From Erythrobasidium yunnanense (taxonomy: Eukaryota; Basidiomycota; Cystobasidiomycetes; Erythrobasidiales; Erythrobasidiaceae), in the NCBI GenBank assembly GCA_001600175.1, contig BCJC01000006.1:821968-885967 (forward strand): a DNA stretch of 64,000 nt. The letters are read 5' to 3'. Below, in pieces: positions 1-64,000 of this stretch (within the stretch, counting starts at the first letter, position 1; the number at the start of each line of letters is the position of its first letter). The translations under genes and the position numbers were made by a program. Below the pieces are notes generated by a model. That model searched no databases and was not told the origin of the DNA. It saw only the letters and a list, made by a program, of their open reading frames with translations.

Positions 1-51
1 CATCTCAACACACCCCTTCTTTCTCTGATTGTGGCCTCTCCCCTTTCGCAG

Positions 52-302
52 TTGACGACGCTATCCTGTTTATTCGCGATACTTTGCAGCTACCGACTTC
101 GACTAAGCCTGCTCGACTGGAGCTCTACAAGCGGGGCCTCGATCTGATTACCGAACGCAACACACACTCATCAACATCAAGCATCAGTAGTAGCGATCTA
201 TCGACAACTTCAAGCAGCGGCAAGGCACAAATCACAATCGCGCGTATGCTCAAGGAGGCCTTTGCATTCTACGAAGCGGAGTCTTCGAGATTGCTATTAT
301 AG
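52..302 (+). CDS. C-terminal exon of an unrecognised protein (5' truncated by window edge)
   Basis: An exon follows a typical intron end (pyrimidine-rich tract, then CAG at 49-51) and stays open to a TAG at 300-302. The reading frame continues upstream of the first possible start, with residues DDAILFIRDTLQLPTSTKPA just after the acceptor, so this is the last exon of a gene lying mostly outside the window. The encoded 83 residues hold a helix-like start, a Ser/Thr-rich linker and a helical end (ARMLKEAFAFYEAESSRLLL). I do not recognise the family. Assignment as a real terminal exon rests on the splice site and on the distance to the next gene. Confidence 0.55.
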
Positions 303-815
303 ATCACTCTCTTTATACCCTACCCTTCCTCTCTTTTCGATATCGTCAGTAAAAAGAGCAAGCAAACTGCAGCACCCGGCGCTTAAGCCTCTCACTTCAC
401 ACCGACCTCGACATCGGTGTGATATCCACTCGTTCGCAATGGAAGTCTGATGTTGTATGCCTGCTTCTCGCAACACCGCAAATCGTTATCAGATTACCGT
501 GCTTTTTGCGTGCTTTTTTCGCCACCGAACAATGATGTCTAAGAAGGAGTTAGCTCGAAGACGTGTAATCTAGACACACCATTCCTGCCGTACGATGTTG
601 CGTAGTGCATGACGGTGTCTTCGTACATGGTCCCTCTTTCATACCGGCGGAAATGAGGAATGATCGCCAAGGAAGCGGTGCAGCGTGACCAAACCTTGTG
701 CGTTATCGCGGTTGCTCGAACTCGAAATTACGAATTGATTGTCTTTCTCTCTCTTTCCCTCTTACCACACTTTCAAGCTTCGAGCTTCAAGCGTATTAAC
801 ACTCAACCCAACTGA
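303..815. other. Intergenic region and promoter of the Ca2+/H+ antiporter gene
   Basis: No gene is seen. The last 75 bases before the antiporter start are strongly pyrimidine-rich (CTTTCTCTCTCTTTCCCTCTT near 743-762), as is common in fungal core promoters. The remainder should hold the 3' end of the upstream gene. No RNA gene or repeat was recognised. Confidence 0.5.
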
Positions 816-2914
816 ATGAGCAAGAGTAAGCACAATCGATTGTTGACAATACACTGTTCTCTGACAAACGCGGCCCCAGCTCCTTCCTCCAATCATGCTG
901 CCATTGTGACGGTTGCTGGCTCTCCTACCGTAGGGGGAGCCGTGGACAAAAACGACACAACTACTGGAACCACAACATCAACTACTATAATCAACGACAA
1001 TCGCACGCTCGACGACCTCCAGGACTCGATAACCATTGTTCCAAGCGGACATGGCCAAAGTCCCAAAGAGGCCAGCGGTGTGCTCGAGAAGTCGTCATCG
1101 GGTTTGCTACAAGCAGAGCCCGTCGTCAGCCCAGTCATCTCGAGAGATTTCGCTTCTATCGCCAGCGAGAAGCGCACTCTCGTTGATGCCGATATCGACG
1201 CAATCCAGGCCGGCTTGGCACCCAAAGAAGCCGGAAGTGGCGTCAACCCGGCTCTGACTAATCCAAGACTCAGAGCTCTAAAGTCGCTTGTACGCGCAAA
1301 CAGCGAGCCTGCAAGAGAGAAGAACCCTGTCGCAGACCTGGATCAAGCCGAGAAGGGCAATGCGCCCCCCATGAACAGGGCCGGGGCGTCCCAGGCAAAC
1401 ATACCCAACAGACTGGCTGGATTATTGGAGCCTAACAAGCCTCTGAAGCCACCTCCCACGTACAAGACATCGCTATACAACATTGCGACCTATTCTTACC
1501 TGAATGTCCTGCTCGTATTGTAAGTCGGCCCGTGCCCTGATGATTGGTTCGCATACTGACTGTATTATCGCAGCATACCTGTCGTATTCGGTGTGCACTT
1601 TGGAGGTGTCGGCGACACAGCTACCTTCTGCTGTGCTTTCGGAGCCATCATCCCCTTGGCCGCCCTCCTCGGTTTTGCGACCGAAGAGCTAGCTCTCCGC
1701 GTAGGACATGCTCTCGGCGGTCTTCTCAATGCTACACTCGGAAATACAGTCGAACTCATCATCGCCATCCTGGCTCTGGTCAAGGGAGAGCTTCGAGTAG
1801 TACAGTCAGCCATGATCGGATCCATCCTTTCAAACTGTCTCCTCGTACTAGGATGCTGTTTCTTCGCTGGTGGTATACGCTTCCACGAGCAGATCTACAC
1901 TATCCGATCCGCTCAGCTCAACACTTCCATGTTGAGCATCTCGGCGCTCGTCATCGTCATTCCAGCCGCCTTCCACGCAGCTGTGTCGGAGCTGGGAGCT
2001 AGCCAAGAAGCTGCGACCGAGAGGGACATCCTGAAACTCTCAAGAGGTGTCTCCTTCATTCTCCTCTTCGTCTATGCTGCATACCTCTTCTTCCAGCTGT
2101 GGACCCATTCGTACCTGTATACAGCAGCCGCTGCTCAGGTCAAGAGAAGTCGAGCAAGAACTATCACAGATGATGGAGAACCACAGCCTCCCATGGATAC
2201 CACGGTTCTTCGTATCCCCAGCTGGCACTCTCACTCGTCAGACTCGGATGCCGCCTCGACCACAGCTTCTTCGGACTCATCTGATTCGAGTGATGAGGAC
2301 GGTGTCGAGCATCCCAAGCTCAAGGTTCAAGCAGCTATCCTCCTCATCCTCGCCGTCACTGCCTTAACCGGTGTCATCGCCGAATACCTGGTCGATTCCA
2401 TTGACGGTCTCACCCAGACTGGCGGCATATCCAGAGAGTTTGTAGCTCTGATCTTACTCCCACTGGTTGGTAACGCAGCGGAGCATGTCACCGCCGTCGT
2501 CGTTTCCGTCAAGGATAAGCTCGATCTATCGCTAGCCGTGGCCGTGGGCTCCTCAATTCAGATCAGTTTGTTCGTCATACCGGTTCTAGTTCTATTAGGA
2601 TGGGCGATCGGACAAGTAGGTGTTCAGTTCCATGCCAGTCGTCCGGCCGTGCCTGATTATTTGCGTTACCAGCCTCTCGATCTGCAATTCGGCGTGCTAG
2701 AGACCATCACGCTCTTCGTCTCGATAATTATAGTGAACCATGCTATATCCGATGGCAAGAGTAACTGGCTTGAAGGCCTTAGTTTGATGGTGAGTTGGAA
2801 ATTTGCCTTCAGCCCTAGAGACCCCATCTGATTACTTTGGCTTTCGTGATCAAGGTGGCCTATCTAGTTATCGCTTTAGTTTTCTTCTTTTATCCTGGAG
2901 ACGGTTCTCTCTAG
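816..2914 (+). CDS. VCX1: Vacuolar Ca2+/H+ antiporter, VCX1/CAX type (CaCA superfamily)
   Basis: This gene encodes a cation/proton exchanger that moves cytosolic Ca2+ into the vacuole using the proton gradient. Four exons (816-825, 880-1519, 1574-2789, 2855-2914) give 641 residues. After a Ser/Thr-rich cytosolic N-terminus of about 230 residues come two homologous membrane halves. The first carries the CaCA c-1 signature GNTVELIIAILALVKGE and the second carries GNAAEHVTAVVVSVKDK; both contain the conserved acidic residue of the ion site. An acidic Ser/Asp-rich loop (about 2224-2310) separates the halves. The first exon has only 10 coding bases; intron 1 (54 nt, CTGAC branch point) is a multiple of three and can be read through, so the start is inferred. 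The last exon adds one membrane helix. The family call is firm; vacuolar location follows from the family. Confidence 0.9.
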
Positions 2915-3304
2915 ATAGTCTCGGTACTTATCTGAAGACGTGGGAACGAAGGAAATGCAAAAACTCGAAAATTACACACGCAAAGGATACGATCATTCTT
3001 CTTTTATAGTCTTCTTCTCTTCAACGATCTATTATTTATGCTATGCTATGCAAAGTCAAGCCAAGTCTTTCTCGAATTATCTTCCGCGATGATAAGTGTG
3101 TACTCGAAGCCTAATGACCGATTACGATGCCTACAAGCATAAATTACGACAAGGAGACAAGAAGTGCTAATGATGAATGAACTACAATGAAGACAAACGA
3201 AGCTACTACTGAATTGCTAAGATACGTTTGCGAAAGGTCCATGACTTCGGAATCTGTAGATTCAGGTCAATACCATTCCCTCGAACCTACATACTGGAGA
3301 CTTA
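2915..3304. other. Convergent 3' intergenic region
   Basis: This lies between the stop codons of two converging genes (antiporter and Ecl1-type protein). It is AT-richer than its flanks and holds 3' untranslated sequence only. I see no gene, RNA or repeat in it. Confidence 0.5.
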
Positions 3305-5905
3305 CTACACATCGTCTGGGAAGTAGAACAGACGCTTCTTATGACTTTGGACAGACGGCCTCCTTAATGTCATCTGACTATCCGCAGAATGGGCAGGATC
3401 CTCGTCTTCCGGCAAAGAATGGAGACTAGTCCCACTTTTGCTCCTCTGGATCTTATCCATATTCATAGCCGTATATTGAGGGATATATTGAGGAAGATGT
3501 CCCCAGTTGAATGAACTACGAGATTTGGATCGAGATCCTGCAGATAAGGGTTTATTGCCATATTCTTCCGCCTGCAATTGATCGATCGCAGGGTGTGACC
3601 TTTGTCTATGCGAATAGGAGTATCCTCGCTCATTGGGGCCGGGTGTAGGAAGTCCGGGCGAAGGCGGAGAAGACCCTGATGCGTCTGATCCATCTGACGC
3701 GTTCACTTGGAGAGGACGAAGGTGCGCGGGGTATCTTTTGGGTAATCCCATGGCGGATGAAGATGATATCGAATTATCTGATTGTACCCGTTCCAAATCA
3801 GTGCATGTAATAGAAGGTGCTCTTGTCCTTCCATTTTCATCATGTGAAACATGAACAACTTCATGATTTGCAGTCTTTGAATTTGTAAAACTGCTAGAAC
3901 GCGTCGCCGCTCCGCTTTGAGTAGGGGTACTATCGGTAGTCATCGAGTGTGAAGCCAGATGGGACCTCTCATACGAGGGTCTGCGAGGCGAGGTATGTGT
4001 AGAGGTCATGAGGAGATTACTGCTACTCCTTCTACTAGCTATCCTTTGGTTACGGATAACATCGCTGATAGTCCCGCTGCTGTTGGCCATTTGATCGAAG
4101 GAAGAGGATAGACGGGTCGCACGGCTTGGAGGGCTGCGCCCATATGAACTGCTATACCCATTGACGAGATTCGTAAGGGAAGGCGTAGAAGGCGTCCGTT
4201 GATGGAAGAGACCGTAGGTGTTCAACGAGCCATGCCGTTCCCGCTCATCGACGTATCGCGCTTTCCGGCCGCCCTCAAGATCGTCTGCTTCTCCGCGCAT
4301 ACCAGATGACGAAGGTGCTGTAGAAGCGTTGCTCCTAGCCGAGGCTATAGATCCCGAGCCAGGTGATGAAGGCGAGCAGCTGAGGTAAGGGATCGAGCTG
4401 CTCGAAGCGTGCGGACGGTGGGTATGCTTGGAAGGCATAGGAGCATGGTATTTAGGTGGGTTGGGTACTTTGAACGACGAAGAGTGCGGTGCGGAATCGC
4501 GTCCGTAGCCATGATGGTTCACACCGAAGTATTCGGGGTCAGACGAGATAGTGCCTTTGATGTCACTGCCTGAAGAGGTGAGTGCTAATGTCGCAGAGGA
4601 TTTAGAGGGTTTGAGATGTGGTTTCGCGCCGTATGAAGCTGGGCGGAAAGTCTTTGCTGAGTGTTGGGAGGTAGAGACGAGAGATGAGGAGAAGTTGCTT
4701 GTTGAGCCTGCAAAGTCGGAGTTGGAGCGTGTCATTGCCATCGAAGCTGAAGGGCTCAATGTCGACCTTGCTTGTGCGGCTTCCGGAGATATATTGCTCC
4801 TTGTCGCGTGAAGAGACACTGTTCCGCTTCGAGGCGATCCACTGCCTGAATAGTGAATGGGAGTCATGGCTCGGAGACCATTGCTGAGCGCGCTTGTCGA
4901 CCGATGTGGGAGCTCAGGTCGAGAAGCGTATTCTTCGTCATAACTTGCTAATGAGTCCGAGCTCATTCTCGTCCTCGAAGAACTTCTCCTAGCTCTTGGG
5001 AAATGGACGGACATCCCACGAGAGCTGTCGCTTCCATCGCTGTACCTTCGACTGTCATGTCCTCCTTCATGGACGTAGTCTGAACTGTCTCTCCGCCATC
5101 GCTCGCCAGACCGTCCTTTAGGGTTTGAAGACGCACTCCAATCATATTCACTGCCTTCCGACTCGTTCGCCAGCGGTGAAGAAGGAATATAGCTTGTCGG
5201 CCATGCGGCTGACCTTGATAAGCTCGAGACAGGAGGTGAGGAGGGACTTGTACTCCTGATCTGCTGTAGACTGACGTGACTACTGCTACGCCTCTGGTTG
5301 TTCAAGGTAGTATTCTGATGAATTTGCTGCTGTTGCTGATAAGAACGTGCCAGAGTTTTCTCCTTTTGATCGGACAGATTTGCATATGATAGCCTTGAAG
5401 ACAGTTCATCTTCCTTCCTGCACTCTTCTGAACAGTATAGACTCGTCCATGCTGGTGCAGGAGAGGTCTTGCCCGAAGTGGCATCATCGTTTGACTCGCC
5501 CTCGCTTGCATGCCCGTTTTCGCTGGTCGAGGCAGCAGTCGAAACCTGATCTCTGTGATGGTGCTGTGTACTGAGTGCTTTTATGGTGCCCGTCTTCCCT
5601 CTTCCTACGAGCTTCCCGCTAGAATGATTCCTGCGAATCCTCGTTACCGGGCCGTGATGGTGATGGTGGTGCTGGACGCGAGGTTTATGGTGAGCAGCAG
5701 CAGCAGCGCCTGCGCCTGAGCCTGAGCCTGTCGATGACTTCTTGCGATGAGCTGTGGTGTGGACTGACTCCCCATCGCTGTTGACTGCTGCGTTCGCATC
5801 GTCTGGGTCGAGGTGCGTCTCAATAGCGCGATTGCACACAATGCACACGTCGTCCATCTCCGACCCGACGGCGCAGAAGGGCTGCAGACCCAGCTGGACT
5901 TTCAA
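3305..5905 (-). CDS. Ecl1-type (life-span regulatory factor) zinc-motif protein, greatly enlarged
   Basis: The single uninterrupted frame encodes 866 residues. Near the N-terminus it has CIVCNRAIE (Cys21, Cys24) and, much later, SLYCSEECRKED (Cys158, Cys162). This CxxC...YCSxEC pairing is the hallmark of the small fungal Ecl1 family, whose fission-yeast members extend chronological life span and respond to nutrient and metal limitation. Those members are about 80-100 residues, whereas here some 133 low-complexity residues (a His run at about 79-84, Gly/Ala and Ser stretches) separate the Cys pairs, and a 700-residue Ser/Pro-rich disordered tail follows. The start is either the first Met or Met17 (MDDVCIVC), which fits the family better. 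Nuclear/regulatory function is inferred from the family only; no DNA-binding domain is visible. Confidence 0.65.
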   Translation of the reverse strand: MKVQLGLQPFCAVGSEMDDVCIVCNRAIETHLDPDDANAAVNSDGESVHTTAHRKKSSTGSGSGAGAAAAAHHKPRVQHHHHHHGPVTRIRRNHSSGKLVGRGKTGTIKALSTQHHHRDQVSTAASTSENGHASEGESNDDATSGKTSPAPAWTSLYCSEECRKEDELSSRLSYANLSDQKEKTLARSYQQQQQIHQNTTLNNQRRSSSHVSLQQIRSTSPSSPPVSSLSRSAAWPTSYIPSSPLANESEGSEYDWSASSNPKGRSGERWRRDSSDYVHEGGHDSRRYSDGSDSSRGMSVHFPRARRSSSRTRMSSDSLASYDEEYASRPELPHRSTSALSNGLRAMTPIHYSGSGSPRSGTVSLHATRSNISPEAAQARSTLSPSASMAMTRSNSDFAGSTSNFSSSLVSTSQHSAKTFRPASYGAKPHLKPSKSSATLALTSSGSDIKGTISSDPEYFGVNHHGYGRDSAPHSSSFKVPNPPKYHAPMPSKHTHRPHASSSSIPYLSCSPSSPGSGSIASARSNASTAPSSSGMRGEADDLEGGRKARYVDERERHGSLNTYGLFHQRTPSTPSLTNLVNGYSSSYGRSPPSRATRLSSSFDQMANSSGTISDVIRNQRIASRRSSSNLLMTSTHTSPRRPSYERSHLASHSMTTDSTPTQSGAATRSSSFTNSKTANHEVVHVSHDENGRTRAPSITCTDLERVQSDNSISSSSAMGLPKRYPAHLRPLQVNASDGSDASGSSPPSPGLPTPGPNERGYSYSHRQRSHPAIDQLQAEEYGNKPLSAGSRSKSRSSFNWGHLPQYIPQYTAMNMDKIQRSKSGTSLHSLPEDEDPAHSADSQMTLRRPSVQSHKKRLFYFPDDV

Positions 5906-8203
5906 TGAGTGTGTTTGCTATGCTATTGTGCGTATGTGTGTTGGGAGTCGGTAGAAGCCAAGGTAATTCTCGCTCCTGTCAGATTTGAGCCGGTAAAATT
6001 GGACAGTAATTACGATATTGGCGCAAAGCTGTCAGCGTTGGACCACAATTATGCGCACTCAAACTGCGACTTACGACTACTGCTTCACTTGAGATATGGA
6101 CAAGTAGTAGATCGATAGGTTGCAAGAACTCGCAAGATGTGGGTTGCCGGTAATTCGGAATATATGGGCGACTGAGCTCGCGATAAATGGCCCAAATCCA
6201 GGCCAGGGACTGAGTTCTCAAAAGGAGGTCAATGAGGAATGAATAGAGAGGTTCAGGGAGCGTGTAGAAGCGCTGATATTGAAAGGACCAAGCCAGAGCA
6301 GACTCTTTCCAGAGAAAGATGGCTCCCTTGTCGCGCAAAGAGGTCCCCTTCTTATCGCAAGTATCAATTCAATGATCTTTTCGCTGCAAAGAAGAACATG
6401 TTATTTCGCGAATTATGCATACTGGTCAGCACTGCGAGGACTCACGGCACGTCAGAGCTGCTGCGTCTTCCAAAACACAGCCAAAATCCGACGCCTCCTC
6501 CACCTTGAGGGTTATTGACCTCGAATAGAAGCTGCGAATGTCGACGCGCTCGAAATAACGACGAGATGACGATGTTGCAGGGCTTCGTCTTGGTTTTGGG
6601 GATTGCGCTCGCTGGCTGCGCTCGTCCGTCCGGCTTGATGCTTCTTGCTTGAGAACCGAATCGACGATATAGCTCTGATAAGCAATGCGACTCGCTTGGA
6701 GTGCAAGAACATCAGTACAAGCTCTACAGCCGATGGCCGACATCGTTTGTCACCTTGCGACTGCCTTTGTCTAGGAGCGCCTGCGATTCCGTTCTTCAGA
6801 CCCAAGACCTCGACCAGCTGTCTCTATCGTCTCGCAACAAGTCAAGAAGAGCACAGCTACCTACAACCCGCTCTCTGTCACCCCAAGATGCGGACTCTTC
6901 AGTGTTTGCGCATTTCTAGAAGAAAATCTCGACCTTCTGGTCATCGCAGTGCCCGGAACAGCTCCGACTTCCATCGCTTACGGAGTCTTCAAAGAAGCCG
7001 TACCCGTGTCTGTCAAACAGAATCGCACTGCGATAACGCCATAACGCCGGGTGAAGCTTCTCGCTCGTTGAGCTCGCTTACGATAAGTCACGTACAGCTT
7101 TGAAGCTTCTTTGAGGCATTCTTAATTGCCTGCAGCATGGGGCAGAATCTAGCAAGACTGGCTGTGACTCCGAATCTCTTCATTAGATGTTGATAAAGCG
7201 CGCCAAAGGTCAGCTTGCAACTCCCGGTCTCTTCCAAGTAGCTCCATTCAATCTATCTCAACCGCCAGATTCGCTCTCAGGGGCTCTTTATGGGCGCTAT
7301 CCTTTCTCTATCGATGTCAAAGTAAAGCCTACACAGAATGTGGTATACGATCTGCGAATCAACAACCTCGTGCTTCTTCTGTTTGCAAGGCTAAACACCC
7401 TGGCGCAGAATTTCTTCGCAAGCTATATCCCGTACATCCATCATGCTAAGCAGTCTGCGCGTGGAATTGGTGCGACTCTTTCCAAATACGCTGGCCGTAG
7501 GTACAAGCTACCGGTTTCTCGAACCCCGAGAAGCGTTCTCAGCCTGACGTTCAGGGTTTGGCCTTGTTGCTTCACGATATTCTCATGCGACGCAGACTCG
7601 GCCTGTTCTCACATACATACACGCTACCCGAGAACTCGTCTACGCGGATGTCTGTCTCCCTCTGACCCAGACGGCTCGGCCTTTGTAGGCTGGGTTGTAT
7701 ACGTTTGGGGGCGCTCATGCAAACCCAGACCTTTGCATGCCTTCACTTATTCCTTTCTAGCTTCTTTTTTATTACCACATCATACTGGGTCTGTGCCTGA
7801 TCGAGAGTTGCTGTCATTTCTGCTGGACAGAGAATTGTCGGAGCAGGATAAGGCAATGGTTATTTGAAACATGATGTATATACGTGTGCATGTATGCTCT
7901 GCTGTTGACAGTTGAGGCCCTTCTCAAGTGGCGCTTGTTCTTTTGGTGGTGTTTGCCACAATTTGCTGTCTCTTCTCAGACCAACCAACCGGCCAGCTGG
8001 TTGAAGTCGAAGATGGAGGTCTGAAGGAGAAGAGAAGGGAACAGACAGGAGATACATCAAAACATTGAATCAACGCCATTACATCCCCCTTCAAGACAGC
8101 CAGCCCGTTCAACCCAACACGAGTGGCCTCTCCCCGCTCATTCACCTCGCGCTCGTCCCGTCTCAGCAGCTTGATCCCAGTACAATAGCGAGTAGCCCTC
8201 AAG
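5906..8203. other. 2.3 kb gene-poor intergenic stretch between two divergent genes
   Basis: This region separates the Ecl1-type gene (minus) from MUB1 (plus). Only short overlapping frames are open. The longest, 7187-7867 on plus (226 codons from an ATG), shows no domain, no family resemblance and a composition not clearly coding; it could be a lineage-specific gene or chance. The stretch is probably promoter and leader sequence for both neighbours, perhaps with a non-coding transcript. No tRNA, rRNA or transposon feature was seen. Confidence 0.4.
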
Positions 8204-10762
8204 ATGCGTGAATCCAGTCACTCGTTCGTCGCAAATAACAGAGCATGCGTCGTCATCTCATCCCAGCTCTACGACAGAAGAGGTGAGTGGGCGTATGTTG
8301 AGTCAGGCTCGCCTCGCTCGCTCGGCCCAGCGAGCGGGAGCGCAGATTGGCCCAACAAGCTGCTGCAAATGCAGTGCAAATGTTATACTACGTAGTATAC
8401 TGACATCGTGACTGCCCAGCCATCGACTCGCCGCTGCCTACGCTTCCCTTACTCACCTCGCTCCAGCATCTGGCCTATCTCACCTCGACCTCACCTAGAA
8501 TCCGCGAGATACTCACTCTAGATGGTGGACTAGAACGTTTGATTACAGTAGTAGCGGGATGTCTCGACCTGGCTTTCCCTGCAGACCCAGCAACCCAACC
8601 CAGGCCTCAGCAGGCCACTCGCCGGCCTAGACGCATCATTCCTTTCAAACCTTTCGCAGCGTATGCAAATGGCAGTCTTGGACAAGATTATGTAGATGGG
8701 CATGCACTGTTGCACACATACGGCTTCGCACTGCAGTGCTTAGTCAATGTCGGCGTTCGAGGGAGCGAGCAAATCAGGACACGCGTCGTCGAAGCGGGAG
8801 TACTCAGCGTAGTCGCGAGGATCCTGTCGGGTTTCTTGGCTGCTAGACGTAGAGAGAAGGAACGCAGACAGGCTTCTGCTGAACCTACGAGGAGCATCAC
8901 CCTATGGCGAGACCAGAATGGGCAGATCCCCTCAAATGACGTCGAGCGTATGCACCAAGCAACAACAAATGCTGCGACAGTGACAACAACAGCTCCCACA
9001 CCCATCTCGACCAACCGCAATAATGCTATCATCGCTCAAGCTCTGGAGGAATCAGTCACTGTTTCAATCGCAGATTTCGCAGCGGCCACAGCAGCAATGA
9101 CTGCTTCTCATCAGCAAGCATCAGCACCAGCGCAGCCTTCGACGCTGCCTCCAAATGCAGCTCGGATGCCTTTGCTGCCCATTCATCGGACAAACACCCC
9201 AGACACAGTTGCGTCTATCGATGAGGCAGACCAGCAGTCTGAGCAGGACAACGATGCCGAGTCTTCAGGACAAGAGAACGAGAATGAGCAGATGGATACG
9301 GAGGAAGAGTCTGGAGTCGCTTCTCATACATCTTCGAGGAGGCGCCGCGGAACAGTCGTGCCCAAACTCGACACTTTGACAATCCATCGCCATCACCATC
9401 TTCATCGTGCTGGATCATCTTCGGCGCCTTCTCCTACAGCTTCAGACATTACACCTTCTGCACCTACGCCTGCAACCGGCGAAGTTGACCAGGATGGCGA
9501 TGTCGTCATGGACGCTGCGCAACAACAGCATCAACAACAAACAGGCTACTTTGACACGTCGGCAACACCTCGCGGTCGAAACACACTCCTTCCACACAAT
9601 AGCATCTCCGCTGTACCCCTCCAGCAACATCAGTCTACACCATCGCAACAACAACAGCAACAGTCGCAAGAAGTCGCTCAAACACCCCTTGCGTCCACCG
9701 CGAGCCAACCTCTACCTAGCGACTACCACTTCAAGGAAGATGATGTATTGCACTGTCTTCATCTCTTGGCTTATCTCTCGAAATACCCCCATGTGCGCGC
9801 CGTTTTCCACGACCCAGAGAACGAGACGTGTCGTCCACCACCTTCTTCACCATCTACTTCCACTACCAATCTACCAGCATGCTGCTCTGGCCAGCAAAAT
9901 TGCTCGAGGAAGAAGCAGCGTTGTGGAGACAATGGAGAAGCGTGCTCGTCGACATGCTCTGAAAACCATGCGCACGATCAGGACGTCATGAATGATGATG
10001 AAGATGAATGTACAGGAGGCAGAGATGCTCAGCCTACTGCTTCTACTTCTCGCTGTCCGCATACCCACTCTCCTTCGCATTCACACTCGCATTCACATTC
10101 GCAACCGCAAGCATCGACATCTACATCGCAATCGATGGACGAAGACGATGATGATCAAGATCTCGCACGAGCGAAAGCAATGGCTTCCTTACCTGCCAAA
10201 GACCGCAAGCCAGCCGCAGAGCCCTCTCGTCCACCACGCAGTACTGCGAATAACGTCTTCAGCCTCGTGGAGCAGTTCACATTCCGGCCATCCTCAGCAT
10301 CCGACAGATCAATGGGGCCGCGATTGCCTACGGAGATACAGTACTGGGCAGGCGTGATCATGCGGAATGCATGCAGGAAAGACGAAGTTCGCGGTGGCAT
10401 CAGACAGTGTGCGAATATGGGATGCGGTGTCTGGGAACGCTTCCCTCGAGAATTTGCGAAATGCAGAAGATGCAGAAAAGCGAAGTACTGCTCAAAGAGC
10501 TGCCAGAAACGAGCGTGGCAGGCTGGTCATAGGTATATCTATCATGCATTTCCTCTCATGTCTGTACAAGCTAATGCGTTTCACTCGAAGGTATTGGTGT
10601 TCTGCCAGAGTCGACTCCCCTCCTCAACAACCATCAGTCTCGAATGCAGTAGCTTCGGCAGCAGACAACGTCGCAGTTCAAATTGCGACCAATGCTGCGG
10701 CACCTGACGTCTTGGACAACTCGAACACGACCGAGATCAGAGTCCTCGAAGACATGCAGTAG
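8204..10762 (+). CDS. MUB1: MYND zinc-finger protein MUB1/samB
   Basis: The N-terminus (RACVVISSQLYDRRA, then a stretch including RIREILTLDGGLERLI) matches the conserved start of the samB/Mub1 family, and the C-terminus carries the MYND finger (CANMGC, CRRCRKAKYCSKSC, then HRYWC across the last intron). In yeast, Mub1 works with the ubiquitin ligase Ubr2 to turn over Rpn4; the Aspergillus homologue samB affects conidiophore form and septum placement. Exons 8204-8282, 8420-10532 and 10591-10762 give 787 residues. Two helical blocks (ending near codon 120, and KEDDVLHCLHLLAYLSKY) flank a long insert rich in Gln and acidic residues. Just before the finger there is an unusual Cys-rich and His/Ser-repeat segment (9880-10104). 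Cytosolic adaptor function is inferred from the family. Confidence 0.88.
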
Positions 10763-11359
10763 ATCTGCTCTTATCGTAGCAGGCTATTGCCTCTCCAGAT
10801 ATGCGCAAGCTAGCTGTAACGCTACTCATAACGACCTCCTCTCGTCTCTTGGAGCAGCGGTCGCTTACGGTCCTTCCTATCTCGTTTCCTCCTTCCCTCC
10901 TTCTCCTAGTCTCTGTCGCATATCATGTACCTCTGCCTATAGATCCGGTCGTTTAACGCTATTCTATCACGTACAGTTTATGTGTTTTCCTTCCTGTTCT
11001 TCCTTCCTGTTCTTTCTCTCTCTCTCGTCTTCGTTGTTAGGTGTTGCCCTCTCGTATATTCTCTCTCTTTAGGGTGTGCTAGCAGTGTGGTAATGATACA
11101 GCCATATTATCTACTTACTCGCGCCTGCACATCCACTCGAGCCGTCTAACCACTCTTCCTGGAATAGCTTGCGCCTTGCTGCTTTACGCGTGATCCAGCT
11201 TCGGCTGGTAGGTCGATAAGTGTCCGCTATACGGCAGTGACAACGGTTCATATAGGAGGCAAAGCCAAAGCATCCTGCCTGCTCTTCGCATTTGCAGCTT
11301 TCTTCACGTTGGCTTCACACCATCGTCCTTGACGGCTTGGACGCGCGAACAGGAGCGCC
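10763..11359. other. Intergenic region between two tandem genes
   Basis: This holds the 3' end of MUB1 and the promoter of the M28 peptidase gene. A long C/T-rich tract with CTCTCTCTCT near 11018 occupies the centre. No gene or RNA was recognised. Confidence 0.45.
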
Positions 11360-14300
11360 ATGGCTGACAAGAAGGAGAGCGTCCTTCTACAATCGCAACA
11401 TGAGGCCGATGGCCTGTTCAGCGAGAAGCAGCAAGCTACACCTTCCCTATGCGAACAAGGCCTAAATGTTGCCGATGAACCCAGAAGCAGTAGCCAAATC
11501 ATCAAGAAAGCCAAAGAAGCAGCTTTCCTAGTCTTGTCTGCCTTGCTGTTACTGCACTTCTCCTACAAAGCCGCCAGCTTCCTCGTTCCTGAGCGATCTG
11601 CAGCGGTGGATGCCGAGAGCGCATACAGTCAATACATCTCGAAAGGCCGTAGACATGGGCAGTTTCCTTCTCCTGAAGAGGTAGAGAAGCTATTCTTGAA
11701 AGTCCCCAACAACGAAAGCGCAATCGCAGCAAGCAGATCGTAAGCGTCACGAAGTCTGGCTACCCAGCTTGAGAGAGGTTTGTTAATTCTGGAGCGCATT
11801 TAGATATACTGGCTTCTCTCATGTTGCAGGCACTTCCGGCGACTATCGTACTGCTGTCCTCGTTAAGAATCAATGGGAGAAGCTCCTGCACATTCCGAAG
11901 TCAAAGAGGAGCAAGAAGATCCTGGAGGCAGGATCGCAGGCATCGAAACAAGCTTTACAGAGTACCGATCCGCATGTCCGGGTATGGACGGATACGTATC
12001 ATGTTCTGCTCAAGTAGGTCAGGTCGGCCCTTGTGCGCGGTATGGTGACTGAGATGCTTACTTCTGGCAATGATTCAGCCATCCCGTGCCTCGACCCGAG
12101 TCTAAGAGTGCCGTATACATGACTGATGCAGAGGGGAAAGTCGTCTTCAAGGCCAAGCGTAAGAAGAAGACCAGCGCTATCCTTTCGCGACAGCTAAAAA
12201 TGCGTTGGCTGGTACAGTTCTAGAAGACCAGATTACCGAAGATGGCCATCAGCACCTAGCTGAAAGCGATGTCACTCCCTTCCATGGCTATTCAAAGAAC
12301 GGCACAGCTACAAGCCAGCTCGTCTACGCATACGTAAGTCGTACTTGATTTTTGTCTGCTTACAGTTACGGCAAGACTGGATATGCTGTATAGTCAGGAA
12401 CTGTAGATGACTTCAGACGCCTCAAAGAGAACGGCGTCGACATGACCGGCAAGATTGCTATTGTTCGATACGGAGGCAACTTCAGAGGCTTGAAAGTCAA
12501 AGCGGCTCAAGACGCAGGAGCTGTTGGTATACTGATTTATTCTGATCCTGCCGAAGACGGAGAGAGTAGGTGTGCAAGATCGGTCGACTTGCTGAGGCTA
12601 AACTGCGTGTGTTGCAGTCACTGCGGAGAAAGGCTACCTGCCGTACCCACATGGTCCGGCTCGACAGCCTTCTTCCCTCCAACGTGGCTCAGTCCAGTTC
12701 CTGTCAAAATACCCTGGCGATCCTACTACTCCAGAGAAGCCATCATACAAGGATGCAAAGCGAGAGACGCCCACCAGTCTTCCAGGCATACCCTCTCTGC
12801 CTCTATCCTACGAGGACGCGCTGCCTTTGTTGAAAAGCCTCAATCAGAGAGGACCTTGCTTCGATAATTGGAAAGGTGGACTGGCTTATCAAGGTGTCGA
12901 GTACTGCTCTGGCCCATCAGAGGGCAACGTTACTCTAACAAATGACATGAAAGAGCAAATCCTGCCTATCTGGTAAGTCGGGTCATATTGCGTTTAACCT
13001 TGCGATGAGCTGATAGTGTACACTCCTAGGAATACATATGCTTTGATACCTGGTCATATTACCGACGAGGTAGTCATACTCGGCAACCACCGAGATGCTT
13101 GGGTCTACGGTGCATCAGATCCCAACTCCGGTACTGCCTCAGTCTACGAAATAGTCAAAGGTTTCGGCAAGCTTCTTGAGACAGGCTGGAAGCCACTCCG
13201 TAGCATTCTCATTGCATCGTGGGACGGAGAGGAATATGGACTTTTGGGCTCAACCGAGTTTGGCGAGGATTATGCTGAATGGTCGAAGAAAGTTGTGGCT
13301 TACTTGAACGTTGACGGCTGTAAGTCGCGACATTCTTGACGCAAGAGCGGTGCTGATCGATAGGCCATTTATAGCGGTCTCCGGCTCCCAATACAATGCA
13401 AAAGCATCGCCTTCTCTGGCTGATCTCCTAAGTGACGTCTCGGCCATTGGTGCACCTGCTCCTCCGGAACATGCTGGTGAACCTCTGAAAGTCGGACCCC
13501 TAGGCAGCGGTGTACGTTGTTGTTCCGCAGTTCTCGTGAGTCTGCTGACTCGCTGCTCACAGAGCGACTTCACCGTCTTCTTACAACATCTGGGTATCGC
13601 TTCGTCCGACATTGGATATAAGGGCACCTTCACCGACCCAGTCTATCAGTGCGTACAATTGCAGCCTGAATACATAGGTTGGCTGAGACGTGTTCAGCTA
13701 CCATTCCATCTATGACAACGAGCACTGGATGGAGAAGTATGGCGATCCAGGCTTTCATCGTCACGTCAATATCGCAAAGACACTAGGACTGGCTGGATTA
13801 CGTCTGGCAGATACGCTCGTTCTACCTCTCAACGTCACCCGATATGCACACGAGCTTGGAGTCTACTTACACAAGGTGGAAGAGACGGCCAATTTATTCG
13901 ACTTTAAGGACATCAGCTACGATAACATCACCGCCGCCATCAAGGAGGTTCAGCAAGCGGCTTCCATGCTTGATCAGGAAGCAGGACATGTCACGGCCTC
14001 CTATGCCGCGCTTGGTGACATCGGGTGCATGCATAAGAGACACCACAAGGCCGAGAAACTAGCCAAGAGGATCAAGAGTATCAATGCCAGAAAGATGGCC
14101 TTCGAAAGAGGCTTTATCGATGCTGGAGGTCTGCCGCGACGATCATGGTACAAGCATCTAGGAGTAGCACCTGGTGAGCTGCTTGGATACGGTGCTACAA
14201 CCTTCCCATCTAGTAAGTACCTGCGATCTCGCACAAAAGCCGGGTTCATGACTGACCGCCATGCCTTTGCTAGTCACGGAGTCTATCACGATCAGCCGTA

Positions 14301-14389
14301 GTAAAGAGGACACGGAAAGAGAACTGCAGAGGGTTGCTGAGCAGCTACTTCGCATTGCTTCTGCGGTGAGAGGGCATGGTGGTCAGTGA
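11360..14389 (+). CDS. Type II membrane zinc peptidase, M28B family (glutamate carboxypeptidase II / transferrin-receptor-like; Vps70/Tre1 relatives)
   Basis: Eleven exons (ends 11739, 12013, 12158, 12333, 12565, 12972, 13319, 13511, 13648, 14212, 14389) sum to 2457 nt, or 818 residues. A cytosolic N-terminus is followed by one membrane anchor (about residues 54-75), a protease-associated domain (MTGKIAIVRYGGNFRG, AVGILIYSDPAEDGE), the M28 catalytic domain and a C-terminal helical dimerisation domain. Catalytic-domain marks are NHRDAWVYGASDPNSG (zinc ligands His and Asp) and SWDGEEYGLLGSTEF (general base and ligand Glu pair), followed by YHYHSIYDNEHWM across an intron. The metal-binding residues look intact, so an active aminopeptidase or carboxypeptidase in the secretory/vacuolar system is likely. 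Yeast relatives act in vacuolar sorting (Vps70) or as adaptors (Tre1/Tre2); which role applies cannot be told. Confidence 0.88.
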
Positions 14390-14671
14390 TGTACCGGCGC
14401 CCCAGCGCCGTTTCTGAGAGTAGTCAATCTAGGAGAGGATGTAGATCGCATATATGTCGAACAAACTCTGCTTGCCTGCTCTATCGAACCTTGCCCCTAT
14501 TTTGGGTCTCACTGATAGAGCCTTCCCTTTGAAGACCATACAGCATTAGTCTTTGGCCAACATCCCTTCGTCTAGAAGTACCAAAGTCGACCGTTTCTCG
14601 TGCCCCATGAGCCTCTGGTAGCACGCTTGCTCAGCTTCTCATCAAGATTTTCGAGATCATAAGCAGTCGCC

Positions 14672-16048
14672 ATGTCGAGCGTGACTTCAGTCAATATTCT
14701 GGAAGACCACTCTGCCAATCCACCGTTCGCTGGCTTTGATGGCGTCGAAAAGCTCCTCGAAATCTGGTTCGCAGAGTCCAGCGACTCTGAGACAGTACGA
14801 GATCCTTTGGGCCTTAGAGGCGTAAAGCGAGAGATATGGGAAGAGATGCTTGATCTCGTTCGGTGCAAGGTTCTGAGTGTCATCAATGAAGACGAAGTGG
14901 ACGCCTATCTGCTTAGGTAGGCTCTCCATTGCTTGTCTAGCGATAGGGCCTAATTTCATACAATGTTCCAGCGAATCGTCTATGTTCGTCTGGCCGCACA
15001 AGATCATCCTCAAGACATGCGGGACTACTACTCTTCTACTAGGTCTGAGGAGAATGCTTGAGATTGCGAAAGAGCACTGCGGTTTCCAAGCGGCCTGGCG
15101 GTGTTTCTACTCGCGAAAGGCTTTCATGTTCCCTGAACGCCAGATAGGACCACACAAGACATGGGACGACGAAGTGAAGTACCTGGACCGCGAGTTCGGT
15201 AGGCTGCGACAATTCTGAGGTTTCGACATGAAGCTTACTTGGGTCTGATGTTAGGCAATGGGTCTGCTTATGTGGTTGGCAAGATGAATGGCGATCACTG
15301 GCTGTTATATCTGACGGCGCCGAAAGACGAGCCGCTGCCTGAAGCTTCGAACGACCGCCTACTGGAGGACGTGCTCGCGACTTCCATCTCTCCACCATCC
15401 ACCTCTCTTTCAACACTATCTCTATCTCAACGGCAAGCTAATAAGCCACCCTCACCGCCTGATCAGACCCTGGAGATCCTCATGACAAAGCTGGACCCGA
15501 CTGCATGCGAAGCCTTTTATTACCCTTCGGATGCGTCAATCAACGGAGAAGCCGACGAATCACAGCAAGGGCATGCTACAGGGTCGGAGCTCAGCCAACG
15601 CTTGGGTATCGATGCACTGCTAGCCGGATCTACTTTAGATTCCTTCCTCTTTACACCTTGCGGATATTCCGCCAATATAGTCAAAGATGATCGATACGCG
15701 ACTATCCACGTTACGCCAGAGAAGGAATGCTCTTATGCATCTTTCGAATGCAACTTCGACTTTCGAGGTGAAGATGCTGAGCACGCGCAGGCCAATGGAT
15801 CCAAGCCTACCGAGAGCAGCCTACATGAGCTCATAGCTAAAGTACTGGCTATCTTCCGGCCGCAACGCCTGAGCATAACGCTCTTCGTCAGTGTCGAGGA
15901 GAGCGCATCAGGAGATGGTCAGGGCACTACCCCTGAGACCAGGACGATCTTGGACCCAAAGGTAGCCGAGGGATACAAGAGGACCGACAGGATACTTTAC
16001 GAGTTCGCTGGCTATCATCTGCTATTCTCGACTTATGAGAAGCTCTAG
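14672..16048 (+). CDS. SPE2: S-adenosylmethionine decarboxylase proenzyme
   Basis: This enzyme makes decarboxylated AdoMet, the aminopropyl donor for spermidine and spermine. Exons 14672-14916, 14972-15198 and 15255-16048 give 421 residues. [12 protein letters not shown] at the N-terminus supplies the conserved active-site glutamate. The self-cleavage site sits in [20 protein letters not shown], where cleavage between Glu and Ser creates the pyruvoyl cofactor; the Ser codon spans intron 1. The Cys of LKTCGTT is the conserved catalytic acid. [15 protein letters not shown] and [18 protein letters not shown] are further family blocks. A Ser/Pro-rich insert of roughly 80 residues lies in the middle of the small chain, as in other fungal forms. 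The enzyme is expected to be cytosolic. The call is firm. Confidence 0.95.
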
Positions 16049-16342
16049 ACAGCTTAGATCCGCTTTGGCATGTGTAGTCAGTCAGTCATCCTTCGCACTT
16101 GCATAGCAGCTTGTACTGTAGAGTATTTTGTTTTGATAGCTAGACTTCGTTTCCATTGTTGATATGTATGAGACGATGGCAACGCTATGATACAGTAGTA
16201 AACGAGTGGTATTTCCGACTTGCTAATGATTTTAGCCATGAAACATCAACACATTCCTGAACTTGAACTTCCCACCACAGGCTGATTTCCTACAGCTTCC
16301 GCTTCTGCTAAGCAGCATGCGCATCAGAAAAGTCTCGGCTTG

Positions 16343-19300
16343 TCACAGCTCATCGTCGTGAGGTGCGAATGTGCTGTAAACCGAAGAGGTCAGCGCCATC
16401 ACATAAGCAATGCATGAATTGCACATACCGAACATCCATCACAGTTCTTCCATTCCTCTTGCATAAAAGCACACACTTGTCCTCCCTAAAGGTGACTCTC
16501 CAGACAGCCTCGCAAGGCTCAGCCAATTCTCTGATGAGCTTGCCAGACGGTCGATCCCACAGCTTCACTCTGCCATCATTACCTCCCGTAACCATGAAGC
16601 GGTCGTTAAACTGCAAGCATGTTACCGAGTTGTCGTGTGCACACAGTCGATGCAGACATTCGAAGGTGGACAATGAGAAGATGATGACTCGACCATCGGA
16701 TCCTCCAGTCACCAGCACAGAGTCTGTGAGCTGAAGCTGTCCGACGAGCGAGGTGTGGCCTTGCAGTAGTGCGAGGCATTCGCTGTAACAATAATCAGCA
16801 CGCTACCCGTGCGGAGTAGTAGACCACAGCTTACCCAGTCTTGGCCGACCAGATACGAACAGTCGAATCGAGCGATCCACTCGCAACTCTGACTCCATCG
16901 AAAGCTACCGCATAGATTTGGTGCTGATGACCTTCTAGCAGATGCAAACATTCGCCAGTATCGACATCCCAGATCTACGAGATTTGAAACAGCTTAGCGA
17001 TCTATCTATGGTCCAAGCGACTCCAAAAGGCTTACCCTGCAAGTCGTATCATAGCTTCCGCTGACTACTTTGTTTCCGCTAATTTCTATGCATCTGACAC
17101 TATGCTGGTGTCCAGCCAGCACGCGTAGCATGGTACCTTGCTCGATGTCCCAGACTCGCAGCGTAGCATCTCTCGAGCCAGAAACCATGATCGGTCTGCC
17201 GTCCAGTACTTTCAGACATCGGACAGTCGACATATGGCCTCGCAGAATATGGTTGCATCGACTAATTCCAAATACTTAGCAAGAAAATTTGTCGAAGTTG
17301 GAAGGCGACTTACCCAGACTCGACATCCCACACGCGGATATCTCGGTCACAGCCTGCAGTCACAGCTATAGCTCCTTTCTGACCCCATCCAGCAGCCGTA
17401 CCACAAGCTGAAGCTTGCTGTGTATTGCCAGCATCCGCAAATGGAAACCCTGTGCTACTTGAGGACTGTCTAGAGGACTCGCTTGACGCCGAAGGAAGAC
17501 CGCAGAAAGAGGATGGACGTCTATGACGGCTTAATCGAGCAGGCTTAGCTTGCTGCGTGTTCCTGCCTGGTGATCGTAGAGGTGTCGTGCTAGCTCTGCT
17601 TGAGCGGTCCGGCATTGCACGTTCGGCAGACTGACCCTCGTCTCCGATGGAAGGCGAGTCTGTACCTGCTGCCGACCCAAAGAATCTTTCCACGTCTGGA
17701 GGGCGAGCAGAAGCGGATCTGCATCTTTGCGGTCTATGCGAGAAGAGCATGTCTTCGTCGTCCTCTCTTTCGCTAGCTTCTGACGTCTCTGACTCTTCAT
17801 ATGCTTCTCGAACTCGTCTTCCATCTTTGTCGACTCTCTCACCACCTTTGCTGACGAGGATCAAACACCATACTCCAGCTGTATGTCCGTTCAGATTTCT
17901 AGCGTATTCTCCCGTTTTTGCATCGAAGACATGTACTTGGTTAGTAGCCATGCCCACTACAACCCATTCGTTGTCGAAGCCTAAGCTCGTTACGACACCA
18001 TCGTCTGAGGAGGTCTGGGTGCAGAGCACACGTCCAGGACCCTTCAACCAGTTTGATTCCGTCAGATATGCTTTCTTGAATTGCGTCTTGTATGAGAAGG
18101 GAGGTGGAGAGGATGTCTCGTGATCATCGTATTGCTGTGCCGCTACTTGTGTAGTAATAGCGACGCCAAAGGGATTCATGGAGCGTCGAGCGATGTATCG
18201 TCTTGGACGCGGAACTGCTGGTAAGGTATACGCTGATGCTGGTGCTTTGCCTTTTGAGCTGACTGGCGCAGGTGACGGAATAGTGATTGGAGGTGGTCTA
18301 CGCGGTGAAGGAGCTTCATTTGTGAGGTATGTAGGATTGTATTGAGGTGTGTATGCTGATCTGCTGCTTTTCGGAGCTGCAGGGGAGTAGTCGACCGTAG
18401 CGAAACGTGCAGCTGGACTCAAGCCTGAATCGCTTGTATTTGTCGAACTTAAGCTGAGTCCAGTGAATTGGCTGTTCAGATCTTGAGGTGGTGGAGGGAG
18501 AAGACTACTTCCGATTGAACGTGGAGGAGGAGCGCTAGGAGATACCAAGGGCTGGTACGATAGTCTGCGAGCTGCAAAGCCGAGTCCCTGCATCTGCCAG
18601 GCTGCCGGAGCTTGGTCCTGGGCGGAAGTAGAAGAAGGTAATCTTGAAGTACTCGCAGAAGCTTGCTGCGTATGACGAGCTTGTGCATTGTCCTCAGCTT
18701 GCTTTCCCTTGCTCTTGCCTTTCAACCTGCGCCGCCTTTCTGCCAACGGGGTCTGATTCTCGTCGAGGAAGCGATTTACATCTTCTTCTTCGATACTATC
18801 TTCTTCAGCCATGATCAATCCTTGCGATCGCTGTGTGGAAGGACCTGGTGCGCTCGAGCCTGTCTGAACGGACAGAGAAGGTCGAGGATACATAAAAGGC
18901 TGAGCTGTGGGAGAGAGTGTCGATATCCTTCGAAGAGTTGGCAGACGAACTGGAGAGCCAGTCTGGAATTCGTGTTGAGTGAAATAGCTACTTTGCTGCT
19001 GTTGCTGGCCTGAAGCAGAAGGTAGACCCGAGGAATACATCCCTTGGCTGTATCGAGGAACAGCGGGAGGTGATGTGATGGCTCCAAATCTTGCTTCTGG
19101 GTGCTTCATGCGGATTCGCTCGATTGGAGCCTTGACCCGGCTCTCGGCCCAACCTCTTCCTTTATACTTGTGCAGCATGAGCTTCCACGTATGATCGTCG
19201 CTGACCAGACTTCTCCATGTCCTTGATACTCTGCTTGCTCTGACAAGGTCCTTCGGGTCATCGATGAATGCGAGGATATGTAGCGAGATCTCTGCTGGAA

Positions 19301-19850
19301 GTTCGGCTAGGAAGTCGCGCCTGAGGTAAGGGGATATGAGTTGGGATAGATGGAGTAGATCTTCTCCTTGGAGGAAAGGAAGGAGAGCAGTGAAGAGCTT
19401 GCGCCTTTCAGGTAGAGTGAGACGAGGGTAGTGTGCGACCACAGAGTCGATGAAGCGGTCCCCAAATTCCCCCGGTCCAGCGTGCCCAGATACATCAGGA
19501 GAGACAGGACTGCCTCTTCCATCCCATATAGCGAGATGCTGGGTAGAAGTACTGCCGAAGACGCGCCCGGACTCTGGCTGAGGTGAAGGGGCTGGCGTGG
19601 GGAGGTTTATAACGGTACTTCCGGGCATCGAGACTTGTCCATTACTGATATCTGATAGTGTACGATGCATACTGGCAGTGGGAGATTGCTTGGGAGTTGC
19701 TCCCTCGCCATTTGAAGCTGCCGTGTTTGCTTCAAACAGCCCGTCAGGCAGGCCAGCTGCTGGAGGAGTCGCCAGCGGTGCAGGACTGTAGATCATATCG
19801 CTATGTTCTGACAATCTTGAATGCGTTTCGCCGTCCAGAAAAGCCCCCAA
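16343..19850 (-). CDS. CDC4: F-box/WD40 substrate receptor of SCF ubiquitin ligase (Cdc4/Pop1/FBXW7 type)
   Basis: Five exons (19850-17314, 17261-17036, 16974-16835, 16782-16429, 16373-16343) end in a TGA at 16343. A helical dimerisation-type segment (about residues 131-178) precedes an F-box ([19 protein letters not shown] onwards, about 181-225), which should bind Skp1. A disordered Ser/Pro-rich region follows, then seven WD blades such as [40 protein letters not shown] and [15 protein letters not shown]. In yeasts and animals this receptor recognises phosphodegrons in cell-cycle regulators (Sic1, Rum1, cyclin E). A Ser/Arg-rich insertion of about 150 residues interrupts the propeller between the first and second blades (about residues 670-822). 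Introns fall between blades. Family assignment is strong; orthology to Cdc4 rather than a paralogue is likely. Confidence 0.9.
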
Positions 19851-20109
19851 GAATGCCAGCTCTGATCCAGCGCCCAGCAGCTCGACCCTTGTCCGCTTGC
19901 GCTGAGCTCAGCCCTTTGATGGCTTATGCGATGTAGACAGAAGCTCTCGAATGGTCAGATGAAAGCAAAGGACAAAGTAGAAGTAGGGAAGACCAGGATT
20001 GTGGTTGCTGACAGCTTGACATTCCCGACTGGGTAAGTCTCGCGTGCGCAATGTGGTAAACATCGAATCACTCGAATAGGTTACAGCGCGTATCCGCAAC
20101 TACTTGGTC

Positions 20110-21470
20110 TTACACAGCAGCGGGAACACCTGGCTGTAGCTCTTCTGGATCCAGCTTACACCAGTCGATTCCAGCTTGTTCTCCATACTGCTCCCTCAGC
20201 CATTCATTAGCTTTCTTGAAGTGTGAATTTCCATGAAATCCTGTCCTTGCACTCAAAGGACTCGGATGAGGACTGGAAAGTATCAGATGCTTCTGCTTGT
20301 CTATCCCTGCCATACGCTTCTGTGCTGGTAAGCCCCATGCTAAAAAGACGACACCTGGTCCGGGACGAGCGTCTATCGCTTTCAATACTTGATCTGTAAA
20401 CTGCTCCCATCCTTTCTTGCTGTGCGAATTTGCCTTATGCGCCTGGACTGTCAGGCAGGTATTAAGAAGCAAGACGCCCTGGTTGGCCCAAGAGGCGAGA
20501 TACCTATGCAGAGTCGTTAGCAGCGCCTGCTCACACTCGAATAACGCTTACCCATGAGACGGTATGTTGAAGTCCGGAAAGTCCGTCTTGATCTCTTTAT
20601 AGATATTCTTGAGCGAAGGCGGCACCTTGACATTGGATCTCACAGAGAATGCTAAGCCTAGTTTCTAATCAGCCGTTTTCTAAAGCATCTTTGATGCAGA
20701 CAGCTCACCATGCGCCTGATTGTCATTGTGATATGGATCCTGGCCAAGAACGACTACGCGAACTTGCGGTAAAGGCGTAGAGCGAGACCACGAGTAGATC
20801 TCACGAGCTGTTCATGTCGCGTCAGACATGTTCGGCGGCTCGTATAGAGCGATCCTGACCTGGCGGAAAGATTGTTTTGCTTGCAATTTCAGAGCTCTTT
20901 ACGCCTTCTTTCCACAGGAAGCGTTTCAGATCGAGGAAGTAAGGTCTCCTTAGTCTGTGAGTAGAATCTTAGCGCGTTCAGTCAATCGAGAGATGCGGTC
21001 AGCAAGACATACTCTGGCGCGAGCACTTCCAGCCAAGTAGGATCAAGCGTTTCGCATTCAAGTTGCAGCAAGTCTCTCTCAGAAGGAGACCCAGCATCTT
21101 TCAAAGAGCTCGCAAAAGTCTTCGCAGCGTCTGACAGCAGAGGTGCATTTGGCCTCAGAGTGCCGTTTGAAGATGGTTGCTTGCGCTTGAGCGTATCGGC
21201 GGCCAAGTCTTCGATCTTCGTACTTGATGTACTAGCGACAGTAGCACCATCTTCTGTCGCTGCTGTGACTGTTACCACACTGCTGATGGACGCGACTTGT
21301 CCAGACTCCAGTCGGCGACGCTTGGCAGCTGAGACGAGCGTATTCTTGGACATCATCGCTTCAGAAGAAGAGGTGGGAGAGTATGAGAAACGCTGGGACA
21401 GAAGAGCTGCAGTCGAGCGAAGTGGGCTGCCTGACATCAGATCATTTGGCAGAAGGCAAAGCCAAGGCAA
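20110..21470 (-). CDS. UNG1: Uracil-DNA glycosylase, family 1
   Basis: Base-excision repair enzyme that removes uracil from DNA. Exon 1 runs from 21470 to the GTATGT donor near 21012, followed by four more exons. The spliced protein holds [13 protein letters not shown], the catalytic water-activating motif [13 protein letters not shown] (minus strand, about 20745-20717), [10 protein letters not shown] and the DNA-intercalation/catalytic motif [13 protein letters not shown]. All active-site residues are present. The N-terminus has two possible starts: the first gives a leader with basic and Ser/Leu residues ([17 protein letters not shown]) that looks mitochondrial, while a later [17 protein letters not shown] begins just before a nuclear-localisation-like KRRR. 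Both may be used. It is transcribed in the same direction as the VWA gene upstream of it. Confidence 0.94.
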
Positions 21471-21697
21471 GAGGCAGAGAAAGTAGTTGTCGTCGCTTGG
21501 GATATCATCATGATAGCATAGAAAATAATCGGTAAGTCATGTCGCATTAAAAACCCTACATGCCCGCCAGCAATCACTACCGACACCAATTGTAATATAG
21601 AAGGTATCTCGCTAAAAGCCTAAACGCTGAGTGGTCTGAGTTGGTAATAGTTCCAGTCTTATGTGTGGATCCTGTTCCGCCTTCTTGAAGGTTTCAC

Positions 21698-24002
21698 TTA
21701 ATGGCGTCTCGTCTCGTCCTTGCTATCAAGGTAGGCCCACTCATCAGCTTCACATCGTTAACAAGGTGGGCAAGAAGTACTGACCTGTCATAGGAGCTAA
21801 TTTCATGAAATCGAGAATGAAGGCAGTCAGTGAATTATACAAGACGCGCGCGTAACGCTACTTTACCTGTCGATAGGACCGAGCTATACGAGACAGGCAG
21901 TAGTGTTAGCACAGCGATCAACGGAGTGCGAGTATCACACGTACAAGCAGCTTGACGAGCCAGACTGTATCACACATCGAGTAGAAGAAAGGTCTTTCAT
22001 CAGCCTACAAGCACCAGAGCCTGCAAATCCAACTCACGCTCAGGCGAAAGATCAATATTGTTCTTTCTTCTAGCTTCGTCCGCCTCGAGCTCCTGCGAAC
22101 CTTTTTATCAGCACAAACTCCCGCGCGTAGTTCTTCGAGGTACGAACATAGTTAGATGTGCAATCGATCCTGCATTAGAGTACGTTAGCCATCCCTACAA
22201 AGGACGCATGAAAAGAGCTCACAAGGAGCCAACTTCGTGGTTTGCATCCAATTCTTGGAGGAAGTCTCTTGCAGCAGTATCGTTTCCGACCTGCGCAAAT
22301 TGGAAAGAAATTGTATCTGGACCATAGCGGGTATTTCTGAGCTGATTGACGGCATTCTTGATGGTTGTGACAATCTGCCAGCGGTTCTCGCCGGCTGGTG
22401 CACCGTCGGTTCTGCAGAAATATAGCAGCGGTTAATGTTTGACCAGCGTCATAACAAAGCATAACAAGAACGCACACTGTGATGATGAGGACAGGCTTGC
22501 GAAGCTGGCCGGACATGGCAGGCTGAAGGACCATCGGACCTGAGGGAAGGTGAAATGAGCACTAAGGGGCGGCGCGCGTCGTATTTGCCCATTGCCTCAC
22601 CAAGGATCTTGTTCTGGAGCGATGTACCGAGCGGGGTCTACGAAGCCCGAGCATGAGCCACCAAATCTCGAATCAGTAATCCTCGTGTCCGCTTACAAGA
22701 CCGCTGAATTGGATTCTTTGAACGAGCTGAGCAGCTTGAGTTTCACTAGTAATATGATCGCCCTGCTCGTTCGAATTCATGAATCGGACGTTGATTCCGT
22801 CTGTGTCGAAGAGGGAGGTCGCGAATGCGACTCTGCCGAGGACGAGCTTGAGCTATAATTAGGCAAGCGCATTAATGTATGTCCAAGGCAGTTAGGAGAG
22901 AGTTTCGGACGTACATCGTCAATTCGGGAACCGCCTTCTTCGAAGCGCATAGAGCCAGAGTCATCGAGGTAGAGTACAACGTCGAAGAGGGCAATCTTGA
23001 CGCAGTCCATAGCGACTTCCTTGGGGAGCTGGTGTCATACGAGAATCGGATCATCTCGACGAGACTAGATACGGCGTGATCGACGACTCACTCTCCATTC
23101 CGTCGCGAGTCTGTTGAGGACACCAGCCTGCACGATTCTACCAGCTAGCGGCTCCAAGGATCCCTGAGGGTAGAAAGCTTGTAGTTCTACAGGCGCACGA
23201 TACGTAAGTTCGGGTATTTGGCAGGGAACGAAGGCCGAACCGGCTCACTCTGATCTCTGACGCAGTCATAGAGGAGTTGAGTGATCATCTGCTGCTCTCC
23301 ACCGCCAATGCTGGCACCTCCTGGAGCACCTGGCGAACATCCCGGTTGGTGACAAAACGAGCCGCCTGGAGCGGGCGAGTGCGGATGCGACTGACCGTAG
23401 CCTCCTGGTTGCTGTCCGTATCCTTGTTGAGGCTGGCCATAACCTTGCTGCTGCTGTCCGTAGCCTTGCTGCTGAGGCTGGCCATAGGACTGCTGACCGC
23501 CAGGATGGGCACCGTAAGATACTGAAGGAGGAGGAGCGCCGTACTGTCCATGCTGCTGGGGCTGTCCATAGCCTTGTTGAGGCTGCGGACCAACATGCTG
23601 TCAGTTATGTACGTGAGATGCGAACGTGTTCATGCCAGACTGACGGCACCTCCATACTGCTGGGACTGTGCTGGCTGGCCGTATCCACCAGGCTGAGGAG
23701 CGCCATAGGGAGATCCAGCAGGTTTGGGAGGCTGTCCGTACTGAGGTTGCTGCTGCTGGCCAGGCAGAGGTAAGGCACCGCCTGGAGGTGCTGCCCCGCC
23801 CGAGTAGGCGTTGTATGCTCCTTGAGCGGCCTGGTAGGGGATCATGTCAGTACACAGGGAGTTAGGAGGATGTGTTCTTGTTAGGTATTCGACCTGGATT
23901 GATGCGAGCTGCGATGTGATGATATGACAAACATCGTGTCAACCACTCCCCTATTTTCAGCAGACAGGACACAGTAGCCTTTACCTTGCTTGCTAGACCC
24001 AT
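21698..24002 (-). CDS. Fungal von Willebrand factor A domain protein with P/G/Q/Y-rich N-terminus
   Basis: Exon 1 (24002-23985) encodes only MGLASK; splicing to 23830 continues AAQGAYNAYSGG. About 170 residues of Pro/Gly/Gln/Tyr repeats follow (GYGQPQQ-like units), then a conserved block (EQQMITQLLYDCVRDQ) and a VWA domain with the MIDAS motif YLDDSGSM (Asp-x-Ser-x-Ser). Later blocks are GLTPLGTSLQNKILGEAMGK, KPVLIIT joined to DGAPAGENRWQIV, RYGPDTISFQFAQVGND, IDCTSNY and LWLVKLLLGPIDRSSYD. This order is typical of an uncharacterised VWA family widespread in basidiomycetes and moulds. The gene has about ten short introns, some exons being under 30 nt; the extreme 3' exon (stop at 21700-21698) is a prediction. 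Function is unknown; metal-dependent protein binding is the usual role of such domains. Confidence 0.8.
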
Positions 24003-24075
24003 GATTGATTTGACTATGCTTTGTGTGTTCTTGACTCTTCGTTTGGGATGAGCGAAGGAAAGGAAAGAGAGGAAG

Positions 24076-24100
24076 CAAGGCAAGGCAAGGCAAGGCAAGA
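24076..24100. repeat. CAAGG pentanucleotide microsatellite
   Basis: Four exact CAAGG units plus a fifth differing in its last base (CAAGA) lie 74-98 bases before the start codon of the VWA gene. On that gene's strand this reads as CCTTG repeats in the leader or promoter. Such a tract is likely length-variable between strains. Confidence 0.8.
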
Positions 24101-24288
24101 TCAAACAGGCCCTGGAGAATGACCAGACAGGGCGGTGCGGGCCAGACTGTCATGCAGAACAGCAAGGCCAAGGATACGTTGCATAATGCTAGGTAAGACA
24201 ACAACGAAGCTAACACGTTCTGACACCTACGCGTGCGGGATATCCCAATCACTATCGACAACATTGCACACAAAGCATTTACTGCCAG

Positions 24289-25059
24289 ATGAAAGGGTGG
24301 TACTGCACTTGTAAATGTATGTTATCCACGCCGATGAAAGTCCCGAAGGCCTGCTGCCTATCCTCAAACACGAGCGGTACAGGCTGATCGTAGGCTTCTA
24401 AAAGGGCCGCAAGATCTGAGGCTGCGTAAAACGGGACTGCGTCAATATCTATCCTGGTCTCGGCTCAGGTATGAGACCTGAACTCACTGGTCAGCTTGTG
24501 AAGATGTGCTCTGTTCTGAGGGAAGACAACTGGCACCTGCACGAATGCCGGAACTTGGCCAGAAGTAAGAGGTCCAAGGATACGTAGAGGAATGTAAGGA
24601 AGGTCATAAGGGTGGACGAGCTTATTGTGCTTGCGAGCGTGTTCCCGTTCAGCGCTGTAGACGAGCCAGAGAGGGCTCAATCTCTGATGTATGGTATAGT
24701 CAGGGCCTGACATACTTCAGGTCATGCGTGCGTTTGTGATAGAGTAAGCTGGCGTTCATTGCTTGATTGCTTGCTTGGACTTGATTAGCGTCCTTGGGTA
24801 GGTGACTATCTTCAATGCGTAGACCTCGCATCCCGTCGTTCAGGGTTCGCGTTCTGGAATCCATACGCTGGAGAATGGCGGTGGTCTGGGGCATGCTGTC
24901 GAGTGTCTGTTGGGTCTCGCCTAGCATTTGCCGCATTTGAGCATGCATTTCTCCCATCTGGGCACTGAGCTGTTCCAGCGAGGCCTGCATTGCTTGTGCC
25001 CACAGCGGAGCGTCATTCTGATATTCGATTTGTCCTTGCATGTCGTTGTGGGCAGTCAT
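24289..25059 (-). CDS. Unrecognised protein with coiled-coil-like N-terminus
   Basis: Three exons are supported by clean splice sites (donor near 24717, acceptor near 24685, a second intron at about 24493-24438) and end at TAA 24291-24289. The chosen start begins MTAHNDMQGQIEYQ; the frame is open further upstream to a Met at 25257, but that extension looks non-coding. The first part (WAQAMQASLEQLSAQMGEMH and onward) has heptad-like spacing and may form a coiled coil. The remainder is well-folded in appearance (HDLRLSPLWLVYSAEREHAR, YDLPYIPLRILGPL, PVPLVFEDRQQAFGTFIGVD). I do not recognise a family. It sits just outside the hydantoin cluster and is transcribed in the same direction as the racemase next to it. 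Confidence 0.6.
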
Positions 25060-25316
25060 CAAGAGAGTTGGCGGTCTGCGCACTGGCCAAGCGCCTGAAG
25101 AACAAGCCGGCCCACAAGTCCAGATGAAGGATTCAAGAAAAGATGAATGCTCGATAGCAGTAAGGTAAATCCAATCAGTTGTGCTCGCTGCCGATGACTG
25201 TGTGCTCCAAATAGGAGGAAGTTGCAGTAAACTACTGTAGTATCGATGCAAGGACAAGGAGCATTTTCATGAACATTTCCACAAGCACAAAGAAGGGAAC
25301 ACGATCCTCGAGCATC

Positions 25317-26098
25317 TTATCTCACCAACAACTGCCCAGCAATAGCTCTCAATCCAGCCTTCGACGCGTCGACTATTCTGACTTCTCCACACCCTGTATC
25401 TCTTGCACCTTGAGCCATCCACTCCTCCATGCCAGCAAAGCCTGCACATCCCATAATGATAGCTTCTGCCCCTTTCAGAGCTACTTTCCCAGCCGTCTCT
25501 TTGACGAGTCTTTCGACCCTCGCCTGGTCTGGGCCTCTAAGTTCTAGCACTTGCAGACCGGAAGTGACGCAGCCTGCCCATCTGTCACTTCCGCTACTAC
25601 CTAGGTATGCACTGATGCCTTTGTGCAGAAGTGGCTTCCAGCCTGTACCGGTTGAAGCAACTCCAAATTTACGAGATGTGACCAAGCATTCATTGACCGC
25701 TGCTTCGAAGATGCCCAAGCAGTATTTGCTCGAGGTAGGACCTAGCTCGTCTCGTATCATTTGCTGAAGAGGATGATCGGAAACTATGGAGATGAATTGA
25801 AGGTAGGCGAGGCTGCTCAGCTTGATAGATTCCGCAAATCGAATGGGGCTGAATACGTACAGCAGCACACCAAGAAAGCATCATACTGATCGATCAGTCC
25901 CTTCTTTACGATATCTTCGTAACAATGCGTGGAAGTCGTGTTCATCGTCCGGAAGTCGCTTATAGCCTTCGCAGCATGAGGCGGGGCAGTATAGTAGGTG
26001 ATGGAGATATCCTTGGGGCATATTGGATCTAGAGACTCTGCGATCCCGCGAGTTATGGATTCAGACGAGTTTGGATTGATGACCAGGACCTTGGGCAT
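25317..26098 (-). CDS. Hydantoin racemase (Asp/Glu racemase superfamily, DCG1-like)
   Basis: Exons 26098-25861 and 25783-25317 give 234 residues. The start MPKVLVINPNSSESITRGI is characteristic of hydantoin racemases and yeast Dcg1. Two catalytic cysteines are visible, one in AFLVCCFSDHP (its exon junction follows the second Cys) and one in IIMGCAGFAGM, as needed for a two-base, cofactor-free racemisation at C5 of the hydantoin ring. FGVASTGTGWKP and ELGPTSSKYCLGIFEAA are further family blocks. It shares a 236-bp promoter with the D-hydantoinase gene, which is direct context for the role: converting L-5-substituted hydantoins to the D form. Dcg1-type proteins of unknown function are the alternative. 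The protein is probably cytosolic; no targeting signal is seen. Confidence 0.85.
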
Positions 26099-26334
26099 GA
26101 CTGAACTGAGGAAATCGAATGAGATGGTCGTAACTGTAAACAGATTCTGCTAACTTGCTCCCTTCGTTCGTATACTTGTAGAAGATAAGAGGGAATTCGG
26201 CTTCTTTAACCCTTATCTCCAACGGCCAAGGTTTGCCCGGGTTCTCCTCAGGGAGGGAAGATGAGGAAGAAGATGGAACGATACGGATCCAGCTTCCTTC
26301 TGTACCACATCACCTATTACATTAAACCTGGAAG
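26099..26334. promoter_or_regulatory. Shared divergent promoter of racemase and hydantoinase genes
   Basis: These 236 bases drive two genes in opposite directions. GATA-factor sites lie at 26184-26189 (GATAAG) and 26212-26218 (CTTATCT). CGGCCAA (reverse of TTGGCCG) lies at 26223-26229, five bases after the second GATA site. A CCCGGG follows at about 26236-26241. The GATA sites suggest nitrogen catabolite control; TTGGCCG recurs in the other two divergent promoters of the cluster. Confidence 0.65.
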
Positions 26335-28203
26335 ATGACTTTCGACCTGGACCTCATTATCCGCAATTCGATAGTTGCAACTGCCAGCGACGAGTTCGCT
26401 TCTGACATTGGCATAAAGGATGGCAAGATTGTTCTTCTGGCTAGAGATATCGAGGTGCCGCAAGGCTGCGAAGTCATCGATGCGCGAGGCGGCTACGTGA
26501 CGGTAAGAAGAGGCCGAGACAAGAGCATCACGTCGAAGAGATCTGATCTTTGTGGCTTGTCTAGCCCGGAGGAATAGACTCTCATGTCCACATCGCTCAA
26601 TCAGCAGCGAAATCTTTAGGCGCAAAGTCTGCAGATGACTGGACTTCCGCGACCATGTCTGCTTTAGGAGGCGGCACTACGTCCGTGATAGCTTTTGCCG
26701 TCCAGCCTAAAGGAGGATCCATGAAAGCTGCTGTGGACGACTACCACAAGCTAGCTACGAACAATGCCCTCTGCGACTATTCCTTCCATGTCATCGTGAC
26801 AGATCCGACGTATCAGCAAATGCATGAAGAAATGCTTGGACTGATGGAGTCTGGCATCACAAGCGTCAAGATCTATTCGACCTACCCTGCGCTTCAACTG
26901 AACGACACGCAAATCCTAGATACGTTCTATGCAGCCAGACAGCACGGCTTTACCGTCAGTAAGTCGCCATCTTTCCTATACGTGCCTCTAAACAAGCTGT
27001 ACTCACGCTAGTTGTGCTTGCAGTGGTCCACGCCGAGAACGCAGACATGATAGCCTGGTTCACTAAAGATCTCGAAGCGAGAGGAATGACAGAGCCCTGG
27101 CATCACGGAACATCTCGTCCACCCATCGTCGAAGCAGAAGCCACGAATCGTGTTCTAGCACTGAGCGAGATCATGGATTGTCCCGTGCTCTTTGTACACG
27201 TATCGGCCCCAGAAGCGATTCGAGTTATCCGGGATGCTCAAGCTCGAGCTCTAAGTGTGTATGCGGAGACATGTCCACATTATATGCTGCTCACAGCTCA
27301 GGAGATGCGTGCGCCGGGCTTCGAAGGTATGTCAAGCGATGTATCAGTGATGTTGCGGCTGATTGGTTGCTCGACCAGGCGCAAAGGCTTGCTGCGCTCC
27401 TCCTCTGCGTGAAAATCCAGCGGACAGACAGAAGGTTTTCGAAGGCCTTCTGAACGGTACTCTGACCGTCTTCTCTTCCGACCATGCTCCAACTAAATAC
27501 AATGATCCGGACGGCAAGCAGGTCAGACCTTGGTTCACTTGACTCCTCAGCGAGCTGACATCTGTATGATAACGCAGCTCGGCCTAACGAAGAACCCTGG
27601 CAATAACCCACGCGGAAACTTCAGATATATTCCCAATGGACTGCCTGGCGTTGAGACCAAAGGACCTCTACTGTGGTCGGAAGGTGTCTGTACAGGCAAG
27701 ATGTCCGTCACGAAGTTTGTGGAGCTCAACTCTACCAATGCTGCGAAACTATATGGCATGTACCCTCAGAGTAAGTTCGCATTTGTAATATGACATCGGA
27801 GGATGGCTTACGCCAGTGTGACAGAGGGGACAATTGCGCCTGGAAGTGACGCAGATCTCATCGTCTGGCGGCCGGCTAGCGAGAGAAAGCCGTTCAAGCT
27901 TTCCGTGGACAGGGTGAGGTCTAACGTTATTCGGGGGTTCACACTGACTCCAGCTGACGCGGTTCTTCTTCATAGTTGCATTCGCAATGCGATTACACGC
28001 CATTCGAGGGTTTGACAGTCAACGACTGGCCTTTGAAGACTATCTTACGCGGGAAAGTAGTGTATGATGGAGATAAGAATGAAGTCTACGCCAAAGCAGG
28101 ATACGGTCAATGGTTGAAGAGGGGGAAAAGCATACTGCAGGGTCCTCAGCATAGATGGCTATCTGAATGGCGGCCCAAATATGAGGAAGAACGTAGCCTG
28201 TAG
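26335..28203 (+). CDS. D-hydantoinase / dihydropyrimidinase
   Basis: A metal-dependent cyclic amidase that opens 5-substituted hydantoins to N-carbamoyl-D-amino acids, or dihydropyrimidines to carbamoyl-beta-amino acids. Seven exons (ends 26502, 26958, 27326, 27521, 27770, 27913, 28203) give 505 residues, the usual length. Metal-site marks are GGIDSHVHI (HxH), the carboxylatable Lys in SVKIYSTYPALQL, VHAEN, ETCPHYML and the Asp in FSSDHAPT. NPRGNFRYIPNGLPGVE and KGTIAPGSDADLIVW near the end are typical of the family. The exon order and key residues are intact. Context (racemase and D-carbamoylase as direct neighbours) favours D-hydantoinase over pyrimidine catabolism. The C-terminus (EERSL) is not a standard peroxisomal signal, so a cytosolic location is likely. 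Confidence 0.92.
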
Positions 28204-28330
28204 GCTTAAGCAATGTAGTACATAGTCTTCTCGCACGTATAGTTCTTCTTGTAATTCATACAAGACGAGCTCTACCACTTCAGACGCGATTGTGATCCTG
28301 CGATGTGCATTACGACTGAATACAAGCTTC

Positions 28331-29534
28331 TCATAGCTCTAATGAAACATCTTCAGGCTCTACTACACCAGCTTGCTGAGTAATAGGTAAATAATGCTCG
28401 ATCCGTCTATGCTTTTCGAAGCAGAAGGTCTTTGATTTCCCAGCAATGCAAGCGTCCAGATCGATATCTGCCCAGACGACCTCATCTCCCTCCGTCTTGT
28501 TCTCTGCTACGATGTGACCTTGTGGATCGACTACCATAGAGCCAGTAATGAGCGGGTGCTTTCCGTCGTCTACACCGCATCGAGCAGCAGTAATGAGGAA
28601 GGCTATACAAGGAGGGTCAGCTCTTGTTCATGCATGTCCTCAGACATATGGACCTACTGGAATTCGTGTACGCATGCGCCTGGCAGACGAGCTTGTGGTG
28701 GAACATGGCATCTTCGGCTGCAGCTTCTCTAGTGGTAGATTCAGGATCGATGCCCCATAGTTGTGGTGCCCAAGCAGTTGTATTCTGGGACAATGTACAA
28801 GTCAGCAACTCGCTCCTGTCTGCGCAGAGTCAGCCTGACATAGCCAATGCACATGATCTCTACGCCCTGAAGTCCGTACACTCTCCATCCTTCTGCCCAT
28901 CGTCTGTCATTACAGATGAGCATCCCTACAATTGGACTCTTCGCGCCCCCTGCAGCGGCTTTCAAACCAGGTGCTCGGAATGCCTTGAAGCCTAGGTTTC
29001 CTGGGAGGAAGTACCTCTTCTCGAGCTGGTTTGTGACATCTGGATCTTTGCTGAATGGCTCGAATGTACCAGGCAGGTGGATCTTGCGGTATTTGCCTAC
29101 GGTCTTCTTGCTCTTTGCACAAACGTACGAAGCAGTGTTGTAGCGCTCTCCGGATGGAGTCTGCTCTCCGTAGCCGATAGCAACATCGATGCCTAGTGAA
29201 GCAGCTTTCTGGAAGAAGGGCTGGAGAGCAGGAACATCTGTGATGCCAGTCTCTGGCTCCTGCTCAAAGTATGAGGCGAGCTCTGCATCTTTCAGATCTT
29301 CAAAGTAGTAGCGAGGAAAGAATGTTGCTGCAGCCAGGGAAAGCGTTAGCGAGTGTCACGCAGCAAAGTGTCGATCTTCTTACAAAAGGTAGTTTCCGGG
29401 AACACAGCAAGCTTGACGCCTTTGAGAGCTGCATCATCGAGTAGCTTTTCCAAACGAGCAAGGATAATTTGACGAGACTCTCCTCTATCAATACGTCCGA
29501 CTTGGATAGCTGCAACGCGTAGATTTCTGGGCAT
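28331..29534 (-). CDS. N-carbamoyl-D-amino-acid hydrolase (D-carbamoylase, nitrilase superfamily)
   Basis: Exons 29534-29384, 29327-28840, 28784-28658 and 28602-28331 give 345 residues. The Glu-Lys-Cys triad of nitrilases is present: Glu in VFPETTF, Lys in GKYRKIHLPG, Cys in MLICNDRRWAEGWRVYGLQG. The ICNDRRW sequence, the LEKRYFLPGNLGFKAFRAPG block and the IGYNTTAWAP junction closely follow bacterial D-carbamoylases (Agrobacterium type) rather than eukaryotic beta-ureidopropionase. The reaction removes the carbamoyl group as CO2 and ammonia, yielding a D-amino acid. The gene shares a promoter with a D-amino-acid oxidase, the next step. Eukaryotic examples of this enzyme are uncommon as far as I know, so ancient transfer from bacteria followed by intron gain is a reasonable inference. 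Confidence 0.88.
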
Positions 29535-29804
29535 GGTGTCGGAGAAGGATCTGGCTTTTGGCAGGATGATATATTGAAGCTTTACTGATCCAAGATCTTG
29601 CTGTGAGCGTGCTGAGGGCTATCCTGTAAGTCTACACCATCCATGGGCTTATCTCCCCTCCCCGCTGACCCGGTCACCGGGCAAGGCAGTTGGCCGCGCC
29701 CAAGTCCGTCCCTCCGGGTACTTGGATCATTTGAAGTCAGCGAAGTAGCGATGTGAGCATCCATCTGAAAGCGCTCTGGATATTCAAATCGTCAGAAGAC
29801 TGTG
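29535..29804. promoter_or_regulatory. Shared divergent promoter of D-carbamoylase and D-amino-acid oxidase genes
   Basis: A 270-bp region between two start codons. It holds one GATA-factor site, CTTATC at 29648-29653, the 13-bp palindrome at 29669-29681, and TTGGCCG at 29690-29696 with a CG-rich flank. All three elements lie within 50 bases, mid-way between the genes, as expected for a control region serving both. Confidence 0.65.
29669..29681. promoter_or_regulatory. Palindromic candidate operator CCCGGTCACCGGG
   Basis: Six-base arms form a perfect inverted repeat about a single central base. Read as CCG-N5-CGG it matches an everted pair of the CGG half-sites bound by dimeric Zn2Cys6 regulators, and such a regulator is encoded 6 kb away in the same cluster. 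Binding is an inference. Confidence 0.5.
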
Positions 29805-31190
29805 ATGCCTCATTATCTTCGTCCTTCAGCTGCGCCTGTCATCGGTAGGTCGAGAAAGGAATCGAAGCGGTTCGACTACTTCTTGGGCTGATTTACGTTC
29901 GGGTTGACAGTCATTGGTGCTGGCTGCGTTGGTCTGACTACTGCCTTGAGATGTCTGCAAGCTGGCTACCCTGTCCTGGTCGTCGCTGAACATCTGCCTG
30001 GCGGACCTCTAATTGCCAATTATGCATCTCCGACTGCTGGAGCCCATCACCTCTCGTTCGCCGACAATGCAGACTGGAGACAGCGATTCCTGGATCAAAG
30101 AACCTTCGACGTGCTCTGGAGCGAAAGCGAGGATGCAGCTGAAGCAGAACGTCGCGGCCTGATGCGATTGACGCAAACCGAATACTACACGGAAGATGAG
30201 GTGCATCTGCGCTTTCTCGAACAGCTACCTGAGGTGAGCACTCTGGCATGAACTGCAGATGACCGGCTTTGACTGATCTGGAAAATTTGCAGTTCCGCGT
30301 CCATCCTGAGAAGACGCTTCCATCGTTCGCAAAGCACAGTTGTTCCTTCACATCTCTCACCATAGAGCCAGCAAGGTATCTCTCTTACCTCGTCAAGCGT
30401 GTGCAAACCCTAGGCGGTGTGATCAAGCGGGCTCCACAACTCTCCAGCATCCGGGAAGCACGCAAGTATGCGAGACAGCCAATTGCGATTATCAACTGCA
30501 CAGGTCTAGGAGCCAGAGATCTGGAAGATGTCCGTGACAAGGAGGTACATCCTGTGCGAGGCCAGGTTCTATGCTTGGATGCACCTTGGCTCAAAAGCGG
30601 ATGGACGTTCCAGATTGGCAGTCTGAGCGGTGGAGAAGGAGGTGCCAGAACGTACATCATACCTCGAGCCAGCGGGGAGGTTATTATCGGAGGCACACGC
30701 GAAGTAGATGATTGGTGAGCCGATCCGCAACCCTTCGACCATTTGTACAAGCTGACCCAAGCATGTTTTGCAGGAATGAAAAGCCTAGACTGGAGACCTC
30801 AGAAGATATTCTACGACGAGCGCTGCAGATCTGTCCGGTGCTTGCCGGCCCAAGCGTGGAAGGTCAATCCGATGAGATCAAGCTAGCCAAGCTTCGGACT
30901 CTCGTGAAAGCAGAAGTAGTAGGCTTTCGTCCTACGAGGCGTCAAGGCATTCGCCTAGAGCACGATGAGTCACTCTCGAAGAAAGTCGGGACGCCAATCG
31001 TGCACAACTATGGTCATGGAGGTTAGGATCCCTAATTTACAGATATGCTACTTTGGAGCTGACCTCGTAGTCTGTGTGCATAGGCTATGGCTGGCAGAGC
31101 TCTTGGGGTAGTGCAGAAGAGGCTGTCAGAATAGCTGGAGAAGCCATTAGAGCGTCGCAAGCTGGGTCGATCATCTCTGCGAAGTTGTAA
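29805..31190 (+). CDS. DAO1: D-amino-acid oxidase, peroxisomal
   Basis: An FAD enzyme oxidising D-amino acids to 2-oxo acids, ammonia and hydrogen peroxide. Exons 29805-29844, 29911-30233, 30293-30714, 30774-31021 and 31084-31190 give 379 residues. The dinucleotide-binding fold is VIVIGAGCVGLTTALRC; AGAHHLSF and VHPVRGQVLCLDAPW are family blocks; the signature near the end is IVHNYGHGGYGWQSSWG, with the GHGGYG loop that contacts FAD. The first coding exon is just 40 nt and ends inside the Rossmann motif. The last residues, ISAKL, form a peroxisomal PTS1 signal, as in many DAOs, placing peroxide production next to catalase. Divergent pairing with D-carbamoylase links it to hydantoin-derived D-amino acids. 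Confidence 0.93.
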
Positions 31191-31502
31191 TGGGTTGTAT
31201 ACAAGTAATCTTAGAAGGACCTAGATGGCCTGATAGCGCACTCACTAACCCGGCTCACCGCATCCCTCGCAACTGATGATCAGGTCAGGCAGTCAAGTCG
31301 TAACAGCCCGGAGGCAAAAGAAATTTCGAATCATACTCCAAGGTCGTCTATGTACACATTCACAGCTCTATCAGCCATACTCCGATCTGCAAACTAGATA
31401 TCCACTTCAAATCACTACATTTTTTTATCTGATTATTGGCTAAAGACAGACTAGACAACACTCGCTACACCTTATATCTCACTGAAGGTGCTATTTCAGA
31501 TC
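31191..31502. other. Convergent 3' region between the oxidase and permease genes
   Basis: No gene is seen. It is AT-rich around 31390-31480 and should hold both 3' untranslated ends. CCCGGCTCACCG at about 31248-31259 resembles one side of the palindrome upstream but is not symmetrical and lies away from any start codon. Confidence 0.4.
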
Positions 31503-33497
31503 TCAGAGACTCGGTGCCGTCGAAACGATCTTGGCCAAGGCATCATCGGACTTGTCCTTCTCCAAATTGGAGTCTTCACTACCACTCGCCGCATCTGATT
31601 TGACTTGCGTACGCGAGACAGGCGCAACCAAATTGAGGAGCAGGTAGACAATGGCGGCTGTGCCTGATCCAACTGGCCAGGTCGCTACATAAGCGTAGTA
31701 GGCACCTTTGGGAACGCCGATGGTGGGGTTGATCTGTGGGAATAGAAAGTATCAGATCTCCTGTTGAGGCGTTCACTGCGCGATTGTAGCTTACATTGCG
31801 GACAAATCCAGGCAAGGTAGGTACGATACCGCAGATGAAAGCTGCGACAGCACGCCAATTGAAGCCAGAAGTATACCAATAGGCAGACTCTCTCTTCTGG
31901 AACATGGCTGCTAGCAAGAGCCGCCTCTTCTGAATAACGAGGTAGTCCGCCAACATCACGCCGAGAGGTGGACCCAGGAAGACTGAGTAACCAGCTAGGA
32001 AAGAAGTGAAGCTCTTTGCAGAGTTCTGGATGATCCAAGGGCAGGTGACGAGGCCGAGAAGAGCGCAGAGATATTGACCCCGACGAATGTTGATGTAGCG
32101 AGGGGCGAGGGACATCAGGTCATTGCCGACTGCAGTGGACTGTGGAAGGGTAACGAAAGTCAGTAAGACCTCCAATAGATAAAGGGGAGTGGCGCAAACC
32201 TACATTGGCTGAGATGTTTGTGCTGAACACGGCGAAGCCCCACATAAGAGCGCTGAAGAACTGCGCAGCTCGGTTATGCATGAGGGAAGAGACTTGCAGA
32301 GGGTTCCAGGTCGAGACTCCGTAGATGACTTGAGCAGCAGATGTGACGACTACTCCGAGACATGCGCAGAGCGTCAAGAACACGCTTAGAGATAGGATGT
32401 TGGTCCAGATGACCGTTCTCGGGTTCTTTGCGTATCCTGAATGGAAGATGCTTTAGAATTTGAGTTAAATAAAGGCTGTAAGGTCAACTCACGAGTGAAA
32501 TCGCATACGTTGAGAGCCAGAGTAGCCTTCGGTGCGATTGCGCTTGTCATGGCTGAAAGAAACACAGCTCCCACCGTGTATCCATTTGTGATGTGAGTAC
32601 TCTTGTTGAAAACAGGCCCAAATCCATGTGCAGACGAGACAGCCCAGGCGAACATAACAATTCCGAAGATTGGCATGAGGACGATCTTGACCATGAAGAG
32701 GTAGCGCAGCTTAGAGATGTGAATGTACAGGAGTGGAAGCTGAATGATAAAGAAGATGAAGAAGCACAGCAGCTGTGCTGATGTGACGTGCGCTGAGGCT
32801 GGCAGATGGTTCGGGAAGGTCTTGAAAGAAGGCCAGATGGCTCCTAGCATGACTTGGGTAGCTTGTCCTCCTTGATAAGTCTGCGTTCCGAACCAGACGA
32901 TGGCAGCGCTATTTCGAGAGTCAATGAGGCTTCATCCACACGGCTGATGTCCGGCTGCTTACACGGAACGGCAGAGCACCACGATGTAGGTTCCTCGGAC
33001 ACCAAACGAAGCACGCGCAAAGCTGGGCATGTTGATGCCATCTGGATGCTCGGTGAGTTCATCGTGACCAAGTGCGAGACAGACCAGACTTACAGATACA
33101 GCCGACGTATCCAGTGCAAGCACATGCGAGCTAGATAAGGTCGTTAGGGTGTGCACGTAAAGACTATTGTGTGATGACTGACAGAGACAAGGACATGACC
33201 CAGTAGTACAGCACCAATCGCAGCTCCTGGTGAGAGACCGGCCGAGACAGAGGAAGAGGCAACTTGGTATTGGGAAATACCAAATCCTTCGGCGATCCAG
33301 TAGCCGGCCATGCTGAAGAAGCCCCATGTTCGCAGAGGACTGTCCATTGCAACAGGCTGCATATCTTTCTCGGCGGAGATGAGGTCGCCTTGTTCGGTCT
33401 CATGCTCGTTGGCCTGGCGGACCGTGCCATCTTTGCAGACAAGGAGGTCAATCTTCTCAGGCTCGATTCTGATCCGGTCTAGTATGCTCGCGGCCAT
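31503..33497 (-). CDS. NCS1-family permease, Fur type (candidate hydantoin/allantoin/uracil transporter)
   Basis: Secondary transporter of the nucleobase-cation-symport-1 family, with about 12 predicted membrane helices over seven or so exons. N-terminal conserved parts are TWGFFSMAGYWIAEGFGISQ and ASSSVSAGLSPGAA. After two short introns come YGINMPSFARASFGVRGTY and AAIVWFGTQTYQGGQ; later STAVGNDLMSLAPRYINI, LGPPLGVMLADYLVIQKRR and INPTIGVPKGAYYAY. The GVMLADY motif is typical of the Fur branch, which includes uracil, allantoin and uridine permeases; the bacterial hydantoin transporter Mhp1 belongs to the same superfamily. Substrate cannot be read from sequence, but position inside the cluster suggests hydantoins or their carbamoyl products. 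Expected in the plasma membrane. The C-terminal tail is acidic with Lys residues (EKDKSDDALAK), a possible ubiquitylation region. Confidence 0.88.
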
Positions 33498-33844
33498 GGT
33501 GGTAGGAACAGCGCTGAAGGGAGTTCAATTAGCCGGAAAGGGAGACGAGAGCGAAGAGGAGGAAAGTTAGGACAAGAGAATAAGGAGAAAAAAGGAAGAG
33601 AAGATGAAAGCCAATAGTGTTATCTCTGACCATACTGTATCACCTCCTCCCAAGAAAAGAATTGGCCGTTATCTATGAAGGATCTCATAACCTGGGGACG
33701 GGCGATCATGCGGCCAACTCCGATGAGAGGGGAGGGAGAGAATGGAAAAGAAACTTTCGCCGGCCGCACCATGGCGGTTCTGTGATATCCCAACTTCATA
33801 TATATTATATCCCACCACATACCTAGTTTTCATTTTCAGTGCTT
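33498..33844. promoter_or_regulatory. Shared divergent promoter of permease and class II aldolase genes
   Basis: A 347-bp region with two GATA-factor sites (TTATCT at 33620-33625 and 33669-33674) and two TTGGCCG motifs, one forward at 33662-33668 directly abutting the second GATA site, one reverse at 33711-33717. A TATA-rich block (TATATATTATAT) sits at about 33800-33811, some 35-45 bases before the aldolase start codon. Confidence 0.65.
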
Positions 33845-35074
33845 ATGGCTCCCGGAATTCTCATCGACTCGTCAAAGGCGAATGGCGTGGCTAGCCAGCC
33901 AGACCAAGGTCCTCACGCATCTCATATGAAGCAGAGCGTCGCAGCTCTGGACAAGAAGAAGAGCCCGCTTGAGCGTACCTGGCGCGGGAACAAGGCAGGA
34001 ACGGTAAAGTACGAAGGGTATCCAGACTTCAAGGGCGACAAGTACGCAGAGCGGGACTATGTCAAGGTAGGCAGAATAGTCCGAGATACTTTCGAGGAGT
34101 TAAGTTGAATGGTTTGGCTCTATCCAGCAACATCTTGCTGGCGCCTTTCAGTACTGGGGAAAGATGGGCTTCGGCGATGGTGGGTATCGGACCTTACGCC
34201 CACTCGATGATTGCTTATGCCACGATGCAGGTCTCAGCGGTCACATCACGGTTCGCGACCCAGTCATGCCGGAATACTACTGGATGAACCCCTTCGGAGT
34301 CCATTTCTCCTGCATCACGGTCTCCAAGCTTGTCCTGGTCGACCCGGAGGGCATGGTGTCTGAGCACGGCGCTCAGCTACCGATCAACCAAGCTGGCTTC
34401 CAAATTCACTCTGCGTGTGTCCTTAATCCTCCCCTCGTTTAGACAGCATCAGGGCTGATAGTCTCGGACTCGTGAATAGCATACACCGCGCACGGCCCGA
34501 GATTAACGCTGCCGCGCATTGTCATTCTCTTTACGGCAAAGCCTGGTCGGTATTCGGTGCTCCAGTAGACATTCTTACGCAAGATGCGTGCCTCTTTTAC
34601 GATAACCAGGGAGTGTAAGTCAGACGCGCGTCTGATCTGATCTGAAATGCTGATTTGTTCATCGTCGTCAGCTACGAGAACTTCGGAGGCATCGTCCTGG
34701 CGGCTGAAGAGGGTGAAGAGATCGCCAGAGCGCTAGGCCCTAAATACAAGACGTGCATCCTTCAGAATCACGGACTGTTGACACGTAAGGTTCTCTTACC
34801 ATCGATGCATCATCCCCGCTAACGACCCTCCTTACATATAGTCGGCGACACTGTAGACGAGGCCACCTATTTCTTCGGTGCGCTCGAGCGAATGTGCCAG
34901 GTCCAGCTACAAGTAGAAGCTGCCACTGCCAATGGACGGAAGATGCGGACGATCGGGAACGAAGAGGCAGCCTTCACCGCCGCGACCTTGCAGTACCCGG
35001 AGAATGTATGGGCCAACTTCCAGACAGAGTACGGCCTGCTACTCCAGGAGCGTGGCCACCTCTTCCTGCAGTGA
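33845..35074 (+). CDS. Class II aldolase/adducin-domain enzyme
   Basis: Six short-intron exons encode a zinc-dependent aldolase fold. Marks are GLSGHITVRDP near the start of the domain, the metal-binding AAAHCHSLYGKAWSVFG (HxH) and LQNHGLLTLGDTVDEA (third His). The ATG at 33845 is the first in frame. An N-terminal arm of about 60 residues precedes the domain. Members include fuculose-phosphate aldolase, decarboxylases of 3-oxo acids and many fungal proteins of unknown role, so the reaction is not known. Sharing a promoter with the cluster permease suggests it handles a product of the pathway, for example an oxo or hydroxy acid released after deamination. The metal ligands look intact, so it should be an enzyme rather than an adducin-like structural protein. 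Confidence 0.85.
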
Positions 35075-35133
35075 TTGTTGTGTTCTGTGGCCTTGTAGGT
35101 GGCCTTGTAGCATTCTTTTCGGTTCGGATAATT

Positions 35134-37533
35134 TCATGATGCGAAGGATCCCGCAAAAGGACCGCTTGCAATGTCTTGCAGCTGACTACCGAACGGTTGA
35201 GTATCGCCTTGACCCAGCGCAGAGAGCCATTCGTCCAAATTTGGCCAAGAATAATCGGTATTCCAGAGCAGTCTGAAGTCGCCCGCCTGATTTACGTCTC
35301 CAGTATTGACGAAATGGGAGGAGGTATCCTCGACGGACGCTGTCCTACTCGTACTAGATATGGACTCCTCTTGACCTTCAAGAGCCGCAATCAAGGCGCT
35401 ATAGTCGCTTCCTGGCGCTGATATTGCACGAAGTCTGCCGGAGACCTCAACAGCCCGTTTAAGTGCTGCCTCCGCCGAAATCCATCCGTGCTCAGCACGG
35501 GCAGCAGTCAACGCAGCACACAGCCTTCTAGCCATTGCAATAGGATGGAGAATTATGACGTCGGAGCCTTGAAGCTCTAAGCCTGAGGTCACGCTTGCCA
35601 AAGATAACCGAATCAGAGAGGAAAGGCATGATGACAGTATATGACTAGCGTCTGATATAGGTGTGCACGTAAGCCACTGGCAGCATAATCATAAGACAGC
35701 GACTCACAAGGAAGCCAAAATCCCTCCATTTGCGAAGCTTGTATGGACTGCACAAAGGTGACGAAGCGATTGAAGATGTCGAGACTGCGCTTGCTCGGCT
35801 GAAAGTTCGAGCCTAGGCCAATTGCAAGTTCGATAGAAATGCGATGAACCATACATCGGAAGCCGTACAGGTGAAGCTGCAGATTGGCTGTCAAGGGTAG
35901 AGATACATTAGCATCATAGAGAGGACATGTCAAGCTGTCCTACCATTGCCTGGTGATCCCATATTTGACGAAGCAACGTGGAGGTCTTCAGATAGATCGG
36001 CCAATTCTAGCTCGACGTCTTGGCAGGTTGTGAGATTCGCGCGTCGCCGACTTTCACCGCTGTTGCTGACGGTACAAATTTCGCTCTGGAAGCGAGCAAC
36101 TATACTTGCTAGACGGCACATATAGACGAAGGCGGGTGCATCTTGGCCAATGGTTGGAAGGCTAACGCTAGAGTTGCCTTGCTGAAGCAAAGATGGTCGT
36201 GAATTGAGGAAAGACGACCACGCGTCGTGTATTCGAATTGTCCACCAAAGCCGACTTCGCAGATGTCGCTCAGCTTGCGCGATTCGCCAAGTTGAGGGAT
36301 CGAGATGTAAGCCTAGCAATTGAGCTTGTGCTATAGTCTATAAGCACTCATATTAGCTTCGAGCTTTACAAGAATGCGGATAGGATTTACCTTAGCAAGC
36401 AGCAGGTAGTCTCCCCTAATATCCAAAGGAGGCCTAGCGCACAGCTCGAGTAGGGCGAATGTGATGCTATCAAGCTCCCCTTTCTCGACGAGGCTGTCGC
36501 CAAGCGAAGACTCCTTAATGGTCTCCCACAAGAAGTTTTGCAGGTTCCTGGCTCGCAGATGCGACTCGGTACTTTTCGCGACAACGGCAATCTGCACGGC
36601 CTTGTTAAGGTGTGCGTATGAACCGCGTTCTGTACTGGTAAGCACTGGATATGCGGCTTGAAATCTGTCCAGATAGTTTCCGAATAATGCATTGGTCTCG
36701 AGGCCGTGTAGCGTGAGGAGAGATGTTACACGTCTGTACAGCGCTTCAGTCGCTTCACCAGCTGATCGACGATGTGCAGGGATTGGGTGAAATACGAAGA
36801 AGGTAGGTCGTCCAGTCGAGATTTGGATGTGATCGCTACCATGATGATGTGTCGTCAAAGGCGAATTGTTCGGCAGACCTTCTTTGGCCTTGACAGGGAG
36901 TAGATCGTCCGTGACAAGCGTAGTAATCACGCTCGCCTCGCACCCATCGCGATGCAGAGGATTGGGAGGTGCGCTAATTGGGGAGGTCAGAGGTGCCGAC
37001 ACAGTTGGCAGCGGTATCGAAGGAAAGCTCTGGAAGGTAGTGTCTTGGGTGAGGATGTTTCCCAAATCTGACATCGAGGCGATTTCGAAACGTTTCGAGG
37101 CAGAGTCCTCGAAGTCTGGTGAACGCTGCCTCGCGACGTTATTGTATCCATTTGGGACACTGTATGATCCAGAATTGGCATATTGTAGGTCCAGCGGCAG
37201 GTTTGTCAATGTCGACGGGCTTATCGCTGTCCCGCTAGAAACAGGTGCTTGATCGCTTGCGGCCGGCTCCGCAGGCTGGCGTCTACGTTCAGTAGGAGGT
37301 GCGATGAAAGTACAGTCTTTACCAGACTGCTTGCATTCAACGCAAGGCTGCCCGACCTCGAGTATCGTGCACCGACTCTTCCTTCTTCTGCATGCGTCGC
37401 AAGGTCTAGCTTTACGTGAACGAAATGGTCGAATGCCAATATTCTTGTCATCGCTAGGCGGAGGCCTTGAGGTACACGCGGCTGCAAGAGCAGAGCCCAA
37501 AGGCGAAGTCGAGGACTCGCCGTTCTCGGCCAT
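35134..37533 (-). CDS. Zn2Cys6 transcription factor with fungal-specific regulatory domain (candidate cluster regulator)
   Basis: Near the N-terminus, RPCDACRRRKSRC and then GQPCVECKQSGKDC supply the six cysteines of a binuclear zinc cluster. A Ser/Pro-rich linker follows, then the fungal transcription-factor domain (QLLGLHLDPSTW and LRSRLWWTIRIHDAW, with SRPSLL). Exons begin at 37533, 36337, about 35885 and about 35660; donor and acceptor pairs with matching phase restore an open frame through all of them, ending in an acidic tail. The LGLHLDPSTW...LRSRLWW arrangement resembles regulators of the Dal81/TamA group, which act with GATA factors in nitrogen catabolism; that closer placement is tentative. 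It is convergent with the aldolase gene (59 bp between stops) and is the only regulator in the cluster, so control of the hydantoin genes is the simplest inference. Confidence 0.85.
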
Positions 37534-37740
37534 TCTGAAAGAAGGGGTAGGGTAGATTGCCTTGACGTTGATTTCTACTTTCTGTGCTTGCTGTTACTGC
37601 TCATCGTGCTGGGGTTCTGGTCGTTGATTGGCAGGAGTCGATGAGCAGCGACATTTTTGGAGTGAAGTGCATCATTAGGATATCGAGAGACCACGACCTG
37701 ACGAGTCTAGTCACAACAACATAGCGAAGCTGTCTACTGT

Positions 37741-40245
37741 TCACAACTTAGCCAGCTGTCTTTCCACGACTTCTGTGTCCCGCCTATACTTCAAGAACCA
37801 CTTTGCAGCATCCTGACGCTTCGTCATATCCATTCCCGTAGCTACCGTCTTGAACAATATCTGGTATAGCGCATGCCGGCTTTCCGTTTCCTCAGCATTG
37901 TTGGCATTCAACAATTCTGCTTCTTCGCCCAAGAACCATTGAATGCGCTCCAGAACCCCGCCCAGGTACTCCTCCGTCACAGCAGATGCTTGATCGATTA
38001 GGAGAATGAGGAGGTGGCCCCTCGGCGAGCGCAAGGCTGACCGTTCCAATGCATCGCCGGAGAGCGCGTCTTCTAACCGAGTCTTTGATTCGTCTAGCAG
38101 GGTATCTACAGCTGCTCCAGGTGTCTCGGAGACCTCTGGCATCGAAGACTCCTGTTCACGGGATGCAAGGTCGCCCTGAGATACATCCGCGAGCGACGAA
38201 CTCGTCTGGGGTGCAATGGTCGCCGTATCGTTACTTGTGCATAGAGGAGCTGGATTTGGGATGGCCGCAATCGCATGGGTTAATGCATCTAGGCAAGAAT
38301 AGGCTAGACTTTGCTCCATCTCGCAAAGACAGCTCATCATAGTTGAGAAGGCCAGGCGGAGCTGAGATATGGTCATGAGATTTGGATAAGCCTGGAAGGT
38401 AGATCAGCCGTATCCCTGGCAAGAGAAGCGACTGTGTCCATAGCGCTGGCACTTACTATAAGCAGGATTCTCGTATATTCAAGAGCAATCCCCAAGCCGG
38501 CTTTCTTCCTCCGAGCATATACAGCAAGCATCACGGAATGTGCAGCTTCAAAAGTTTCCAGATATCGCTTCGAGCCAAGGTATCTGAGTTCGCAGGATGA
38601 GGTTGCGGCAGGAAGTAGACAAGCACGCATCAGCATAGCTTTGAGTATATCTACTTTGCGTAGGACACTTACGGTTGAGCTATCGGTAATACAGCTTGCT
38701 CGATATAGTCGTTCGAAAGCGGGACTACCAGCTGCTCTACAGCATTCAAGTAGTACGTGATCCTGCTCCTTTGTACCACGGCACCCTCCATTGCTACATC
38801 GTCCGTCCAATCACTTTCGGGCTGCTTGCTAGTCTCTATAGGCTGTATGCTTTTTACGATGTCTTGAACTCTGCCTTCTGGCTTGGCGTGTACGATCAAG
38901 TCTAGTGTCCCGTACCAGACTCCCTTGTATGCGCCAAAGCCTTCTGTGCCGAACTGTTGGGTGACGAAATATAATGATGAGAAGGTTCTTAGTGCACAAG
39001 CAGCCAGATCGACAATCGTATCTTGGCAAGAGGCAGTAAGAAGGGAAGAAGAGGAGGAGGAAGATACAGGTAAAGAGTTCAATAAAGAGACCAAAGATGC
39101 GTATATCATCGTCGTGGTGAAGAGAAGTGTCTTCAAGATTGTCCAAGGCTCGTTTTGACTCCGCGTGTCAGGATGTAGATCCTCTGCCCCAGCGACATTG
39201 CTCCACTTGCTCCGCTCCCAATCATGCTGAATCGCGGCTATATCAGCTTCGAGGGCTACCAGGTGGCCTAGAACAATTTGCAGGGCAGTCTGGGATGAGG
39301 AGGATTCGATGACTTTGCCAATGACTCGCGAAAAGCGTCCCAGTTGATTGTAGGCTGGAGAAGCTACGATCTCATGTAGCCGGGAGTAGGAAGGGCTGTT
39401 AGGCTGCAAGCCTGGACGACTCAGCTCTGAGGTATGGGCATTCAAGAGCAGATCTACCTTCCACAGTAGCCCTTCATTTGTTTCCTCTATATCCTGAGAT
39501 AGATGCTCGAACAGTCTACCTCGATAGAAGCAGTCTCGAACATGGCCGAATGCGAAGTCAAGAAAGGGCTTTATTTGAAAACTGCGCGTCAGCATTTTCC
39601 TTCGGGCTCTTCGGCGGATTTAGCAATTACCTCTGAGCATAAGGGCTTGAGATACTCCGAAGGTATGTCTGGCAAGCATTGACAGGCCAGCCAAGCGACA
39701 AATCCTTGATCACATTCGGTCAAAGTGGGTGCCGTATCCGCCCAGATCGCTGCCACTTGCTTCTCCAGCTTGGAAGTTGCCCATTTCGATGAGACAGCCA
39801 GCTCGGTCTTTCTGTTGATCTGCGCCTGGAGTCCAGCTAGAGTCGCATTCGACAGCAGCAGGGCTGCCAGAGGCTGAGCAGAGGCATGAGCAGCGGTTCG
39901 CAACGTGCTGCATATTCTATCTAGCGTGTTTCCTAGGCGTCTTCTCGTGTTCCAGCCTGATCCATGCACGGTCTGGGTATGGTGTAGCCGGGTCATAATG
40001 CCATACTGGACAGCTGAGAAGACATCTTGCAGAGGCACTTTCCAGAGACTTTGGGAGTTGAGCATTGCAGCGAACAGCGAGCATAGTTGCGCATCGTTCA
40101 GGTCGAGCGAGGATATGGCAGCAGCTACGCCGGCTAAAGTTTGTGTAGGAAGGTCGCCTGGCCATACGAGGTCCACGAGGAGTTGTGAGAGGATAGCAGA
40201 CATGATTCCATCGAAGCAAAAGGTTGGGAAGATGTCAAGAAGCAT
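37741..40245 (-). CDS. PEX8: Peroxin 8 (PEX8), peroxisomal matrix-protein import factor
   Basis: Four or so exons encode an all-helical protein of about 750 residues: first exon from 40245 (or the later ATG at 40203, MSAILSQLLVDLVWPG), then PFLDFAFGHVRDCFYRGRLF, PWTILKTLLFTTTMIYASL and WYGTLDLIV, ending with TEVVERQLAKL. The C-terminal AKL is a PTS1 signal. Fungal Pex8 is a luminal peroxisomal protein carrying its own PTS1 that links the docking and RING complexes and helps release cargo. No enzymatic motif is visible. The identification rests on overall recognised blocks plus the terminal signal. Being next to a cluster that makes a peroxisomal oxidase may be coincidence. The splice between IAQP and YLGSKRYLETF (intron about 38669-38588) is my best choice among options. 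Confidence 0.7.
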
Positions 40246-40259
40246 CTCTGTCGCTCTTC

Positions 40260-41279
40260 ATGGCCCCAACTCGTTCGAAACGGCATACCACGACCATCCA
40301 GATTCCAGTATCATCAGCAGATCCATGGGGAGCTCAGCTTGGTGAATTCAAAGAAAGCGCATACCGCGACTCGTCGAATTGGAACTCGCTTCTACGCTGG
40401 CATCGCCGAAACAGAGGTCCACAATGGGACTATTCAACGGCGATGTGCGCTAAGGGCATACTGACACGACGTATCATGCTGACTCCACTATTACTGAAAG
40501 GTATCACGTCGATGTAGGCTCGAAGGAGTTCTTCGCGGGCGTCGAGCCAGCAGTACCCGTCATAGAGACTGAGTCTGTCTCAGTCGCCGCGCCGTATGCC
40601 CAACATATCCTCGCTGTCTGGTATACTGTCTGACTGATTCTCCTGCTCCAGCGAACGTGTGGGTGTCAAGATTGAGACAGACAAGCTGGATTCGCCGGAG
40701 AGGCCTGGTACGGCTAGTACCAGAGGAGCGCAGCAGCTTCAGCAGACGCAAAATAGACCGTCATCCTCATCTTCAGTCGCGGCGAACAACACTGGTCAGC
40801 TGCCCAGCTTTCCGCCTATGCCGGCATCTTCTCTTTCAACTTCAGCTGGGGCAGGCGCGCCGAACATGCAGAACAAGAACACACAATATCAACAACCTCA
40901 ACAATATACGGCGCCTGTCGCCGCGCCGCCATCAGCCGAGATGAGGCAGCATTATGAAGCGATGTTCCATGCAAATAGGCAGAGAGCAGCTTCACAGCAG
41001 GCGCAGCAGCAGCAGCAGCAACAAAAACAGCAACAACAGTTCTCACAAGGAGGCGCCGGCAGTCCGCCTCAACAGAGAATGCAGCCTGGCCCTGCCTATT
41101 CTCCTCCGGCTGGCCTGCAGCAACAGCAGGCTTTCTTCCAGCAGCCAAATCAGCAAGCGATGTATCAGCAGATGATGGCTTCTCAGCAGATGTTCAGGCC
41201 GCCGGGCCAGCCTCAGCAAATGCAGCAGCAACAACAGCAGCAGATCGATCCTCGTGCCCTTTTCCAGCAACCGCAGTAG
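40260..41279 (+). CDS. Unrecognised protein with Q-rich C-terminal half
   Basis: The last exon (from about 40652) is secure: it runs in frame from GVKIETDKLDSPERPG through Ser/Pro-rich sequence into long CAG/CAA-encoded glutamine stretches (about 40995-41040 and 41220-41245), ending in TAG at 41277-41279. The exon before it (about 40501-40620: KEFFAGVEPAVPVIETESVS, YAQHILAV) is joined by a GTATAC...CAG intron with matching phase. The first exon is uncertain: a frame from ATG 40260 (MAPTRSKRHTTTIQIPVSSA) spliced at about 40446 to 40502 keeps the frame. The start of PEX8 lies only about 15-57 bases away on the other strand. Q-rich tails are common in transcription co-factors, but no domain supports a function. 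Confidence 0.5.
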
Positions 41280-41416
41280 CTTTATTTCGCGAGGCGTGGT
41301 ATTTTGTAGTGTTTGTTATTTCCTCTCGATGTCTGCTTGGAAGTCATTGTCGTTGTAATCAAACCAGATCTAATGTTCGACTTCACCTCTTCGAACCTGG
41401 TCCAAACGCTTGAAGT

Positions 41417-44193
41417 ATGCAAGTCCCACCACCTCCGCCCGGCTTTGGCGGTCCATCATTACAAGGGTATGCTTAACCTTCCTCTCGAAAGCACAAGGAA
41501 ATCAAAGAAAAGCTGATTGTAGCAATTTGGCTTGAATGACCGCTCGCAGATTGCCTGCAGGATGGACTGAACATGCAGCGCCGAATAGGCAGCCGTACTA
41601 CTACCACGCAGCAAGCAATACTTCGACCTATGTCAGACCCGTCCATGCTCCTCCTCCTCAAGCTGCAGCTGGTTCTGCGATCCCACCACCGCCGCCCGGT
41701 TTCAGCAGCCAGGAAGCAGCGCCAACTTCTACCATAACTGATGACAAGAAGGAGAAGAAGACAAAGAAGAAGAAGGAGAAGCCTGTAGAGAAGCTCGCTA
41801 TCCCTGGGACACCATGGCTAAAAGTCACGACAAACGAGAACAACATCTTCTATACCAACACAGAGACAAAGACGAGTGTCTGGACTGTTCCTGAAGAGAT
41901 TAGAGAGCAAGTGGAAGCGCTCGAGACAGCTAGAAGCGAAGAGAAGGCCAGAAAGGAGGAGGAAGATGCTCACAATGCCCGAATGCTTCTCTTGGAGAAG
42001 GAAGAAGAGATGAAACGACTCAGAGAAGAGCTAGAAAGGGAACGAGAAACGAGTAGAAAGCGCAAGATACAAGAAGAAGAGGAAGAAGCCGAACATGCGG
42101 CCAATATTGCGCGACAACAAGCGGATCAAGCATCAGCTGCGAAGCGTGTTAAAACATCAAATAGCACTGAAGAGAACGGCGATGCGGCAGAGCCACAGGA
42201 TGTCGATGAATCACTCGACGAGCAAAGTCAACAGACAGAAAATCAAGAGGAAGTAGAGGAGGAGCAAGAACCGGAAGAGGAGCTACAAGACTGGGAGAAG
42301 GATGAGCTGAAAGCAAAGGCAGAGCTCGAGAAGGAACTGGAAGCCCCCGGTCCTAGCAATGCAGCCAATGAGCAGTATAGCTCGGAGGAGGGCATAGCCT
42401 TGTTCAAGGTGGGCATCTCAGACCGTCCACTTTCACATGACTCAACAGACAAATGACTATCACCTTTGTAGACGATGCTGGCCGAAAAGGATATCAACCC
42501 AATGCGACCTTGGGATATGGAGCTCCCCAAGTTCATCAGCGATCCGCGATACAAGGCTGTCAAGACGCTGCGAGAACGACATGATCTTTTCGATGAGCAC
42601 TGCAAACATTTGATCCGAGAAAAGCGAGCCAAGAAGGCGGCCTCCAGCCAAACGAAACAGGATGTACGGTCAAATAATAGAGTACAGTGTTGGAGCGATC
42701 ATGCTGACATATCCTTTGGATCTGACAGCCGGCATCGGCATATCGCGCTCTTTTGGTCGCTGAAGTTACTTCGACAAGGATGAAGTGGGACGACTTCAAG
42801 GCCAAGAACAAGAAGGATCCTCGCTTCAGAGACTTCGGAAGAGACGACCGTGAACGAGAGAGGGCTTTCAGGGTCTGGCTAAGGGAGCTAGGCGAGAGTG
42901 AGGCGTCGAGTATGTCTTCGAGAATTTTCGGCTGAAGTCGATCTCTACGTGTGTAGTCAAGCGTGCAGATGCGCAAAAGGCCGAAGAGAAATTCATCCAG
43001 ATGCTTCAAGAGACGCCGATATCGGAAGGCTCGACCTGGTCAGGAGTAAGCTTCGCGTGCGCTTACTTCCTAGGGAAGGTAACGCTGACCGACAACTCCA
43101 TAGGTAAAGGGCAAGTTCTCATCAGATCCCCGGTACACTGCGATCGCATCGTCGTCGCAGCGTGAGGAGATATTCAAGAAGCATCTCGAGACCCGGAAAG
43201 CCTCTTCATCGGCGCAAGAAAGTCTAGATCCCGAAGAAGCGAAACGGAAAGCGGCGGACGAGAGGAGAGCGAAACAGGCAGCTTCTCTGCGCGAGAGGGA
43301 AGAAAAGGTTCGCAAAGACAAGCTGGCGCTGGAGAGAGCAACTGGGAAAAGTCGGGCAGATGCTGGGAGGGAAGGATCTGAGAGGGAGTTCAAGAACTTG
43401 CTTATTGATGCTGTGCGAGATCATGATGTAAGCTTCATACATTCGATGTGGGGTTTTCCGGGAGGCGGAAGCTGATGTGTATTGCTTGTCCTCCAGGCAA
43501 GCTGGAGCGACATTCAGCCTACACTGCAGCAGGACCCTCGCTATGGTAGATCGACACTCAGCTCATCGGAGAAGAAGCGCATGTTCGAAGACCACCAAAA
43601 CGAGCTCTACGACAAACGCACGACAGCGATCGAATCGCTATTCGCCGCCCATGCCAAGACTCTTACTACGCCCTTCGATACTGTGTACTCGAAGATCCAA
43701 GCCGATCCTACCGTCACACGCATGAGGATGTCTGAAGAGCGTATCAAACGACTATACGAAGAATGGTCAAGACGGAGATACAGTCAAGCCAAGAAGGACT
43801 TCGAGACGCTGCTGTCAGAGAGCAACTTTGTGGAGTACTGGGGCAGACTCAAACAGGAGTCTGCAAGTAAAGAGGACGAACATACGAAAGAATTGCTTGG
43901 CAATACTGCAAATGGCGGAGATGACGAGGATGAAGATGGAGGTATGAACGTCGAGGAAGCTGTGGATCTGAAGACTATGGCTGCCCAGATCGATATCAAG
44001 GAGCTTCAAGCGGTCTTGAAGGTGATTGACTGTCTTCATGCGCCTCCTTTCGGTCGAAGCTGAGTATTCCTGACACTCGTAGCACGACAAGAGATATGCG
44101 ATCTTCGACTATGACCCTGAACTGAGGGAAAGATGGATACAAGAGCATATTACAAATCTGGGAAGGCCCAAGCAGACAGTCCATCAGCATTAG
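41417..44193 (+). CDS. WW- and FF-domain protein, TCERG1/CA150-like transcription elongation and splicing factor
   Basis: Exon 1 (41417-41466) encodes MQVPPPPPGFGGPSLQ; an 83-nt intron leads to the first WW domain (LPAGWTEHAAPNRQPYYYHA). A proline-rich linker, a Lys-rich run and a second WW domain (GTPWLKVTTNENNIFYTNTE) follow, then a charged coiled coil with KRKIQEEEEEAEHA and a highly acidic segment. At least four FF-type repeats come next, such as MLAEKDINPMRPWDMELPKF, YRALLVAEVTSTRMKWDDFK, IKRADAQKAEEKFIQML and REFKNLLIDAVRDHD. The order WW-WW-FFn matches TCERG1 and its fission-yeast counterpart, which bridge spliceosome and RNA polymerase II C-terminal domain. Prp40 is the alternative, but its FF repeats differ and it lacks the linker pattern. 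Nuclear. The stop is 13 bases from that of the converging gene. Confidence 0.85.
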
Positions 44194-44206
44194 TGCTATT
44201 ATATCC

Positions 44207-45514
44207 CTAGAGTAGTCCGGGTATTACAGCCTTCCTCTCCTTCGGGAAGGTATCCTTGAATTTGGTTTGGTACCACCAGTGGCCGCGAAGTGCGCGTGGT
44301 ACCATGGCTGATAACCAAGCACAAAGGTCAATGATTCCGTGCTAGCGCTTTGACGACGAATTTTCACTCACTCAGAACTTCAGCATAGATGAACAAGAAA
44401 GGCGGAGTTGCGAGCAGGTGTCTGTTCCGTAAGAAAGAGAAGGCCGAGCTTGAGGCTTTGAAGATAGTCTGCTTCGCATGTATTGCTTCTCCGGCCAATC
44501 CAGCAACAGGCAAAGCAGGCGCAGCCGTCATGCACGTCGCAGCGATCGCGAATCCAGACCACTCTATCCATTCACAAAAATAGGCAGGAAAAGAGATTCC
44601 CCCGAAAGGCTTTGAGTACAGAAAGCCGTGTGGGACTGAGTAGCGTGGTTTCGAGCTGCCGTCCTTGTTGGGCCGCCGAAGATCGTACAGGATCTCATCG
44701 GAGTATATGTTGCCCATGAAGCCCAGCGCCCATAGCAAGATGCCGGTCCAGAATACTGGACTGTGAAGTGCAGACTCGGGAACGGCGCCAGACTGGGCTG
44801 TGAGCATCGATGTCCGACCTCCCAGCCAACTTCCAAGGAGGTTACCGTTGCAGAAATTGAAGAGGACGGCTAAATGATTCAGAGGATCAGCATTCCTTGG
44901 ATATGTTGATATACAGGCCTGCAAGTCTTCACTTACAGAAGAGCGCGACTGGCAGCATCATCGGAGATCTTGCCTGAGGCGTCCGCAAGCCAGAGATTGT
45001 TGATCGATTGAGGTCTGTATGCTGAACCGAGTCAGTGTCATTCGGATGCCTGTTGTCAACATACGCACAGTGAATAAGATACAAGCCTGCTAAGATCTTC
45101 GTCGGAGTTGTCAGACCCGCGAATTTGCTCCAAATGGGTTTGCCGAACGTCAAAGCTTGTGTTTTCGATAGTGGAACATCGTCCAGGACTGGCCCATGCA
45201 GAGACATCGTGAATGCTATCGGGCTGACGATCTCCATGAAGAACTGCAGATCGCATGGAATAGAGGAAGAGGGAGGATAGAAGAGGAAGGTCAGTTTCTA
45301 TAAGCTCAGATATCCAAGGCGTCAGCCGCACCCATCCTAGGTTTCCATTGATGTTGAAAATGGACTTCTTCAAGCTGAACCGGCCGAAAGGAGCATCGAT
45401 GACCAGCGTGACGGGTCCCAGTACACCAAAAGCTGAGAACACACGGTGTACGGCGATGTATTGGGCTGCTGAGCCCGCTTTCCCGGCGAAAGCAGCCAGA
45501 AAGGCGGTCGTCAT
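44207..45514 (-). CDS. Steroid 5-alpha-reductase family protein (3-oxo-5-alpha-steroid 4-dehydrogenase domain)
   Basis: An integral membrane NADPH-dependent reductase of the ER. The start MTTAFLAAFAGKAGSAAQYI leads through several short introns into the reductase domain: GNLLGSWLGG, VFWTGILLWALGFMGNIYSD, YSVPHGFLYSKPFGGISFPA and CEWIEWSGFAIAA. The last exon, joined from the Glu-Val-Leu end of the previous one, gives RGHWWYQTKFKDTFPKERKA and ends in PGLL. The HGFLY/PxYxxEWIEW pattern and the WYxxKF end are family hallmarks (SRD5A1/2, Dfg10, Tsc13 share the superfamily). Sequence order is closest to SRD5A1/2-type enzymes; the fungal substrate is unknown, with a sterol or an enoyl lipid most likely. 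Confidence 0.85.
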
Positions 45515-45765
45515 TGCATTCGGTTATTCCTTCAAATAGATAGCAAGACCCTGGACCAGGGCTGTAGCTGATAGAGTGTGATATAATCTAGAATTGCTAC
45601 TTTGCTGCTGGAAGAATGGAAATGCGAGTAAAGACAACAGGGTCGAGGCAGAAGTAATACAGGAATCACAGAGGACTGCAACAAAGGCTGGAAGAGGATG
45701 GCGTAGAGATGTAGCTAGATCCAGATATGTATGGGCTTCCTTTCACCCGTCCAGCCAGCTTTCCT

Positions 45766-46196
45766 TCAGTTCTCGTTCTCGAAGCGCAGGTCGCCTCGCC
45801 GGGGAGCTGAGGATAGTCATCGTCAGAACTGAGCGTTGACAGGCTATGTAGGGTATTGTATGCACGTACCGACCATGGGATGCATCTGTGCTAGATATAC
45901 GATAGCCCACCTGCGCCCAAGCGACGAGACATCAGCCTTGTCCTTGCGCTGACACTGAACGTCGAAGTGTGCTGATCTGATGGCCTTACATGAGCGTACA
46001 GCACGTTATCGTTAACGCAATGCTCGTCTGGATGACTCTGCGGCCATCAAGATTCAGCAATTAGCAATGAACACGCTCTTCACTGGATGTCTGCTGCAAC
46101 CTACGTCTGGTTCTCTCCCTTCTTCACCAGCCGTGTACTTCCTACTGCAATACCAGCCATCACTATCACCACTAGCGGTACCGTCAAGTTGACCAT
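45766..46196 (-). CDS. VMA9: V-type H+-ATPase subunit e (Vma9)
   Basis: A small gene of four exons (46196-46105, 46037-45990, 45910-45870, 45806-45766) summing to 222 nt, or 73 residues, too short and broken to show as one open frame. The protein starts MVNLTVPLVVIVMAGIAVGS, continues KKGENQTVIQTSIALTITCC, then LMWAIVYLAQMHPMVAPRRG. The two membrane helices, the KGENQ loop and the LMWAxxYLAQxHP motif are diagnostic of subunit e of the membrane V0 sector, needed for assembly of the vacuolar proton pump. It supplies the proton gradient on which the VCX1-type exchanger at the left end depends; the two are not linked otherwise. All splice sites are canonical. Confidence 0.9.
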
Positions 46197-46390
46197 GGCT
46201 GGGTGTTGAAGTGAGCAGGAGGTAAAGGTGCCTATGATGCACCGTATGCGAAAACCGGAATCCGATAGCACGGACGCGGTAATCGCGTAACAAGTAGTCG
46301 AAGAGCTTTCGCTGCCACACACGACAGCGAGATTCCGCAAAGCTTGCCCAGAAGGATATGCGAATCTGTTCATTCATTCTTACAATAGGC

Positions 46391-47738
46391 TCACTTATAC
46401 CGCACGTCAGACTCTTGTCTTGAATACATGGAGCCCCCATCATCCATCTCCTGCGGATGCCTCTGGCCCGCTGGATCCTCATTATAGTAATAATCGTCTC
46501 TCGGATCAGACAGGCTGTTTTTCACATGATGGGGATAGTACCCGCTTTGCTGTCCTTGGTTCACATTTCGATTCGGTCCATGCTGAGATTGTGCGTCGTA
46601 GCCATCTTTGTCTTGCATATATGGGTCATCTTGCATGTATTCCGCTTCTTCCGTCTGTTCAGTAATACTACGCAATGGTCCACCTGGTTTAGCTTGTCCT
46701 GGCATCGCTAGATTATGCTGTGTGGGCGCGTCGGGATACTGATATGCATCAGTCATGCCGTGCGTCTCGCTGCCCCCATCGAAAGTCGCTGGTATGGTAG
46801 TCTGTTGGGCAGGCGGCTGTCCTGCACCGAAATGTGGATAGTTTGCAGTATCTGCTCCAAACTGTGACTTTTCATCCATACCGCCTTTGCCTGCGCAAAC
46901 TCGCAAATCAGTATTTCGGAAAATACTCCGGCAGACATGCCTGACTGACTTCCGAAATCAGACTCACTGTCGCTGCCCTCCTCTTCGCTAGAGGCTGCTA
47001 ATGCTTTCTTGTGCTTCCGCTTGAGTAGCCACCAGACCAAGATGAGGGAAAGAATGATGATCACGAGGCCTGCCACAGCTGCCGCTACGACCAATTCGAC
47101 GTTGTTCTGAATCCATGACCTATCATCGAGATATACAGTGTGATCAGCGCTGGCAGCAGTGTATAATGTAATGCTTCGGTTGCGACTCACCCCTCTTTCT
47201 TCGGCGGAGGTGTGGCTTTAGCTGTGTTTTTCGCTTTGTCCGCGCCGCCTTTGCCTCCTTCGTCTTTCTTAGGCTTCTCTCCTCCCTCTTTCTTGCCTCC
47301 TCCATCTTTGTCTTTACTCCCTCCGCCCTTATCATCGTCCGCTCGAGGGTAGAGTCCGCCGTATACTGGTACAAAGGCCATCCAAGTAACTTGAGGCAGA
47401 CTTGACAGATATATGTATGTATAGTGCGTGTAGATTGCTCGGTTGTAGTCGATATCTTCAGTGAATGTGGGTCGAGAGCCAGCTCTCACTGTTGCTTTGA
47501 CCGAGGATATCCAGTATGCGCTCGTCAGAGAGCGATCAGTGAGCGTATCAGGCGAGCCAGCGGTAGTCGTGCCAAAATACCGGACGTCAGCCAGGCCTTT
47601 GATGATCCAGTCGACCTTTGTGAGCTGTGCACCTGACAAGCGCGAGCAAGGATAGTCTGAAGAAGGTAAGTAGGAAGGTTGTGAGGTGATCGTCACAAGT
47701 ACAGCTTGCTTCGAGCATAAAGCATCGCTCTGCTTCAC
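46391..47738 (-). CDS. Single-pass membrane protein with extracellular N-terminal domain (5' end unresolved)
   Basis: Three coding exons are clear. The first (from 47738 or a little upstream, to about 47192) has ALCSKQAVLVTITSQPSYLP and aromatic blocks such as YTHYTYIYLSSLPQVTWMAF, ending in a Lys/Gly-rich spacer. The second encodes SWIQNNVELVVAAAVAGLVI, a single membrane helix of about 22 residues, then a basic anchor (LLKRKHKK) and acidic Ser-rich sequence. The third is a Gln/Tyr/Pro-rich cytosolic tail with repeated YMQDD/YMQDK and a C-terminal DVRYK. No ATG lies in frame before 47738, and the frame is closed at about 47793, so a short first exon, probably a signal peptide, must lie upstream, antisense to MED22. 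The second intron appears to begin with GC rather than GT. The family is unknown; it may be a cell-surface sensor-like protein. Confidence 0.6.
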
Positions 47739-47744
47739 GGCAAT

Positions 47745-48383
47745 ATGGCCGACCGAAGCTTCAAGACAGATGCGCCAATTCGAGGCTCATTAAACACCGG
47801 ACTCGTACAGTCGAACAGCCATACATCACGTTCTGCTGGACTCGGAGGAGCAGCTCCAGGATCAGGCAGAGGGAATGATGACGGCCAGCAGAGCAGCGAG
47901 GCATATCTGAATGCCTTCGAAGAGCAGCTCAACGTCCGTGTCGACACCGAAATCCATACGCTCGTTCAAGGATTGGAAGAATGTGTGCAACTCGCAAAGG
48001 TTCCTCGTCTTTCGTCAAGAGAAGAGACGCGAGATTGACTGACTTCGAGGATGAAACAGGTCGGCACAAAAGACAAGTTCAAGGCAGCGCAAGATGCAAT
48101 GGAAAGCGAACTGAAGGCAGAACAAATGGTGCTCCTGCCTGGCTTAGGATAGCCAGCTTAATAGAAGGCTGATCCTTCGCGTAACGTTGTCCTCTAGATT
48201 CGCGCAACGGAGAACCTCCTTTCCCTATCACATACACTCAAGCTACTGTTCCTGCTTAGCAGCGAAGACGAGGGTACAGCTCATGTCGAACAGGCTCAAC
48301 GAGAACAGGCGGCCAAAGACCTTGAAGACATGAGGCAGCGTGTCAAGCTAGTTCTGAGCGAGGTACTAGGTCAGCAAGCATAG
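47745..48383 (+). CDS. MED22: Mediator complex subunit 22
   Basis: Exons 47745-47999, 48060-48128 and 48198-48383 give 169 residues, a normal size for Med22/Srb6, a head-module subunit of the RNA polymerase II Mediator. Conserved parts are AYLNAFEEQLNVRVDTEIHT and LVQGLEECVQLAK, followed by KDKFKAAQDAMESELKAEQM and IRATENLLSLSHTLKLLFLL, two amphipathic helix regions that pair with Med11. The N-terminus is low-complexity Gly/Ser. The first intron has an atypical donor (GTTCCT). The start codon lies only a few bases from the 5' part of the oppositely oriented membrane-protein gene. Confidence 0.85.
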
Positions 48384-49165
48384 ACGAATCGATCACGAAG
48401 TGTCGACTGTCACCTGCACCCGCTTTGGAAGGGTCAAGAAGGCAGATCCAAAGAGCTGGATACGGCGAGGCTACAAATGGTTACAGCTACGAAGGCCACC
48501 GGAAGGGAATCAATTCGACCTGCCCACTACTTCGGCGCTTTCGTGTGGGCAGCCAATGGCTGCCAGTCACAATGACGACGCTATCTCGGAGTAGGATATT
48601 TCGGAAGATCCAGCGTGCAGGACAGTCACTATGACATTCTAAAGCGGTGGCTGAGTTCGAAAGACTCTGAACAGCAAGCCCTGTGTACACATTCTGCCAG
48701 AAAGGTTAAAGGTTGCTCGGATGTAGCCGACGGGAGCCAGGGCAGATCAGACGATTTCATCATCTGCATCTACAGTAGAAGCGCAGAGCAAAGGCTGTAA
48801 TTAGATGCATGCCTGCGCTTGCAACGGTTTCAGAAGCGCGAACAGCTACCGCGTTGGCTATTGCTAGCTAGTCAGATAATATGGAACCGGGACGATGTTC
48901 CGTGAAGAAGAGCCATGGAATTATTTGACAAAAGGATAAGTAAGGTAGGAGAGCGGCTGTTCTCATACACGAATAAATCTAGATTGGTTGCATGAAGGCA
49001 GAGAAACCAAAGAATGCCTTTTGACTACGAAGAAAATAGAAGAAGATAAATGGGTAGTCATAATGCGAAATAGGTTTGCGAGATAGGTAACGATAGACTT
49101 GTCCGTTTGCGAGTACTTTTGCCAGTGGGCAATATAGCATTGAATGAGGCTTTGCCAGCAAATCT
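48384..49165. other. Convergent 3' intergenic region (MED22 / PMA1)
   Basis: No convincing gene: short frames only, none with a domain. The right half (about 48880-49130) is AT-rich and probably holds the 3' untranslated region of the strongly expressed PMA1 gene. The left half may hold the 3' end of MED22. No RNA gene was recognised. Confidence 0.45.
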
Positions 49166-52100
49166 CTACTGCGGTCTCGAGGCCGATCTAGCTAGAGTAG
49201 CTCCAGCAGAAGCAGCTTGATACGACGAGAAGCGCTTAAGCTCATTGTTCGAGACAGAGACCTTCTTTCCGAGTCCAAAGCGTCGTGTAGCACGGTTGAG
49301 GAAAGTGGTTCTGTTGGAGTATAGAGAAGCTGCTCGAGATTGTGTGCGCGTGAGAGGCACACCAGTGTAGCCTTCTCGTGCTTTCTTGGCTGCTTGTCCG
49401 GCGCGCCATCGCTTAACGAGGAACTTCATGCCAAACTTGACAAGATCAAGAGGGACTGTGAGGCGAGAAGCGTAAGCAAACTTGATTCGTCTATACATAT
49501 GAAGCCGACTCACAGAACCAGACAATGTTCCTGGAAGGGTCAACGACAGTGTTGGGATCAGCTCAGATCGACGCAAGCATAAAAAACCAGTACTTACCAC
49601 ACCCAGACGATACCAATCCAGCCTCCTGAGATACCGGCAATGCTAGTGAAGCCCCAGTTGGCATAAGCGGCGATGATTGACGAGATGAGCTGAGCGATAG
49701 CGAAAGCTCCCAAGAGAGCGAGAGAGGGCATTTCGAGGAAGAACCATCCGTGAGCTCTTGTGATGAAGATGAGAGCTTGCGAGATCATCGCTACTTGGAG
49801 GTAGACGATCATGTGAAGATGAGGATCATTGTGCTCCTTGTATGCATCGACGCCAAACGAGTTCTCGAAGAAGCTGGTGTCGACAATGACAGAGAAGAGG
49901 GCGATAGTGCTTGCTGCCAAGTAAAGACCGTATGCTACTGCATAAGCGAAGATTTCCGGAAGATCCCACGAGTCTGGAGTAGGCGAAGGAAGGACCTTGT
50001 CGACTGAGAGCGTCATGATCGTTCCGTCGTTCAAGATAGCGATAATGAGCACCATGAAAGGAGGGAAGTCGAACTTGTATGCAAAAGCCATGACTGCGAA
50101 CCCGACGACGATACGGATGGTGACTGCGCACGCGTAGACACTGTAGTTGCGGAGACGCTGGAAGATGACTCGGGATTGACGGATGGCGTGGACGATGGTG
50201 GAAAGACCAGGCTCGACGAGTACGATGTCGGCTGCTCCACGGGCAGCATCGGTAGCACCTTCGACAGCAATACCCACGTTGGCTCGCGAAAGAGCAGGCG
50301 CGTCGTTGGCTCCGTCTCCAGTCTGTAATTACGATACATCCATTAGCTTGATAGGAAGAAAGTGAGTCGCTCGACATACCATTGCGCATAGATGTCCAAG
50401 TGCCTGTAGTCGCTTGACGATCTCATACTTGTGTTCAGGGAAGACGCCTGCGAAACCATCTGCATCGAGGATCATCTCGTCCAGGGTCAGGTGTTTGCCT
50501 CCAGCGACCGGTCCGTCTTGCAGTACTTTGGATGGGTACATCTGAAAGACCGACGACAGGTCAGCTTGATACACTTGAGAGATGGACTTTATGTATATGA
50601 AGGTGTACATACGTGGTCACCCATGCCTAGTCTGCGTCCAGTCTCTTTCGCAATAGCGAGCTGATCACCAGTGACCATCTTGACCTTGACACCAAGTGCG
50701 AGAGCGTCATCTACGTGCGAAAAACAGACAAGTCAGAACCCTTGAATCAGAGAGAAAGCGAGAGCCGACTCACCAATAGTCTGCTTGGTATCTTCACGAG
50801 GAGGGTCAAAGATGGACATAAGGCCGATAAGTTCGAAGCCGGTTCCATGTCCATCCTTGTCTCCGGAAGGAACGTCTTCGAAAGCCACAGCCAGAGCTCT
50901 CAGACCTCTCGCCGCGAATTCCTCTACGTCCTTCTCTAGCTGGTCTTCGACTTCCGCAGTCTTGTTCCTCGAGCAGAGTTCGATAATGACACCCGTCATT
51001 CCTTTAGTGACTCTCTTCATCTTTCCCGTCGATTCTTCGATATATGTAGCTTCTGTGCGCTTGTCTACGGGGTTGAAAGGCTTGAAGTCGACTACCTTGA
51101 TGCCTTCTCTCGCTTTTGCCAAACCGACGGACCCAGTGACGCATGTGTCAATAGCGTCCATATTCTCAGTTCGAGAAGCGTACGCTGCGAGCAGGAGGAT
51201 TTGGTCGATGTCATATTCGGCGTAGCGCTTGACAGTTCCTCGATCGATAGTGAGCTTGTTGGTCGTGAGTGTTCCCGTCTTGTCGGAGCAGAGAATAGTG
51301 ACACCTGCTAGTTCTTCAATTGCAGTAATGCGAGTGACGATAGCTTTGTACTGAGCTAGCTGCTGAGCTCCCACTGCAAGCGTGACGGAAAGGACCGTAG
51401 GCATAGCGATGGGGATACCGCCAATGAGGAGAACGAGGATGTTGTCCAGCCCTCGTCTGTAAGAGTAGCGGAATCCAGCATAGAGGACGAAGATTTCCGC
51501 AACGATGAAGATACCGATGGAGATGAGGCAGAAAGCACCAATCTGAGCGAGGATCTTCTGCAAGTGTCCCGTAGAGTCATCATCCTGTCCTACGAGAGTC
51601 GCAGCACGTCCAAAGAATGTGTTTGCGCCTGTGCCGATGACGATGCCCTCTGCTTCTCCCTGCTTGCAGGTAGAGGAAGAGAAGCACTGATCTCCGACTT
51701 TCTTGCCTACGGGCAGCGATTCTCCAGTCAGACCAGCTTGGTCGATAGACACGTTGATGGCATCGTAGAGACGGCAGTCTGCAGGTACGATATCTCCAAT
51801 CTTGAATGAGACGATATCACCGGGCACCAGGTTTGCAGCATCGATTTCCTTCCATTCTCCACCTCGTCTGACCTTGGCTTTGGGTGCAAGAGACTCCATG
51901 AGTGCGCTGACTGCATTTCCGGCATTGCGCTCTTCGATGTAACCGATGGTCGAGTTGATGATGAGAAGAAGGACGATACCGAGGAAATCTTGCCAGTCGG
52001 GTGGTTTGCCCTCGCCGTTCGAGAGTACAATAGCTACAAGGGCTGCTCCTTCCATGACCCATGACAGGGGATTCCACATGAAGGATCTGCGAACATAGGC

Positions 52101-52762
52101 GTCAATTCTCGGTATCTTTCGGCGTGTCTCAGATAAGATCAAGTGATAAGATCTTGTCTCACACGTGATTGACCGACTTACAGGAACTGCAGGAAAGGAT
52201 TGACAGCTTTCTGCTCGAGCTTGTTGCCGCCAAAGATGCCAATGCGCTCAGTAGCTTCAGCTTCTGTAAGACCGGTCTCGCGGGTTCTGTATGATCTCGC
52301 GTCAGTTTCGGATCACCTGAGCGCCTGTGTTCGGCCTACTTGAGCAGAGTCCAGACATCTTCAAGAACGACTTGCTCCAAGTCGACCTTCTCCTTATCGT
52401 ACTGCGAGTAGGATATAGTCAGTCTCGACTTCAGAGACGAAGTTGACGGGCTCACAAGATCTTCGGCCCTGAGCTCGATAGTGCTCATATCGACGAGGGC
52501 ATGCTGAGCGCCTTGATTATCAGCATGAGCGTTCTATGAACTCCAATATTAGTTCAGATCGTCGATGATATAAAAGTAAACGCACATCCGCCGCGTCAAA
52601 GCGGCCTTTCTTTGGCTGTTCTGGCGTCAAGGTGTGTTTTTCTTTGCCATCCAGAGTACTGTGATGGTCCTTCTCTGTCATGTGCATGCTACTCGTCGTT
52701 GCAGTTTCTGCAGCAGTGGACGTTGCTGCTCCCCCCTTTTCTGGGTCGAGGTGCTCGGACAT
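49166..52762 (-). CDS. PMA1: Plasma-membrane H+-ATPase (P3A-type)
   Basis: The main fungal proton pump, which energises nutrient uptake. It starts [20 protein letters not shown] and has about eight exons. Conserved parts are [20 protein letters not shown] (first membrane helix), the A-domain motif [32 protein letters not shown], the phosphorylation site [39 protein letters not shown] and [16 protein letters not shown]. All catalytic residues are present. The C-terminal regulatory domain ([20 protein letters not shown] and [18 protein letters not shown]) carries Ser/Thr sites of the kind phosphorylated in response to glucose. A cluster of small exons lies at the 5' end. The long upstream region (1.4 kb) fits a highly expressed, regulated gene. 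Plasma membrane location is as in the family. Confidence 0.95.
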
Positions 52763-54177
52763 CCTTGCTCTCTCGACGATTCAAGCTGGGAATGGGATGG
52801 GATGGACGAAGGATGCGAAAGGAGAGGAAGAGAAGACGAAACAGTCAGCAACCGCTATGAATCGACTAGGCAGCCCTGGCATATGCTCGAGCGACACCTC
52901 CTAACGACCGGCCGCGAGCGCTGACTTGGGCTCGCGGAGACGGCAGAGGCAGGAGCGCAGGGAGATGGATGGGCATGATGGAGAGCATGGAACGACGGCG
53001 ATGATGGAACTGCCATCCATCGTAGCGAGTTGTCCAGGAATGTCCTGGCTCACCTTTGACTGATTCTCGAAGACGACTAGGTGCAGCAAGGGAGGAAGGT
53101 AAGGGATCAAACGAGTGTGGACTGCGAACTGCGACCAGGATGTTGGGATGGGAACAAGCAGAGGCAACCTGGCACCGACCCGAACTAGGCCTCCCTTTCT
53201 ACACGCTGAATGATTTGGATTGCAACTGGGCAAATAAACATTCATAGACTGGTTCAAGAATAGCTCAGCACTCAAGACAATCCTCGTCTTCTCTCGACTG
53301 CCTCTCTGCAATCCAAGCATTCTCGCGGTGGTTTTCTTGGATTCTGTCAAGCGCCTTGTCGCCTTGCTCTTCGCTCGGCGAATATGTCGAAGACAACGCG
53401 TAATGGACCTCTGTCTGAATGCTGTCCCTGCAAATTCTCGACCGCAGCTCTTTTTGCGTAGCAGCTGCATCTTCGCGCGACCTCGTGCATACATCTGCCT
53501 CGGCCCAGCTTACTCACAGGCCGCAACGACCTATCGGCGTCTACCTTCAGCGAAGAGACGACTTTCAGATCTCCCGGAACTCCCAGCCTTTCGTATGCAT
53601 TCGTTCCAGATGATTTTCTGGAAAGTCGACTTTCAGGCTCTTTGGCTTTGGGCATCAGGAAAATTCTGCTCGTCTCGGATAGTCCGCTCGCTCTTCTGTC
53701 TCACTTCAGTGTCACGCCCGTTGTAGCTTTCACGCAGCAAGCACGAGGTGTAATATCCGAACAATTTCGTGACGCGACAAGCTTTCTCTTTCTTATCTTC
53801 CTGGCTTCGGCTTGAGCATACAACGGAGCTTGCTGTCATTCATAGAGATCCCAAACGCTCTCAGCCATTGCAAGACATTCGACGAAGAGAAACGTACCTA
53901 TCCGCCACTTACGCTAGCTCATCTCTTCAGGCCTAAAAGTAGCCGAAAAGTCACGTTCTTCTCCAACCGGCCAGCATGCTCTCTAAAGCTTTTCTCCCCT
54001 CCACTATCTCTCTTGCTTCCTATCTTCCTTCTACTCATTGCCTTCCTAGTCTCCAACACCTTCCTCGTGCAGAAAAGCTCACCTCTCTCAATTTGGCTGC
54101 TTGCACGTTCAGCTAGCTCTGAGGACCACAAAAGACAAGCTTCAACGGCTACGACTGCTACAAAACCACATTGAAAG
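52763..54177. other. 1.4 kb divergent intergenic region (PMA1 / RNase T2 promoters)
   Basis: No convincing gene. The longest frame, minus strand 53494-52901, shows no family resemblance. The part nearest PMA1 has GGGATGGGATGGATG-type runs and the part nearest the RNase gene is pyrimidine-rich (53985-54060). This should hold the promoters and leaders of both genes; specific sites could not be assigned. Confidence 0.45.
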
Positions 54178-55875
54178 ATGATCAAGTCTACTATCGCTCT
54201 GCTGGCTCTTGCTAAGCTAGTTGCCGGACAAGCGGGATTCAGCTCTCTTCCATACAGCTTTGTTAGTCAAAAGAAGCATTGGTTATACCATGTCATTCTT
54301 CTTGTCCACTCATATATGCGATCCATTCATTCCTCCCTTCCGCATACCTCTAGATCACGCCGTATAATCACTCCTGCGTAGTCGAGCAACAGGGACCCTC
54401 ATGTCCTGAATTGGATCCTATGACATACGATAGTTGCTGCACAGAGACTTTCGGTAAGTGTCATTCCCCGTCTCGCTAGCTTTCGAGAGCTCCGCTTACC
54501 GAAGTTGTCTTTGAAGGCGGACTCGTCCTGGCAACCCAGTTCTGGTGCGTGTCGTCTCTTTCAGTAATTAAAAGATCAGAAGGAAATGCTGACGTCTAAG
54601 TATATAGGAATACGTATACCGGTCTGGAAAGCGAAGGACAACTTCTGCCAGCCAACTCGTGGGGTGTACGCGGCATGCATAAGCCTTCCTCCTCTGAGTC
54701 CATGAAACTGACGTAGGTTCATCTACTCTTCTCCTTCTTCGTGAGTTCAGATCCATGGACTGTGGCCTGATTTCTGCAACGGGAGCTACACTGGCTATTG
54801 CGACGTTTCGTAAGATTCGGAGTCCTCCTCATTCAATCCTTCATTAGACACTGATGATATCATACGTGTGCGGATACAACAGCCGCCAATACGACCCACA
54901 GCCCTCACCGAACGTATCTTCGACCGGCGTCGCTCTGACGGACTATACTGGCAATGTGACTGGAGAGGCCGTACTCACGCAGTTCGGAAGACTTGATCTA
55001 CTGAAATATATGCAAGAGTACGCTCAGCTTCTTTCCTACGTTATCAGGCCATGTTCAGGGTAAAAGGCTGATTGACGTCGATACGCTTTCCCTGCCGAAT
55101 AGCCACTGGGTCTCGCTCAACCAGCCCAACGATCAGCTATGGATGCACGAATACTCCGTAAGCTTCCATTAAGCTCTTCGGCCGATCTGTAACAAATGCT
55201 AATCTGGCTTTGTTTGCTTGCATTTCCAGAAACACGCTGTAAGTCTTTACACGCGAACACATTCTTCTCTAGCCTCTGAGCTCGATCTTCTCCTATTCTA
55301 GACCTGCTTCTCCAACTACCAGACCGAAGTAAGCTGCTCGTCACCATTTGAAGCTATTCCCGGTACTGACAAGATACCTGTGGCTTCAGTGCCTCGGCCC
55401 TCTCTATCAAGAACATGAAGAGATAGTCGACTTCTTCGATAATGTTATCGGAGCATACAAGCGCTTCCCATCTTACGATTTCCTAGCACAAGCTGGTATC
55501 ACGCCTTCAAATACTACTACATACAGTCTATCGGACATCCAAGCTGCTCTATATAACGCTACTGGTGCTCTTCCATACGTAGGCTTTACATCCCCGCTTG
55601 CTTTCGCCTTCGGGCTCTGGAAGTCCGCTCATGCTGATATATGTAATCAGGTCGGCTGTTCTGGTCCACGCTACAACACCACACAAGCAGGCAACGGCAC
55701 AAGTGATGGCGGAAGGACAGAGATCAGCGAGCTGTGGTACTATATGCATGCATATGGCCCAGTTCAAGCTATGAACTTTACGCACGTCAATACTACTTCC
55801 CCATCCGGATGTGCGACTACTGCGAACGCGCTGTACTACTATGAACGAACGAATGGAAGTACACGAGCAGTCTAA
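54178..55875 (+). CDS. Secreted ribonuclease T2
   Basis: Endoribonuclease producing 2',3'-cyclic phosphates. Ten exons (ends 54261, 54453, 54544, 54665, 54809, 55017, 55157, 55238, 55328, 55875) give 346 residues. A signal peptide (MIKSTIALLALAKLVAGQ) precedes the mature start. Active-site segment CAS I is SWGIHGLWPDFCNGSY and CAS II is WMHEYSKHATCFS, supplying the catalytic His, Glu, Lys and His. Many cysteines and several N-glycosylation sites (NVSS, NVTG, NTTT, NATG) agree with secretion or vacuolar delivery. One exon (55230-55238) is only 9 nt and encodes the Lys-His-Ala of CAS II; the following one has 27 nt. The KHATC form replaces the more usual KHGTC but retains the catalytic residues. 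Likely roles are phosphate and nitrogen scavenging or RNA turnover in the vacuole. Confidence 0.93.
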
Positions 55876-56178
55876 AAGGCGAGAGACGCCGCCATCAGCT
55901 CTCTTCAGGTGGTTGTGTCGTATGAGACAGAAAAGGTCAGCGGAATGACCAAAGAAAGTGTGGCCGAATAGGGATAGGGATAAAGGAAAAGAAGCATGGA
56001 TAAAAGAAACTGAAAGCTGTTCAATTAGATGAGTCGGCAACATAAAAGCTCGAATTCACCGTCCTTCTTTACGTAGTCTGTCAGCCTGAGGGGTGAAGTG
56101 TAATCAAACAACTTTATGATGGAATAGACTGCATTTCTGCCTGTGGTACAAGGTATACGGCAATCGGAACGATACGTA
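55876..56178. other. Convergent 3' intergenic region
   Basis: About 300 bases between the stop codons of the RNase T2 gene and a small membrane-protein gene. AT-rich around 55970-56060. Nothing else is seen. Confidence 0.4.
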
Positions 56179-56857
56179 CTACGACATACCACCTATGCGC
56201 CTCCTTCTCTCGGTTAACGACTGCATAGCTGCTGCGAATCTATCTTCCTCACTCTTATTTTTGACATGTCTGCTATTGATCTTGGATCTCTGTACTTCTT
56301 TTACTCCCTCTTCGTCGTCTGACGAGCTTTCCGCTGTCTGCTTGACCTTCGAGGAGGGAATCTGCTGCCTTTGCGTTCTTTCTGACTTCTTGGAGTGTAT
56401 CTTGGACGACGAAGAAGGTGTATGTGAGGAGGATGTGAGTGCGGAGCAGAGGTATCCCATCGCAGTACCGGCCAAAACAGCTACCACAATGAAGTAGATG
56501 AAGTAGCGGGACTGCACGATGCTTGTCAGCACAGTACACTGTTTATATAAGAGACTGTAAGCTCACTTGGTAGATCAGTAGAAGAACTGCAGTAGCCGGT
56601 CTGACGAAGAGGATATCGAGAGGGAACAGGACCGGCCAGAGGCCGATCCGGACTACAGTCCATAGCCAGGATAGGATGTAGAGGATGACATTGAAGAGAT
56701 TGACGAGGATCCAAGGGAGAGCTTGCCCGAAGAGCAGCTTTAGGGGGAGGATGACGAGGTAGAAGGAGCCTGTCTGCAAGGCGCCGAGAGCACCGAGGAT
56801 TGGTGGAGCGTCGCTGGTACTGCTACCAGCTGTTTGCTTGAAGCTGCTTGAATCCAT
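56179..56857 (-). CDS. Small membrane protein with three or so helices and a basic cytosolic tail, unrecognised
   Basis: Two exons: 56857 to about 56568 and about 56518 to 56179, joined by an intron with GTGAGC donor and CAG acceptor. The start MDSSSFKQTAGSSTSDAPP precedes hydrophobic stretches (FYLVILPLKLLFGQALPWIL, NLFNVILYILSWLWTVV and IGLWPVLFPLDILFVRPATA) and a last helix YFIYFIVVAVLAGTAMGYLC after the splice. The tail is Ser/Lys-rich, acidic in the middle, and ends EDRFAAAMQSLTERRRRIGG. I do not recognise the family; hairpin-like hydrophobic segments suggest an ER or lipid-droplet protein, which is only a guess. It is divergent from the URC1 gene, with about 100 bp between them. Confidence 0.65.
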
Positions 56858-56961
56858 CCTATCATAACATGAGTTCGCAGTCGCCGGAGCTTGCACGTGG
56901 TCGACCTGGCCTTGTGCTTTGCTTCTTATCATCCCACCAACATCTGAGTATTCAAGTGAAG

Positions 56962-59186
56962 ATGGCCAGCGTCGACATCCTTAGCAGCATCCTCGCTGAA
57001 CTGCGAGATCTCAAAGCATCCCATGCAAACTTGGAACAACGATTGGAGAGCTTGGCCGTGTCTGGCAGCAACAACAATCCTATTCCAGCTGGTATCCCCA
57101 TCACAGCAGCAGGAGCAGCCAGTCCTGTAGCTACACCTGGATTCAGTGGATCCATATCACCTCCAAGTGGTATTGCGACTCCCCCAGGTACAGCTAGTAC
57201 GCCCGGCTATGCTCGAAGACCCTCGTCCTCTCTTGATCACTCTGCAAAGGAAGAATTCAGATCATGGAGCAGCAAGAACAATCCTTCCACCATCGCGGAA
57301 GCTCAGGCCGCCTCAACAACGGTCCCCGACAGACAGGTCTACCCGTCGAGGGCAGTCCTCACGAGTGCGTTCGCATTTGTGCTATCCTTGATCGATACAT
57401 ACATACTGATGATGTTGTTGTGTATCGTGCAGCCTACCCTGGTCAAGTCGGTATCAAGCCCTTGCCGCTTATCTGGGGAGCAAAGACGGCAGCAGAGCGG
57501 GGTCCCATACTCGCATCTCGACAGAAGACATCTCTAGGGCTTCGCAATGCCATAGGAGCATACGGCGGCGCTTATTCCATCTATCATGCATTGAGCGTAG
57601 CTATCGGCGCACTCGACCCAAACCAGCGACCGGACTACACAAACACCGAGCCCATCTTCGACGTAAAGCCAAACCCCAGTTGGTTTGATGCTACGAAGAT
57701 AGTATCTATAGATCCATGGGGACACTTGGTGCAGACTGTCTACAAGAAGGAGATAGATGCTGGAATCGACATCCGCCCTTCTATAAGTATCACACGTGCC
57801 CATCTCAAAATAGCAGAACTGGACGATGCAGTCAGACTGGGCAGACTCTCTGTAGATGGGAAAATAGTACTCCCATCGTCGGCAGCGACTATGGCAGAAA
57901 GCGTCGCCCAGTCTGCTGGCGATAAGCTCGATAAAGGTGCTCAGGAGACGCTAAAGAACATAGCGTCAGATGCAGGAGTAGAGGTCAATGTCTCCAAAGT
58001 GGCATTCGAGAACATGTGGTACCTCCCTGGTGTCGCTCAAAGACTCAATGTCTCGGAGAACACCCTTAGAAGATGCTTGTTCGAGGATACTGGCGGCATG
58101 TGTGAGTACACCCTCTCAATCTTATATAGCGATCTCTACTCTACCGTCTGATGTGTAATATGCTGACTCTCGAGTGTCATTCTTAGACCCAGAGCTTCTG
58201 ACCCGAGCGGACCTCAAGTGCTTCTTCCCTCCCATCGGCGGTGGTCAGTCGTACTCCACGAGCTTGATGCTTCTTCAAGCTGATTTTATGCGAATTTCTT
58301 AGGTACCTGCTACATCTTCGGCCCAACTTCCTACCTTTCGGACCCTTCCAAGAGTGGGTCGACAGCTCGCTCTGCTTCTGCAGTCGAAGAAATGCTGATT
58401 GTCCTGGGGTCTTGTAGAGATGGCCGTACGAGTTCACGACGCTTGTTCTGGATCCGACATCTTCGGATCAGATATCTGTACTTGCAGGTAAGCTGTATAC
58501 TATCCTCTGATGATTCGACGCCTGTACTGAGCGATTCTGTCAGACCCTATCTTCTCCACGGTATTGAAGAAGCTATCAAGTGCGCTCAGAACGGAGGTGT
58601 TGGTCTCATCGTCTACTTCCAGAAAGAAGGTAGAGCCCTCGGAGAGGTTACCAAGTATCTCGTAAGTCGATCTGTCAGTGGTATAACGACGGATGCTGAC
58701 TCTTGTTTGCAGGTGTACAATGCCAGAAAGAGAGGTATCGATAGCGCTTCAGCCTACTTCCAGAGAACCGAGAATATCGTAGGTCACGAGCAGAAGGACA
58801 TTACTAGGAATTGGACAGCTGATAGTTCTATATTGCAGGCTGGAGTCAAAGATATGCGCTTCCAGGCTCTCATGCCTGACATCCTACTCTGGCTCGGTGT
58901 CACGAAGGTAAGCCTCTCAGCCCCTCACATCAATCCCTCCTATTGACTCCGTGCAAAATAGATCGACGACCTCTACTCGATGTCCGACATGAAGTACGAC
59001 GCCCTTGTCCGCGCAGGCATCACGATCCACAATCGACACGACATACCTGAACACCTCATTCCACCTGACAGTGCTGTAGAGATCGAAGCGAAGATCGCTG
59101 CTGGGTACTTCAGTAGCAATAGGACAGTCACGGCTGAAGATTTGACGAAGACTATCGGACGAACTTGGGAGGACTCGGAGCACTAA
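56962..59186 (+). CDS. URC1: URC1: GTP-cyclohydrolase-II-like protein of uracil catabolism
   Basis: Several exons encode a long N-terminal region followed by a GTP cyclohydrolase II domain. It starts MASVDILSSILAELRDLKAS. After a Pro/Thr-rich linker and a 57-nt intron comes YPGQVGIKPLPLIWGAKTAA, then RNAIGAYGGAYSIYHALSVA, typical of the extended Urc1 type rather than riboflavin-pathway Rib1. The metal-site part is RVHDACSGSDIFGSDICTCR (three Cys) and GLIVYFQKEGRALGEVTKYL follows, then DILLWLGVTKIDDLYSMSDM. In yeasts with the URC pathway (Lachancea kluyveri), Urc1 is needed to use uracil as nitrogen source. Rib1 is much shorter and lacks the N-terminal half, so it is a poor alternative. Thematically it fits the hydantoin cluster, which also breaks ureide-type rings, but it lies about 20 kb away. 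Confidence 0.85.
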
Positions 59187-62100
59187 AGCTTTGATCGAGT
59201 CGTGGAGCGCACTTGGCACACTTGGTAGTTGGATTGAACGTCTTATCAGGAAGGATAATGGAGTAATGAGATCGCTATGACATGTCGCCCGCCCGCTGGG
59301 CTGGATCAGCTGATTGTTACTAAGTCTAGGCGATCTGCAGTATCTGCAGGCTCATAACAAGGTCTCAAAGCAAAGCATTCGCAAGGAAGTAATACGTCAA
59401 GCTCTCACTGCACATTCATCTATCCTTAGGACGAACAAGCCCAAGCGGCCGGCTGCCTACTTCGCCCTGTGTAAAAACCAATATTATGCCAGCGCTCGGC
59501 ATTCTGCTATCAAGCACTGCTCTCTGTTTACTTGCTGAACCTTCCAGGCTACATCAGTGCGCCCGTCCTACACCGATCGACGCTTATCTTCTTCCACTTC
59601 CGTAACAATGGAAGATTATTCAGCATTCTCCGTAGCCATGGAAGTGGAAGACTTCACTAGCGCGAAGACACGTCATCTATCTTCCAGACTGTTCGAGTAT
59701 AAGATCCCTACATTTCGTCTGCTTTCTCTTCTTCCTTTCCTTTTCATCATTCATACCTAATCTCGATCTGCACTCAGTTTCCTCTCACACTCATAGCCAC
59801 TACTAATTCTATCATATGCCACTTATGTCATGCTACTGATCCTGCACAGCTATCTAAACAAAGCGCCTCAACAGGTGCACTCTTACCGAAACAAAAGGTC
59901 TGCAGATATATCAGCCATCTTCGTGGGCTCTATATCCTTCGCTGCGCTACTCATGCGTTCCCTAAGCCGCTCTTTATATGCTGCAGCTCGCAGCGAACAC
60001 AAGCATCCCATTATGCAATTACCTATCTATTATAAAGCACGTTGAACGGGCGAAGAAGGCCTCAGCTTGATCAGCTTGGCTCCAGTTCCTCCAAGTCAAG
60101 ATTGGCCACGCTCCTGCATCAGACGAGCTTGAGATGCTGAGCTACTGAAGAAGCCAGCTCCACCTTCGGAAGCGGAAAAGCGTCTGGATAGCGAGGAGCC
60201 CGATAACGGCCGATTACAGGCTTGTCATACACCGCTATTCTCCGTCATAAAAAGAGAGAGTTGATGCAGGCATGGCTCATCTGTCTATGAAGAGCGATCT
60301 TGAAGGAGCCTTGACCGCCAAGACAGCTTTCGATATACGGGCCGGGATGGCTGATACCCTCCTCGATACGACTTTCATGTCGGCTAATGCCGACGCATCA
60401 GCGGGAGGCCAGCCGAAGCAAAGCTTGCAAGGGAAAGTCCTACTCATATGGCGTTGCGCAACTGCCCCAAACTGCTACTATGCCAGCTACACTAACGCCT
60501 TATGGCCAAGTACCCATCATGGTTCTCTCGCTTCAACGAATGTGCGGCTTATGTCCAAGCATAAAGTAGAGGACAGGAGTTCGGACACCATCAAGCAAGT
60601 CACAAGCAGCAGCCCACACCTCGAGCACACCCGAATCCCTTACCCAAACACAACCCAATCTGACTTTCTCATCAATGACAATATCCCTCAATTATACTTG
60701 GTTGCCGCCGCCAACATGGTCGCCGAGCTCGCCAGCATCAGCACGATCGCAAGCATTGCAGACTTTCGCTCAAGGGCAGGTATCAGCACTGCAGCGGGGG
60801 TCCCCGAATTATGATCTGGTCGCAACATGCCCTTCAGGAGAGTCGAATCCTTCGCGTTGAAAGCTGTCTCCTTTCTACCGAGGGGCGCTTAAACTGAGGC
60901 GACTACCTAGAACGTCGCAGTTTTCGATAAAACCGAAATGAAGACTTCGCAGACGGCATGAGCTTCTCTTCGAAAGTTGACCATCTTGATAGGTGACGCC
61001 AAAGCTCCCACCGAAGATTTGGTGATTATCAAAGTAATATCAGCAATGCACGCAGCGCAATAAAGGGGCCTCTCCACGACACTCTAAGGCTGAGGACTTG
61101 ACACGCCGTCGGAGAAGAAGTGGACTTATCCATGTCTCTGAACGAAAGCAGCGAGCTCACCATCAGCAGCTACGTACCTGCACCATGCTCTCCCGGTATC
61201 ATCCTTGAACAATTTCTAACAAGCTCTTCGCTTTGCAGAGGCCATAACTTTGTGTTCTGCCGGTTTCTACCTATAATCTGGCCCGAGCAGCCGGCGACGG
61301 TAGAATCTAGGCTATCACGTCCCGACATGGTCGCTCGTCTTCAACGCGCTGCAGGGTTCTTTGAAGTTCTCGCAACACAGCTTACCTCGCAATCCGCTCT
61401 CCTCTCTCGGCATACCGATCAGACAGAAAAAATCGATAAGAAGTAGAAGGGTATAGATGTCAAGCTGGCTGGTTCTTCCGCTAAAGACCTATATACGGAC
61501 GAGGGCCCCAACTGCACAGTTTCCGAGACTCGCGATGATGTCGTGAAGGCATCCAATTCATTTCGCTTGCACCCGGGAATATGACCAAGCAAGAACCGAA
61601 GACTCGCTTCATTCTGTCTCTGCTGCCCTCCAACTTCATTCCGAAAATCTCCTCCCTCTCTCAAAGGCGGTGCACAAATGGACCCAGGACCCGGCAATTG
61701 GATGGCACTTGTCGACTTTCCGCTGTCGTCGCCACAACTATCATCGGATGGGGTGTCGCAGGCCAAAATGCGGTAGAAACGATGTACCTAGCTCTTCTGG
61801 AGCCAATGCCACGAGATGAAGCTTCGCTGCCTCACAATGCCCTGGCTCCCCCATTAGCTGAGTGACCCTACCAACCAAGACGTGATATGCCGAACTGTCC
61901 AAGCCTACAGATTCATTGATCACTGCATGAGCGCAGCATCAGGCTCGATCTAGTTGATGCAACTCTGTTCGAGAAGCTGGTGCGACTCTTGTAATTCAGC
62001 AATGTCGATATCACCGTTGGCCGTTTCATCCCGCATAGCGAGATAGCGATCATAATCACCTATCTGCGTAACAGTATCGGACATCTGTACCTCGACTGCA

Positions 62101-63117
62101 GAACGACCAGGCCACGAAATGTGGTCGATGTTAACGAGCATGGCATATGCCTCCATCCCCATAGTCAAGCTGGATCGACTGTCAGATAAGCTAGATACGC
62201 GGGCTGAAGACCTTCCTATCAAGCCAGAGAAGGGCAAAAGTACCCTGCAGAAGACGTCGCTGCAGGCCATCCGCTGTCATGGTGACCGGTGCATTAGCGA
62301 GATGATGATAGCAGAATCTCTACCGAACACGGCAGAGTGTGAACTTCAAGTTGCTGTCCAGCGTATGGCGCTGCTGGCTCCTTTTGAGAACCTCAGGGAG
62401 ATCGAAAGTACCATGAAGCTGGAGGATGATGCGAACGCGACTAAGAAAAGAAGGAGAGGCGGGCGATAGAGCTAAGACAGAAGGCGAGGAATGATCCGGT
62501 GTTCGGATATACATTCGAGGCAGAGCAGTGCTGAGTATAATACTCCAGGCAGTCTTCTGCTACGAAAGGATCGTCGTCGCAGAACAGCACAATAGATGAG
62601 GCAGGCAATTGACAGACAAGAGGTGAGCTCGTCCATATTCTGCTGCGAACAGGCTTGGCGGTGATGATGTGATTCGACAGTACGGCCAGAGCCAAGGCTT
62701 CAACTCGAGACAGTATCATTGTAGACAGTGCATCAGTTAATGACTAGATATGATGAGGGAAAACACAGTCTTCTACATAGAGCTCAGGCGCGCGGTAGTT
62801 GCGATCTTTTGTAATCTTTGCAGAGTTTGGCGCGCTTTCTTTTGTGCTTTCGTGCGTTGTTCGAGCATTCCACTTCCAGGAAGAAGCTGTAACCTTGCGA
62901 AGATACAGATTCGACGATTTCTGACTTTTCTCTGTTGACGTCTGGCAGACCCCTATCCTGCGCTTCATCGTCAAGAAAAGCTAACAAATCAAGCCAGATC
63001 CAGCTTCAGTTCTGCTCGCTACACTCCTGTCGCAAGCTATCTACAAGCCAGAATCCAGCCAGAACAGCTTGGAGCACGACCCTGTCCGAGGCTGATCGCA
63101 TCGAAACTGTCGCTGCA
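59187..63117. other. 3.9 kb stretch without a convincing gene
   Basis: Short frames lie on both strands. Candidates are plus 60272-60814 (180 codons; AANMVAELASISTIASIADF), plus 61120-61446 (108 codons; ends in a helical stretch with MVARLQRAAGFFEVLATQLT), plus 62119-62469 (116 codons; ends KKRRRGGR) and, overlapping it on the opposite strand, minus 62270-61950 (106 codons; DYDRYLAMRDETANGDIDIA). None has a recognised domain. They could be exons of fast-evolving genes, decayed genes or chance. No tRNA, transposon or satellite was found. Confidence 0.4.
59590..59651. repeat. Inverted repeat (12-nt arms)
   Basis: TCTTCCACTTCC at 59590-59601 is exactly complementary in reverse to GGAAGTGGAAGA at 59640-59651, with 38 bases between. 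It could form a hairpin in RNA or mark a protein site; it may also be chance. Confidence 0.45.
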
Positions 63118-64000
63118 ATGGATGGCCAATTCAGCAATGTTCAAGGCGCAAGCCTGGATCTGGTATGTGGCAGAGCCGGTAGATTCAGCTTGGAGGTGCT
63201 GCGAAGCTGATTCGGCCTCGTTCGTGCGCGCTCGACAGACGTTCATCATCGATTGCACCGGCAGCATGGGCAGCGTGGGTGCTGCCATCGCGCCATGTCA
63301 TTCACCAGAAGTATCTGACGCACATTGATTACACAGTACATCGCCTCTGCAACTGCCAACATCGAGCTCATATGCGAAGAGATCGTCAAGTCTGAACGCC
63401 TGCAATCTGCCGAGTCCTTAAGATTAGCCATAGTCGCGTACAGAGATCATCCACCGCAAGACGTTTCATACGTGACCAAGCTTCGGCCTTTCACGTCTGA
63501 TGTCAGCGAAGTGAAGGAATTCCTGAAATCACTGTATGCATCAGGCGGTGGAGATGGACCAGAAGCAGTGACTGCAGGCATGGCAGAAGCTCTCAACCTC
63601 GATTGGAGGCCGGAAGCATCGAAAGTCTGCCTACTCATCGCCGACGCGCCGTGTCATGGGATAGGAGAGTATGGAGACGGCTTTAGCCAAGGTTCGCCGG
63701 ACGGTGAGGAACACTTACTTCACTTCCTCGACGATCTTGCTCTGATCCTGACTTGCCTTCAATCAGGTAACGACCCATTGCAAATAGTCAGGCAGATGGC
63801 ATCACGAGGAATCGCTTTCGTAGGTCACAATGCAGGTGGGACCAATACAAGGCTGACCCTTCTTGCTCTCCATAGTTCATGGTTGCCTGCGAACCTGCTC
63901 TGTCACAATACTCCGTAAGTCGCACTTACCTAGACAAACGCTAATGACCGCTCACACTGCTTCTGCAGTACGCAACCGACTTCTTCCGCGCACTAGCGCA
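63118..64000 (+). CDS. VWA-domain protein of the alpha-kinase vwkA type (3' truncated by window edge)
   Basis: Exons 63118-63162, 63239-63274, 63337-63696, about 63760-63822, about 63879-63916 and the start of another from about 63970 are joined by canonical introns. The spliced start reads MDGQFSNVQGASLDL, then TFIIDCTGSMGS, the MIDAS motif of a VWA domain, then YIASATANIELICEEIVKSE, LRLAIVAYRDHPPQDVSYVT, SGGGDGPEAVTAGMAEALNL, VCLLIADAPCHGIGEYGDGF, then the splice SPDGNDPLQIVRQMASRGI and FFMVACEPALSQYS. This DCTGSM...AYRDHP...GGGDGPEA pattern is that of the VWA domain of Dictyostelium VwkA and many fungal relatives, in which an alpha-kinase domain often follows; that part would lie outside the window. 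Met 63118 is the nearest start, but a further 5' exon is possible. Confidence 0.75.

Follow-up and report, generated by a model that had tools for sequence, protein, structure and literature searches.

Does a fungus carry the genes for hydantoin breakdown side by side, and if so, which hydantoins would they serve? Hydantoin utilisation has been described from bacteria; its industrial use is the making of D-amino acids, and its natural substrates are poorly known. The predicted hydantoin-breakdown cluster of Erythrobasidium yunnanense bears on both points. We consider it a probable (roughly 0.6) nitrogen-catabolic cluster for 5-substituted hydantoins and/or N-carbamoyl-D-amino acids, the side chain being probably acidic. 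Nothing relevant on a fungal hydantoin-utilisation cluster was found among the literature matches listed. A fungal cluster ending in a D-aspartate-type enzyme would offer a concrete and testable answer to the substrate question, namely acidic hydantoins. It would also be a place to obtain racemases and D-carbamoylases of eukaryotic origin, and would exemplify how pyrimidine-catabolic and D-amino-acid genes can be put together into one pathway.

Gene content and layout

The cluster comprises seven intact, side-by-side genes at positions 25317-37533 of the window, the whole 64,000-nucleotide stretch that was analysed (Table 1). Racemase, hydantoinase and D-carbamoylase families are all linked within 25317-29534. 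With splice sites set by hand, the gene models are free of internal stops and their introns, 51-77 nt long, have canonical GT-AG ends; each of the seven proteins exceeds the gathering score of its Pfam match. The Zn2Cys6/Fungal_trans protein and the shortness of the spliceosomal introns mark the DNA as fungal. The original prediction of seven adjacent genes of these families is thus borne out, as is the arrangement of the six structural genes in three divergent pairs (racemase/hydantoinase, carbamoylase/oxidase and permease/aldolase-fold) accompanied by a Zn2Cys6 regulator.

Table 1. Genes and divergent promoters of the cluster (window positions)
Feature	Positions	Strand	Details
Asp/Glu/hydantoin racemase family protein	25317..26098	-	234 aa, 1 intron; PF01177 131 bits
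Divergent promoter racemase/hydantoinase	26099..26334	.	AGATAA 26183(+), 26213(-); CGGCCAA 26223(+)
Dihydropyrimidinase/hydantoinase, probable fungal (yeast dihydropyrimidinase) type	26335..28203	+	505 aa, 6 introns; Amidohydro_1 98 bits
N-carbamoyl-D-amino-acid hydrolase (D-carbamoylase) homologue	28331..29534	-	345 aa, 3 introns; CN_hydrolase 131 bits
Divergent promoter carbamoylase/oxidase	29535..29804	.	AGATAA 29649(-); CGGCCAA 29690(-); palindrome CCCGGTCACCGGG ~29669
FAD oxidase, putative D-aspartate-oxidase type	29805..31190	+	379 aa, 4 introns; DAO 127 bits
NCS1-family permease	31503..33497	-	551 aa, 6 introns; Transp_cyt_pur PF02133 346 bits
Divergent promoter permease/aldolase-fold	33498..33844	.	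AGATAA 33620(-), 33669(-); CGGCCAA 33662(-), 33711(+)
Class II aldolase-fold protein (TqaM/NovR-like)	33845..35074	+	312 aa, 5 introns; Aldolase_II PF00596 145 bits
Zn2Cys6 transcription factor with Fungal_trans domain	35134..37533	-	744 aa, 3 introns; Fungal_trans PF04082 32 bits, Zn_clus PF00172 29 bits

The GATA-like motif AGATAA is present in all three divergent promoters, which hold 5 of its 25 copies in the window. Only 1 of 3000 random segment triplets carried AGATAA in all three members, the motif having been chosen post hoc; in a likewise post hoc count, the broader HGATAR was not strongly enriched overall (5 sites in 853 bp versus 3.1 per kb window-wide). The Zn2Cys6 protein may regulate the pathway, with nitrogen control perhaps exerted by GATA factors.

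Assignment of the encoded proteins

The ring-opening enzyme had been labelled a D-hydantoinase; its sequence identifies it instead as a probable fungal dihydropyrimidinase, not a bacterial-type D-hydantoinase. It exceeds the cut-off of the NCBIfam model TIGR02033, for dihydropyrimidinase/hydantoinase (EC 3.5.2.2), at 472 versus 393 bits and falls below those of PRK13404 (589 versus 647 bits) and of an allantoinase model (227 versus 358 bits). Its top PDB match is the yeast dihydropyrimidinase 2fty (446 bits), which we take to be Pyd2 of pyrimidine catabolism and with which it has a C-terminal EWRPKYE in common. In a tree of 25 rows, with no more than two D-hydantoinases from the PDB and a single fungal relative, the enzyme paired with 2fty (support 99/99) and not with the D-hydantoinases; 2fty was flagged there for a long branch and odd composition.

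For the oxidase, membership of the D-amino-acid oxidase family stands, but its closest solved relative is the D-aspartate oxidase 9vpf (334 bits; 52% identity over 349 aligned residues), with the next PDB match at 135 bits and the solved D-amino-acid oxidases 7ct4 and 1c0i at 135 and 125 bits. The segments GGxRTYIIPR and YGHGG are common to 9vpf and the window oxidase, which appears to be of the D-aspartate-oxidase type and differs from 9vpf in sitting in a hydantoin-type cluster. Counted along the alignment, its R314 and R257 correspond to Arg278 and Arg237 of 6rkf, taken here as human D-aspartate oxidase with a numbering offset of 9; 9vpf has Met at the position of R257. Roles for the pocket arginines 216, 237 and 278 of the human enzyme are given in excerpts of PMC8260693. 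No arginine of the window oxidase aligns with human Arg216, and as a guess R240, common to 9vpf, might stand in for it. The oxidase ends in ISAKL, in which AKL is a peroxisomal targeting signal, making the proposed peroxisomal location of the last step likely. Excerpts on the D-aspartate oxidase of Vanrija humicola, also a fungal enzyme, describe a peroxisomal, D-Asp-induced role.

The carbamoylase is, to judge from its matches, a relative of D-carbamoylases, and hydrolysis of N-carbamoyl-D-amino acids is predicted. It scores 229 bits against 6led, compared with 43 bits for the best nitrilase-family protein that is not a D-carbamoylase. The alignment shows the triad E47, K132 and C189 to be kept, together with N190 and R193, matching the Cys-Glu-Lys triad and the Asn and Arg contacts reported for D-carbamoylase in excerpts of PMC11503299. 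According to the same excerpts, the ligand of the characterised enzyme is contacted by His144 and Pro199, among other residues; the equivalents of both are replaced in the window protein, at positions that are ligand contacts, not catalytic, and therefore not decisive. A Gln precedes LEKRYF, a feature seen in 50 of the 80 bacterial relatives as well, and NTT is found instead of NTP. In a tree without a eukaryotic relative the protein is sister to 54 mostly alphaproteobacterial enzymes (support 100/99), on a long branch whose placement was flagged as unsure. Its GC3 of 0.49, versus 0.51-0.67 in the five other structural genes, is uninformative on horizontal transfer. When the carbamoylase, the oxidase and the aldolase-fold protein were used to scan viral contigs, a search able to detect close relatives only, no confirmed relative emerged.

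The racemase label is supported by its sequence at the family level only (PF01177). Cysteines C79 and C192 lie at the expected motifs and are presumably the catalytic pair, and we take the protein to be Dcg1-like. Its sole PDB match is allantoin racemase 5lfd (36 bits), no NCBIfam match was found, and identity to plasmid proteins is 27-32% among the matches listed. The permease had been proposed as Mhp1-type: it belongs to the NCS1 family by its Pfam match and scores 347 bits against NCBIfam TIGR00800, just below the cut-off of 353, but is distant from Mhp1 (62 bits). The aldolase-fold protein, with H166, H168 and H231, had been counted among the needed steps; it resembles TqaM and NovR and has no part in the route as drawn.

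Comparison with bacterial loci

We compared the cluster with 80 bacterial loci carrying D-carbamoylase-like enzymes. Using the window proteins as queries (E <=1e-5), a hydantoinase-type match was found in 40 of 80 loci, weak and edge matches counted, and a racemase match in 34. Bacterial queries gave a racemase in 43/80 loci (not counting two matches of one query, X_L007, an HbpS-like protein), an amidohydrolase above 150 bits in 33/80 and both in 25/80. The background was 17 racemase matches in 8 genomes totalling ~54 Mb at E <=1e-3, linked copies included. In bacteria, carbamoylases of this kind thus often have racemase and hydantoinase-type genes linked to them. No oxidase or NCS1 permease match was found at E 1e-5 in any of the 80 loci.

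Within the clade of the window carbamoylase (52 loci), 23 loci have a racemase, 9 an ErtD-like (hydantoin-5-propionate type) amidohydrolase and 3 another amidohydrolase. The nine ErtD-like enzymes, the only such cases among the 80 loci, lie 1.4-3.2 kb upstream of the carbamoylase. Loci L007, L008 and L010, which rank among the top four bacterial loci by score, each carry one, that of L007 being below the ErtD cut-off (496 versus 600). No dihydropyrimidinase above 150 bits occurs in the 52 loci, which gave three partial matches at locus edges (98-113 bits), whereas 21 of the 28 loci of the other carbamoylase clade have a linked dihydropyrimidinase. The pairing of a fungal dihydropyrimidinase with a carbamoylase of the window clade is thus not mirrored in the bacterial loci, a point against our reading.

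As in the window, racemase, hydantoinase and D-carbamoylase families are linked in bacterial hyu clusters, and according to annotation also on plasmids of Thioclava (L002) and Sulfitobacter (L006); Neorhizobium (L088) has a dihydropyrimidinase, D-carbamoylase and AmaB. Unlike bacterial hyu clusters, the window genes have introns and divergent pairs, a dihydropyrimidinase of apparently fungal type and an NCS1 permease distant from Mhp1. They also bring in an aldolase-fold protein, along with a Zn2Cys6 regulator and a D-aspartate-type oxidase that is putatively peroxisomal.

Proposed pathway and alternatives

We infer the enzymatic activities, substrate, order of steps and co-regulation as follows. 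The NCS1 permease would import the ring compound, the racemase interconvert the hydantoin enantiomers, and the dihydropyrimidinase open the ring to give an N-carbamoyl-D-amino acid. The D-carbamoylase would hydrolyse this, giving the free D-amino acid along with CO2 and ammonia; from the amino acid the peroxisomal oxidase would form a 2-oxo acid, ammonia and H2O2. The original family assignments and the proposed hydantoin-type route as far as the oxo acid are both supported. The D-aspartate type of the oxidase makes an acidic side chain probable; candidate substrates are hydantoin-5-acetate, leading via D-Asp to oxaloacetate, and hydantoin-5-propionate, leading via D-Glu to 2-oxoglutarate. The proposed nitrogen purpose is plausible given AGATAA in the divergent promoters, but 5-methyl- and 5-benzylhydantoin, suggested earlier for growth tests, are probably the wrong substrates since the oxidase resembles D-aspartate oxidase.

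The same pathway could act on neutral or aromatic side chains, with the oxidase a broad D-amino-acid oxidase. We regard this as unlikely in view of the oxidase scores, 334 bits to the D-aspartate oxidase versus 135 (7ct4) and 125 (1c0i), although common fungal descent may account for part of that top match. The substrates of the characterised D-carbamoylase in excerpts of PMC11503299 (N-carbamoyl-D-Ala, -Trp, -Val, -Phe and -Leu) are compatible with such side chains, but two ligand-pocket positions of the window carbamoylase are unlike that enzyme. The grouping of the amidohydrolase with yeast dihydropyrimidinase raises another alternative, that it simply serves pyrimidine breakdown, acting on dihydrouracil like yeast Pyd2, with the carbamoylase producing beta-alanine. 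NCS1 permeases are able to import uracil, which also fits. Yeast pyrimidine catabolism, however, is without a D-carbamoylase, racemase or D-oxidase, all three of which the window cluster has; beta-alanine has no stereocentre and so leaves a racemase and D-oxidase without a role. The carbamoylase is moreover of the D-alpha type, with only 35 bits to the nitrilase/beta-ureidopropionase chain 3ivz, and no dihydropyrimidine dehydrogenase was found in the 20 other stretches of the window scanned with Pfam, which cover part of it. We consider this use very improbable.

Least credible, in our view, is a role in allantoin use, with the cluster akin to the DAL cluster of yeast. The Saccharomyces DAL cluster is nitrogen-catabolic and contains an NCS1 permease, a cyclic amidohydrolase and the racemase-like Dcg1, as the window does in kind; allantoin racemase is the only PDB match of the window racemase, and a Klebsiella plasmid dihydropyrimidinase ~49% identical to that of the window adjoins PuuE and ureidoglycolate lyase. 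Against this, the window amidohydrolase is a dihydropyrimidinase by score (227 bits against the allantoinase cut-off of 358, 472 against the dihydropyrimidinase cut-off of 393), none of the seven genes is an allantoicase or ureidoglycolate enzyme by Pfam, and the carbamoylase and D-oxidase do not fit. It is improbable, too, that the cluster is biosynthetic or detoxifying, with hydantoin or carbamoyl-D-amino-acid breakdown as a supply arm only and the TqaM/NovR-type protein shortening the oxo acid. TqaM (9m09, 222 bits) is the nearest match of this protein, and NovR (168 bits) is also a relative; excerpts of PMC13111500 describe oxidative decarboxylation of prenylated hydroxyphenylpyruvate by NovR/CloR at a 3-His iron site, and knockouts in excerpts of PMC4294208 indicate that tqaM is required for 2-aminoisobutyrate. 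The seven genes nevertheless include no assembly-line or tailoring genes by Pfam, and aldolase-fold proteins of this kind are widespread, with 316 matching plasmid records.

Within the preferred reading of hydantoin or N-carbamoyl-D-amino-acid catabolism, we tentatively entertain, as a possibility, a eukaryotic hyu-like pathway for acidic hydantoins, in which a native Pyd2-type dihydropyrimidinase, D-aspartate oxidase, NCS1 permease and Zn2Cys6 regulator would be combined with a bacterial-type D-carbamoylase, the last step being peroxisomal. The aldolase-fold enzyme would then trim the oxo acid, at a guess by downstream oxidative decarboxylation. In that case hydantoin-5-propionate or hydantoin-5-acetate might arise, for example, when histidine or ergothioneine is broken down, or else from carbamoylated amino acids.

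Gene models and overall reading

The cluster is real and intact. Spliced models made for all seven genes have exclusively canonical GT-AG introns of 51–77 nt and no internal stops, and all seven proteins exceed the Pfam cut-offs for their named families, upholding the original prediction of seven adjacent genes. The models also contain the three divergent pairs formed by the six structural genes, and the AKL C-terminus of the oxidase, as anticipated. We predict, with a probability of about 0.6, that the cluster serves catabolism of hydantoins or N-carbamoyl-D-amino acids; as a refinement of this reading we favour an acidic substrate. The cluster would work like the bacterial hydantoin-utilisation (hyu) clusters, yet its parts are largely of fungal type.

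The cluster limits are provisional. A Pfam scan of 20 other stretches, covering part of the window, gave matches in ten (WW, FF, E1-E2 ATPase, F-box, TFR dimer, Na/Ca exchanger, MYND finger, PA, SAM decarboxylase and ribonuclease T2) and none in the other ten.

Features of the window and of the compared bacterial loci (L-numbers)
Feature	Coordinates (strand)	Remarks
Perfect palindrome CCCGGTCACCGGG	window 29669–29681	carbamoylase/oxidase promoter
Flanking open frame	window 24465–25266 (-)	no Pfam match (five stretches scanned over both sides)
Flanking open frame	window 37744–40257 (-)	as above
ErtD-like amidohydrolase	L007:6792–8177	1.4–3.2 kb upstream of D-carbamoylases in the window enzyme's clade
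Its relatives (L008, L010, L048, L052, L065, L080, L084, L086)		as above

The encoded proteins

The ring-opening enzyme, proposed to be a D-hydantoinase, scores 472 bits with the dihydropyrimidinase/hydantoinase model TIGR02033, above its cut-off of 393, and falls short of the allantoinase cut-off (227 bits against 358). Its best solved match is the yeast dihydropyrimidinase 2fty (446 bits), ahead of D-hydantoinase 1k1d (343 bits). The enzyme and 2fty share a C-terminal EWRPKYE and were paired at 99/99 in a 25-row tree, where 2fty was the sole other fungal row and was flagged for a long branch and odd letter make-up. Raw identity counts against this pairing, with five bacterial proteins at 48–50.5% and 2fty at 45.5%, although the nearest row to 2fty itself is the window enzyme (45.5%; next 41.9%). 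We take the enzyme as a probable fungal dihydropyrimidinase, a class that opens hydantoins too. A dihydropyrimidinase about 49% identical to it lies beside allantoinase PuuE and ureidoglycolate lyase on a Klebsiella michiganensis plasmid (L003:6992–8452). Among the six plasmid stretches around the closest dihydropyrimidinases, three have the gene directly adjoining an aspartate/glutamate racemase family gene (L095:3249–5440, L096:3989–6189 and L098:3265–5428), two lack a racemase neighbour and one is without annotation.

N-carbamoyl-D-amino-acid hydrolases match the carbamoylase at 229 bits, the next nitrilase-family protein at 43. The Pseudomonas D-carbamoylase triad and contacts given in PMC11503299 (Cys172, Glu47, Lys127, Asn173 and Arg176) are kept as C189, E47, K132, N190 and R193; in the alignment, His144 and Pro199 from the same paper are not. 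At the His144 place, the best 80 bacterial relatives have Gln (50) or His (26), with four fitting neither pattern. In a 94-row tree the carbamoylase groups with 54 bacterial rows, mostly Alphaproteobacteria (100/99), as their sister (90/87 for that split), and sits on a long branch.

The predicted D-amino-acid oxidase retains its family and AKL end, but the far closer match is 9vpf, named a D-aspartate oxidase (334 bits, 52% identity over 349 residues), followed by D-amino acid oxidases 7ct4 (135 bits) and 1c0i (125) and D-aspartate oxidase 6rkf (109). Assuming that 6rkf is the human D-aspartate oxidase with numbering offset by 9 residues, R314 and R257 correspond by count along the alignment to Arg278 and Arg237, and no arginine aligns with Arg216; R240, common to the oxidase and 9vpf, is a possible stand-in. 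Roles of Arg278 and Arg237 are described in PMC8260693.

The "Mhp1-type" permease belongs to the broad subfamily within NCS1, and matches Mhp1 itself at only 62 bits. The racemase keeps two cysteines, and searches of PDB and plasmid records returned no close characterised relative. TqaM is nearest to the aldolase-fold protein and NovR is related; H166, H168 and H231 are kept, and PMC13111500 describes NovR/CloR oxidative decarboxylation via a three-histidine iron site.

Linkage in bacteria and the side chain

A GTDB scan with the carbamoylase matched at least 595 stretches holding at least 585 relatives, and the best 80 loci were kept. Counts over these loci are not independent, given their relatedness and the shortness of some contigs (54 of the 80 reach 20 kb or more). 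Window-protein queries (E up to 1e-5) found a hydantoinase-type match in 40 loci, weak and edge matches included, racemase in 34, an aldolase-fold match in three, and no oxidase or NCS1 permease. With bacterial queries, racemase was found in 43/80, amidohydrolase over 150 bits in 33 and both in 25. When run against the whole genomes of eight such bacteria, the racemase query gave 17 matches in ~54 Mb, linked copies included and at a looser threshold; a racemase as chance neighbour would therefore be rare. Annotated loci in Thioclava and Sulfitobacter hold racemase, hydantoinase-type gene and carbamoylase, and one in Roseomonas carbamoylase and racemase; as counter-examples, Pantoea, Agrobacterium and Rhizobium carbamoylases adjoin other genes. 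On plasmids of Agrobacterium vitis (L087:3001–6924) and Rhizobium ruizarguesonis (L089:3001–6933), D-carbamoylase has a different context: alanine racemase is encoded nearby, as is a protein with an adenine deaminase C-terminal domain.

The clade joined by the window carbamoylase (52 loci) has no dihydropyrimidinase over 150 bits; it has racemase in 23, an ErtD-like amidohydrolase in nine and another amidohydrolase in three. The dihydropyrimidinase type is linked to the other clade (21/28 loci), a mismatch with the combination in the window. The L007 amidohydrolase, with relatives in three of the four best-scoring loci and nine of the best 80 overall, has as best NCBIfam match ErtD, hydantoin-5-propionate amidohydrolase, below cut-off (496 vs 600). 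Oxidase type and ErtD-like neighbours are agreeing hints of acidic hydantoins, neither being proof.

Motifs in the divergent promoters

Of the copies in the window, 5 of 25 AGATAA and 4 of 15 CGGCCAA fall within the three divergent promoters, which total 853 bp (simple Poisson ~1e-5 and ~2e-5, for motifs picked post hoc). An unbiased count gave four shared 7-mers. The mean was 0.5 over 1000 shuffles, 0.5% of which gave four or more, and 0.86 over 3000 random segment triplets, 3% of which did so. AGATAA occurs in all three promoters, as in 1/3000 random triplets; HGATAR overall shows no strong enrichment there, and the regulator gene has neither AGATAA nor CGGCCAA within its 207 upstream bases. 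GATA nitrogen control of the cluster is at most suggested by these motifs, and the palindrome is a possible Zn2Cys6 site (CGG-N3-CCG). CGGCCAA and AGATAA are spaced by 0 and 4 bases in two of the three promoters (33662–33674 and 26213–26229).
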